Source of the DNA: a virus
Length of the DNA: 37,578 nucleotides
Strand: one strand, 5' to 3'
IMG/VR virus record: IMGVR_UViG_3300008451_000424
Location: 1-37,578 of that record
Shown here: piece by piece, positions 1-37,578 of the stretch
Layout: each line of letters starts with the position of its first letter
How positions within the stretch are numbered: position 1 is the stretch's first letter
Translations under genes and position numbers: made by a program
Notes under the pieces: generated by a model
Told to the model about the DNA's origin: nothing
Seen by the model: only the letters and a program-made list of their open reading frames with translations
The model's database searches: none

Positions 1-2035
1 ATTCGCCCTTGCGCTCTCTCATCATCTCTACTAGGAATGATTCAGCCATAGACATTCCATGCTCGATTAGATTTTGCTTAAATTCTGTCATCATCGGAGG
101 CGCGCTAGGGTTGAAACGTGTCACGTCGCGCGACGCTAGCCATCCAGCTATAGCGACGAATCCACCAGCGCGGTACCATTCCCAAATTTTGCGGGCGCGG
201 TCTGATTCCATGCGCGGCGCGGTTGACCATACGCAAAACCAGCGGCGATCTTGCGACGCCAGCGAGATAGGCACGGGATCATTACTAAAGGCCAGCACGA
301 ACAATCTATTAGCCATCATATAAGGGTGCAGCCCTTTACGATTGATAGGCAACATCTCAGGAGGGGCGGCAATGATTGGCTTTAATTGGTTAGCCAACTG
401 GCGACGCGTTGCGGCGTCCGGCTCTTTTAACTCGTTAATAATGAGAATCTCTGATTCAAGCTGATAGCCCCATTGTGAATTGACGCTATTGTTATCCATA
501 ATGCCGCGATTCTTTAAATGATCGCCGCAAATAGCCCAAATGAATGGCGCCCAGAATGTATCTTTACCGCTGCCCTCGTCACCAGCGTGTAGGATCGCAT
601 GGTTTACTTTGATCTCAGGGTGCTGCACTTTAAATGCCATTACGTCAAATATATGGTTCAGCTCGAGCGACTCTGGCACTAGCTCTTGGCAATGATTCAA
701 CCATAATGAAATGTCTGAGCTTTCAGCTTGAGCGACGCTTGGCCTTGCATCCCGCCAACGATTGCCGTAAAGGTCGCCATCGCGACTGACCAGCACATCT
801 TCACCGGCAGCATAAGTAATACCAACTAAGGCTTTCGCGCCCATCGCTTGACGATTCTCATCAAAGCAAACTGACGCTTCGATTTTCCTTCCGGTGTGGA
901 TTGACTTGCATGGCACGTGACGGAATAGCGCGTTAAATGTCTGACGCGACACTTCGCGGCGGTCTTGCAGATCAAAGTAGGACTCGTCATCTTGGATGTA
1001 AGCAAAGCGCTCATACCAGTTAGCTTTCTCGATCCTGCCCAACTCTTTACGCTCTATTTCTTCAATCAACTCAGCCGCCGTATCGCGATACACTTCATTA
1101 GGGGTTAGCTTGGACAACGCTATATTCATTTTTTCGGCAAGCAACTCATCACGTAGGCCATGATCGACTTCAGGGCCACCATTGTCAGCGACCCAATCAA
1201 GGAACATCTGCGAGCTAAAGTCTACGCAATGACCATGCAAGCAACAAAATGAGCGATCAAGCGGCTTGTAACGCCCTTCAATGTTGCCATCGGTATGCTC
1301 TGCGTTGTTAGGGCAAACAATGCCCATCCAACCCTCGCCATTGGCAGGCGACAGAATCATGCCCTGCTCGTTAAGCCAAGTGACGACTGAATCCTTGCCG
1401 GTGTCAGCAAGGCGAATGGCTACATTAGTTGCGGTGTCAGCAGGGTCAGGCACCACGTCAAGGGCAGCGCAGATTTCTTCTAAGTTGTATTCACGCTCAG
1501 GGTGAAACTCAACCAAGACTGATTTAAAATTGTTGCGTCCAGGCTTTAAGTTCACAGATCCAGGCAAGCGGAAGTTACGAACCGCATTAGTTGCGCCTGG
1601 GTCGGTGTAGCCTGCCTTGGCAATCGCTTTGATGGCTGCGGTAAAGTCACCCTTGGTTGGTTGCTCTTTAAATGCGTAACCCCATTGGAATGATCCTTCT
1701 GACGTTTCCATGATCCATGTAGGCGCAAGGGGTGGCTCTTTAGATTTAGTGCCGATGTCATCTAACATCATCACAAGGACGTATTCGCAGTTGGCGGCTG
1801 ACGCTGACACTTTGCCATCGGCAAAGCGATCGAGGATAAATGAGCCGGTATTGCCATAGATTGCCCAATCAGGCTTGACCTTGGCAGTTGGCAGGAAAGC
1901 AGGCCAAGTGCATTTAATCGTGCCATCGGCATGGGTCTGCAAGGCTCCGTTGCCGTCTAATTGTGGTTTTTGTCTAACAATTAAAGCAGTTTCACCTTCA
2001 GGGGCTAAATTAGTGATATATTCTACAAAGTTCAT
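1..2035 (-). CDS. Primase-helicase (RepB-like primase + SF3/D5-type helicase), N-terminal 678 codons
   Basis: Replicative primase and helicase in one chain: it lays primers and unwinds the phage fork, working with the family A polymerase encoded just upstream. The start is the ATG at 2035, preceded by GAAAGG. The N-terminal part has an Asp-Asp pair (D92-D93 in MMLDDIG) and RLPGSVN near residue 155, as in RepB/AEP-type primases. A zinc-finger-like block follows: CPNNAEH near 245 and FCCLHGHC near 264-271. The helicase half has Walker A GDEGSGKD (485-492, K491), a Walker B-like LIINE (ends at E535) and a DRRW arginine pair near 595, as in DUF5906/D5-like proteins. The frame is still open at base 1. 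The last codon there is completed by bases at 37577-37578, so the gene continues at 37310-37578 and totals 767 residues. It is the last gene of a leftward replication operon. Assignment from motifs only. Confidence 0.9.
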   Translation of the reverse strand, partial: MNFVEYITNLAPEGETALIVRQKPQLDGNGALQTHADGTIKCTWPAFLPTAKVKPDWAIYGNTGSFILDRFADGKVSASAANCEYVLVMMLDDIGTKSKEPPLAPTWIMETSEGSFQWGYAFKEQPTKGDFTAAIKAIAKAGYTDPGATNAVRNFRLPGSVNLKPGRNNFKSVLVEFHPEREYNLEEICAALDVVPDPADTATNVAIRLADTGKDSVVTWLNEQGMILSPANGEGWMGIVCPNNAEHTDGNIEGRYKPLDRSFCCLHGHCVDFSSQMFLDWVADNGGPEVDHGLRDELLAEKMNIALSKLTPNEVYRDTAAELIEEIERKELGRIEKANWYERFAYIQDDESYFDLQDRREVSRQTFNALFRHVPCKSIHTGRKIEASVCFDENRQAMGAKALVGITYAAGEDVLVSRDGDLYGNRWRDARPSVAQAESSDISLWLNHCQELVPESLELNHIFDVMAFKVQHPEIKVNHAILHAGDEGSGKDTFWAPFIWAICGDHLKNRGIMDNNSVNSQWGYQLESEILIINELKEPDAATRRQLANQLKPIIAAPPEMLPINRKGLHPYMMANRLFVLAFSNDPVPISLASQDRRWFCVWSTAPRMESDRARKIWEWYRAGGFVAIAGWLASRDVTRFNPSAPPMMTEFKQNLIEHGMSMAESFLVEMMRERKGE

Positions 2036-2058
2036 CTGGACTACCTTTCGTGAGGTTT

Positions 2059-2092
2059 GCCCCCTAGCTCATCACTAGGGGGCTTTTCTTTT
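2059..2092 (+). terminator. Perfect 9-bp hairpin with plus-strand T-tract between polymerase and primase genes
   Basis: The arms GCCCCCTAG (2059-2067) and CTAGGGGGC (2075-2083) flank a 7-nt loop. TTTTCTTTT follows on the plus strand. The orientation is that of an intrinsic terminator for rightward RNA, although both flanking genes run leftward. In the leftward mRNA it is a hairpin without a U-tract, lying between the polymerase stop and the primase ribosome binding site. It may stop antisense transcription or stabilise or limit the primase message. Confidence 0.6.
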
Positions 2093-4067
2093 ATTTACCG
2101 TATCGTTGCATTGCATGAATTTCTACGCCAAGGGGTATGCCCTTTGCCCAATCAGGCGGCGTACACATTACTTCTTCCATCTCTTTTATTACTTGTTCTG
2201 TTTGTTCGGTTTCGCACTCGACCACAATTTCATCATGGACGTGAAGAATAACATCATCCAATTGACGTAAAGAATGTCTAAGTAAATCATTGGCGACCGC
2301 TTGGGTGATGTTTTCACAGGCTAAACCTTTCCATAATCTTGCACGGGGCCATTCCTTTGCATCTGCTGCTGGCTTCCATGCGGATTTAGCGTAGGTAATA
2401 CCATCGGCTTCTAGCTTGGCAAACGGATAACAAAGGACTCTGCCCGAAGGTAAAGCATACCAAAGATGTTGCCCGTCGTACAAGTAAGTTACGCGCCCTG
2501 CGCTAAACTCAAAACCTTTATTACGCATCGCCCTTGTGTATGCTTCTTCTAGGTCTTGCCAATAAGGTGTTGCCCACGGATTAGCCATGCGCCAACCTGC
2601 AACCATGCGCTTGGCTTGTGGTTCAGGTAGCAAAATGCCATAAGCTCTGCCCATCGCCGCAAACGCGCCCACACCGCCTGCAAAACCGCAGGCTAGCTCT
2701 TGGACTTTACCGATTTGCCTTTGATCGCTACTGACTTCTTCGACTTTGACGTGGAAGGTTGCGGCGGCGTTGACTTTATAGACATCTTCGCCTCGTGCAA
2801 AAAGCGATAGCTTCGAAATACCGGCGTCGGAATTGGAGAGCCAAGGGTTGACTCGGGCTTCGATTCCTGACCAATCGGCAACGACCAAGGATTTTCCGTG
2901 CATCGGTATGAGCGCTGGTCGTAACATTCCCTTGAGGACGTCGGTAACTCGTCGTCCAAAGGTAGGGACAATTGCATGGCTTCTAACCATAGCTTGTCTA
3001 ACGGCATCAGGATCCTTAGCGCACTTTCTTGTGAAGTTGTGGACTTGGGCGCCATAGCTACTTGCCCGACCTGTGGCTGACCCACCAGCGAACACAAACG
3101 CGCCACGAACTCGGTTATCTTCTTCATCTGCTAAATCCTTTAATCGTTTGAACTTCGCAACACTAGACGCCCATAGGTCGTCCGCACATTGGATAACATC
3201 AGCAACTTCCGGCGGTATTTGGTCGGGGTTTTCTTCAGCAAGAATAAGTAAGTTAGCTCGAACTGACTTGTCGATCGAATATTTCTTGTCGCCATCTTTA
3301 TACACTTCCATTAATTTTTTAGCTTCATCGCCAACACGCGCTAAGACCCACTCACGCATCTTAGGGCTGCGAACTGAGGTGATTTCACCTTCAGTCACTT
3401 CAGCGACGATCTGCTCAATCTCTTGTAATTCCTCACTAGCATAGCGTACTGCGGCTTCGCACAGGGGCTTATCTAGTAGTACGCCGCGGTCATTGATGCG
3501 CTCATTGACATGGTAGTCAAGCAACTCATCAGGGGACAACTGGCGCATGGCCTGTGAGATGGCTCGCATGGTTCGCACGTCTTGCAGGGCGTAGTTACCC
3601 ATTTCTGCCATCAAGGTGGGGTCTGTATTGAATGTACCATCAGCCTTGGGGATACACAACAAGCGAATCAATTGATTGCCTCGGTGATCCTTACGCATAC
3701 TGCTACTAGCAAAGCGTCCAACATCCTCTAGTGAACCTGGAGCGCAGTTAGCCCGTGCTTGTGCAGCGGTGCAATACCATTGCGTCAACACAGGAGTAGG
3801 CACTTTGTAATCGTGGCATAAAACAAACTCAGTAATGAGGCGATCAAAGCCTGCGTTGTGCGCCCTGATCTGCTCGTCACTAAAGAAGTGCTGGGCTACA
3901 CGTTTGGGGAATGGTTGGTCAGGAGTCCATAGTTGCACGTCCTCATCATCAAAGGCATACGCCATGCAAATGACTTCGGTGCTTGGATCCTGAGCGTAGT
4001 TGTAAGATCCACGACTGCGTAGATCGCATCGGGATCTTGTTTCGTAATCGAGCCAGAGTATGCTCAT
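2091..4067 (-). CDS. DNA polymerase, family A, with 3'-5' proofreading exonuclease
   Basis: Replicative phage DNA polymerase of 658 residues. An N-terminal DnaQ-like exonuclease shows ExoI LDYET (D7, E9), ExoII HNAGFD (70-75) and ExoIII YALQD (159-163). The polymerase palm and fingers show motif A VVADWSGIEAR (D398), motif B around R450-QIG-K454 with ELACGFAGG, and motif C HVHDE (D612, E613). No 5'-3' exonuclease domain is present, as is normal for phage enzymes of this class. The start codon overlaps the stop of the 109-aa gene upstream by four bases (ATGA), so the two are translationally coupled. It lies between the nuclease and ssDNA-binding-type genes and the primase-helicase, a common phage replication block. 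Confidence 0.96.
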   Translation of the reverse strand: MSILWLDYETRSRCDLRSRGSYNYAQDPSTEVICMAYAFDDEDVQLWTPDQPFPKRVAQHFFSDEQIRAHNAGFDRLITEFVLCHDYKVPTPVLTQWYCTAAQARANCAPGSLEDVGRFASSSMRKDHRGNQLIRLLCIPKADGTFNTDPTLMAEMGNYALQDVRTMRAISQAMRQLSPDELLDYHVNERINDRGVLLDKPLCEAAVRYASEELQEIEQIVAEVTEGEITSVRSPKMREWVLARVGDEAKKLMEVYKDGDKKYSIDKSVRANLLILAEENPDQIPPEVADVIQCADDLWASSVAKFKRLKDLADEEDNRVRGAFVFAGGSATGRASSYGAQVHNFTRKCAKDPDAVRQAMVRSHAIVPTFGRRVTDVLKGMLRPALIPMHGKSLVVADWSGIEARVNPWLSNSDAGISKLSLFARGEDVYKVNAAATFHVKVEEVSSDQRQIGKVQELACGFAGGVGAFAAMGRAYGILLPEPQAKRMVAGWRMANPWATPYWQDLEEAYTRAMRNKGFEFSAGRVTYLYDGQHLWYALPSGRVLCYPFAKLEADGITYAKSAWKPAADAKEWPRARLWKGLACENITQAVANDLLRHSLRQLDDVILHVHDEIVVECETEQTEQVIKEMEEVMCTPPDWAKGIPLGVEIHAMQRYGK

Positions 4068-4393
4068 TTTTTGCTGACCTCATAGTAAGCTGGATCGCAC
4101 CCAAACAACTCTTTTAAATGCTCTATCTCTGCTTGCTGCTGAATAATTACCCCCCGCAAGCTTTGCAAAGAATCTACAGGGGGGACATATTTACGCACAA
4201 GGTTAATCATTCGTTTTGCGTCATACTCGTACTTTTGCCAACGCTCGCCCCACGGTTCAGGTATGGGGCCACCATCCCAAATAAGATCATGCGCTGATTC
4301 TTCATCGTGTCCATCTTCAATACACAACTCATAGGCTAATTGTTCCCATTCCTCTGCGCCTTCCCAAAATTCCGTTACTAGCTCATTGCTCAT
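4064..4393 (-). CDS. Conserved-type hypothetical protein, 109 aa, acidic
   Basis: I do not recognise this protein. It is acidic and rich in Trp and Glu, for example EFWEGAEEWEQLAYELCIED near the N-terminus and a second Trp cluster (PEPWGERWQKYEYDAKRM) near residues 46-63. The C-terminal third is predicted helical (LRGVIIQQQAEIEHLKELFG). Its stop overlaps the start of the DNA polymerase gene by four bases, so it probably belongs to the replication operon. An AAAGGATAAAGAAA leader provides the ribosome binding site for the ATG at 4393. It could be a small polymerase accessory protein, but nothing in the sequence proves that. Confidence 0.75.
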   Translation of the reverse strand: MSNELVTEFWEGAEEWEQLAYELCIEDGHDEESAHDLIWDGGPIPEPWGERWQKYEYDAKRMINLVRKYVPPVDSLQSLRGVIIQQQAEIEHLKELFGCDPAYYEVSKK

Positions 4394-4421
4394 TTTCTTT
4401 ATCCTTTACTGTACTGTGGGT

Positions 4422-4484
4422 GGGGTGGCAGTCTTTTTAGTCGTTCGTCTGCGAGTACTTAAGCTGAATAGTGTCAGCCACCCC
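4422..4484. repeat. Inverted repeat enclosing a 14-codon mini-ORF between two replication genes
   Basis: GGGGTGGC (4422-4429) and GCCACCCC (4477-4484) form perfect 8-bp arms around 47 bases. On the minus strand a GTG-started reading frame (4481-4437) encodes VADTIQLKYSQTND and then stops. This resembles the N-terminus of small beta-rich phage structural proteins. The piece may be a gene remnant or a leader peptide. The 97-bp gap 4394-4490 holds nothing else I can name. Confidence 0.4.
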
Positions 4485-4490
4485 TATTTT

Positions 4491-4673
4491 TTACTCTGCT
4501 ACTGGTTCTACAACTTCAGCTTCCGCAGGTGCAGGTTGCACTTGTGGAATGGCTTGGTTCTTGATCTTTTCCGCTAGCGGTTGTGATACTTCCGCAGGAA
4601 TCGGAGCCTTGTTCAAGGCAATCAAAATCGTATTTACTTCTTCGACTGTAAAAGTTAAATTGATTTCTGGCAT
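4491..4673 (-). CDS. Small phage protein, 60 aa, hypothetical
   Basis: A short protein with a predicted helical N-terminal half (VEEVNTILIALNKAPIPAEV, then LAEKIKNQA) and a Pro/Ala/Glu-rich tail (residues 41-60). The N-terminal pattern, with a short beta-strand (INLTFT) and an EEVNxILxALxK helix, is seen in many small phage proteins with no known function. The start ATG is one base away from the stop of the preceding 220-aa gene, so the two are probably co-translated in the replication operon. Its job is unknown. A small regulator or oligomeric accessory protein is possible. Confidence 0.75.
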   Translation of the reverse strand: MPEINLTFTVEEVNTILIALNKAPIPAEVSQPLAEKIKNQAIPQVQPAPAEAEVVEPVAE

Positions 4674-4674
4674 A

Positions 4675-5337
4675 TTAAACTCCTGAACGACGGCGACGTG
4701 CTGGCGCGGCGGCTTCAGCTTCTACAGGCGCTTCAATTTCTTTCGGCGCTTCTTCGGCTGCTGCTTCGCCATCCATACCAACCCATTCCAAAACCTTGAA
4801 GATAGGGGTATAGATACGGCCATACGACTTGTGGGTGTAATGCTCTTTGCCAAGCTCAACAACTGGAACTGGCTTAGATTGATCCTTTTCTACTTGCGTA
4901 GCAATAGCAACAGCTAAGGCTTGAACCGCTTTCTTACCGCCAATTGACGTTGTGGTGTAACGCGCTTCCATACCTTTATCTTCACCATCAAGGCACTTGA
5001 TAGACATACCAACTTGAGTTTCCCAACCCTTTTTAGCACCAGGAGGCGCTGCTTCAAGTTCAGGCAATGGCTGGCTTACGCTGACCATCTTTTCAGCCAA
5101 CACTTCACCATCGCCCCACGCAATGTAGCCGTGAACGAATGAAAAAGGATTAACTGCCCATGTTGAGTCATTTTCGATTTCGGTCTGATCTGCACCAAAT
5201 ACCCAATGACCTGTTTTGTCCATCTTGATAATAACGGTGCCTGCTGCGCCTACATCGGTTTCAATGGTACGCAACGCTGTGGCCAATGACTTTACTGAAG
5301 GGAGATTTGCACCTGAGAATGTTGTGATATTAGACAT
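4675..5337 (-). CDS. Putative ssDNA-binding/replication accessory protein (by position), 220 aa
   Basis: No motif identifies this protein directly. It lies between the DUF2800-type nuclease and the family A polymerase. In many phages that slot is held by DUF2815 or another ssDNA-binding protein, which is the only reason for the call. Residues 1-185 look like a mixed beta-rich fold with many aromatics (GHWVFGADQ, FSFVHGYIAWGDGE, YTHKSYGRIYTPIFKVLEWV). The last 30 residues are a Glu/Ala/Pro tail ending in RRRRSGV. Acidic tails are typical of phage SSBs such as T7 gp2.5, but a basic end is not. It starts at ATG 5337 behind AAGGAATC. It could equally be an unrelated replication protein. Confidence 0.8.
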   Translation of the reverse strand: MSNITTFSGANLPSVKSLATALRTIETDVGAAGTVIIKMDKTGHWVFGADQTEIENDSTWAVNPFSFVHGYIAWGDGEVLAEKMVSVSQPLPELEAAPPGAKKGWETQVGMSIKCLDGEDKGMEARYTTTSIGGKKAVQALAVAIATQVEKDQSKPVPVVELGKEHYTHKSYGRIYTPIFKVLEWVGMDGEAAAEEAPKEIEAPVEAEAAAPARRRRSGV

Positions 5338-5348
5338 GATTTGATTCC

Positions 5349-6482
5349 TTATTGAAGTTTAGAGAGGGCTGCGGTGAGTTGCTGCCCGATTTGTAAAACC
5401 GCAGGTCTTGGATCAGATTCCTCAACCAACGTACTACCACTGCTTACTGCTACTACTAATTCTTTTGGTAATTCTAAGTTATATTTTTTTAATACCTTTT
5501 CCGCTTGTGCTGGCGAAATAACTTTTTCAACGGTAGCTTCTTTTCCTAACCGCATTTCTAATAATTTAGCTTTTGCCTGATCTTCGTCGACCCATTGGCG
5601 AATAGCGCGTTTAGCTACCAATTTAAAGCCTGGTACTGGTTTACCCGCATCTAACACTTGGTGCGCTAACCCACGCACATCAGCAATCCATTGCTCAAGC
5701 ATATCGGCTTTTTTAAGATAATCAGCGATCTGCTCTACGTTAAGGATATCGAGTTGAGCGTGTAGGGCGCGGTCAGCAAGACCTGTCATCTTAGGGCAAG
5801 TAGGCTTGGCGGCGCACCAACGGCAATGATCGCCTGCGTTCAATGGTGCGTCAGGCATTTGGCTGATCTTGACCGCCATCGCTAGCTCTTGCTCAAACGC
5901 TTTAATACGCTTTGTTGTAGTAACCCAACGCTTTACAGATGGCGGTTGCACGATGATGCACTCGATCTCGTCGCACTCGTCAAACACCCATTGCACTTCA
6001 GGCGTACGCATAGCCGCGGCCGCGTAGAACATCAGTTGAGGATTATCGTCAGCAGGGACAGGGACGCCAGACCCAAACTTCCAATCGAGAATAAAGGCTC
6101 TTTTACCGATACGACCAAGTAAATCTGTACTACCGAATACGCCAGGAAGAAAATCACCGAACCCGACACGCGTTTCTGTTGCATATTCCATTTCCTTATT
6201 AGGGTCGATGTCATCCAAAGCTCTAAGCGCAGGGTAAACCTTTTCGTCAATAAGCTCTTGGGTTAATTTGATACCTTCATATTCCATGCCAGCAAATGAC
6301 TCAGGCGTTTGGTTTGTAGTCAGGATCAAGTCCATGACGTTATGAAGCAGGGTGCCTTCGTCAGCGTATTTGCTAGAAGGTTTAGGGGGCATCTTGGCGC
6401 ACAAGGCTACAGAGCCAGGGCAACCGATGACACGTTTGGCAGTTGAACCGCCTACTACGCTGGAGTGTTTCGTGAGTTCCAT
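5349..6482 (-). CDS. PD-(D/E)XK exonuclease with Fe-S cysteines (DUF2800/Cas4-RecB type)
   Basis: A 377-residue nuclease of the Cas4/RecB-like superfamily, probably a DNA-end-resecting enzyme for phage recombination or replication. The catalytic motifs are in order: an Glu near 103, D120 in GSTDLL, D133-W-K135 (ILDWKFG) and the QLMFYA motif (Q149). The C-terminal cysteines C220, C223 and C229 (HCRWCAAKPTC), together with an N-terminal GCPGSVALC (C21/C28), are the usual iron-sulphur ligand set. It is the first gene of the leftward replication operon. The ATG at 6482 follows AAAGGAATC, and transcription likely starts in the divergent promoter region just upstream. The family assignment is from motifs and neighbours. 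Confidence 0.9.
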   Translation of the reverse strand: MELTKHSSVVGGSTAKRVIGCPGSVALCAKMPPKPSSKYADEGTLLHNVMDLILTTNQTPESFAGMEYEGIKLTQELIDEKVYPALRALDDIDPNKEMEYATETRVGFGDFLPGVFGSTDLLGRIGKRAFILDWKFGSGVPVPADDNPQLMFYAAAAMRTPEVQWVFDECDEIECIIVQPPSVKRWVTTTKRIKAFEQELAMAVKISQMPDAPLNAGDHCRWCAAKPTCPKMTGLADRALHAQLDILNVEQIADYLKKADMLEQWIADVRGLAHQVLDAGKPVPGFKLVAKRAIRQWVDEDQAKAKLLEMRLGKEATVEKVISPAQAEKVLKKYNLELPKELVVAVSSGSTLVEESDPRPAVLQIGQQLTAALSKLQ

Positions 6483-6501
6483 CTTGATTCCTTTACTTTA
6501 G

Positions 6502-6530
6502 TTGACTGAGATTAAACTTTACCACAAAAT
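6502..6530 (+). promoter_or_regulatory. Candidate sigma70-type promoter for the rightward arm
   Basis: TTGACT (6502-6507) and CAAAAT (6525-6530) are separated by 17 bases, 26 bases before the VRR-NUC start codon. The -10 box matches consensus at four of six positions. The region lies between two divergent genes, so a promoter is expected in both directions. No equally good leftward promoter was found by eye. Confidence 0.5.
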
Positions 6531-6539
6531 TTATTTGTG
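6523..6539. promoter_or_regulatory. Inverted-repeat operator candidate overlapping the -10 box
   Basis: CACAAA (6523-6528) and TTTGTG (6534-6539) form a 6-bp inverted repeat with a 5-bp spacer. It overlaps the proposed -10 box and sits in the middle of the divergent promoter region. A directly repeated TAAACTTT flanks it on each side (about 6513-6520 and 6543-6550). A dimeric regulator bound here could control both replication arms at once. No candidate repressor gene was recognised, so the binding protein is unknown. Confidence 0.45.
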
Positions 6540-6555
6540 TGCTAAACTTTTTTAC

Positions 6556-6852
6556 ATGGAAAAGAAAACTAAACCTGAAAGAGAAGCAGAGATTGAAAAA
6601 TACTTTGTTTGGGCGGTGGCTTCAATTGGCGGCAAGACTTATAAATTCAAGTCTATTAGCCAGCGTGGGGTTGCTGATCGTATAGCTTGTTTGCCTAATG
6701 GAGATACCTGGTTTGTCGAGATCAAACGTCCTAAAGGCGGCGTGTTATCGCCTATGCAAGACGTATTTGCGGATGAAATGTGGTCGCTAAAACAAAAATA
6801 CGCTTGTTTATGGACAAAAGAAGATGTTATGAAATGGATTGCTGAGTTATGA
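6556..6852 (+). CDS. VRR-NUC domain nuclease, 98 aa
   Basis: A minimal VRR-NUC (PD-(D/E)XK) nuclease, a family often encoded beside SNF2 helicases in phage replication modules and thought to cut branched DNA. The active-site pattern is clear: GVADRI (D41), FVEIKRP (E55, K57) and SPMQ (Q68). The reading frame is open from 6502, but the earlier ATG would overlap the proposed promoter. The ATG at 6556 gives the usual family length and begins directly with the charged helix MEKKTKPERE. Its stop overlaps the ATG of the next small gene by four bases. It is the first gene of the rightward arm. Confidence 0.9.
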   Translation: MEKKTKPEREAEIEKYFVWAVASIGGKTYKFKSISQRGVADRIACLPNGDTWFVEIKRPKGGVLSPMQDVFADEMWSLKQKYACLWTKEDVMKWIAEL

Positions 6853-7007
6853 GGTACATCGTTAAAGACGAAACAGGCGCTATGTTGCGTTTGTTTAACA
6901 CCCGCCAAGAAGCATTGGCATTTTGCCAACAAGGTTGGTCTGTTGTTATTAAGCCACGCCAACCTAAACCTGATTTGCACAAGTTACTTGGAGAAGCACC
7001 ATTTTGA
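6849..7007 (+). CDS. Small phage protein between VRR-NUC and helicase, 52 aa
   Basis: A 52-residue protein beginning MRYIVKDETGAMLRLFNTRQ and ending LHKLLGEAPF. Its start codon overlaps the VRR-NUC stop (ATGA) and its own stop overlaps the TTG start of the helicase gene, so all three are translationally coupled. The sequence suggests a beta-hairpin (YIVKDETGAMLRLF) and a short helix. I recognise no function. It may be an adaptor between the nuclease and the helicase, purely from position. Confidence 0.75.
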   Translation: MRYIVKDETGAMLRLFNTRQEALAFCQQGWSVVIKPRQPKPDLHKLLGEAPF

Positions 7008-8338
7008 AATTACGCGATTACCAAGAAAAGGCAGCCGACTTCTTGTACGAGAACGACCGCGCTATGATTCTTGCCCCTGTGGGCGCTGGCAAGACCTGTA
7101 TCACGCTGACAGCTATGCAAGATATGTTGCGCTATGGCTTTGTTAAACGGTGGCTTGTGTTGGCTCCTAAGCGTGTCTGTACTGACGTATGGCCTGTAGA
7201 ACAACCGAAGTGGGCTACTGATATGCCATTAGCCGTAGCGGTTGGTACGCCTGCTCAACGCGCTAACGCATTACATTCAGGCTTTCCGGTAGTGGTCACT
7301 AACTACGACAACATTCAATGGCTTGCTGACCAAGAGCTAGACTTTGATGGCATCGTGTTTGACGAGCTAACCAAGCTCAAGAACCCGTCAGGCAAGCGTT
7401 TTAAAGCATTGGCTAAAGTAGTAGACAAGATCAAGATTCGTTGGGGTTTGACAGGTTCGTTTACGTCTAACGGGCTTGAGGACGTTTTTGGTCAGTGCAA
7501 GATCATCAACCAAGAGTTGCTTGGACGGGCTAAGGGCGCGTTTATGCAGCAATACTTTGTTCTGGTTAACAAAGACTTTGGCGAGTGGGAGCCACGGGTA
7601 GGTTCATTGGCGCAGGTTATGGAGCGTATCAAACCTGCAACCTTCCTGTTAGACGCAGGTGAATACGCTGACAAGTTGCCACCATGCCACACCGTTGAGA
7701 TGAAATGTGACTTGGCTGACCGCGCCCCATACGAAAAGATGAAGAAAGATTTTGTCATTGAGTTCAAGGACGTGCAGATCACCGCCGTCAACGCAGGCGT
7801 AGTCACAGGCAAGTTGCAGCAAATGGCAGGCGGTTGGGTCTACGAAACGACTACAACGGCTTCAGACACGCCTGGGCGCATGAACGTGACCAAGACGCCT
7901 ATTTGGTTTAGCACCCACAAGTTCGATATGCTTAATGAGTTGCTTGAGGAAAACCAGCACGACAACACAATCATTGTTTACAACTATATCGAGGAATTGG
8001 CTGAACTTAAGCGCCGCTATCCCCACGCACAGACAATCAACGATGACAAGGCTATTGAGCGTTGGAACGATGGCAAGATCGAGTTGCTACTGATTCACCC
8101 TAAGAGCGCAGGACACGGGCTAAACCTTCAGCATGGCGGCAATAAGATGGTTTTTGTATCTCTGCCTTGGAGCCTTGAGTTGTACGAGCAGACAGTAGGC
8201 CGCCTGCACCGCAGCGGTCAGAAGCATGATGTATGGGTTTACCTCTTATTAACCAACAAAACGATTGATTTGAGGATTTGGGACGCCCTTAAAGATAAAC
8301 GGGCATTAAGTGATATTGCATTGGAGGAATTGAAATGA
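7004..8338 (+). CDS. SNF2-family (SF2) DNA helicase/translocase
   Basis: A 444-residue DEAD/SNF2-like motor that probably moves on phage DNA during replication or recombination. The first RecA lobe has a Q-motif-like LRDYQ, Walker A LAPVGAGKT (23-31) and Walker B FDEL (D120, E121). The second lobe has HPKSAGHGLNLQ and the arginine-finger motif QTVGRLHRSGQ (396-406), typical of SNF2 proteins. Translation probably starts at the TTG at 7004, overlapping the previous stop, with GGAG ten bases upstream; the next residues KLRDYQ are where the family usually begins. VRR-NUC plus SNF2 is a recurrent phage pair. Its stop overlaps the next gene by four bases. Confidence 0.93.
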   Translation: MKLRDYQEKAADFLYENDRAMILAPVGAGKTCITLTAMQDMLRYGFVKRWLVLAPKRVCTDVWPVEQPKWATDMPLAVAVGTPAQRANALHSGFPVVVTNYDNIQWLADQELDFDGIVFDELTKLKNPSGKRFKALAKVVDKIKIRWGLTGSFTSNGLEDVFGQCKIINQELLGRAKGAFMQQYFVLVNKDFGEWEPRVGSLAQVMERIKPATFLLDAGEYADKLPPCHTVEMKCDLADRAPYEKMKKDFVIEFKDVQITAVNAGVVTGKLQQMAGGWVYETTTTASDTPGRMNVTKTPIWFSTHKFDMLNELLEENQHDNTIIVYNYIEELAELKRRYPHAQTINDDKAIERWNDGKIELLLIHPKSAGHGLNLQHGGNKMVFVSLPWSLELYEQTVGRLHRSGQKHDVWVYLLLTNKTIDLRIWDALKDKRALSDIALEELK

Positions 8339-8472
8339 AACTACTAGACGAAGCAAAGAAATTGGCTGACGACATCCGCGAATATGCGCCAGACACCAAC
8401 ATTGAACTAATGATCCGCGACTTAATTAAAGAAATAGAAAGGCTACAAAGTGAAAAGATTGCTCGCTCTTAA
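8335..8472 (+). CDS. Small helical protein, 45 aa
   Basis: It starts at an ATG that overlaps the helicase stop (ATGA), with GGAGGAAT ahead of it as a strong ribosome binding site. The product, MKLLDEAKKLADDIREYAPD and on to EKIARS, looks fully helical and amphipathic. It resembles the small coiled-coil proteins often found in phage early operons. Function unknown. The downstream gene begins inside it, in another frame, at a GTG. Confidence 0.65.
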   Translation: MKLLDEAKKLADDIREYAPDTNIELMIRDLIKEIERLQSEKIARS

Positions 8473-8623
8473 GGCAAAATTGAAGGTTAAACAGGCTGAA
8501 TCAGTCATAAGAGTGCGTAACTACGGCGCCGCCTCTAGAGCCTTGACTAGAACAATTGAAGAAATACAAGCCTTGAAAGAAAGGATTAAGAATGAAGAAG
8601 CTAAGTTGGCGAGCCTTAAATAA
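8450..8623 (+). CDS. Small basic coiled-coil protein, 57 aa, GTG start
   Basis: A 57-residue, Lys/Arg-rich helical protein (MKRLLALKAKLKVKQAESVI, ending EEAKLASLK). The start is a GTG at 8450 inside the previous gene, with AAAGG seven bases upstream. The high charge and the long predicted helix suggest a nucleic-acid-binding or oligomerising peptide, but there is no recognised domain. It overlaps the next gene by 32 bases in a different frame. The start codon choice is the main uncertainty. Confidence 0.5.
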   Translation: MKRLLALKAKLKVKQAESVIRVRNYGAASRALTRTIEEIQALKERIKNEEAKLASLK

Positions 8624-8786
8624 CCAGTTATCCATGATGAGCGAGGAAGAAGTGTTATCCCTACTACAAATGGAAAAGCATGGCGAAAAGCGGGCGTCTG
8701 TATTGCAGCGCTTACATCAACGCTACAACACGTTGCGCGTATCCCGTGAGCGTATTGAGTTAATGAGTTTGGCGGTAAAACCATGA
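8592..8786 (+). CDS. Small hypothetical protein, 64 aa
   Basis: It starts at ATG 8592 behind AGAAAGGA and encodes a charged helical protein (MKKLSWRALNNQLSMMSEEE, then EKRASVLQRLHQRYNTLRVS). The first half is acidic, with LLQMEKHGE, and the second is basic. It overlaps the previous small gene by 32 bases, and its stop overlaps the next start by four bases (ATGA). This dense packing supports it being real. I recognise no family. A possible role is as a small DNA- or host-protein-binding factor in the replication arm. Confidence 0.65.
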   Translation: MKKLSWRALNNQLSMMSEEEVLSLLQMEKHGEKRASVLQRLHQRYNTLRVSRERIELMSLAVKP

Positions 8787-8935
8787 TGCCACCTGATTTT
8801 AGGTCATGGAGCCATGAGAATTTGGCTAAATTGGCAGAAGAAATGTATTTTGAAATGCGAGCATTGCGCCAGGACGTTAAAGACGCAATTAAAGCTTATC
8901 GTGAAGTAATTACTCAGGAGAAACAAAATGATTAA
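8783..8935 (+). CDS. Small helical protein, 50 aa
   Basis: Begins MMPPDFRSWSHENLAKLAEE and continues as one long helix (MYFEMRALRQDVKDAIKAYR). The ATG overlaps the previous stop by four bases, and its own stop overlaps the next ATG by eight. No domain is recognised. The amphipathic heptad-like spacing of Leu, Met and Ile suggests a coiled coil. Either of the first two Met codons could be the start. Confidence 0.6.
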   Translation: MMPPDFRSWSHENLAKLAEEMYFEMRALRQDVKDAIKAYREVITQEKQND

Positions 8936-9059
8936 ACCAGTTGGATATATCAATGAAAATGGCGTTTTCTTTAAAGAATTAACACCAAACCCTGCATTTA
9001 ACGCAACGCTTACACCCGTTTACACCGCGGAGCAATTAGGCGTTAAGGAGCCAAAATGA
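8928..9059 (+). CDS. Small hypothetical protein, 43 aa
   Basis: Encodes MIKPVGYINENGVFFKELTP followed by a Pro/Thr-rich stretch and VYTAEQLGVKEPK. The ATG lies behind CAGGAGAAACAA, a good ribosome binding site. Small proteins of the type 'PVGYIxxNGVF...' with a C-terminal VYTAEQL are common in phage early regions and have no assigned function. Its stop overlaps the start of the secreted repeat protein by four bases, which supports the reading frame. Confidence 0.65.
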   Translation: MIKPVGYINENGVFFKELTPNPAFNATLTPVYTAEQLGVKEPK

Positions 9060-9394
9060 AATTCATATTACAAAGTGTTGCATTATTAGCCGCGTTTTTA
9101 GCAGGCGCCATTTGGGAAAACCAAGCGTATGCCCAAACAACTTACCTATACGGCCCACAAGGCCAAAGCTTAGGTACCATACAGCAGTCAGGCAACGCGC
9201 AGTATTTTTATGGCCCACAAGGTCAAAGTCTAGGTAATGCTCAACAATCAGGCAATACAACTTATGTTTATGGCCCACAAGGTCAAGCTGTTGGCACTGT
9301 AATGGCACCGCTGCCTGTTTATCGTGCGGCGCCTGTGTATACGCCTAATCCATCGTCTATGACGCCTATGTACGACTCGATCTTTGGTAGATGA
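9056..9394 (+). CDS. Secreted protein with three YGPQGQ repeats, 112 aa
   Basis: An N-terminal signal peptide (MKFILQSVALLAAFLAGAIW, probable cleavage after AYA near residue 26) is followed by three imperfect 20-residue repeats, each centred on Y-x-YGPQGQ-x-x-G and separated by QQSGN. The repeats run from about residue 28 to 84. A Pro-rich tail follows, ending PMYDSIFGR. The protein should therefore reach the periplasm or the cell envelope. Such repeats occur in proteobacterial envelope proteins, so the gene may have been taken from a host. It is unusual in a lytic phage replication arm and could modify the infected cell surface. No enzymatic motif is visible. Strongly coupled to both neighbours (ATGA overlaps). 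Confidence 0.85.
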   Translation: MKFILQSVALLAAFLAGAIWENQAYAQTTYLYGPQGQSLGTIQQSGNAQYFYGPQGQSLGNAQQSGNTTYVYGPQGQAVGTVMAPLPVYRAAPVYTPNPSSMTPMYDSIFGR

Positions 9395-9585
9395 CCACTA
9401 GAACTTGCAATAACTGTCAACAACGCAAGAACAACTCGACAGGAAAAGTAGTAAATAACCCAAGCGGTCTAACCTATAAATGGTTTTGCAAAGACTGCAT
9501 CACGAAAAGGAATGAAAATGAACGCAATAAAGAGAATTTGGTTAGCGGTAACGAACCCACCATCAGCAAAAAGTCTAGCGGCTAA
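9391..9585 (+). CDS. Small zinc-ribbon-like protein, 64 aa
   Basis: Two Cys pairs, TCNNCQQ (C5, C8) and WFCKDC (C33, C36), are spaced as in a treble-clef or zinc-ribbon fold. They are followed by a Lys/Asn/Glu-rich tail with no obvious structure. The ATG overlaps the stop of the secreted protein by four bases. A zinc-stabilised nucleic-acid or protein-binding role is likely from the ligands, but no family is recognised. The last 68 bases overlap the next gene in another frame. Confidence 0.7.
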   Translation: MTTRTCNNCQQRKNNSTGKVVNNPSGLTYKWFCKDCITKRNENERNKENLVSGNEPTISKKSSG

Positions 9586-9724
9586 AGAGCTAGAAAACGC
9601 CCGCCGTAGCTATTTAGAGCATAAGACCCACGCTGAGTATTATTCAACGCTATGCTCGTTTGAAACGCAGCGGATTGCTAGGCTTGAGAAGTACCTTGAG
9701 CCATTGCCAGAGAGTCAGCCTTAA
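9518..9724 (+). CDS. Small hypothetical protein, 68 aa, last gene of the rightward arm
   Basis: The ATG at 9518 is preferred over the one at 9512 because AAAAGG then has the normal seven-base spacing. The product begins MNAIKRIWLAVTNPPSAKSL and continues as a helix rich in Arg, Glu and Tyr (ARRSYLEHKTHAEYYSTLCS), ending EPLPESQP. It overlaps the zinc-ribbon gene by 68 bases, and its 3' end overlaps the 3' end of the oppositely oriented lysozyme gene by 47 bases. It is therefore the convergence point of early and late transcription. Function unknown. Confidence 0.55.
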   Translation: MNAIKRIWLAVTNPPSAKSLAAKELENARRSYLEHKTHAEYYSTLCSFETQRIARLEKYLEPLPESQP

Positions 9725-10211
9725 CTTCAGCAACGCGGCGGCTCCAACCTTTGCCAAAAACGATAAAGGTTTTGAGGGATTCTAAAAATTCCATCCGTTT
9801 AGCGCAATACAACTCAATTAGCCGGGCGGGATCCGCCTCGGCTTTTTTGACTAATGCAGCAGTAATAGAGCCGTAGCCGCCATCTGGAGTAGCGCCAACA
9901 CACGACTGTAAAAGCTTAATGGCGCGCCCAACCCCTGAGTTAACAGCGACATCAAAAACAGCATAGTCAAGACCAGATACAAGATCATTAGCTCGGCAAG
10001 CATCCCAATATTTCTTTCGATATAAAGGCGCTACAAGCGCAGGCGTCAACGCTCGCATTTGCTTCTCATCTACAGGGTGTCCTACCCATTCTCCCCATAC
10101 TCTAGCAGTAACGCCGAGATTGGTCATACCGCCAGGATCAGACGGATGATTTACAAAGCCACCTTCATGGACTAATAGTTTGGCTAAACAGTTGTCAAAA
10201 TTAGTGTTCAT
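9678..10211 (-). CDS. Endolysin, GH108-type N-acetylmuramidase
   Basis: A 177-residue peptidoglycan hydrolase that releases progeny by cutting the glycan backbone in the periplasm. The family signature HEGGFVNHPSDPGG (catalytic E16) and the following TNLGVT are at the N-terminus. YRKKYWDACRAND and DVAVNSGVGRAIKLLQ are the conserved middle blocks. The length is normal for GH108 phage lysins with a C-terminal peptidoglycan-binding segment (from about residue 95). There is no signal peptide, so export depends on the holin. It is the last gene of the late operon. Its start overlaps the spanin stop by four bases, and its 3' end overlaps the convergent plus-strand gene. Confidence 0.93.
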   Translation of the reverse strand: MNTNFDNCLAKLLVHEGGFVNHPSDPGGMTNLGVTARVWGEWVGHPVDEKQMRALTPALVAPLYRKKYWDACRANDLVSGLDYAVFDVAVNSGVGRAIKLLQSCVGATPDGGYGSITAALVKKAEADPARLIELYCAKRMEFLESLKTFIVFGKGWSRRVAEVKADSLAMAQGTSQA

Positions 10212-10603
10212 TTAATGGTAGCGATCTCTCTAATCCAATCTTGCAGGCTTACTAATTGCTGCGTGGTAATGGCGCAATCAAGGGTAAAGTTGGCGGAGGT
10301 GCCATTAACGCTTCCGGCGGGGTTGGAAAGGGTGGGCAATTGACTGCCACCGGTGTACTGCACCCCGTCATAACGATTACGCAAGGCACCCAACTTAGCT
10401 TGAAATTCATTGACAATCCCCTTATTGACTAACGCCTGTTGCTTTTGAACAGACTCGTTTTTCGCTTCTTGCTCTCTTGCAACTGTTTCAACTTCTGCTT
10501 TAAAAACCATAAATCGACTGTGTTCAAAGCTATAGCCAAGGTAAGCAGAGCCAAGCAGAGCAGCACAAGCGAGTCCCAATTTAACATATAGCAGCGGGTT
10601 CAT
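10208..10603 (-). CDS. Rz: i-spanin (Rz-like inner-membrane lysis protein)
   Basis: A 131-residue protein with one N-terminal membrane segment (residues about 5-25, VKLGLACAALLGSAYLGYSF) and a periplasmic coiled-coil region (about 30-75, rich in Glu, Gln and Lys). This is the usual architecture of Rz inner-membrane spanins that disrupt the outer membrane at the end of lysis. It lies between holin and lysozyme, with four-base overlaps on both sides. The outer-membrane partner Rz1 is nested inside it in the +1 frame (10252-10410), which confirms the assignment. Confidence 0.88.
   Translation of the reverse strand: MNPLLYVKLGLACAALLGSAYLGYSFEHSRFMVFKAEVETVAREQEAKNESVQKQQALVNKGIVNEFQAKLGALRNRYDGVQYTGGSQLPTLSNPAGSVNGTSANFTLDCAITTQQLVSLQDWIREIATIK
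10252..10410 (-). CDS. Rz1: o-spanin (Rz1-like lipoprotein) nested inside Rz
   Basis: A 52-codon frame entirely within the Rz gene, in a different frame. It encodes MNFKLSWVPCVIVMTGCSTP as a lipoprotein signal, with lipobox MTGC and the lipidated Cys at 17. A very Pro-rich mature part follows (CPPFPTPPEALMAPPPTLPL). Short, Pro-rich, lipobox-bearing and nested in Rz is the signature of Rz1. The mature lipoprotein would sit in the outer membrane and pair with the Rz coiled coil. Its presence indicates a Gram-negative host. The ATG at 10410 has a weak ribosome binding site (AAGGGGATTGTCA). Confidence 0.88.
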   Translation of the reverse strand: MNFKLSWVPCVIVMTGCSTPVAVNCPPFPTPPEALMAPPPTLPLIAPLPRSN

Positions 10604-10785
10604 GGATTGATAGGTTCTTTGGTAACGTATCTAAGCAACGCAACAATCACACCAACTACGGTAATAATGATGCCGTAATACTTAGGATCAATGATTGATT
10701 GAAGATAAGGTAAGTTATCAAATAAAGCCCCAAAAACAACTAGGGCTACGGAGAACCACATTGTTTTGGACTTATAGCACTTCAT
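10600..10785 (-). CDS. Holin, 61 aa, two membrane segments
   Basis: A small membrane protein with a short charged N-terminus (MKCYKSKTM), a first hydrophobic segment (about 10-28, WFSVALVVFGALFDNL), a short loop (SIIDPKY), a second segment (about 37-52, IIITVVGVIVALL) and the end RYVTKEPINP. Two helices, small size and a place just before spanins and lysozyme fit a class II type holin that permeabilises the inner membrane for the lysin. Its stop overlaps the Rz start by four bases. Confidence 0.85.
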   Translation of the reverse strand: MKCYKSKTMWFSVALVVFGALFDNLPYLQSIIDPKYYGIIITVVGVIVALLRYVTKEPINP

Positions 10786-11330
10786 CTGTAGCCACTTATT
10801 CTCGGTGAAAACACGAAAGTTGCTTGATAAGGATCGGGCTTAACCGGTACGCCATCATCCACCAGAGCGCGTATATTCCACCCCAGATTAACATACACAC
10901 AACGGCTATAACCAATAGGAGTAACAGAAGTAAATTGAAATAGTCCATTAGCGTGAACCAAGCACCAGCCTGCTTTCGCATTGTCGTTGTCCTTGATAGT
11001 CTTATCACCTTTTACAATAGTGTAATAAGGATTGTTTAGATAGCGGATCGCAAACGCGTAGCATGGGTTGCGCCAAAGCCATTTGACCTTAGCCCAATAG
11101 CTAATACCGTTTATGCGTTCAAAGGTAGCGTCGCCATCAAGCGAATTGTCAGGCGTCTGGAACCAAGATAGCCAAGTCGGTAAACGTGGCCCTATGCCCC
11201 ATTTAGCGTGGTTATCGAGCCACCCTGCCTGCTCAGTAGCCAACAAAGGCAATACAGGCGCTAGGACGATAGCGATTAGCGTCAGGATCAAACTGACCGG
11301 CACTAAAAGCAGGTATAGAGCGTAGATCAT
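10782..11330 (-). CDS. Membrane-anchored phage protein, 182 aa (DUF7338-like)
   Basis: The N-terminus is one long hydrophobic stretch (residues 1-30, MIYALYLLLVPVSLILTLIA and on) that should anchor the protein in the membrane. The remaining 150 residues are Trp- and Tyr-rich and soluble-looking (WLSWFQTPDNSLDGD, RYLNNPYYTIVKGD, YVNLGWNIRALVDDG). Proteins with this layout are widespread beside phage holins (DUF7338 type, from memory) but have no known function. It overlaps the holin start by four bases and so belongs to the lysis cassette. Possible roles are lysis timing or cell-envelope modification. Confidence 0.75.
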   Translation of the reverse strand: MIYALYLLLVPVSLILTLIAIVLAPVLPLLATEQAGWLDNHAKWGIGPRLPTWLSWFQTPDNSLDGDATFERINGISYWAKVKWLWRNPCYAFAIRYLNNPYYTIVKGDKTIKDNDNAKAGWCLVHANGLFQFTSVTPIGYSRCVYVNLGWNIRALVDDGVPVKPDPYQATFVFSPRISGYR

Positions 11331-11554
11331 TTGTTAGTGAAGAAATGAATTACCCATCCAACTACAGCGCTTGCGCCGGAAACAATCAACATACCCATCC
11401 AAAAACCACCTCGGCCTTGGTTAGCTAACGCAATTAAATGGTCAAGATTCTGCTCCATTTTATCCATTTTCTTTTCCATGCCTTCTAGCTTTCGTTGGTA
11501 ATCATCAACTTTTTGACTGATTACGCCGAATTGGTAAGGATCATATTCCGCCAT
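11327..11554 (-). CDS. Coiled-coil protein with C-terminal membrane segment, 75 aa (XhlA/holin-accessory-like)
   Basis: Residues 12-45 form a heptad-rich helix (VDDYQRKLEGMEKKMDKMEQ, then LDHLIALAN). Residues about 50-70 are hydrophobic (FWMGMLIVSGASAVVGWVIH), followed by FFTNK. A helix followed by one tail anchor resembles XhlA-type lysis accessory proteins. It is the first gene of the lysis cassette, overlapping the next gene by four bases. The 98 bases upstream form the only gap between the structural and lysis genes. It may act as a second holin or an antiholin. Confidence 0.72.
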   Translation of the reverse strand: MAEYDPYQFGVISQKVDDYQRKLEGMEKKMDKMEQNLDHLIALANQGRGGFWMGMLIVSGASAVVGWVIHFFTNK

Positions 11555-11620
11555 ATATAACTTTCAAAAAATAAATTTGGTAAAGATATTAGTATTCATC
11601 CTTAACCAATAAATTTGTAT

Positions 11621-11635
11621 CCCCTTTATTAGGGG
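11621..11635 (-). other. Small hairpin in the gap between structural and lysis genes
   Basis: CCCCT and AGGGG arms (5 bp, 5-nt loop) lie in an AT-rich 98-bp gap (11555-11652) after the last ejection gene. In the leftward RNA there is no proper U-tract after it, so a strong terminator is unlikely. No convincing promoter was found by eye in this gap. Confidence 0.3.
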
Positions 11636-11652
11636 TGTGCTAATTAACAACA

Positions 11653-13725
11653 TTATCTTACCAACGCATTTTCGTTTTGTTGATACTCCGGCGGAGTAAG
11701 GCGGTTTTGATTCATGTAGATTGGAACGCCTTTAGCAGTAGCTTGGGACATCAATTCAATCACTTTCATACGTTTTTCAGCAGGCAACGTAGACAACAGT
11801 TCTTCGGTGCCTTTACCTGATTTAAAGCCGTCGGTCAGCGTTTTCATAGTCTTTTGACCTAGCGCGCTTTCAAGGATTTGAATACCTTTGTTGGCGGTAG
11901 AGAATGTAGCGCTTAAATAAGACGGCAAACGGAACTTATTAAGATGGGACATATACAAGTCACGCAGCGCATCTTGACCCGCAGAAGCTTGGAACTCAGC
12001 TTCCATTGTGGCTTTAGGAATCCGCGCAGTTTCTTTTAATACGCTTACTTGTGTTTGAGCGCTTGGCTTCATTAGATCGTCAGCCATTTGCTTGGCGATG
12101 TCGTAGTTGCCTGGGCCAAAAACCTTTTCAACTACATCAGGGCTTTCGCCTTCAACCAGCTTGATAAAGCCTTTAGGATTGTTCTTGTACAAGTCCAAAG
12201 CTTCAGCGCTTAACTTCTGTTGAGCGATGCGGTTAGCCCCAGCAGCGTATTCGTCCAAATACTTGCCGTAGCCTGTACCGCCCGCTTTTTCGATAGCGTC
12301 AACGATTAAAGGCTTAACCTTAGACAATACACCCGCTGCCAACTGCTTTTGAGTCTTAGCGTCAGCGGTAGGGTACAGATCACGGATAGCAGCGTTAACA
12401 GAGTTCTTACGAATAGAGTCAAGCGCAAACGCATCAATGACGCCGCCTTCTTTAGTCCATGCGTTGATGTCATCAGCCACGCGGCCAAGTGATACGGCGA
12501 TGTCTTTATTACCCGCAAACTCAGGGTTTTTACCAATCTGAGCGATATTGGTGATAACAGTGTCAGGCGTCAATGGTTTCAAGCCATGCGCTTCTAAACT
12601 GTCAACGGCGGCTTGTTTAAAGCGGGCAGCGTTGCCAAAGTTCAATGAAGCGTCAGCAGCTTGCGTAGCCACCTCATCAGCTTTCTTAGCCAATTCTTTA
12701 GGGTAGTTGTAAACGGCTGTACCTGACAGACCTGTTTCGGCAACCTTAGCTTTAGCTAACGCTTCAGCGCGTGGGGCAGCAGCCGTAAAGCGACGTACAT
12801 CGTCAACCTTATTAGCAGCCGCCATAGCCATACGATCAGCTTCGGTTTGTAATTGTTTACCAGTTGTGCCAGCAATGTTAGCGGCGGCTAACTCATTACG
12901 TTTAACAGGCTCAAGAGTTGTATTAAGGGCGTTTTTAGCACCTTCTTGGGCTGCTTTAGCTTCGGTCTGGGTTGTGCCACCAACAAGCTTAGACAAGGCG
13001 TTAACGCCTTCTTCTTGCTGTAATTTATTAAGTTTGACAACAAACGATGGATCTCGAGCCAAGCTCTTTTGAATCAAAGCTTGAGCAGTAGGATTAACAA
13101 TCCCTGCATCGGCTAAGGTTTGAGATACGCTCATGCCAGGCTTGGCATTACGCAAAGCGTTAACGGCTAGCTCAATATCTGGGCCAAACGCATCCCGAGT
13201 CATCTTAGCGGCCTTTTGCAATGGCATCTGAGCGATGTCAACTACTTTACCTACGGCTTTAGCAATGATCGGGGCGGCAACTTGACCGCCTACTTCCATT
13301 GTTGCGCCTTCTAAGACGTTCTTAGCGGCGCGGCTAACATCAGCCGCAGGCGCTTGTTGTTTTACATTACCAAGGGCTATGTCAGCTAGGTTAGTGATTT
13401 CTTTACCAATACCATAACCTAGACCTGCACCGCCAACTACACCGATTGGGCCAGCAGGGGCGCCTAATACACCGCCAACAGCGCTAGCACCAGCTTCAAC
13501 GGCTGGGCCAAGATACTTACGGGCTGTTTGCGCTACTTCATAAGCGCGTGGGTTTTCTTGACCCCAAGCAGGTCTATTGTCAATTGGCTTTAAACCAATC
13601 TTGGCGTCAAACTCTGCTTTAGGAAGATCAGCATAGAATTTTTTGTGTAGTGCGTCAGCCAATGCCGCATCGGACATATCAGCGTACTGCGGATACTGCG
13701 CGCGAACTTCAGCAATTGTTGCCAT
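11653..13725 (-). CDS. Putative DNA-ejection/internal virion protein, 690 aa (P22 gp16 position)
   Basis: A large Ala/Lys-rich, mostly helical protein. The N-terminus (AQYPQYADMSDAALADALHK, then LPKAEFDAKIGLKP) is a short domain shared by many podovirus internal proteins. A Gly/Ala-rich hydrophobic stretch at about 73-108 (AVGGVLGAPAGPIGVVGGAG) could insert into membrane. The rest is long predicted helices with many TQTEAKAAQEG-like segments. It is third after the gp7-like protein, the place of P22 gp16, and similar in size (690 versus 609). It should be carried in the virion and injected with the DNA. No transglycosylase motif was found. Its start overlaps the stop of the 372-aa gene by one base. 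Confidence 0.82.
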   Translation of the reverse strand: MATIAEVRAQYPQYADMSDAALADALHKKFYADLPKAEFDAKIGLKPIDNRPAWGQENPRAYEVAQTARKYLGPAVEAGASAVGGVLGAPAGPIGVVGGAGLGYGIGKEITNLADIALGNVKQQAPAADVSRAAKNVLEGATMEVGGQVAAPIIAKAVGKVVDIAQMPLQKAAKMTRDAFGPDIELAVNALRNAKPGMSVSQTLADAGIVNPTAQALIQKSLARDPSFVVKLNKLQQEEGVNALSKLVGGTTQTEAKAAQEGAKNALNTTLEPVKRNELAAANIAGTTGKQLQTEADRMAMAAANKVDDVRRFTAAAPRAEALAKAKVAETGLSGTAVYNYPKELAKKADEVATQAADASLNFGNAARFKQAAVDSLEAHGLKPLTPDTVITNIAQIGKNPEFAGNKDIAVSLGRVADDINAWTKEGGVIDAFALDSIRKNSVNAAIRDLYPTADAKTQKQLAAGVLSKVKPLIVDAIEKAGGTGYGKYLDEYAAGANRIAQQKLSAEALDLYKNNPKGFIKLVEGESPDVVEKVFGPGNYDIAKQMADDLMKPSAQTQVSVLKETARIPKATMEAEFQASAGQDALRDLYMSHLNKFRLPSYLSATFSTANKGIQILESALGQKTMKTLTDGFKSGKGTEELLSTLPAEKRMKVIELMSQATAKGVPIYMNQNRLTPPEYQQNENALVR

Positions 13726-14843
13726 TATCTAATTCCTAAAGGATCATCTTTTCCACCAGGCGCAGGCGTAGCACTAGGAGCGCCAGCTTTGTAATCATAA
13801 GTCATATCATACGCTTCACGAACACGGGTTTTAGCGCCACGTACATCATCAGCGACACGGCCGAGTTGTTTACGTAAATCAGCCGCATCTTGCGTACGAT
13901 TAAGCGTACCAAATGCGTCTTTGAGTTGTTGACCTTCTTGGTTAGATACGTTACCCAAAGCACCGCCAGTTGGGGACGCAGCGCGCATAGCGGCAAGTTC
14001 TTGGAAACCGCCGCGGGCCACAATACTGTCGTACAATGCTTGCGCTGCACGGCCTTCTTTAGTGGCAGACGGTGTACGGCCATAAACAACACCAGTAATG
14101 CTATCCAAACCAGGATGATTCTTAAGTGTTTCAATATCGGCGATTAATTTATCAGCTTTAGACTCAACCGTTTTAATAGCTGTAGTAGCAACAGGGTATT
14201 TAGCCTCACGTGCTTGTAATTCTTTAGGCGCTAACGGTGTTGTAGTTGGGCCACCTGGGATAGCTTCTAAATTCTTACCGTCTTGAGATAAACGATACCC
14301 AGCAGGGATCGTACCTTGTGTAAGACCTTTTTGGGCTATTGCCAAATGACCTTGTTTAATTCCTAAATCAGCGCTTTGAGCCGCGCTTAAAGTAGTTTGC
14401 TGGATAAACTTATCGGCTTCTAACATCAAGCTAGTTTTGACTTTGTTATCAAATTTAGCAGGTAAAAACTGAGCAATACCAGGTAGTTGTGAGCCAACTT
14501 GTTGACGCCATAAGTCGTATGTACCTTGGTCATTGATTGGCGCAAGTGTATTTCTAGCGTTAGTCATCAATTTAGCTTCAAGTTCAACTTGCGCGGCTTT
14601 ATTTTTTGTTTGACCTTGTTGCAATTCCAATGCAAGCTTGGGGCTTACCCTACCTACTTGAGCAATATAGTCTGGTGCATTAATGTCCAAACCACGCAAA
14701 GCGTTGCGCTCTTGCATGATCTGTTCAGCTTCTTGCATCTTAAGATTGTTAAGACCAAACTGTTGCGCTTGTGCAAGCGCGTTCATTGGGTTTTCTAACT
14801 GTACAGGGCGTACACCTAAAGGGATATTTGGATCAACTGGCAT
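13725..14843 (-). CDS. Putative ejection protein, 372 aa (P22 gp20 position)
   Basis: A helical, Gln/Ala-rich protein (NALAQAQQFGLNNLKMQEAE, EQIMQERNALRGL near the N-terminus) with a more structured C-terminal half (GVVYGRTPSATKEGRAAQAL; FGTLNRTQDAADLRKQLGRV). It lies between the gp7-like and 690-aa ejection proteins, matching P22 gp20 in order and approximate size (372 versus 471). Probably a virion protein delivered into the cell to form the conduit for DNA. I see no enzyme motif. It ends one base into the next gene. Confidence 0.78.
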   Translation of the reverse strand: MPVDPNIPLGVRPVQLENPMNALAQAQQFGLNNLKMQEAEQIMQERNALRGLDINAPDYIAQVGRVSPKLALELQQGQTKNKAAQVELEAKLMTNARNTLAPINDQGTYDLWRQQVGSQLPGIAQFLPAKFDNKVKTSLMLEADKFIQQTTLSAAQSADLGIKQGHLAIAQKGLTQGTIPAGYRLSQDGKNLEAIPGGPTTTPLAPKELQAREAKYPVATTAIKTVESKADKLIADIETLKNHPGLDSITGVVYGRTPSATKEGRAAQALYDSIVARGGFQELAAMRAASPTGGALGNVSNQEGQQLKDAFGTLNRTQDAADLRKQLGRVADDVRGAKTRVREAYDMTYDYKAGAPSATPAPGGKDDPLGIR

Positions 14844-14852
14844 ATTTATTCC

Positions 14853-15656
14853 TTAACCTTGATATGGTTGGCTGTAGTCATATACGGGCGCTGCTCCGCC
14901 GCTTCTGCCACCTGTATCATAAGCAGAGCGATTGCCACCATATAAGCTCATCATAGCCGCTGTTTGCGCTGCGTTACCTACCCCGCTTAATGCAGTGTTG
15001 TAAGCATTAGCAGAGCCAATTTGACCTGAAGCTAAAGCATTAGCCGCGCCCATTGTGTTAGCCGCTTGTGAGTTACCAAATGAGCCTACGTTAGCGGCTT
15101 GGTTACTTGCGCCTGCTTGACCAATGTTTGTCAAGAATTTTAATGGGTCTAGCAAGTTGTTACGGTTTAATTGAAACGTGTTTTGAGCGTTAGCGTAGTT
15201 TTGCAAATATCGGTTAAATGAGTTTTGATATTCTTGCGAACCCATTTCTTGACCGTATACTTGCCCCGCTTTGAGGGCATTGCCAGAGATCAAACCACCT
15301 CTAGCCGCCGCAGTAGCGTTCATGGCGTTCATGCCTTCTTTAAGCCTAAACGCATATCCAGGGTCAGCTTGATAGCTAAACGGGCCATAATTGAACGCTT
15401 GCGTAGCCGCACCGCCTGGCTGCGTCATAGCAGCCAATTGATTAACCGCTGTTGTACCCGCTGTTGTAAACGGTTGTTGTAGTGCTATTTGTTGCTGAAG
15501 CGCGGCGTTTTGCGATGCCGTAGCTTGATTGGCTGCATCGGCTTGCGTTTGAGCAGCGCTTTTTGCTGCGTCGCTAGATTGTTTACCACCGATTAGACCT
15601 GTTACGGCGCCAATCCCTGCGGCTCCAAGTATTGCTGCACCTGTAGAAACGGCCAT
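14853..15656 (-). CDS. DNA transfer (ejection) protein, P22 gp7-like
   Basis: 267 residues. The N-terminus is hydrophobic and Gly/Ala-rich (VSTGAAILGAAGIGAVTGLI, residues 3-22) and is followed by a Gln/Ala helix (AAQTQADAANQATASQNAAL). The central motif DPGYAFRLKEGMNAMNATAA with ARGGLISGNALKA (about 97-130) is the recognisable signature of gp7-type DNA transfer proteins. The C-terminus is Gly/Ser/Tyr-rich. It is the first of three ejection-type genes in P22 order. Its start overlaps the stop of the GNAT gene. Confidence 0.87.
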   Translation of the reverse strand: MAVSTGAAILGAAGIGAVTGLIGGKQSSDAAKSAAQTQADAANQATASQNAALQQQIALQQPFTTAGTTAVNQLAAMTQPGGAATQAFNYGPFSYQADPGYAFRLKEGMNAMNATAAARGGLISGNALKAGQVYGQEMGSQEYQNSFNRYLQNYANAQNTFQLNRNNLLDPLKFLTNIGQAGASNQAANVGSFGNSQAANTMGAANALASGQIGSANAYNTALSGVGNAAQTAAMMSLYGGNRSAYDTGGRSGGAAPVYDYSQPYQG

Positions 15657-16114
15657 TATTTCACCTCTTTAACGAATGTGCGCTCTAAAGGCGTAAACCC
15701 AGCGCGTATGTAAACTTTTTCCATCTTGTCAGCCCGGTCATCTTCTAACGCAATCATAAACAAAGACTTCGCATTTTTCTCTTTAGACCATTGTTCAATC
15801 TGCTTGAACATCTTGGCTCCTGCACCGCTTCCCCGTGCAGTTGGGGTCAACCACCACCATAACTCTTGCGCTACTAAATGCGTAGGGCTGAAATACAAGG
15901 GATAAACTAGCGCTCCCGTAATTCCCACGATTTTACTATCAATTTCAGCTAACCAGATACCTACATCGGGATTATTTAACGCATTTAGAAAGAATTTACC
16001 ATAGCCATCAGCGTCAAACTCAGCAACGCCGTTCATCGGCGACGCGTCATGGAAGTCTTTAGCCAATACAACGTATTGGTCTAAATCCGCTTCGGTCGCT
16101 GTTCTAACGATCAC
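15656..16114 (-). CDS. GNAT-family N-acetyltransferase, 152 aa
   Basis: An acetyl-CoA-dependent acetyltransferase. The fold order is recognisable: N-terminal MIVRTATEADLDQYVVLAKD, central strand VGIWLAEIDSKIVGITGAL, and motif A PTARGSGAGAKMFKQIEQW with the acetyl-CoA pyrophosphate loop R94-G-S-G-A-G99. The closing strand is YIRAGFTPLERTFVKE. Translation starts at a GTG (16114) with AAAAGGA six bases upstream. It sits between the second tailspike and the gp7-like gene, inside the virion-gene block. It may acetylate a virion or host protein, or a sugar recognised by the spikes. The substrate is unknown. Confidence 0.9.
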   Translation of the reverse strand: MIVRTATEADLDQYVVLAKDFHDASPMNGVAEFDADGYGKFFLNALNNPDVGIWLAEIDSKIVGITGALVYPLYFSPTHLVAQELWWWLTPTARGSGAGAKMFKQIEQWSKEKNAKSLFMIALEDDRADKMEKVYIRAGFTPLERTFVKEVK

Positions 16115-16154
16115 GCTTTGTCCTTTTCTTCGGTGACGCGCAGTTGACCCATTA

Positions 16155-17708
16155 TTAATTTCTAGCGGTAATAATCATGTTTTCATATTGGCCACCATTG
16201 GTTACTGAAGCAATACCACCTTGCGTAGCAATTACATAAATTTCAGTTCCAGCAGCAACATCGCCTAATTCAAAAGTTTGACGAACAAAGCCTGAAAGAC
16301 CAGTTGAACCATAAGCGGCAACAGCGCCGTCAGCACCAATACTTAAATTCAGCGGTTGTGTAGATTGACTTGTTCTTAATACGGTCGTAATAGCTACAGA
16401 TTTAAGACCGCCAGCAGGGACAGTAAAGATACCTGTTGTATCGTCATAATCGTCAATAAATCTAGCTGTATCATTCGTATTTGCTGAAGCTGTCCAAATA
16501 AGTGTTGTAGCTGTATTTAACGGTAATGTCTGCCCATCGCAGTCTGATACTTGAAGAATGACACGCTCATCAAAATGAGCAATACCACCTTGAATACCGT
16601 TTAAACCTTGAACAAAGTTCTTTCCAAAGCTCTGCGCGTCGCAATAAATATTGCATACGGTGTTGCCTGTAGCGTCGATATTTCCTACAGTTCTTGCAGA
16701 ACCAGCGTAGAAATTGTTATTTAAAAAGCTAACAACCCCAGCGTACAGCGCAGTAACCGTAACCATAGCCGCAAAGTTACCAGCATGATAACCAGAGCAA
16801 TTAGTAAACCTTGTAGCGCCGCCAGACACAATTGGTGTTAATGAGTCTAAATTGCGGATAACTAAATATTGACTTGCGCTTTCCATTAACACTTGGTTGC
16901 ATACTACAGAACCATAGATGTTGCCTATTGCTGGGTACACAATAGGGTCAACTACAACAGCGGCGCCTGTTGTGTTATCTACTAACAACATTTCACCGCT
17001 AGTAACGCCAACATAAGCGCCTTGCGATTGAATAATAATTCTAGGTAAAGATAGCCATGCACCTGAACCGCTACCTGTATTTGAGTTAAGAATTGTGCCA
17101 ATAAAATTAATTACCGTTTCGCCGCCAAGTGCTTGAACGCATTGAGGGCAACCATAGGTGTAACCGCCTTTAATAGTAATTTCAGAAAGAACTACGTCTG
17201 GCTCGGTTAATTTACCAAACTTCCAACCAATTTGTGCGTTGCCAACAATGACGTTTTCAAACATCAATAAAGATGTAGCTCCTGCGCCTTCTTGATATAC
17301 GGCAATACCGCAATCGTAGCCAGTGTTGTAAGACGCTGAAACGCCTAGACGCCCTGTAACTACAACGTCTACGGAGTTCTTAATGGTCAATACAGATTCG
17401 TAAGTACCAGTATTTTTACCGATTAAAGAACCTGATCCATAAATACAAAGCCCATTTTCAACGCCGTCAATAACTACGTTCGAAACTAAAAAGTTTCCAT
17501 CGACAATTTCAATGTATTTGCTTGTGGCAATAGCGTAGTCAAATGCTGCTTGGATGGCTGCGGTGTCATCAGTAACGCCGTCACCAACAGCACCAAAGTC
17601 TTTAACTGAAGGGCGCTCGCCAAGTTTTTCGTTAATAAACCTATTGACGGCGCCTGTAGGGGTTGCGCCGCCGTTTTTAAGGTCAAATTTTGGGATTAAG
17701 GTAGTCAT
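16155..17708 (-). CDS. Tailspike with pectate-lyase-like beta-helix, 517 aa
   Basis: A receptor-binding spike with no obvious head-binding domain. After a short N-terminus (LIPKFDLKNGGATPTGAVNR) it has the pectate-lyase-3 entry motif SVKDFGAVGDGVTDDTAAIQ (about 35-54), followed by 300 residues of beta-helix-type repeats with many Asn and Gly turns. The last 130 residues (from about 375, HFDERVILQVSDCDG) look like a beta-sandwich tip. Such spikes usually degrade or bind host surface polysaccharide. Being third in the tail-protein block and lacking an anchor, it probably attaches to another spike, as in branched receptor-binding systems. Catalytic residues cannot be assigned. Confidence 0.87.
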   Translation of the reverse strand: MTTLIPKFDLKNGGATPTGAVNRFINEKLGERPSVKDFGAVGDGVTDDTAAIQAAFDYAIATSKYIEIVDGNFLVSNVVIDGVENGLCIYGSGSLIGKNTGTYESVLTIKNSVDVVVTGRLGVSASYNTGYDCGIAVYQEGAGATSLLMFENVIVGNAQIGWKFGKLTEPDVVLSEITIKGGYTYGCPQCVQALGGETVINFIGTILNSNTGSGSGAWLSLPRIIIQSQGAYVGVTSGEMLLVDNTTGAAVVVDPIVYPAIGNIYGSVVCNQVLMESASQYLVIRNLDSLTPIVSGGATRFTNCSGYHAGNFAAMVTVTALYAGVVSFLNNNFYAGSARTVGNIDATGNTVCNIYCDAQSFGKNFVQGLNGIQGGIAHFDERVILQVSDCDGQTLPLNTATTLIWTASANTNDTARFIDDYDDTTGIFTVPAGGLKSVAITTVLRTSQSTQPLNLSIGADGAVAAYGSTGLSGFVRQTFELGDVAAGTEIYVIATQGGIASVTNGGQYENMIITARN

Positions 17709-17709
17709 T

Positions 17710-19176
17710 TTATTTTGCCTTTAATAAATCTATTTCTGCTTTAAGTTCTTTTACGGCGGCAACTAAAGTAGCAATTAAACAAGAAGTGTCAATATTTTGA
17801 TAGTCGGGTGCTCCATCATCTTTCACTGCATCTTTTTTACCCATCACGGCGCTTGGGAATACTTCTTGAAGTTCATGGGCGATAAAGCTTTGCCCTTTTA
17901 CGTCAGAGCCTTTCCAAGTAAAGTCTACAGGATTTAACTTGTCAACAACAGCAAGCGCATTTGTTACGGGCGTAACATTCTCTTTTAACCTGTAATCTGA
18001 AACGGATCCATAAGTAGTTACTATGCCATTTACAGAAATAGCACCAGCGTACACTAACGCGCTGCCATTGTCTGAATAGAAATTACAGATAGACCCTGAA
18101 GTGGCGTTAACAGCCCAATCAGAGTTTGAATTACTTTGATAAACTTGAATACCACCAGTCGATGAATTTTTAGCGCCGAAACCTAAAGCTCTAGTTGAAG
18201 CAGGTAAATTTGTACACGCAACTAAGAATTCACCTGAAGAAACAAAGCGTCCAACTTCATTTGCAGATGCGTTGCCATTCGTAGCAAAACGTAAATTACC
18301 CCCACCATCAGTACCAATAATTGCGCCGCCACTAGCAGGGCGGAAGTACATGGACGACGTTACGTTATCTGAAATTGCAATTGCAATAGCTCCTGTTGAG
18401 CTTACGATGTCTAATATTCCTGAACCAGGCGGTGTGCCGCCTATTCTTAACGTAGTTCCGTTGTAATAAAAAACAGAGCTAGAACTAAATGCGCCTGTAC
18501 CATTACCGTACGGAATATACCCCGCAGTAAGGCTTGTTAATCCAGTACCACCGTAAGCTACGCCAATCGTACCAACATCGCCTGAGCCAAGCAAAGTTAC
18601 GCCGCCTACTGTTTTAATATTGGTGCCGCTAACTAACGCAGCTTGTTTACCATTAAAAGTAGACCAATCAGCCGCCGACAATGCACCTCGATTAGTTGCT
18701 GAAGCAGTGGGTACATTAAGAGTAATAACAGGGGTAGTTGTGCCATTAGCTACAGTAGAGCTAAGGTCTGTGCCAGTTGTGCCAAGGGTCAACGCGGCTA
18801 CGGATGTAACTGTACCGCCTGAACCTGTGGCAGATAGCGTACCGCCTGCAAAACTAATACCTGACCCAATAGTGACGTTGCTAAACCCACCTGTGCCATT
18901 GCCGTACAAAATGGACGTACCGCTAGTAGCAGGAGCTTTACCATTAAATGTAGACCAATCTGTAGAAGATAGCCAACCATTAGAACTAGCGCTTGATTGA
19001 CGAATAGGTACGGTGTTAACAACGCCGCCGCTATCTTTAAAAAACAAATTTTTATCTGCAATATTAATGGCAATTTCAGAGCCATTAGTGCTATTGGTTA
19101 AATTACCCGCACTTGGTGCATTGGTAGGTGTACTGCTTGAATACAGCAGAATAGGCGTAAAGTTGGTTTGGGCCAT
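17710..19176 (-). CDS. Tail fibre with C-terminal S74 intramolecular chaperone
   Basis: A trimeric fibre protein. The shaft has repeated elements, including WSTFNGK twice (about residues 73 and 170), and GGTGL/GNGTG turns typical of fibres. The C-terminal 96 residues (393-488) are a peptidase S74 (endosialidase-type) chaperone domain starting SDYRLKENV, with the Ser/Lys dyad (S393, K398), FIAHELQEVFP and a terminal coiled coil (LVAAVKELKAEIDLLKAK). The domain drives trimer folding and is then cleaved off at its start. The N-terminus (MAQTNFTPILLYSSSTPTNA) is the usual short attachment region. It is flanked by two spike genes. Confidence 0.92.
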   Translation of the reverse strand: MAQTNFTPILLYSSSTPTNAPSAGNLTNSTNGSEIAINIADKNLFFKDSGGVVNTVPIRQSSASSNGWLSSTDWSTFNGKAPATSGTSILYGNGTGGFSNVTIGSGISFAGGTLSATGSGGTVTSVAALTLGTTGTDLSSTVANGTTTPVITLNVPTASATNRGALSAADWSTFNGKQAALVSGTNIKTVGGVTLLGSGDVGTIGVAYGGTGLTSLTAGYIPYGNGTGAFSSSSVFYYNGTTLRIGGTPPGSGILDIVSSTGAIAIAISDNVTSSMYFRPASGGAIIGTDGGGNLRFATNGNASANEVGRFVSSGEFLVACTNLPASTRALGFGAKNSSTGGIQVYQSNSNSDWAVNATSGSICNFYSDNGSALVYAGAISVNGIVTTYGSVSDYRLKENVTPVTNALAVVDKLNPVDFTWKGSDVKGQSFIAHELQEVFPSAVMGKKDAVKDDGAPDYQNIDTSCLIATLVAAVKELKAEIDLLKAK

Positions 19177-19185
19177 TATTTATCC

Positions 19186-21441
19186 TTAAGCCATTATTCC
19201 AGAAGCAAGATTTGTACCTGTAAGACCTGTAGTAGTTATTTGAACTCCATTAATAACTAATTTATTAGCTGATCCACCAGTAATCGACGTAGGAACCATT
19301 GCAGTGCAGTTAACTTCGTTATATGTATTTGTTGAACCAGAAAGGTTAACACCAGTAGCCCAAACATTTGCGCCGCCATTAATAATTGGTGCAATATAAT
19401 TTCTGTTTGAAGATGTTGTAAGAGTAACCGCTGCATTAGTAGACGGATTTGCAGCCCCATTACAAGTATCTTCAATTCGGCATCCTTGGGCTGAAGTAAG
19501 CAAAATTGCCCCGTTAGTACAAGCGTTATAAATATTGTTAACACTTGAAACCATTATTGAACTATCAATAAACAGCCCTAATAAAGCAGTAGGCCATCCA
19601 ATAACTTGATTATTTACTAAACTTACGGGGCCAGCACAATCCACAATTCCAATACCTGCGGTTGCAGCAGCGCCCGAACCAGGGGCAAAATAGCTATTAG
19701 AAACATCAATAGCTGCGTAAACAGATAAATCTAATATATGAAGTCCCCATTGAGTAAAGCCATCAACAATAACTTCGTTTACGTGGATATCAGCATCACC
19801 TGACTGTGCTTTTGCGCCCCCTGCGCTACCAACGATTTCTACCCCAATAGAACAAGTAGTTACTTCACAGCGATTGATAAATGTATCTGCGCCAGCCGTA
19901 GCTAAAAGGAAGCCACGGGAATTAGACGTTGTTAGCGCTGGGACACCGCAGCCTGCGGTGCTATCCGCAAAGTAAGTAGAAGCATTACCGCCAGCAGCGC
20001 CAAATGAAATAGCGCCATCAAGATAATAGCCAACAAATTCATCTGTTAATGTACCTGCGTTACTAGCAGCTAATGTTCTAGCAGAATAACAATCTGTAAA
20101 ATATGTACGACAAGTTGCGCCCATATAAAAACCATATTGGCTATCCCAAGAATTTACTTTACTAAAATAGGTAAATAAAGTCCATTTAACAACAACGCCA
20201 TAAATAGGAGTGGAGCCAAGAGTCAAAGCAACGGTTCTAACAAAAGATATTTGATTTACAGTTGTTCCAGCTAACCCGCCACCAATGCTTCCAGGATCAG
20301 ATAATTGACCAACATACATTAATGTTTTGGTAGCGTCTGCCATGCAAATACGCGTTTGAGTGCCGGTACCGGCAAGATAGCCCCAAGCATTACCTTGTAG
20401 GGTTCTACCGTTTGTAGTTAAATAAATGGTGTCAGCAATATAGTAATCAGCAGATTGAAATTGAGTAATAGGTAAAGCAACAATAGCTGCGTTAATGGCG
20501 GCTGTACAATCGGCGCCAGAATCGTTTATTACAGCGCCCCACCATTCAGGGTAGCCTGTTAATTGATTAGTAAAAACAACTTCACCCGTACCTACACAAT
20601 CAAATATTTGGTATACGCCCGCTTGAAATGGCCCTTCAATGGTGAGCGTAACCCCTGTATCAATTGTAAATAACGCGCCGTTTTCAACAATTAATTGAAC
20701 TGTAGCAGGGACAGTAGTGTTAGATGATATGGAAATCGCTGTTTGAACAAGAAGTGATTTATCTTCAGCGCAAACCAAAGCGTCATCAAAATTAGCAAAA
20801 TCTGCGGCTGAAATAGATTCTTGCAATTTAGACTCTACGCTTCTATCAATAGCCCCCGCGCAACCTTCGTTATATACAACAGCCGCCGCAGTTACAACAT
20901 TAGTGTTAATTGGTGTTGCAGTGCAAAAATCAACTACATCGCCCACATTTAAACCATCAACAAAAGTCACTACAGTTGATGATGTTTCTTGATAGTTAAC
21001 ACCTGAAATTTGTTTAGAGCCGTTAACAAATACCAACAAATTATTGGTTGTAGGCTGATAAGTAAGCGTAGTCAAAGTAAATACAGTTTGACCTTGTGTA
21101 GCTGTTTGTTGTTCTTCTTCACCAGTAAAGTTAACAAAATTAGAATTAATACCTACTAAATTGTCATAAGTGCCGATTAATACGTCATTAGTATCTTTAA
21201 GAACAAATTTGTAAGAAACACTGTCTGCAAGCCAAATTTCACCACTGTCAGGCACTCTGCCTGCGGCGTTAAGAATAATTGGGTTAGGGTGCGCTGTGGC
21301 GCCATTTGAGCTAGTGTATGTTGGGGCGGGGGTTGTTGTACCAGCATCGTAAGTGTATAGCTTGCCACCGGTCAATACGTTGCCGCTATTATCAAAGAAT
21401 TGTGCGGCAGCGCCAGCAACAGGGGAAAGGTTAACGGCCAT
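19186..21441 (-). CDS. Tailspike with P22-type head-binding-like N-terminus and beta-helix, 751 aa
   Basis: Residues 1-100 (QFFDNSGNVLTGGKLYTYDA, PIILNAAGRVPDSGEIWLAD, VLKDTNDVLIGTYDNLVGI) follow the pattern of P22-type head-binding domains. A connector follows (about 105-180, with GQTVFTLTTLTYQP and VFVNGSKQISGVNYQETSS). From about 190 the chain becomes a long beta-helix (PEWWGAVINDSGADCTAAIN marks its entry near 306) with Gly/Asn-rich rungs to the end. It is probably the main spike that anchors on the tail hub and carries the other receptor-binding proteins. First of three consecutive receptor-binding genes. A promoter candidate lies just upstream. Confidence 0.88.
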   Translation of the reverse strand: MAVNLSPVAGAAAQFFDNSGNVLTGGKLYTYDAGTTTPAPTYTSSNGATAHPNPIILNAAGRVPDSGEIWLADSVSYKFVLKDTNDVLIGTYDNLVGINSNFVNFTGEEEQQTATQGQTVFTLTTLTYQPTTNNLLVFVNGSKQISGVNYQETSSTVVTFVDGLNVGDVVDFCTATPINTNVVTAAAVVYNEGCAGAIDRSVESKLQESISAADFANFDDALVCAEDKSLLVQTAISISSNTTVPATVQLIVENGALFTIDTGVTLTIEGPFQAGVYQIFDCVGTGEVVFTNQLTGYPEWWGAVINDSGADCTAAINAAIVALPITQFQSADYYIADTIYLTTNGRTLQGNAWGYLAGTGTQTRICMADATKTLMYVGQLSDPGSIGGGLAGTTVNQISFVRTVALTLGSTPIYGVVVKWTLFTYFSKVNSWDSQYGFYMGATCRTYFTDCYSARTLAASNAGTLTDEFVGYYLDGAISFGAAGGNASTYFADSTAGCGVPALTTSNSRGFLLATAGADTFINRCEVTTCSIGVEIVGSAGGAKAQSGDADIHVNEVIVDGFTQWGLHILDLSVYAAIDVSNSYFAPGSGAAATAGIGIVDCAGPVSLVNNQVIGWPTALLGLFIDSSIMVSSVNNIYNACTNGAILLTSAQGCRIEDTCNGAANPSTNAAVTLTTSSNRNYIAPIINGGANVWATGVNLSGSTNTYNEVNCTAMVPTSITGGSANKLVINGVQITTTGLTGTNLASGIMA

Positions 21442-21469
21442 AAAAAGCTCCTAAATTTAGACTGATTCT

Positions 21470-21498
21470 ATTATGTTTCGCTATGCTTGTCATTTAAA
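21470..21498 (-). promoter_or_regulatory. Candidate promoter for the tailspike/fibre block
   Basis: On the minus strand TTTAAA (21498-21493) and CATAAT (21475-21470) are 17 bases apart. The -10 box matches consensus at five of six positions. The gap upstream of the 751-aa spike (21442-21493) is AT-rich, and TTTAGGAG precedes the start codon. It could give the receptor-binding genes their own late expression. By-eye call only. Confidence 0.35.
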
Positions 21499-22060
21499 AG
21501 TTGCCCCCACCAATACCGCCTGTAGAAGTCAAGATATTGCCATCAAATAGCAACTTGCTTGATTGGGCCATTGTACTAGCATCAGAAGCATAGAAAAGCT
21601 GATTAGCACCGAATGTTGATAAACCTGTACCGCCTCTAGCTGTAACAAGCGTACCTGATACAACTTGATTAGCATCAATACCAATAGCTACGTTTTGAGC
21701 AAAAGTTAGTGTACCGTATTGATTGACAGTAAATTGACCAACGCTTGCAGCGCTACCGTAAGTACCTGGTGTTACGCCTGAATCACCAATAGACAGGTTT
21801 ACATACCCAGGATCATACGTGACGTTAATACCAAAACCACGCAAAGAAGCGGGCTCAAACACATTGTTGGTGTTGCCAATGATAAGTTGGTGGTTGCCAA
21901 TTGTATTTAAACCTGTACCGCCTTTATCGACAGGGACTACGCCAGTACCAGTAAAGCCGTATATGTTCCAAAAGAACCTATACCACTCTGTCGTCATTGT
22001 GGCTGAGTCCGAATAAATTAATGGGACTTTAGCCGACGGTAATAGGGTAATGTTAGCCAT
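21494..22060 (-). CDS. Small fibre-like virion protein in the P22 needle (gp26) position, 188 aa
   Basis: The start is placed at ATG 22060 (ANITLLPSAKVPLIYSDSAT, then MTTEWYRFFWNIYGFTG), the usual N-terminus for this type of phage protein, behind a GAGG-like site and overlapping the gp10-like stop by eight bases. Two fibre-type repeats follow (VDKGGTGLNTIGNHQLIIGN and TARGGTGLSTFGANQLFYAS). The C-terminus is DGN-x7-IGGGNF, shared with the 268-aa protein at 28277-29083. It takes the genome position of the P22 tail needle but has no needle-like coiled coil. Most likely a tail hub plug or fibre connector. Confidence 0.82.
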   Translation of the reverse strand: MANITLLPSAKVPLIYSDSATMTTEWYRFFWNIYGFTGTGVVPVDKGGTGLNTIGNHQLIIGNTNNVFEPASLRGFGINVTYDPGYVNLSIGDSGVTPGTYGSAASVGQFTVNQYGTLTFAQNVAIGIDANQVVSGTLVTARGGTGLSTFGANQLFYASDASTMAQSSKLLFDGNILTSTGGIGGGNF

Positions 22061-23498
22061 TAGTGTTTGTGCCGCTGAGGAATAGTTCAGCACCCACAAT
22101 AACGACCTTATTAGGATCTGTACCTGATACTTCGTAAATGCGGTCACGTAGCTTTGTAGTCATGCCAAGACGACGCCATAGGGCGCGGTAGCCGTACTCA
22201 CCAATCTTACCCATTGAGATCCAATGTTCGCTAGACCACGTATGGCCGCCATCATCAGACCAACGAAGCATAACCTGTGGATCAGAGCCTTGGCCTAGGT
22301 TAATACCTACGCCTGATTCGCAAGTCAATTGAAGGGTGTGTTGGGCGGTGCGCTTAAGGTTATTTTGATTGGGTGGTAATGGGCGCCATGAACGTACCCA
22401 CTTTTGAATTGCCCCGTTATCAGAATAAACATCAAGGTCAAAAGCGTATAAATTGCCGTTTTCGTAATCACCAACAACTGTTTGGCTGTTGAAGTTCATT
22501 TGGCATTGCCCACGATGGCGGGTAAATGCGCCGTTGTTCCAACTAGCCCGTTCATGCCATGCGCCTGTAGCTACGTCGTAAACCCAAGTCTTATTAGCTC
22601 TTGGGAAATTTAAAACGTAAAAAGCATGGCCTTCTTGCTGATATGTATACGCCTCCGCATCAGTAATATCGCCATATTGCTGAATAGCGTACTCTACGGC
22701 GTGGGTAGATACGCGTTTGCCTGTGTAGCCTTGATTACGATAAACAATACCGTAGCCACGGGGGTCAGCGCCAAGCCAAAACAGGCTGTTATCAAGCTTG
22801 GCGATAGAGAATGGGGCTACACATCCAATTTCGTTGTAAGCGCCTTGAATGGGCGCTAAAGGGAACGGTGTAGTGGCTGCATCGTACCAAACCTCAGTTG
22901 TGCCTTGACCAAAAACCCAAACTTCACGGTTATTGTTTACTACCGCTACTACTTCGTCAGGGGAACTTTCAGCCGCCGCAAACGCTAATGGATTAATGAC
23001 AGTGCCGTCAAGAATTTCAGTTACCCAAATAATCTGGCTATTAGGCTGATTAAACGCAAAGTAACCATCAATGTAGCAAACGGTTGTAGCGCCTGCAAAG
23101 TCAGGGTCAGTAATCTTTACAAACGTATCAGTTGATTCAGTGTAAACGTAGCCGTCCGCACCTGCGGCGATAAAGATTTGTGTACCGCTATCAGCAATAG
23201 ATACAGGGCCAGTACCGCTAACAGTGCCTAATAAAGTGGCATTGTAGTCAGTATCAACTTTGTAGAACTTATTGCCAGACACTACGTAGGCGTCTAAACC
23301 GCCTGTAGAGTGCGTCCAAAGCCCACGGATGGGGCCAGTGCCAATAGTGGCAAGCTTACGCAGCCCTGGGGCGCGGTTAAGAAAACCCCCCGTCTGACCA
23401 CCTTCGGGGATGGCTTCAGGAAAGAGGTTGACCATAGTGTTATCCGCAGCATTTACGCTACGGGCGACATAAGCTTGGCCTAAAATCGGCGTCTGCAT
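22053..23498 (-). CDS. Head-completion / DNA stabilisation protein, P22 gp10-like
   Basis: 481 residues, close to the 472 of P22 gp10. The N-terminus (ARSVNAADNTMVNLFPEAIP, with RAPGLRKLATIGTGPIRGLW) is the recognisable start of the Phage_stabilise family. The rest has the repeating Trp/Gly-rich strands of a beta-propeller-like fold (VWVFGQGTTEVWYDAA, SLFWLGADPRGYGIVYRNQG, VMLRWSDDGGHTWSSEHW). gp10 forms the tail hub that follows gp4 and closes the portal channel. It directly follows the gp4-like gene with a one-base overlap, as in P22. Confidence 0.93.
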   Translation of the reverse strand: MQTPILGQAYVARSVNAADNTMVNLFPEAIPEGGQTGGFLNRAPGLRKLATIGTGPIRGLWTHSTGGLDAYVVSGNKFYKVDTDYNATLLGTVSGTGPVSIADSGTQIFIAAGADGYVYTESTDTFVKITDPDFAGATTVCYIDGYFAFNQPNSQIIWVTEILDGTVINPLAFAAAESSPDEVVAVVNNNREVWVFGQGTTEVWYDAATTPFPLAPIQGAYNEIGCVAPFSIAKLDNSLFWLGADPRGYGIVYRNQGYTGKRVSTHAVEYAIQQYGDITDAEAYTYQQEGHAFYVLNFPRANKTWVYDVATGAWHERASWNNGAFTRHRGQCQMNFNSQTVVGDYENGNLYAFDLDVYSDNGAIQKWVRSWRPLPPNQNNLKRTAQHTLQLTCESGVGINLGQGSDPQVMLRWSDDGGHTWSSEHWISMGKIGEYGYRALWRRLGMTTKLRDRIYEVSGTDPNKVVIVGAELFLSGTNTNG

Positions 23499-24211
23499 TA
23501 GTAGTTACCGGCAAAGATGTTGTAACGCTGACGAGTAGCCACAATGCTATAAGGCATAGCCATAATGTCGTCAGGATTGTTGATCCGCTTAAGATTGCGC
23601 TTAGAAGTCATCGCAATACGAGCCACATTGGGTGGCGGCTCAACACCAAATTCATTGGCAAATTCACAAGCTAGATTGTATTTAAACGCCCTGAGATAGC
23701 CAGGAGGCATATAAATGTCAGTTGACAAGCTTGGAACGCTCATCAATTCAGTCACCGAAACAATATGAAATTCCAATACTTTGGTTGGAACTGGGTATAC
23801 CGTCATGGTGATATTAGGAAATTCCATGTTTACCCACATCACTTGCGGGTAAGTAGAAGTCACAGTTTTAACCGCAATACCATCATATTGCTGTTGGTTA
23901 ATTAGTTTGATACCAAAAGAGATACCAGACTGAGGGTCACGGAAATAAGAGGCATCATCAACCAAAATGGGACGATTGCCAACTGTATCGCCAGTAGGCC
24001 CTAGGGTATGGGTTTTAGTGTTTGGAATCCAAGATACGATCTGATCTTGGGTAGAAAACACAGACAGACGCTCGGTATTCCAAGAGTCAATCATTTGATT
24101 TAACGCGGCTAACGCGTCTTGTGCAGTAGCGGCAGAGGGTGTTTCGCCTTCGGCGAGCATCCCGATTAAGCGTAATGCTCCATTAATCTGTTCGGCGGCG
24201 GTAGTAGCCAT
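23498..24211 (-). CDS. Head-completion adaptor, P22 gp4-like
   Basis: 237 residues. The helical N-terminus (AAEQINGALRLIGMLAEGET, with LNQMIDSWNTERLSVF) is characteristic of gp4-type adaptors that bind under the portal ring. The chain continues with a beta-region (TVYPVPTKVLEFHIVSVTEL) and a helical end containing YMPPGYLRAFKYNLACEFAN and IAMTSKRNLKRIN. It is longer than P22 gp4 (166 aa), as in many environmental relatives. It lies directly upstream of the gp10-like gene, consistent with sequential head completion. Confidence 0.88.
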   Translation of the reverse strand: MATTAAEQINGALRLIGMLAEGETPSAATAQDALAALNQMIDSWNTERLSVFSTQDQIVSWIPNTKTHTLGPTGDTVGNRPILVDDASYFRDPQSGISFGIKLINQQQYDGIAVKTVTSTYPQVMWVNMEFPNITMTVYPVPTKVLEFHIVSVTELMSVPSLSTDIYMPPGYLRAFKYNLACEFANEFGVEPPPNVARIAMTSKRNLKRINNPDDIMAMPYSIVATRQRYNIFAGNY

Positions 24212-24220
24212 AACAACTCC

Positions 24221-24433
24221 TTACTCTGCGGTTTTACGACGTCTTTTTACTTCCAGTGTATTAACAGGAGCCGCTGCTTCAGTAGGTTCTTCTACTGCTT
24301 CAACTTCTTCAGAAATTGATGGCGTATCAAGAGTATATCGTACCCAGCCATTTTGTTCATCAAATTCTGCTTCAGCTTCCATAGTAGCAATTTTGTTACC
24401 GTGGTCAGGATGTTTTAGATAGATAATTGGCAT
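24221..24433 (-). CDS. Small acidic phage protein, 70 aa
   Basis: Starts MPIIYLKHPDHGNKIATMEA, with AEAEFDEQNGWVRYTLDTPS following. The second half is Glu/Ala/Pro-rich and ends KRRRKTAE. The N-terminal pattern (YLKHP.HG.K.A.....A..DE.NGW) recurs in small phage proteins encoded near head genes and probably forms a small beta-domain. Function unknown. It lies between a hairpin (24450-24470) and the gp4-like gene and may be a minor virion or assembly factor. Confidence 0.75.
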   Translation of the reverse strand: MPIIYLKHPDHGNKIATMEAEAEFDEQNGWVRYTLDTPSISEEVEAVEEPTEAAAPVNTLEVKRRRKTAE

Positions 24434-24449
24434 GGTTTCTTTAGTTAGA

Positions 24450-24470
24450 TAGGGGGCTTGACGCCCCCTA
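24450..24470. terminator. 8-bp hairpin between small head genes, no clear U-tract
   Basis: TAGGGGGC (24450-24457) and GCCCCCTA (24463-24470) form a perfect stem with a 5-nt loop. Neither side has a good T-run, so it is better described as an RNA hairpin or attenuator than a full terminator. It is the third hairpin in 850 bp after the coat gene. Confidence 0.45.
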
Positions 24471-24475
24471 ATTTA

Positions 24476-24772
24476 TTACGCTACGACAGGGTACTGCCAT
24501 TTAGTACCATCAGCAATAAACAATTTGCCTAAGCCAGTTGCATTGGTAGTAGTAGCCAATGAACCAACAGGAGCAGAAGTTGTAGTGCTGTTAGCAGTAA
24601 TTGCAGTAGTCAAGAAGTATAGTCCAGCAGTTAAGTTGGATGCGGCTGCGCTTCCAGTTGTTTGAACAGTATTTGCAATAACGCCGCCGTTAAAAACGGA
24701 CGCGCCACTTACAGTTAAGCTATCAAACAAAGGATCTGCATAAGCAACACCAACAGCTTTGGTATTTGACAT
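24476..24772 (-). CDS. Hypothetical virion-type protein, 98 aa
   Basis: A Ser/Thr/Ala-rich protein with few charges (SLTVSGASVFNGGVIANTVQ, AAASNLTAGLYFLTTAITAN, LGKLFIADGTKWQYPVVA). The composition is that of phage structural or decoration proteins made of beta-strands. It lies between two hairpins, a little after the coat gene, and may be a minor capsid protein or head decoration. I recognise no family. Confidence 0.75.
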   Translation of the reverse strand: MSNTKAVGVAYADPLFDSLTVSGASVFNGGVIANTVQTTGSAAASNLTAGLYFLTTAITANSTTTSAPVGSLATTTNATGLGKLFIADGTKWQYPVVA

Positions 24773-24786
24773 AATTTTTCCTTTAT

Positions 24787-24808
24787 AAAACCCGCCCCGA
24801 AGGGCGGG
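24787..24808 (-). terminator. Intrinsic terminator after the 134-aa gene
   Basis: On the minus strand CCCGCCC, a TTCG loop and GGGCGGG are followed by TTTT. The 7-bp GC stem with a UUCG tetraloop is very stable. The short U-tract suggests partial termination, so downstream late genes would still be read at lower levels. Confidence 0.75.
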
Positions 24809-24816
24809 ATATTACA

Positions 24817-25221
24817 TTAACCAGCGATACGGTAGAACACGTAAGTAGCTGTACCAGTCTTGCGAACACGCCATACGCATGATGAGTTTGCCGCAACAGC
24901 AGCAACACCAACCAAAGTACAACCTGTGTTAGCAGTAACAGTAGCAGCGTTAGTGCCACCAATATTGATGATAGAAAAGTCAAAAGAGCTATCAGTTTTC
25001 ATGCTTGTGAAAGCAGCATCTAAATCAGCGCCCAAAGGTACGGTCAAAGCAACAGCCGCGCCTGTGTAAGTGATGATGCCAGATGTGAGTTCAGCAGCAG
25101 TTAAAGTTGCAGCAGCAGTTTTTGCGGTAGGAGCAACTTGAGTACCAAGGAGAACTTCGGATAAATTGCCGTCGCCAACTTGATAACCACCTGCGCCGTT
25201 TGGTAATGGAGCTTGAGCCAT
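24817..25221 (-). CDS. Probable head decoration/minor structural protein, 134 aa
   Basis: A small beta-rich, low-charge protein (MAQAPLPNGAGGYQVGDGNL, AAELTSGIITYTGAAVALTV, ATYVFYRIAG at the end). It is placed directly after the coat gene and between two strong terminators, which suggests transcription at an intermediate high level. Position, size and composition fit a capsid decoration protein. No homologous family is recognised from motifs, so this is inference. Confidence 0.78.
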   Translation of the reverse strand: MAQAPLPNGAGGYQVGDGNLSEVLLGTQVAPTAKTAAATLTAAELTSGIITYTGAAVALTVPLGADLDAAFTSMKTDSSFDFSIINIGGTNAATVTANTGCTLVGVAAVAANSSCVWRVRKTGTATYVFYRIAG

Positions 25222-25248
25222 GATATTAATTCCTTAAAAAATTGATTT

Positions 25249-25273
25249 AAAAAGCCCCCGCCGAAGCGGAGGC
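25249..25273 (-). terminator. Strong intrinsic terminator directly after the coat gene
   Basis: On the minus strand GCC, an A/C mismatch, CCGC, a TTCG loop and the complementary arms (25254-25273) are followed by TTTTT. The UUCG tetraloop closed by C-G makes the hairpin unusually stable. It lies eight bases beyond the coat stop codon and should reduce read-through, helping to make coat the most abundant product. Confidence 0.8.
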
Positions 25274-25281
25274 AATTAGGT

Positions 25282-26484
25282 TTAACCCCAGATACGGCAA
25301 GCCATTGCTGGACGAATCGCACTGTAGCCATAGAGAACGTCAATACGGCAAGGTAAACGGTCGTTATTGATGTCGTACTGACGTACAACACGCATAGAGA
25401 TACCGTTATGAACTTGACGTGAAGCCATGTCCACACCTTGTGGCAACAACAAGTCAGCGGTCGCAAAAGTGATCGCATCTTTGTGGTAAACCAAGTTTTG
25501 AGCGTACTGGCTAGCAGCGGAACCCAACATTGTTACAACAGCGTTAGCTTGTGGGAATGAGTTAACAGTCGCCAAAGCATTTGCTGAAGTGTAGATCGCT
25601 GGGCTAACTGCCAAAGTTGCAGTAGAAGAACCAGAAGTAGCAGCAGTTACAGTGAACTGTTGCAAGCTACCTGTTGACTCACGTGTTTGTGGGTTAACAG
25701 CGTAAACACCAGCGATTGTAAATACATCGCCTACGTTCCAAGTCTTGCTTGAACCAGTGAAGCTGATAGCAACAGAAGTAGCACCTTCAGTAGCAACAGT
25801 TGTAGTTACAGTGATAGTTGTACCCCAGTCACCCGTTGTGTGTTGCTTGATAGATTGGCTCATGTTGATTTCTTCAAAGCCCAATACACCCATACCCATC
25901 ATGCCATTCTTGAATTGACGGCTGATTGTGTCTGTAGGATTAAACAGGCCTTTCATGCCTTCAACCAAACCTGCGTTAGCTGCTGGGTTAACAGTAGCGT
26001 AACGTGGGGACATAACGGCAGCGTTTTCGTTCAACTTTTGTTGAGCTTGTAACAGCACCAATGAAGTAGAAGGAGTTGTGCCAGGTGTACCAACTGAGCT
26101 ATAGATAGACTTGTAGCTGTTTGCTACGTCTGCATCAATAGAAGAAGCCAACTGAGAGATACGTGGTTTCAAAACACGCTCTGCAAAGTCATCTAACTGC
26201 ATTGTCAATTCAGCAGAGGTGAAGTTAACACCAATGTGCTTTTGACTAGCAACAGACAAAGTTGTGTACTGTTCGTTGTCGTCTTGAACTTGCAAGGCGG
26301 CACCGTCAGTTACCAAAGCGCGGTCTGGTAGGCGGATACGGAGAGTAGAACCAATTTTTGCGCCTTCAACAGCGAAAGAATCGTCATACTGGCGGTTTAC
26401 GTTACGTGTTAGAACAAGATTATTCTCAAGGATCTCAAGAGCCTTGCGTGTAATCATGTCAATCGTTAAGATCGAGTTAGACAT
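25282..26484 (-). CDS. Major coat protein, P22 gp5-like
   Basis: 400 residues, HK97-fold coat protein of the P22 type (P22 gp5 has 430). The N-terminus (NSILTIDMITRKALEILENN, then LVLTRNVNRQYDDSFAVEGA) and the following IGSTLRIRLPDRALVTDGAA and YTTLSVASQKHIGVNFTSAE are the recognisable family pattern. An insertion-type region near 220-290 is Thr/Ser-rich (TVTTTVATEGATSVAISFTG), perhaps the I-domain-like addition. It follows the scaffold gene directly, and a strong terminator lies behind it. Confidence 0.95.
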   Translation of the reverse strand: MSNSILTIDMITRKALEILENNLVLTRNVNRQYDDSFAVEGAKIGSTLRIRLPDRALVTDGAALQVQDDNEQYTTLSVASQKHIGVNFTSAELTMQLDDFAERVLKPRISQLASSIDADVANSYKSIYSSVGTPGTTPSTSLVLLQAQQKLNENAAVMSPRYATVNPAANAGLVEGMKGLFNPTDTISRQFKNGMMGMGVLGFEEINMSQSIKQHTTGDWGTTITVTTTVATEGATSVAISFTGSSKTWNVGDVFTIAGVYAVNPQTRESTGSLQQFTVTAATSGSSTATLAVSPAIYTSANALATVNSFPQANAVVTMLGSAASQYAQNLVYHKDAITFATADLLLPQGVDMASRQVHNGISMRVVRQYDINNDRLPCRIDVLYGYSAIRPAMACRIWG

Positions 26485-26507
26485 TTTAGTTTCCTAATAA
26501 AAAATAG

Positions 26508-27296
26508 TTAGCGGTTTCTCTGCGCTTCGTACTTCTTGATCTGGCGTTGGCGTTCAGCTTCAATCCACTCTGATGTACTCATACTCTTGATAGAGCGAGG
26601 ATCAGTTGTGTCTGTCGTTGAAGATCCAATGGATCTTGCCGTAACCGGAGCAATTGGTGCTGGGGCGCTCGAAGTTTTCTTTACAACTGGGTTATCAGCT
26701 AATTTAGCCTCAATTTTCCCTAATTCTTTGGCCTGCTGGAGTGGTGATAAACGAGAAATACGTTCAGCTTCTTTCGGATTAGACCCTAGGTAATAAGCCA
26801 TATCGGGGCCAACTTCGGAAGATTGAATCGTTTGAGCCATCTCGTTAGTAATTGGAAGTTTGGGGTTGTACGCAACTTGTTCAAAGTCATCGTATTTATT
26901 CCGCGCTTCTTCTTCTTTATCGTGATAAGACTCAATGATCTCAGACTGCGCTCTAGCTTGTTCGCGCCTAGCAAGCAATTCTTCTGCCTTACGTTCTGCC
27001 AACAAGTCAGCATATTCTTCAGGTGAAGCAAACTGCTCAATCGGCGGGATTTCTACTGGGGCTTTTCGAGCTTGTGATTCTGTCGCTCTAGCTGCCTGTT
27101 CTCTTTCCCACTTACGTTGCTCTCTAGCAAGTCTTTTACCAATAGCTGCGTCCAATTCTTCTTGTGTGAAGGTCTTGGTTTCAACAACTTCTGGCTCTAC
27201 TGCTTCCGGCGCTATTACTTCAGTTTCAGGTGCAGCCGTTGCCACCTGCTCTGGCGCGGATACTTCCGCTGGTACTACTTCTTGACTTTCGTCCAT
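26508..27296 (-). CDS. Scaffolding protein, P22 gp8-like
   Basis: 262 residues, highly charged and almost entirely helical. It has an acidic disordered N-terminus (EVVPAEVSAPEQVATAAPET), a TFTQEELDAAIGKRLAREQR segment (about 41-60) typical of phage scaffolds, a long Glu/Arg coiled coil (to about 150), and a basic C-terminus (IEAERQRQIKKYEAQRNR) that would contact the coat. It lies immediately upstream of the coat gene, as in P22, where gp8 directs procapsid assembly and leaves before DNA packaging. Confidence 0.9.
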   Translation of the reverse strand: MDESQEVVPAEVSAPEQVATAAPETEVIAPEAVEPEVVETKTFTQEELDAAIGKRLAREQRKWEREQAARATESQARKAPVEIPPIEQFASPEEYADLLAERKAEELLARREQARAQSEIIESYHDKEEEARNKYDDFEQVAYNPKLPITNEMAQTIQSSEVGPDMAYYLGSNPKEAERISRLSPLQQAKELGKIEAKLADNPVVKKTSSAPAPIAPVTARSIGSSTTDTTDPRSIKSMSTSEWIEAERQRQIKKYEAQRNR

Positions 27297-27318
27297 TTCG
27301 ATGTTTCCTTAAGAAACC

Positions 27319-27335
27319 CTGGTGTATCGCACCAG
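27319..27335. other. Short hairpin upstream of the scaffold gene
   Basis: CTGGTG and CACCAG arms (6 bp) flank a 5-nt loop in the 52-bp gap before the scaffold start codon. In leftward RNA the hairpin is followed by GGTTTCTT, so it is a weak terminator or a processing site. Confidence 0.35.
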
Positions 27336-27348
27336 TACGATTTAATGC

Positions 27349-27846
27349 TTAAATATTAATCGAAGCTACCTTATCTTGGAAAGCTTTAATTCTTTCCTCA
27401 AGATTAACACGATCGGTAGCTAATGTATCTTGTGCTGCTTTTAATTCTGCTTGAACTTTAGTTACGGCTTCTTCGCGTGAAGCTAAAGAAGCTTCTTTAG
27501 TAGCTAATGCTTTTTCTTTTGCAGCGCTATCAGCAAGCGATTGCTTTTCAGCCGCAGCTAAATCTTTTTCGCGAGCATCTAAAGCGGCTTTAGTAGCTTT
27601 AAGATCAGCAGCCGTAGATTTAGCGTCAACTAAAAGCGTGTCAGCTTCAGCTTTTTTGCTTTCAGCATACGCATTAGCGTCAGCAAGCTTTTTGTTTGCT
27701 GCATCAACAGCAGTCATTGAGCCTTGACGCTTTTCTAACTCGTCACGCAAAACAGCCATTTTGCCAAGATCAGTAAGAAAATCTTTGGTGAAATATTCAA
27801 TTAATTTGCTTGAGTCAATGCCGCCGGAGCCGTTAGAAATGTCCAT
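27349..27846 (-). CDS. Coiled-coil protein, 165 aa, beside the scaffold gene
   Basis: Long uninterrupted helix with heptad-like repeats of Ala, Lys, Glu and Leu (NKKLADANAYAESKKAEADT; AALDAREKDLAAAEKQSLAD; REEAVTKVQAELKAAQDTLA). A short N-terminal segment (DISNGSGGIDSSKLIEYFTK) precedes it. It sits directly upstream of the scaffold gene and downstream of small virion-type genes. A second scaffold-like or internal head protein is the most likely reading. No family recognised. Confidence 0.78.
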   Translation of the reverse strand: MDISNGSGGIDSSKLIEYFTKDFLTDLGKMAVLRDELEKRQGSMTAVDAANKKLADANAYAESKKAEADTLLVDAKSTAADLKATKAALDAREKDLAAAEKQSLADSAAKEKALATKEASLASREEAVTKVQAELKAAQDTLATDRVNLEERIKAFQDKVASINI

Positions 27847-27855
27847 ATATCACCT

Positions 27856-28161
27856 TTAAGCGTAATAGCTAATGTTGAGTTCGGCGGTACCGCCATTGTT
27901 AATAAATTTGATGCCTTTTAAGTTGCCATCGTACTGAAGGTTTACGCCGGCAGCCAAAGGCATACCAACAGAACCTGTAGGATCAACGCCATCATCACGC
28001 CAACGTACATTACCAGTCAAAGCAGTAATTAACGCAAAAGTAGGTTTTTGATTAAGACCTGTTTTATCTACTGTAGGAACAGTTAGACCTACAGCAGAGC
28101 TTAAATCAGTAATTTGCTGATAACCAATACATACGGTTACGGCTTTTAGGTTCATAGACAT
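27856..28161 (-). CDS. Small virion-type protein, 101 aa
   Basis: Begins MSMNLKAVTVCIGYQQITDL and has short beta-type segments with Gly/Asn turns (GNVRWRDDGVDPTGSVGMPL; LKGIKFINNGGTAELNISYY). The pattern WRDDGVDPT...G is often seen in small phage structural proteins of the beta-sandwich type. The ATG follows GGGAG closely and touches the stop of the 38-aa gene (TAATG). Probable decoration or minor head protein, unproven. Confidence 0.77.
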   Translation of the reverse strand: MSMNLKAVTVCIGYQQITDLSSAVGLTVPTVDKTGLNQKPTFALITALTGNVRWRDDGVDPTGSVGMPLAAGVNLQYDGNLKGIKFINNGGTAELNISYYA

Positions 28162-28277
28162 TAAAATCTCCCTCTTTCCGTTAATGAACGGAGTTTTACA
28201 TAAAGTTGTTCGGCAGCCTCAATAATACTTTGAAAAAAGCCACCTGCAAAGAATTTTCCATTAAAAAATGGCCCCAT
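28161..28277 (-). CDS. Tiny coupled protein, 38 aa, Phe/Gly-rich N-terminus
   Basis: Encodes MGPFFNGKFFAGGFFQSIIE, then a helix AAEQLYVKLRSLTERGRF. Both ends are joined to neighbours by TAATG overlaps, which is strong evidence for translation. The F/G-rich start recurs in very small phage proteins next to structural genes. It may be a membrane-active or assembly peptide. Function unknown. Confidence 0.6.
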   Translation of the reverse strand: MGPFFNGKFFAGGFFQSIIEAAEQLYVKLRSLTERGRF

Positions 28278-29083
28278 TAGAAATTACCCCCGCCAATACT
28301 TGCAGAGTTATACCAATAGTTTCCGTCATACATTAATACTTGCCCGCTTGATGGTGTAGTTACTTGAACATCACCTTCAAATTGTCCTAAAGCACCGCCG
28401 AAAGTAGGACGCACAAATAAAGACCCAGCGCCTACGTTTGCAGCATTTATGACCGCGCAAACCTGAACTTTGGGGTTTGGTGCTGTTGGAGGATACTTAG
28501 TTAAACCGCCTGCGACGGTTGGATTTAAATAAAGAAGTTGTCCATCTACCCAGTTTTCAGCGCCGCCTCTTGTGTCAATATCTCTTACTAACCCAAAAGA
28601 AGTAATGTATCCAAAAGAATTAGTGGCTATGTCTTGAGTTGCAATTCCCATTACATAGAGTGAAGTTTCAGCCGTTAAACCTGTTGCTGGCGCCGCTTTT
28701 AATACGCCACTTCCACCTACAGTGCCAGTAAACATCACTACTTGGCCATTGGTAATATCAGCAGAAGCTCTTACTCTATAATATTGTTCTTCGCCAATTT
28801 GCTGAATTACATCGCCGCCGTCCATTATTAGGTTAAGTGTTTTGATACCGTTAGTAGAGTCCCAATACAAAGAACCAGCAGCCGTTGGTATAGTTTCAGG
28901 CGTCGTATCAAAAGTAACATAATCGGGGGTAGAAATACCGCCTGTAACACCAGTTAAGCTAGTAATATCACTATTTGCGCCTGAGCTAGCTACGTTTTCT
29001 AACGCATGATCTGCGTCCCAAGCAAGCGCGCCCGCGGCGCTAAACGTGCCGTCGGCGGGGGTAGTATGGGTGACTTTTGCCAT
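28277..29083 (-). CDS. Structural protein with C-terminal IGGGNF tag, 268 aa
   Basis: A beta-rich, low-charge virion-type protein. The N-terminus (KVTHTTPADGTFSAAGALAW, DADHAL) resembles tail-fibre or decoration shafts. The middle (QYYRVRASADITNGQVVMFT; LYVMGIATQDIATNSFGYIT; LVRDIDTRGGAENWVDGQLL) is a recurring fold in phage structural proteins. It ends DGN-x7-IGGGNF, exactly the ending of the 188-aa fibre-like protein at 21494-22060. It lies in the head block after portal, so a head fibre or decoration protein is plausible. Confidence 0.82.
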   Translation of the reverse strand: MAKVTHTTPADGTFSAAGALAWDADHALENVASSGANSDITSLTGVTGGISTPDYVTFDTTPETIPTAAGSLYWDSTNGIKTLNLIMDGGDVIQQIGEEQYYRVRASADITNGQVVMFTGTVGGSGVLKAAPATGLTAETSLYVMGIATQDIATNSFGYITSFGLVRDIDTRGGAENWVDGQLLYLNPTVAGGLTKYPPTAPNPKVQVCAVINAANVGAGSLFVRPTFGGALGQFEGDVQVTTPSSGQVLMYDGNYWYNSASIGGGNF

Positions 29084-29445
29084 TATGCTAAGAAGCGTAA
29101 TTTATACAAGGTGGATAGATATAGCTCAATAATGCCGTCAATTAGGTTTTGCATAGGAGTGTCGTCCTTGTCGCAAACATCGTAACGCACCTTTTCAATC
29201 TCAGCAAGCTGTGATTCAAGAAATTCAATAATGTTAGCTGTTTTCTTGGCGGACATTAAGCTAATTGGGCCAATCAGACCATGACGACCTTGATATGCTT
29301 CGGCAAATGAGTCAGCTAGATCAATAATGTTCTCGTAAAACTTCTGCAAAGCTTTATGTTTTGAGTAGCTACGAGTATTGAGATGAACCGAATGGGTTAC
29401 ATCACGAGCTAGGAAAAATAATCCTACAAAATCGGCTGCTTTCAT
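29083..29445 (-). CDS. Helical phage protein, 120 aa (DUF5856-like)
   Basis: An all-helical protein beginning MKAADFVGLFFLARDVTHSV, followed by HLNTRSYSKHKALQKFYENI. Acidic and His residues are spaced along helices, as in ferritin-like bundles (ENIIDLADSFAEAYQGRHGL; LESQLAEIEKVRYDVCDKDD). It recalls DUF5856, a family of phage proteins with a Dps/ferritin-like bundle and unknown function. It lies just after portal, with four-base and one-base overlaps. Whether it binds metal cannot be read from sequence alone. Confidence 0.78.
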   Translation of the reverse strand: MKAADFVGLFFLARDVTHSVHLNTRSYSKHKALQKFYENIIDLADSFAEAYQGRHGLIGPISLMSAKKTANIIEFLESQLAEIEKVRYDVCDKDDTPMQNLIDGIIELYLSTLYKLRFLA

Positions 29446-31697
29446 TGTGGCATCCCTTCAGGTGGCATTTGCTCAGGAGGCATACCTTGAGGCGGCATTG
29501 GTTGGCCTTGTGGCTGCTCCATTTGCTGTTCTCTTTGTTCTTCTTCCTGCATATCCATCGCAGTATCGCGTTGCATTTCGTTTACTAAGTCGCCGTTTGT
29601 CATCATGCCATGTACGGTACCCAACACAATGTCTTGGATCTGTTCAGGTGACATAGACGCTTGAACCGCAGCCAAACGCTTGGTTTCAGCATCAAATAGC
29701 TTGATTTGGGCTTCAAAATCTTTACGTTCCAAGTCTTGCATTTCAATGGATTTACCCACGTTAGCAAGCATCTGGTGCATACCTTCCATTTCTTGAGCCA
29801 TTGCTTGCATTTGTTGTTCAGCAGCTTGCAATGCAGGGTCTTTATCACCTGTTTCAAGAATCTTAGGATCAATCGTTTTAGCCAAACGCTTAGACATCTC
29901 TTGGGCGCCAGGCCAATCCATATTTTTAACAAACAAGTCGCCAGCCACTTTCCACAACTCAGGATTACCTTGAAGGATCTGAGCCATAGCTTCCATCGCT
30001 TCTTGACGTTTGGTCATGTAGCCTGGGCCAGTAGTAGCAACCACATCGTAGATACCAACGCTAGGGTTGTAGACTTTTTCAATCACAATACCTTGCTGAT
30101 CTACAATTTTCTTAACTGGTTCAGGTTGGTCAGGGTTTAGCTTAACCATTGACACTTCACCATCTACACCTACGATGCGAGCAATACGCGCAGTGTCGTA
30201 AATCTTAGGAATCAGGTCGATTAATTGACGAGTTGCAAAGCGAATCGCTTTAGTCAGGTTGTCGCCGTAGTGGAATGTACCCACATCGCCCTGGCGTTCG
30301 CGGGCAAGAATAGCTTTCCCCGAGCGTTCGTTGCTTGTGGCACCTAAGCTCGAGTCATACTGTCCAGTAGTGGACTTGATATCGTCGGACGCGCCCATTT
30401 TGGCTTGGATAAGACCAGTTTGTGCCAAAGGAGGGGGAGCGCGTTGTGGAAGTGGCAATGTTGCGCCCATTCCATCTGTAACATCAGGATTAACTTCCAA
30501 ATACGGCCAATTGGTCGTGTTTGCAGTTTTCCATTGCTGTTCGTAGCCTTCAAATTGACCGCCGTAACCAATAAACGGTGCTTTTGGAGCCAATGCAAGC
30601 ATCTCAGCTTCTTGAGATACCCAGTAGTTGTACATACGTTGCGCATCTTTGGCATTTCTTACCAAACCTGACACATAAATACGGCCATCTACTTCAAATT
30701 CGTTGCCGATTACACGGATCACAGGGATCCATTTGCCAGCCCATTCTTGTTCTTGTAGCACTTCATAGCCGTTGGACTTCATCCACATGACTTTTTTGAC
30801 GTCTACAGTGCGAGTCTTAATGGGTTTTAAGCCCATTTCTTTCATATTTTTATCTTCAGGGCTGCCATCGTAGAACGATTGGTTGCCTGGGTACAAATTT
30901 AGTTTAGTTGGGATATGTTTGTAGTAAAAATACTCAACAATACGAATTGTGTTCTCGTCGATCCACTGAGATAAGGACGCATCGCCTACACCTTGGGACA
31001 TGATTGACGTAATCGGTGCTGCGTCAGGGTATTGACGCTCGTATTCTTCTTTTTCTAAGTCTTGGCTAATGAAACACCATTCAGCGTCTTGCCCCGCGGG
31101 GTCTTGGATCATCGGATCCATGTAAACGCTGAACGCGTTACGAATACGGCCTAGACGGATGTCTTGATCGAATGAATCATCGTAGCAAAACTCGGTCAGA
31201 ATACGGAAATAGCCTTCGCCGTAGGTCACTTGGTTTTCGCAAGCGGTGTCATACACCACATCGGCGTCAGACATATACTCGATATGGCGAACCATACCTT
31301 CAAAAATCTCTGCTACTTCAACGTCGCCTTTGTCATCCGCAGGAATTACTTTTCCAGAGGGTCGGTTCTGACGTTGTTCGTTAGTAACCTGTTTGACGTG
31401 CTGAGGTAGTTTGTTAATAGTAAGGCAAGGTCTTGCGTTGATGGTCTGCCCTTGAACAGATCCGCGAGTTGCCAATACGTCAGCAGGCCACTGCCATTGG
31501 TTGTCCGGAGATCCAGCCATAAACCTTAAATCGTCAAGCTCGTCCTCACGGGACTCAGAGTAAGCAGACATCGCCATTTGGAAACGATGGCGCATGGTGG
31601 CAAGGGCGTCTGACTTATCTTCAGGCGTAGTAGTAGGGTTGCCCCCTACGTCGGCTACTTTGCCAACGATATTCATTGATGACTGGTCATAGCCCAT
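29442..31697 (-). CDS. Portal protein, P22 gp1-like
   Basis: 751 residues (P22 gp1 has 725). The N-terminal body shows DELDDLRFMAGSPDNQWQWP, and NEQRQNRPSGKVIPADDKGD with AEIFEGMVRHIEYMSDADVV, classic features of P22-type portals. ATSNERSGKAILARERQGDV (about 455) is the conserved core. The C-terminal 150 residues are helical and very Gln/Met/Pro-rich (barrel-like tail, MQEEEQREQQMEQPQG). It forms the dodecameric ring at the packaging vertex. It lies after the HNH gene, overlapping it by 11 bases. Confidence 0.95.
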   Translation of the reverse strand: MGYDQSSMNIVGKVADVGGNPTTTPEDKSDALATMRHRFQMAMSAYSESREDELDDLRFMAGSPDNQWQWPADVLATRGSVQGQTINARPCLTINKLPQHVKQVTNEQRQNRPSGKVIPADDKGDVEVAEIFEGMVRHIEYMSDADVVYDTACENQVTYGEGYFRILTEFCYDDSFDQDIRLGRIRNAFSVYMDPMIQDPAGQDAEWCFISQDLEKEEYERQYPDAAPITSIMSQGVGDASLSQWIDENTIRIVEYFYYKHIPTKLNLYPGNQSFYDGSPEDKNMKEMGLKPIKTRTVDVKKVMWMKSNGYEVLQEQEWAGKWIPVIRVIGNEFEVDGRIYVSGLVRNAKDAQRMYNYWVSQEAEMLALAPKAPFIGYGGQFEGYEQQWKTANTTNWPYLEVNPDVTDGMGATLPLPQRAPPPLAQTGLIQAKMGASDDIKSTTGQYDSSLGATSNERSGKAILARERQGDVGTFHYGDNLTKAIRFATRQLIDLIPKIYDTARIARIVGVDGEVSMVKLNPDQPEPVKKIVDQQGIVIEKVYNPSVGIYDVVATTGPGYMTKRQEAMEAMAQILQGNPELWKVAGDLFVKNMDWPGAQEMSKRLAKTIDPKILETGDKDPALQAAEQQMQAMAQEMEGMHQMLANVGKSIEMQDLERKDFEAQIKLFDAETKRLAAVQASMSPEQIQDIVLGTVHGMMTNGDLVNEMQRDTAMDMQEEEQREQQMEQPQGQPMPPQGMPPEQMPPEGMPQ

Positions 31698-32190
31698 AGC
31701 TGTTATTCTTTCTTACGTTGTCTACACCTGGTATAGCCTGTAAATTCGATGGAACGTGTAATCCAGACACATATTTTCCGCGTAATGGAATTATATGGTC
31801 AACGTGCCAAGTTGTCCCAGTTATTTTAGACTGTAGTGTAGCAAGTTTGTAAACATTTGCAATTCTTTCGCGGTCTATGTCAGTTAACCAAGTAGGTGTT
31901 CTTTTAGCTTCACGATAGTTTGTTGTCCATAAATTGCGTTTTGCACGGTTATTTTTTATGTACTTGCGTGTGTGTAAATACGATTTTTCAAGATTGCTTT
32001 GCCGCCATTTTTTGTTTTCTTCATAAACTTTTAGTGGGTTTTTAGCTTTAGTTCGTTTTGCGGCGGTGTTCCCGCACGCGCAACACGTTTTATTGCCTGT
32101 ATAGCGCTCTGCTATATGCCCGTGTTTACAAGGTTTTCCGGTGAAATACCGCGTTAAACCTTGTAAAAGCGCGTTTTTGCGTGCGATCAA
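31687..32190 (-). CDS. HNH endonuclease (free-standing), 167 aa, TTG start
   Basis: The C-terminal motif WHVDHIIPLRGK with GLHVPSNLQAIP gives the His-Me finger (H132, H145, N149). The N-terminus has a zinc-type cluster (GKPCKHGHIAERY; KTCCACG). The middle is basic (AAKRTKAKNPLKVYEENKKW). No Met codon exists in the whole frame. The TTG at 32190 overlaps the GroES stop and has GGA eight bases upstream, so it is the likely start. It is wedged between GroES and portal genes with overlaps on both sides. Probably a homing-type or packaging-associated endonuclease. Confidence 0.88.
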   Translation of the reverse strand: MIARKNALLQGLTRYFTGKPCKHGHIAERYTGNKTCCACGNTAAKRTKAKNPLKVYEENKKWRQSNLEKSYLHTRKYIKNNRAKRNLWTTNYREAKRTPTWLTDIDRERIANVYKLATLQSKITGTTWHVDHIIPLRGKYVSGLHVPSNLQAIPGVDNVRKNNSYGL

Positions 32191-32456
32191 TCTAATATTC
32201 CAATAATGTCAGTAGACCGCATCATCAAATAATCTTTATTCTCATAAACGACTTTTTGACCGCTATGCTCACCAAATAATACGTGGTCGCCGACCGCTAC
32301 ATCCATTGGCTCTAAGCCGCCTTTTGGTAGTTTTTTACCCTCGCCAGCGGCGACAATAACGCCGCTAAACAGCTTGTCTTTTGGTAAAACAATTAAGTCG
32401 GATAGCTTCTCGTAATCTTGCTCAATTAGCACACAGTTATTTAAAGGACGCATCAT
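32187..32456 (-). CDS. GroES-like co-chaperonin
   Basis: An 89-residue cpn10 homologue (bacterial GroES is about 97). It begins MMRPLNNCVLIEQ, the usual first strand, followed by a mobile loop-like stretch (EKLSDLIVLPKDKL, about 16-29) whose LIVLP resembles the GroEL-binding tripeptide region. SGVIVAAGEGKKLPKGGLEP, VAVGDHVLFGEHSG and the end DYLMMRSTDIIGILD are strongly conserved cpn10 features. It could replace host GroES to help GroEL fold the phage coat, as T4 gp31 does. It overlaps neighbours by four bases on each side in the head operon. Confidence 0.92.
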   Translation of the reverse strand: MMRPLNNCVLIEQDYEKLSDLIVLPKDKLFSGVIVAAGEGKKLPKGGLEPMDVAVGDHVLFGEHSGQKVVYENKDYLMMRSTDIIGILD

Positions 32457-32596
32457 TTTTTGCTTTTACCCTTTGCGGCTTCTCTTTTAACGGCGTATGC
32501 AATAGCTACACTTTGTTTAATTGGTTTGCCACTTTTGACCTCGGCGGCCACGTTCTTACGGAACGCTTCTTTACTGGTTGATTTTTTGAGTGGCAT
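32453..32596 (-). CDS. Small basic protein between terminase and GroES, 47 aa
   Basis: The start ATG at 32596 immediately follows the large terminase stop (one base apart). It encodes MPLKKSTSKEAFRKNVAAEV, then KSGKPIKQSVAIAYAVKREA and KGKSKK. Very Lys-rich and helical, of a type common in phages beside terminase genes and without known function. The longer frame upstream lies inside terminase and has no better start. A DNA- or terminase-binding role is only inference from charge and position. Confidence 0.78.
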   Translation of the reverse strand: MPLKKSTSKEAFRKNVAAEVKSGKPIKQSVAIAYAVKREAAKGKSKK

Positions 32597-32597
32597 T

Positions 32598-34127
32598 TTA
32601 TGATCCCATCCATGAGTTAAAGGCAGCGCCTTGTGATTGGTACGATGATTTACGGATTGTAGTACGACTTTCCCGATGTGCAACAGGAAACGCAAAGGTC
32701 AGCGCAATAGCGTCTGCCGAGTCAGGTGACGCCAAACCCCGCGCCTTCATGTCTTTCTTGCTTTCCAAGAAGATTGCACCCTTAGAGTCAGGCTTCATCA
32801 GTGGTGAGATGAGGTCAGTCTTGAGCGTCTTGCTTGGCGGCACACTAGCATTTTTAAGCCATTCTTTCATTGATCCCCATATCTGGGCGCGTAAGTTGCC
32901 GTACATCATGGGGTTGCGTGACTTGTTTGCAAAGTTCACACCCCTAATCTTGTAGCGTTGTTCCTTGAGGCGGTCAACCACCCCCGCGCCAAGACCACCC
33001 TCGTCGATGGCTACTACCGCTGGGTTGTACTGGTCGATCGCTTCGATGACATGACCGACTACCGTCATGGTGTCATCACCTTTGAACTTACGAAGTTCCA
33101 CGATATCTCTGCCTTGCCGGATGGCGATAACTGTCGAGTCACTACCAAAGCGGGCTGGATCAACGCCGATGACGATGGGCGCGGAGTCATCTTGCCATTT
33201 CTCCCGTTTCATAGCGTCGTCAACTAGGGATGATGGGATGAACTGATCGTCGCCTTCTGAGGGGAACGAACCGTACACCTCAACGTGCGCCTGGTACGAA
33301 TCAGCGCCGTATTCTTCAATAATCTGGTTGTATACGTTCTTGTCGGTGCCTTCGACATCTCTAGCGTCAACTTGCCGAGATTGCCAAAAGTCACGCTTGC
33401 TACCCTCGATCGCTTCATAGAAATAGCCTGTATTGCGACGCGGATTGGAGAAACAACACCAAAAACGGTTGGGCGTGTTTTCAGTAAAGAAGCCTGATGT
33501 CACCGCCCAGATAGAGTCGTCAATACCTGACGCCTCGTCAAACACGACCATTACCCCATCGTAGTTATGCACACCGGCGAACGCGTCGGGATTCTCAGCC
33601 GACCACAGTCTGCCTTCCAAGTTCCAATAGCGTGTGCCTTTCTTCAGATCACGCTCGACCAACTCGGTCAGCCATTTGGCGGGCATCACGCGAGTTGCGC
33701 TGATCTCCCACCAGTGGGTGTTGATCGACATGGACGACCACTTAGTAATCTCAGCCCAAGTCACTGAGCGTAGCTGTGATTCGCTGTTAGCAGACACGAT
33801 GACTGTCGAGCCGATGCGGGTTGTCATCATCCATAGCACTAACCAAGACACTAACGCCGACTTGCCAATACCACGACCAGAGGCAATGGCTAGGCGCAGT
33901 ACGTCAAAGTCAACCTTGCCGTTGTTGCTTGCGATGTGGGTTGCTAAGTCTTGTAGTACCTGGCGTTGCCATTTGCGTGGGCCAGCGAAATGTTCAAGTG
34001 GCGTACCCTGTTGCCCCCAAGGGAAGGCAAACATCACAAACGCTAGCGGATTGTCTTTGATGGCTGGTGACCATAACCGCGCCATGAGTTCTTGTTCATC
34101 TTGCGCGGAGTAGCGGGTAGTTTGCAT
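32598..34127 (-). CDS. terL: Terminase large subunit (TerL)
   Basis: 509 residues (P22 gp2 has 499). The ATPase half has Walker A ASGRGIGKS (82-90), Walker B VVFDEAS (194-200) and SNPRRNTGYF (coupling region, about 227-236). The nuclease half has RNase H-like acidic residues GVDPARFGSD (D323), VVAIDEGGLG (D375) and DSADAIAL (near 469-476). It cuts the concatemer and pumps DNA through the portal. The start overlaps the small subunit stop (TAATG). A circular assembly with P22-type virion genes fits headful packaging. Confidence 0.96.
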   Translation of the reverse strand: MQTTRYSAQDEQELMARLWSPAIKDNPLAFVMFAFPWGQQGTPLEHFAGPRKWQRQVLQDLATHIASNNGKVDFDVLRLAIASGRGIGKSALVSWLVLWMMTTRIGSTVIVSANSESQLRSVTWAEITKWSSMSINTHWWEISATRVMPAKWLTELVERDLKKGTRYWNLEGRLWSAENPDAFAGVHNYDGVMVVFDEASGIDDSIWAVTSGFFTENTPNRFWCCFSNPRRNTGYFYEAIEGSKRDFWQSRQVDARDVEGTDKNVYNQIIEEYGADSYQAHVEVYGSFPSEGDDQFIPSSLVDDAMKREKWQDDSAPIVIGVDPARFGSDSTVIAIRQGRDIVELRKFKGDDTMTVVGHVIEAIDQYNPAVVAIDEGGLGAGVVDRLKEQRYKIRGVNFANKSRNPMMYGNLRAQIWGSMKEWLKNASVPPSKTLKTDLISPLMKPDSKGAIFLESKKDMKARGLASPDSADAIALTFAFPVAHRESRTTIRKSSYQSQGAAFNSWMGS

Positions 34128-34582
34128 TAGGCTGCTTTGCGTTTCTCTTTGGTTGGTACTTCTTTAAATTCGACTGTCTGTGGTTGCTCATCTAGCGTGA
34201 GGGCGTCGATGACTCTTGACTGCGCTTGCTCGAGAGCAGCGGTGATGGAGATGCGCTGTTCAACGTCGATGGAGAGTTGCTGTTTGGCAACCCAGCCGTG
34301 CTGGTGCTGGAGGACGGCGAGTGCGGCTTTAGCGTCGCCTTCTTTTGCAGCAAGATGCAAGACTTCAGACATTTCGCGTTCACCTTCTGCTCTCCCTTTG
34401 AGTTCAGCGTATTCCGCAATCGGGTCAAACAAGATCAGTTGCCTGTATTCGGTAGGCGTCATTCCGGCTGCTAACGCCAACGAGTCGCCCTTGAGGCCGA
34501 GCTTGGCGGCTTTCATTATGGCTTCGAGCCGTGCTTCGGTGGCTTCGAGCTTGCGAGGTTCGTAGTGGAAGCTTTGGAACAT
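34127..34582 (-). CDS. terS: Terminase small subunit (TerS)
   Basis: 151 residues, helical (P22 gp3 has 162). Residues 14-60 (EATEARLEAIMKAAKLGLKG, LALAAGMTPTEYRQLILF) form a helix-turn-helix-type DNA-binding segment, followed by an oligomerisation region (EMSEVLHLAAKEGDAKAALA) and a basic end (VPTKEKRKAA). It is the first late gene and directly precedes TerL. Its ATG is at 34582 behind CACTCCCGAT, a weak ribosome binding site. It should recognise pac, which may lie in this gene or the control region upstream. Confidence 0.85.
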   Translation of the reverse strand: MFQSFHYEPRKLEATEARLEAIMKAAKLGLKGDSLALAAGMTPTEYRQLILFDPIAEYAELKGRAEGEREMSEVLHLAAKEGDAKAALAVLQHQHGWVAKQQLSIDVEQRISITAALEQAQSRVIDALTLDEQPQTVEFKEVPTKEKRKAA

Positions 34583-34626
34583 ATCGGGAGTGTAACGGAT
34601 TTTTTGAAAAATAAAAATTAAAAAAT

Positions 34627-34676
34627 TTGTAAAGTTTTTGCCAAAGATTGTAAAGAAGGGGGCGCGAGATTGTAAA
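34627..34676. promoter_or_regulatory. Three phased TTGTAAA repeats upstream of the late operon
   Basis: TTGTAAAG at 34627-34634 and 34648-34655, and TTGTAAA at 34670-34676, are spaced 21 and 22 bases apart, about two helical turns, on the same face of the DNA. Read leftward, one TTTACA (34654-34649) lies 17 bases before TACAAA, which could be a promoter for TerS. The half-site TGTAAA also occurs in the palindrome at 35252-35272. It may be the binding site of a late activator or repressor. Confidence 0.45.
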
Positions 34677-34742
34677 TAAAAAATAAATTGTTCACGAGTC
34701 CTACCTGCTCACACTCCCCCTCCGCCCGGCCCTACCCGGGGG

Positions 34743-34799
34743 CTATCAGCTAGGAGTCAAAATTCTATAGGTTAGTAGCCACTAACTTTTAGCTGGTAG
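34743..34799. other. Two-stem secondary structure in the control region
   Basis: CTATCAGCTA (34743-34752) pairs with TAGCTGGTAG (34790-34799), nine Watson-Crick pairs plus one wobble in RNA. Inside it GTTAGT (34771-34776) pairs with ACTAAC (34781-34786) across a 4-nt loop, followed by TTTT. It could be a small structured RNA, a cruciform at a replication origin or part of pac. No coding sequence lies here. Confidence 0.45.
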
Positions 34800-34834
34800 T
34801 TGTTTGGCTCCAAGATTAAAGGCCGCCTAGTTAT

Positions 34835-35208
34835 GGGTCAGATTGTCAAATTGTCACGCGGATTTAATCGGCGGGCGCGGAGGCTGGCGGGCTTATGGGT
34901 CAAATTGTCATTTGCCTAGATATAGGTCAAATTGTCATTTGTATTTTGTTGACGGCTTTTTCCTTTTTGCGTGGGAATTCCCCGAGCAGCGGGCGCGAAA
35001 ATATAGGTCAAATTGTCAAATTGTCACGCCAAATAAATCGCTGGCTTATAACATTCCCCGTAAAAACCTATACAAATATACAAATTCATAGTATCTATCT
35101 AAAAAAATGACAATTTGACCCATATCAGCCTTTAAGCTTGATTCTATATAGCTCCGATATGGGTCAAATCGCCCCAAAACTTTGACCCATGTTTTGACAA
35201 TTTGACCT
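34835..35208. repeat. Iteron array: six full and two partial copies of a 14-bp repeat
   Basis: Consensus RGGTCARATTGTCA, usually preceded by TAT. Forward copies: 34835-34848, 34897-34910, 34924-34937 and 35005-35018. Inverted copies: 35108-35121 and 35195-35208. Partial: GGGTCAAATC at 35161-35170 and an inverted GGGTCAAA at 35181-35188. The first and fourth forward copies carry an extra half (TCAAATTGTCACGC), making longer composite sites. The array lies in the 745-bp gene-free stretch 34583-35327. It is a candidate replication origin or multi-site regulator binding region. Confidence 0.9.
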
Positions 35209-35244
35209 AGGTTTTGCCCTTTGTTGTTTATTTTCCTAAAAGTG

Positions 35245-35273
35245 TTGCATTGTGTAAATAAATCCTTTACACT
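35245..35273 (+). promoter_or_regulatory. Candidate promoter with palindromic operator for the unknown operon
   Basis: TTGCAT (35245-35250) and TACACT (35268-35273) are 17 bases apart. Between them and overlapping the -10 box is GTGTAAA (35252-35258), a 7-bp spacer and TTTACAC (35266-35272), a perfect inverted repeat. A dimeric repressor bound here would block the promoter. The leader then runs about 50 bases to the first start codon. Confidence 0.55.
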
Positions 35274-35280
35274 AAATACA

Positions 35281-35301
35281 TCGGGGCAATTTTGCCGCCG
35301 A
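35281..35301 (+). other. Leader hairpin after the operon promoter
   Basis: TCGG-GGCAA, a short loop and TTGCC-G-CCGA form a 9-bp stem with one bulge in the 5' leader of the rightward operon. There is no T-run, so it is not a terminator. It may protect the mRNA or affect translation. Confidence 0.4.
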
Positions 35302-35327
35302 TTTAGTCAAATAAAGGAAATAAAACG

Positions 35328-35435
35328 ATGCGTACTCTCACAAAACAACCTACAAAACTGGATATTTTAGGCGCTTGTATTCTCGGCGCTATCATCGGCG
35401 CAATGATCGCCGTCGCTATTTTGGGAGGGTTTTAA
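35328..35435 (+). CDS. Small membrane protein, 35 aa
   Basis: Encodes MRTLTKQPTKLDILGACILG followed by AIIGAMIAVAILGGF, a short basic N-terminus and one hydrophobic, Gly/Ala-rich helix (residues 12-35) with GxxxG-type spacing. An AAAGGA site lies upstream, and the gene is the first after the promoter. Helices of this kind often self-associate in the membrane. It could be an early host-takeover or superinfection-exclusion peptide, but that is inference from its position beside the control region. Confidence 0.65.
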   Translation: MRTLTKQPTKLDILGACILGAIIGAMIAVAILGGF

Positions 35436-35436
35436 T

Positions 35437-36306
35437 ATGAAAACCAAATATTCAAGCAATAGCGAATTAGTGCATATTTGGGCCAATAATTCAGACCCTA
35501 CTATTAATAAAAGCGCAAATTCGATGTCATGCCAATTTGACCGCTTGTTTTCTTATAGCACTTGTATTGCTGAAATTGTAGGCAATACAGTAATACTTAA
35601 TACTTGCTCATATAGCAATACAACAAGTAAGCATCAGAGTTATGCGAGAGGCGCCGTTAGGCACCTGGATACTATTCGCTTGCCTTTTTCTGGCTATAAC
35701 CATTCAACACTTGTGCTAGGCCAGGATAGTTTTAACCGCGTCGCCGAAGTATGCCTAAAGGATGTCGGCCATTACTTAGTAAAGGCTAGCCGCTCACGTA
35801 AACACGCCGATTCATACAAGGCCGAAGCTTTAAGCATTGTAGAAAATCTCAACAAATACGCCAATTTATTAGATTTAGAATTTTCGGCGCCTGATTTATC
35901 AGAGCATCAAGCGGCCGCGCTTCGGGCGGATAAAGTGCGAAAAGAGCAAGATAAGATTTGCAAGGCCGAAAAGATCAAACAACAAGCCGAAGATTTAGTG
36001 AGATGGCAAGCCGGCGAAGATGTACGCACTTATTTTGAGCGCACGGCTTTACGTATTAAAGGCGATCAAGTACAAACAAGCCGCGGCGCGAATATCCCCG
36101 TGGCCGATGCAATCAAATTGTGGCCTTTATTGTTGCGCGTTAAAAACAGCGGAAAAACGATGGAGGCCGGCTTACATTCGATCAACTTAGGCCCTTATCG
36201 CTTCAATTCATTCGATGGCCAGACTCTCATTGTCGGGTGCCATTCGATCGCGTGGGATCAACTGGCCTTGATGGCCGAGCAATTAAACCTAACAGAAAAG
36301 GCGTAA
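35437..36306 (+). CDS. Unknown phage protein, 289 aa
   Basis: I recognise no family. The ATG at 35437 follows GGGAGGG. The N-terminal 110 residues contain several Cys and His (MSCQFDRLFSYSTCIAEIVG; YARGAVRHLDTIRLPFSGYN). Residues 120-200 are a Lys/Ala/Glu coiled-coil-like helix (SRSRKHADSYKAEALSIVEN; DKVRKEQDKICKAEKIKQQA). The C-terminal 80 residues look like a compact mixed domain (RIKGDQVQTSRGANIPVADA; SINLGPYRFNSFDGQTLIVG; IAWDQLALMAEQLNLTEKA). Second gene of the operon. Rich in GGCC and in GCC/GCG Ala codons compared with the late genes. Confidence 0.82.
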   Translation: MKTKYSSNSELVHIWANNSDPTINKSANSMSCQFDRLFSYSTCIAEIVGNTVILNTCSYSNTTSKHQSYARGAVRHLDTIRLPFSGYNHSTLVLGQDSFNRVAEVCLKDVGHYLVKASRSRKHADSYKAEALSIVENLNKYANLLDLEFSAPDLSEHQAAALRADKVRKEQDKICKAEKIKQQAEDLVRWQAGEDVRTYFERTALRIKGDQVQTSRGANIPVADAIKLWPLLLRVKNSGKTMEAGLHSINLGPYRFNSFDGQTLIVGCHSIAWDQLALMAEQLNLTEKA

Positions 36307-36311
36307 ACAAA

Positions 36312-37064
36312 ATGAATAAGATCAATTTTTACCTAGAATCACGCCTTGCGGCCGTTAAAAAACGCGCCGCGGAATGGTCAAAACATAATCCAGATGGCGC
36401 TTATAAAAGCGCGCTAGATCATCAGGTCAAATATAAGCGCAAGGGATGGATTAAATATGATTCGGCCAATGATTATGACGATGAGGGCAATTTGCGGCTT
36501 TATTCGCTCGATGGCTATGACGCGACGGCCCTAATAGATCTAGGCCGCCGTTATTTTGACTATACCGGCTATTATGCCGATAGTTTTCAGATGGAATTAG
36601 TAAAACCCTACATTGTGAAGATCAAGGCCGGCAAAAAAGGCGTATTTATCGCGCCCGCGATTGCGTACAGTGATTGCGATATAGCCACGATTTACTTTAG
36701 CCGTGGCCAGTTTGCCCCGAATGATTCGCAAGATATCGAGCATGATCGCGCGGCAATGGAGGCCGCTAGAATCGCCGATTCGCTAGCCGATAGCGCGGCC
36801 CGCGATAGCCGAGAGGCCGACGCGCAATTTCAAGCGGAGCAGGAGGCCGAGCAATTAGCCGAAGATATTAAGGACGCCCGCCAGACGGCCCGCGGCTTGA
36901 TCGCGGCTATCAAGGCCCAACGCCGCGCGGGAATTGATCTAGGCGGAGCTATATGCGACGCGTTGACCGATAAGCTTAGGGAATACCGGCGCCAGATTCT
37001 CAAGGCCCGGGAGCGCCGCGAAGCGCTAAAAGAAAACTATTGGCTAGCCGTGGAGGGTTATTAA
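36312..37064 (+). CDS. Unknown phage protein with C-terminal coiled coil, 250 aa
   Basis: The start is ATG 36312, five bases after the preceding gene, behind AAAAGG. A longer open frame upstream overlaps that gene and was rejected. The N-terminal 120 residues are basic and Tyr-rich (LAAVKKRAAEWSKHNPDGAY; KGWIKYDSANDYDDEGNLRL; YFDYTGYYADSFQMELVKPY). Residues 150-245 form a long Ala/Arg/Glu coiled coil (READAQFQAEQEAEQLAEDI; LREYRRQILKARERREALKE). No enzyme motif seen. Ala codons are almost all GCC or GCG, unlike the late operon, suggesting a different origin. Function unknown. Confidence 0.82.
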   Translation: MNKINFYLESRLAAVKKRAAEWSKHNPDGAYKSALDHQVKYKRKGWIKYDSANDYDDEGNLRLYSLDGYDATALIDLGRRYFDYTGYYADSFQMELVKPYIVKIKAGKKGVFIAPAIAYSDCDIATIYFSRGQFAPNDSQDIEHDRAAMEAARIADSLADSAARDSREADAQFQAEQEAEQLAEDIKDARQTARGLIAAIKAQRRAGIDLGGAICDALTDKLREYRRQILKARERREALKENYWLAVEGY

Positions 37065-37065
37065 T

Positions 37066-37200
37066 ATGTATCGCGTCATTTATACAACTTATCTAGGCGG
37101 CATCGAATCGCAAGCTTGCCGCCGCTTCAGTAATGCTCACAAGGCTAAAAGCTTCGCCCGCTTAGTTAACGGGACAGTAGAAAAGAGGGTCAAATTATGA
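37066..37200 (+). CDS. Small basic protein, 44 aa
   Basis: Encodes MYRVIYTTYLGGIESQACRR, FSNAHKAKSFARLVNG and ends EKRVKL. A short beta-strand is followed by a basic helix. It begins two bases after the previous stop, behind GGAGGG. Its stop overlaps the next ATG by four bases. A small regulatory or nucleic-acid-binding protein is possible, unproven. Confidence 0.62.
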   Translation: MYRVIYTTYLGGIESQACRRFSNAHKAKSFARLVNGTVEKRVKL

Positions 37201-37259
37201 TTGCGGCGCTATTTTTGGCCGCCTTGGCGGCTTTGTTTGTTTTAATTTGGGAGCTATAG
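37197..37259 (+). CDS. Tiny membrane peptide, 20 aa
   Basis: Encodes MIAALFLAALAALFVLIWEL, one hydrophobic helix. The ATG overlaps the previous stop (ATGA) with GAGGG eight bases upstream, which is the only support beyond its length. Last gene of the operon, followed by palindromes and a terminator. It could be a membrane-active peptide or a chance frame. Confidence 0.5.
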   Translation: MIAALFLAALAALFVLIWEL

Positions 37260-37283
37260 CGCTTTTAAGCGCTCAAATAAATT

Positions 37284-37308
37284 GGCCCGCTATACGCGGG
37301 CCTTTTTT
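37284..37308 (+). terminator. Strong intrinsic terminator, possibly bidirectional
   Basis: GGCCCGC (37284-37290) and GCGGGCC (37296-37302) with a 5-nt loop are followed by TTTTTT. Just before it AGCGCT is repeated as a second small palindrome (37258-37273). It lies one base before the end of the convergent primase-helicase gene. In the leftward direction the hairpin is followed by AATTTATTTG, so it may stop both operons. Confidence 0.9.
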
Positions 37309-37309
37309 A

Positions 37310-37578
37310 TTACTTGACGCGTACCAATTGGGGCGCCGGGGTTGATTCTACGGCCCGCCTTAGCTCTGATTTTTTCAAGCTTTCATACACGCTAGGCGCG
37401 GCGAATATATGCTTTTTACTTGGGTAATCATGCGACGCAAGGCGCCCGCAATCAATCCAGCCCGCTTCTTTAAGCGCGTGTAAGAGTGCAGCCTGTGGCA
37501 CCTTTACGCCGCTAGGCGCGACACCGGCCAGACGATCGCATAATGAATGGAATGGCGAACCAATAACGCCCGGCGCGA
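37310..37578 (-). CDS. Primase-helicase, C-terminal 89 codons (continuation of the gene at 2035-1)
   Basis: Open from the right window edge to a stop at 37310. Read after base 1 of the left edge, the codon at the join is TTC (Phe), and the protein continues APGVIGSPFHSLCDRLAG, then VPQAALLHALKEAGW (winged-helix-like) and DYPSKKHIFAAPSV, ending PAPQLVRVK. This is a fitting C-terminal domain for a D5/SF3-type phage helicase. The frame join is exact: 2035 plus 269 bases make 768 codons with the stop. Not an independent gene. The GTG inside it at 37501 is not a start. Confidence 0.9.
   Translation of the reverse strand, partial: APGVIGSPFHSLCDRLAGVAPSGVKVPQAALLHALKEAGWIDCGRLASHDYPSKKHIFAAPSVYESLKKSELRRAVESTPAPQLVRVK

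Follow-up and report, generated by a model that had tools for sequence, protein, structure and literature searches.

A GroES-type co-chaperonin gene with a shortened mobile loop in the terminase-portal slot of a P22-like phage

Why would a phage carry a gene for the co-chaperonin GroES without one for its partner GroEL? The question is raised by virus record IMGVR_UViG_3300008451_000424, all 37,578 bases of which were analyzed and are referred to here as the window. The window contains one Cpn10 gene, and a search of its 37,578 bases for Cpn60, in a record that may be incomplete, found none, in agreement with a preliminary description of the locus. That description proposed that the gene product replaces the host GroES on the host GroEL ring, perhaps to fold a coat protein with an enlarged insertion domain. 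Our analysis retains action on the host GroEL as the likeliest role, in which the phage protein may replace or only supplement host GroES, and contradicts the coat motive. We assign a probability of about 0.72 to the reading that the phage GroES caps the host's own GroEL and thereby secures folding capacity for at least one virion protein late in infection.

The gene lies between the terminase and portal genes, as the preliminary description stated (Table 1), within a P22-like head module in the order TerL, small basic gene, GroES, HNH/endonuclease VII-like ORF, P22 portal, scaffold, and P22-type coat. The overlaps of the GroES start and stop with its two neighbors suggest, from the arrangement of the reading frames, that GroES is co-translated with head and packaging genes. 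The HNH/endonuclease VII-like ORF is likely a mobile endonuclease gene. A protein of the DUF5856/phrog_858 type (29083-29445) is encoded directly after the portal gene and is conserved in nearly all relatives seen.

Table 1. Positions of the GroES gene, its parts, and neighboring genes in the window
Feature	Coordinates	Strand	Remarks
GroES/Cpn10 co-chaperonin gene, 89 aa	32187..32456	-	Profile matches, predicted fold; alternative ATG one codon in
Mobile loop, codons 14-28, hydrophobic tripeptide IVL then P	32373..32417	-	Shortened relative to E. coli
Roof hairpin, codons 41-49	32310..32336	-	Kept in window GroES; missing in T4 gp31 and DSL-LC05
Small basic protein, phrog_2423	32453..32596	-	Stop overlaps GroES start as ATGA; part scanned, 32453-32587
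HNH/endonuclease VII-like ORF	31687..32190	-	TTG start overlaps GroES stop; missing from most relatives
P22-type portal protein	29442..31697	-	Profile matches
Terminase large subunit (TerL)	32598..34127	-	Profile matches
P22-type coat protein (400 aa), a possible GroES client	25282..26484	-	

The identity of the gene product is supported by both profiles and predicted structure. The ORF matched Pfam Cpn10 (PF00166; E 5.9e-17, 61.9 bits, above the cut-off of 21.1) and PHROG 3188, 'co-chaperonin GroES' (E 2.9e-15), and 17 solved Cpn10-type sequences matched it at E <= 0.01, the nearest by sequence being bacterial and mitochondrial Cpn10s. It scored below the cut-off of every NCBIfam model for cellular GroES (best 61.8 bits versus cut-offs of 96 to 215). 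By these scores the window GroES is a divergent relative outside the named cellular GroES groups. An AlphaFold2 monomer prediction built on 33 family members had a pLDDT of 85.8, with low values only in the mobile loop (73 and 68 for residue blocks 11-20 and 21-30), and the predicted structure has the GroES beta-barrel fold. Foldseek and VIA-align both grouped the model with Cpn10s, with VIA-align Z scores of 14.2 for Thermus thermophilus Cpn10, 13.6 for Xanthomonas GroES (rmsd 1.1 A across 75 residues), 12.0 for E. coli GroES, and 8.9 for T4 gp31. Among predicted viral structures there were 58 matches at E <= 0.001, of which many are labelled GroES and derive from uncultured phages. The roof hairpin is present in the window GroES and is lost in locus L094 as well as in DSL-LC05. 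Given the predicted fold, together with the purifying selection and the syntenic relatives reported below, the ORF encodes a real, selected, accessory phage co-chaperonin that is ordinary in kind.

The least ordinary part is the mobile loop. The preliminary description referred to a full-length Cpn10 whose LIVLP loop motif differs from the usual GIVL. The protein is a genuine Cpn10, but its loop segment, measured between the positions equivalent to E. coli residues 14 and 38, has 18 residues (codons 14-31), five fewer than that of E. coli GroES. The difference between LIVLP and GIVL was overstated and is minor because the IVL-P core is kept; similar hydrophobic residues occupy the tripeptide columns in 34 phage rows. 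The segment has 18 residues in 28 of the 34 distinct phage family members, 19 in three, 21 in one, and 22 in two. In bacterial GroES it has 23 residues in 38 of 39 sequences and 22 in the other, in a sample of 38 loci plus E. coli that is biased toward the best-scoring matches. As a check on that bias, 72 full-length GroES matches in 60 genomes were found to span 273-285 bases; the same span was 258 bases in nine of ten phage records and 228 in DSL-LC05. In GroES of eight other phages the segment has 21, 22, 23 (five of them), or 29 residues. The family has lost about two residues before the tripeptide and about three after it, and in the samples examined this shortening marks the window GroES family. 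Loop length varies within the wider Cpn10 family, and the loop is the region of lowest pLDDT in the window GroES.

Because the window loop is shorter than that of any of the 39 bacterial GroES, capping of GroEL is not guaranteed. The length of a co-chaperonin loop is linked to GroEL affinity. It is also linked to chamber size, as in gp31 (PMC6318259). With its short loop, the window GroES may alter how tall the folding chamber is, or it may tighten its grip on GroEL through a lower ordering cost on binding. A speculative extension, which we regard as rather unlikely, is that the short-loop family is a mirror image of gp31: where gp31 enlarges the chamber for a big coat protein, these lids would sit lower or bind more tightly, would give the phage an advantage over host GroES in competition for GroEL, and would be passed between phages as a cassette occupying the slot between terminase and portal. 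Among the listings from our open-access literature searches, which leave most subscription papers outside coverage, no shortened phage co-chaperonin loop appeared.

An enlarged insertion domain in the coat protein is not the reason for the GroES gene, because the window coat is smaller than that of P22 (400 versus 430 aa for gp5) and relatives have coats of the same size with or without GroES. The insertion-domain region has 102 residues versus 123 in P22 gp5, whose domain borders we take to be 223-345. Complete coats were 399-404 aa both in 15 loci with GroES and in ten without it; a rank test (p 0.012) on these related rows found the GroES-bearing coats shorter, by about 2-4 residues. The proposed motive was thus ruled out both against P22 gp5 and across relatives. 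Furthermore, the loop of the window GroES is shorter than normal, whereas the loop is longer in T4 gp31, whose client is a large coat protein. The coat may nevertheless be a client, because a coat of about 400 aa would fit the normal GroEL-GroES chamber. Among the 19 usable loci listed (10 with GroES), no client gene co-occurring with GroES was picked downstream of the portal gene. Nominal client associations, the best with p 0.003 among those listed, were dropped because they reflected only two independent pairs.

The use of host GroEL is supported by the distribution of Cpn60. A Cpn60 gene was found in none of 21 related records searched whole, ten of which have Cpn10, compared with 14 of 14 control genomes in the same search. 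The search also works on virus records, as it detected Cpn60 in the 68.5-kb virus record behind locus L025, a single record in which a GroES-like gene and a Cpn60 gene occur together. The absence of Cpn60 from all 21 records, together with the conserved fold and hydrophobic tripeptide, makes action on host GroEL the likeliest role.

GroES itself is distributed unevenly. A single-protein scan yielded 24 related loci, and a portal scan contributed the best 80 of 599. GroES was scored as present in 45 of 110 portal-bearing loci, absent in 54, and unscorable in 11. Four loci on the same record as another locus (L001, L043, L045, and L048) were excluded from the count, as were L025, L103, L108, L109, and loci in which the portal ORF was missing or shorter than 450 aa, including the GroES-bearing L008, L009, L022, and L023. 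Absence means that no ORF of at least 30-40 codons matched the GroES profile, a definition that could overlook a strongly diverged GroES. In all 45 GroES-scored loci the gene is directly upstream of the portal gene on the same strand, with a gap the size of the HNH ORF in four; a gene similar to that ORF occupies an ORF-sized gap in L029, L032, and L083, and the other scored GroES-bearing loci are without it. On a portal tree from a quick search, GroES presence requires nine changes, eight of them forced by starred branches. The gene is therefore accessory in this phage family, with at least eight changes on the portal tree. In 11 records of phages without GroES in the slot, searched whole and including one 28-kb fragment, no Cpn10 was found elsewhere. 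These records, and the 54 of 99 scored relatives without the gene, indicate that this virion type does not need GroES in every host.

A beta-rich protein matching phrog_18251 was present in 23 of the 54 GroES-less loci and one of the 45 GroES-bearing loci. It occupies the TerL-portal slot in many GroES-less relatives (L087:921-1397 and similar) and follows the coat gene in some others. As a candidate substitute for GroES it was rejected, as tree-based pairs gave a median p of 0.5 and a similar N-terminus follows the coat gene in the GroES-bearing L029.

The window GroES has diverged from its closest relatives far more than its neighbors have. In comparisons with ten sister loci, the window portal shows 88-94% identity and TerL 89-94%, but the window GroES only 66-72%; identity among the sister loci themselves has a median of 91% for GroES and 89% for the portal. 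The window version of GroES was also found in L009 (98% over 64 aa) and in L024 (91% over 33 aa), and L024 also has the endonuclease ORF. Because the flanking TerL and portal genes remain about 90% identical, the likeliest reading of these comparisons is that the window allele was replaced by recombination, perhaps linked to the adjoining endonuclease. Repeated gain or loss combined with allele exchange is a pattern of arms-race genes, and no client association was found, as might be expected if the main effect of GroEL binding were to redirect or retune the chaperonin, so that host clients are excluded or a host response is dampened, and not to fold phage proteins. However, we consider this improbable because selection on GroES is strongly purifying and not diversifying (median dN/dS 0.12; of 561 pairs computed, 202 were usable and none of these exceeded 1, the others having dS outside 0.05-2 or no nonsynonymous change), the gene always occupies the same place among the head and packaging genes of the operon, and the roof and tripeptide are retained.

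The many relatives without GroES, and the presence of an HNH endonuclease ORF in the same slot, would also suit a passenger gene that is dispensable, has no specific client, and helps the phage only in certain hosts or at certain temperatures. There is little likelihood of this, because the same median dN/dS of 0.12 speaks against dispensability and GroES occurs in well-separated portal lineages. A tree of GroES sequences, based on only 96 columns and with the GroES of other phages left out, separated the 34 phage sequences from 39 bacterial sequences by one branch (98/92). Least probable is a virion-assembly or structural factor in which the Cpn10 fold no longer works with GroEL and instead forms a ring at the portal: GroES adjoins the portal gene in loci that have it, its loop is shortened, and one of the two GroES genes of phage CBB abuts a virion structural gene, but retention of IVL-P would be surprising in a loop freed from GroEL use.

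In the preferred reading, capping of host GroEL by the phage protein, GroES would probably be made together with packaging and head proteins, would form a GroES-type ring, and would use its IVL(P) mobile loop to cap host GroEL. This would secure for the phage the GroEL capacity to fold at least one virion protein during the late phase of infection. We infer the heptameric state, GroEL binding, late expression, and client of the window GroES.

The host is likely a proteobacterium. Portal relatives were found in metagenome-assembled genome (MAG) contigs labelled Betaproteobacteria, Burkholderiales, Rhodoferax, Methylococcaceae, and Lysobacteraceae; a long Rhizorhabdus histidinilytica contig also carries one. 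Two contigs labelled Bathyarchaeota, which matched at 39-42%, are probably mis-binned. GroES was present in one of 14 such host-labelled loci, in a Rhodoferax MAG. In the 769-kb R. histidinilytica contig (L116), the portal, scaffold, and coat genes of the family appear to belong to a provirus; phage-type GroES was not found in the stretch examined.

That some phages encode GroES alone and rely on the host's GroEL is established, T4 gp31 being the model case; a marine virus survey is cited in this connection (PMC7185714). In HTVC023P-type pelagiphages, GroES belongs to the core genome (PMC9599517). Pectobacterium phage CBB, a jumbo phage, has two separate GroES genes (L170 and L171), one of them beside a virion structural gene. 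A close counterpart in arrangement is phage DSL-LC05 (OR003940), whose genome is also 37.6 kb long, with the GroES gene immediately upstream of that for the portal and the same short loop, but its GroES is 34% identical to that of the window and has lost the roof hairpin. Its record already annotates a co-chaperonin GroES, and a search for GroES terms in the main text of the corresponding paper found no mention (PMC10611076). Xanthomonas phage PBR31 (MT119766), a phage with a named bacterial host and the only one that can be grown among those seen here with GroES beside a P22-like module, likewise encodes a portal of P22-like type and a GroES close to the terminase and portal genes, and has no Cpn60 in its record. 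It differs in having a GroES gene that lies before TerL and a loop segment of 29 residues; a search of the main text of the corresponding paper for the same terms found no mention of GroES (PMC10975493).

Compared with bacterial GroES (PF00166), the window protein has the same fold, roof hairpin, and hydrophobic loop tripeptide, but its loop segment is 18 residues rather than the 22-23 seen in all 39 bacterial sequences. Like T4 gp31 it is phage encoded and has the same fold at a distance, and we infer that it shares the partnership with host GroEL. The gp31 loop has 22 residues versus 16 in GroES, the chamber is about 8% larger, and there is no roof (PMC6318259). The window GroES has neither the long loop nor the missing roof of gp31, as its loop is shorter than that of GroES and its roof is present. 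Gp31 is the long-loop model, and one phage family here offers a natural loop series of 18, 19, 21, and 22 residues. This series and the close relatives without the gene provide a ready comparison for the role of the loop and for what a phage gains from its own GroES, and the family-specific short loop merits a bench test.

Follow-up and report, generated by a model that had tools for sequence, protein, structure and literature searches.

A five-gene operon flanked by iterons and a primase gene is a candidate early cassette for host interaction in a podovirus with a circular map

We describe a compact operon at positions 35328-37259 of the window, the whole 37578-base record IMGVR_UViG_3300008451_000424, which comes from a freshwater lake phage. 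As read from the sequence, it consists of five plus-strand genes encoding 35, 289, 250, 44 and 20 aa, which overlap or are separated by gaps of 1–5 nt. In our best explanation, which we hold to be evenly balanced between right and wrong, the operon is a dispensable cassette for interaction with the host, expressed early by a podovirus whose map is circular and which has P22-type relatives; cassettes of this type are already known as a kind. The first-pass annotation had described a tight five-gene unit with three tiny ORFs, two of them with a membrane helix. Its coordinates proved exact. It had also called both larger proteins unknown: they are indeed uncharacterised, but each belongs to a named and widespread phage family (PHROG 7247 and PHROG 8188, respectively).

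A 767-aa primase ORF on the minus strand continues in frame across the ends of the record (2-2035 and 37310-37576, in frame from base 2 to 37576), which is therefore circular or circularly permuted. This ORF matches the PHROG primase, RepB_primase and DUF5906. The operon is flanked by an iteron array on the 5′ side and by the primase gene on the 3′ side, in agreement with its earlier placement between iterons and replication arm. Judged by terminase, the closest public relatives are MW202483 (72% identical) and DSL-LC05 (65%), both metagenome-assembled freshwater podoviruses; the latter carries a P22-type morphogenesis gene set.

ORF1 (35328-35435, +) encodes a 35-aa peptide with one transmembrane helix and the motif LGACxxGAxxG...GGF, and is kept directly upstream of ORF2 in relatives. 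ORF2 (35437-36306, +; 289 aa) and ORF3 (36312-37064, +; 250 aa) are followed by ORF4 (37066-37200, +), which has a GGAGG ribosome-binding site and specifies a basic protein of 44 aa (pI 10.4), and by ORF5 (37197-37259, +), a 20-aa hydrophobic peptide with one transmembrane helix, whose start overlaps the ORF4 stop (ATGA). Homologues back the coding status of ORF1, ORF2 and ORF3, and gene order is kept in the uncultivated relatives L005, L008, L013, L015 and others. Our searches found no homologue of ORF4, which like ORF1 is too short for searching whole collections, or of ORF5. The evidence for both consists of ribosome-binding sites and the ATGA overlap; these two may not be genes. At another locus (L007 9895-10204) residues 1-68 of ORF2 match those in the window with 100% identity, yet the adjoining ORF1 is very different, so that the ORF1/ORF2 junction there is either a recombination boundary or an assembly mosaic.

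Upstream of the operon, a weak sigma-70-like promoter (TTGCAT-17-TACACT; 35245-35276, +) is overlapped by the dyad GTGTAAA-N7-TTTACAC at about 35253-35273. For the dyad core GTAAA-N7-TTTAC, 0.003 copies are expected per 730 bp, the length of the upstream region. A set of 31 distinct loci (325 kb) contains 8 copies, and 7 of these lie upstream of the operon at a distance of no more than 1.2 kb. The arms covary, being GTGTAAA/TTTACAC in the window and ATGTAAA/TTTACAT in L005. Dyad and control region are conserved among relatives, and we predict that the dyad serves as an operator. Of the palindromic operator-promoter proposed initially, the dyad stood; the promoter hexamers are weak, and a consensus scan, in which promoter-like sites were no commoner than in shuffles, did not list the operon promoter. 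The 5′ UTR contains a hairpin (ATCGGGGCAATTTTGCCGCCGAT; 35279-35302, +), and the leader at 35265-35330 folds with −15.6 kcal/mol (z −3.2). At the other end of the operon, at about 37284-37309 (+), the predicted intrinsic terminator GGCCCGC-TATAC-GCGGGCC-TTTTTT fits its previous description as strong: it folds with −17.7 kcal/mol (z −4.0), which 0 of 200 shuffles equalled. Counted by consensus scan, terminators showed no excess.

Positions 34838-35207, between the gene for the terminase small subunit and the operon, hold about 8 iteron copies (core TCAAATTGTCA / GGTCAAATTGTCA; six on the plus strand, two on the minus strand) against 0.0 expected, which confirms the array. Nearly the same iteron spacing recurs in L003 and L005, despite an ORF2 identity of only about 40%. 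In L008, L004, L045 and L113 one iteron copy (TGACAATTTRACC) is located in the leader, 55–69 bp downstream of the operator, suggesting that an iteron-binding factor also controls the operon. The main rival to our reading builds on these features. According to it, the operon is devoted to replication or origin control as the regulatory partner of an iteron origin, with iteron binding or primase loading as the task of ORF2 or ORF3. The operon adjoins both iterons and primase, iteron spacing is conserved together with it, a copy is present in the leader of the four loci just named, and the end domains of ORF2 are basic. Yet neither ORF2 nor ORF3 matches a replication family, sister phages with a primase gene have neither protein, and most phages in which ORF2 or ORF3 has a relative are without iterons of the window type. 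We consider replication control unlikely, while leaving it a real minority chance.

By profile search, ORF2 belongs to PHROG 7247 (E 4.9e-34; two stretches, the best covering 119-287), as do 20/20 of its aligned homologues. The AlphaFold2 model (pLDDT 91.8) consists of two small alpha/beta domains linked by helices 96-191. The coiled-coil character ascribed to the protein earlier needs correction: with a domain at either end of a helical stalk, ORF2 is not simply a coiled coil. As a first guess from the pI values of the end domains (8.9 and 9.4), the target of ORF2 would be a nucleic acid or a nucleic-acid enzyme. Among 59 diverse members H13, S39, T63, R206, T214 and G267-C268-H269 are invariant. 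The elements H13-x-W, SY(G), TSKH, TSxGA and GCHxI (the last in the C-terminal domain) are common to ORF2 and to phiCbK gp008, RHEph01 gp004 and ADP64_000068 of Achromobacter phage phiAxp-2, and short uncharacterised genes surround these relatives and ORF2 alike. Compared with them, ORF2 is short, lacks the GxHF of SYGxHF and is preceded by a transmembrane peptide. Its predicted structure matches BFVD proteins, some of them named DUF8033, with no Pfam match at the sequence level. The N-terminal part has a predicted fold like that of DUF8033 proteins from Arthrobacter phage Rings and an uncultured member of Caudovirales (A0A6J5SGW8); with the latter the likeness spans most of the chain (TM 0.60). 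Whereas many DUF8033-named proteins are single domains of ~90–120 aa, ORF2 has an added stalk and C-terminal domain.

ORF3, a beta domain followed by a long helical hairpin, matches phrog_8188 (8.3e-13) and phrog_27363 (8.4e-7). The family core GWYxD...RGxxxxLPHGR is found in phiCbK-like, Achromobacter, Burkholderia, Curvibacter and Aeromonas phages. With members of PHROG 8188, 27363 and 33651 (phiCbK gp005, AXY1_14, Nazgul10 and BcepSauron_043) ORF3 has the GWYxD...AAxxAD core in common, but it lacks LPHGR, and its helical tail is longer than in the Casjensviridae members. One protein of this superfamily, BcepSauron_043 (L130 3881-4570), is labelled a transposase; the label is probably wrong.

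Homology of either large protein to a structural or replication family had been set in advance as the test of the takeover proposal. Profile, sequence and structure searches found no such family and no defence family. Specifically, comparisons with Pfam, NCBIfam, PADLOC and PDB sequences yielded nothing significant for ORF2 or ORF3. The best Foldseek hits in the PDB were to ricin A chain (E 0.18, TM 0.15) and were rejected as noise; VIA-align rows mostly span helical stalks, and no function was inferred from them. We found no mention of DUF8033 or of the PHROG numbers of the two proteins in the open-access papers searched. These results also bear on the reading of ORF2 and ORF3 as virion or assembly proteins. 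Some homologues do adjoin terminase genes; against this, no structural family is matched, the operon lies on the strand opposite to the morphogenesis block of the window phage, and neither gp5 nor gp8 is among the phiCbK virion proteins (PMC3556154, Table 2). A virion or assembly role is extremely improbable.

A tblastn search located the ORF2 family in 17 phage records, covering Autographiviridae, Casjensviridae, Dolichocephalovirinae, Brevundimonas siphophages, Pseudomonas phage PMBT3 and one crAss-like phage, and IMG/VR holds 88 loci. It is rare in bacteria and archaea, with 3 loci in 84,980 species genomes by a pattern search that was not exhaustive; it is absent from 14 control genomes and has no match in the plasmid collection. 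This distribution speaks against a phage-borne defence or toxin-antitoxin system directed at other elements, a reading to which the self-contained operon with operator and terminator would lend itself. Moreover, PADLOC gave nothing significant (best E 0.025, a CARF model, for ORF2; 0.11 and 0.52 for ORF3). We regard this alternative as very unlikely, and the first-pass suggestion of a defence system is not supported.

The host-interaction reading draws mainly on where homologues are located. In the T7-like phage RHEph01 an ORF2 homologue is found at the left end, upstream of the RNA polymerase gene, and Limnohabitans phage YIMV22061 has one in a comparable block. In the phiCbK-like phages CcrBL10, Karma and phiCbK homologues fall within the 10-kb terminal repeats; in Brevundimonas phage Delta the homologue is gene 7, upstream of terminase, and Achromobacter phages also carry the family. 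Left-end and terminal-repeat positions are expressed first in T7-, T5- and SPO1-like phages. The occurrence of homologues at early positions in unrelated phages suggests that both larger proteins probably help in taking over or disarming the host. The early position asserted in the initial annotation is borne out to the extent that homologues concentrate in regions presumed to be early, in lytic phages that are unrelated; those of PMBT3 and csAssE-Sib are inside long blocks of uncharacterised genes with no clear early position. A role in takeover or counter-defence is plausible from position. By analogy from general knowledge, the cassette may be likened to the T5 first-step-transfer DNA and the SPO1 host-takeover module, which likewise combine small uncharacterised proteins with early placement; the window differs in having a single small operon, for which takeover is a proposal.

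Gene content varies at this fixed site among related phages, the pattern expected of an accessory cassette. ORF1 and ORF3 are kept in L009-L012, where an unrelated 203-aa gene takes the place of ORF2 (in L009, at 5713-6321, the protein begins MKTYNREFFIPAN). L003 and L005 contain two additional small genes ahead of ORF1. At the equivalent place MW202483 and DSL-LC05 carry unrelated plus-strand cassettes; that of MW202483 includes a cytosine DNA methyltransferase (L141 4342-5319). A small conserved gene with the motif NDxNGNPRY stands between the positions of ORF2 and ORF3 in L008 (9588-9902), L013 (9591-9914), L009 (6353-6637) and L015 (7891-8169).

The two families meet within about 1.5 kb in four unrelated lineages: they are neighbours in AXY1, phiAxp-2 and two uncultivated phages, and stand three genes apart in phiCbK and Karma. 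However, ORF3 was not seen in 23 of 25 further records that carry ORF2, and full-length ORF2 is present in 0 of 19 ORF3-carrying or sister records (several of the records are fragments). An obligate two-component system was rejected because most phages have only one of the two, and the 'pair' postulated earlier is not upheld; the sequences point instead to a common niche rather than one machine.

Single-transmembrane mini-ORFs directly upstream of ORF2 relatives were detected in 9/49 divergent clusters versus 3/311 control genes, and in 6/46 clusters (P-value 2e-4) when the window's group was collapsed. This wider signal appears once the ribosome-binding-site filter is relaxed. Under the strict filter only the window's own phage group is left, so we treat the association across phages as a lead, suggestive only. 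It is nevertheless relevant to membrane superinfection exclusion, whereby ORF1 and ORF5 in the inner membrane would cooperate with cytoplasmic ORF2 or ORF3 to block DNA entry of competing phages. The conservation of ORF1 directly upstream of ORF2, the mini-ORF counts and a one-transmembrane peptide near the start of the DSL-LC05 cassette are in its favour; but no such peptide was detected beside most ORF2 relatives, ORF1 and ORF3 persist without ORF2 in L009-L012, and no known exclusion protein is matched. Exclusion therefore seems improbable to us. In a further speculative reading, with a small chance of being right, the single-helix peptide and the PHROG 7247/DUF8033 protein may form a new widespread effector module directed at a host target conserved from Proteobacteria to Bacteroidota, the soluble protein being tethered or triggered at the inner membrane by the peptide.

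If the operon is an early host-interaction cassette, its promoter would fire soon after entry, using host RNA polymerase, and a DNA-binding regulator would shut it via the dyad and perhaps also via the neighbouring iterons. Using the basic, conserved domains at the two ends of its helical stalk, ORF2 would bind and then redirect or block a host macromolecule. ORF3 would act at this early stage as well, on a different target, and the site of ORF1 and ORF5 action would be the inner membrane. PHROG 7247 and PHROG 8188 proteins, with function so far unassigned, are found repeatedly in T7-like, Casjensviridae, phiCbK-like and crAss-like phages, often at positions where first-used genes are typically located; if our inference is true, one experiment would annotate a gene family across many phages. 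The operon offers a compact unit for testing, and cultured carriers of the family are phiCbK with Caulobacter crescentus, RHEph01 with Rhizobium and phiAxp-2 with Achromobacter; an infection time course of phiCbK has been published (PMC10688885, S3 Table).

Elsewhere in the window, near the lysis genes, positions 9056-9394 (+) encode a protein of 112 aa that starts with a sequence resembling a signal peptide and contains YGPQGQ-type repeats in tandem.
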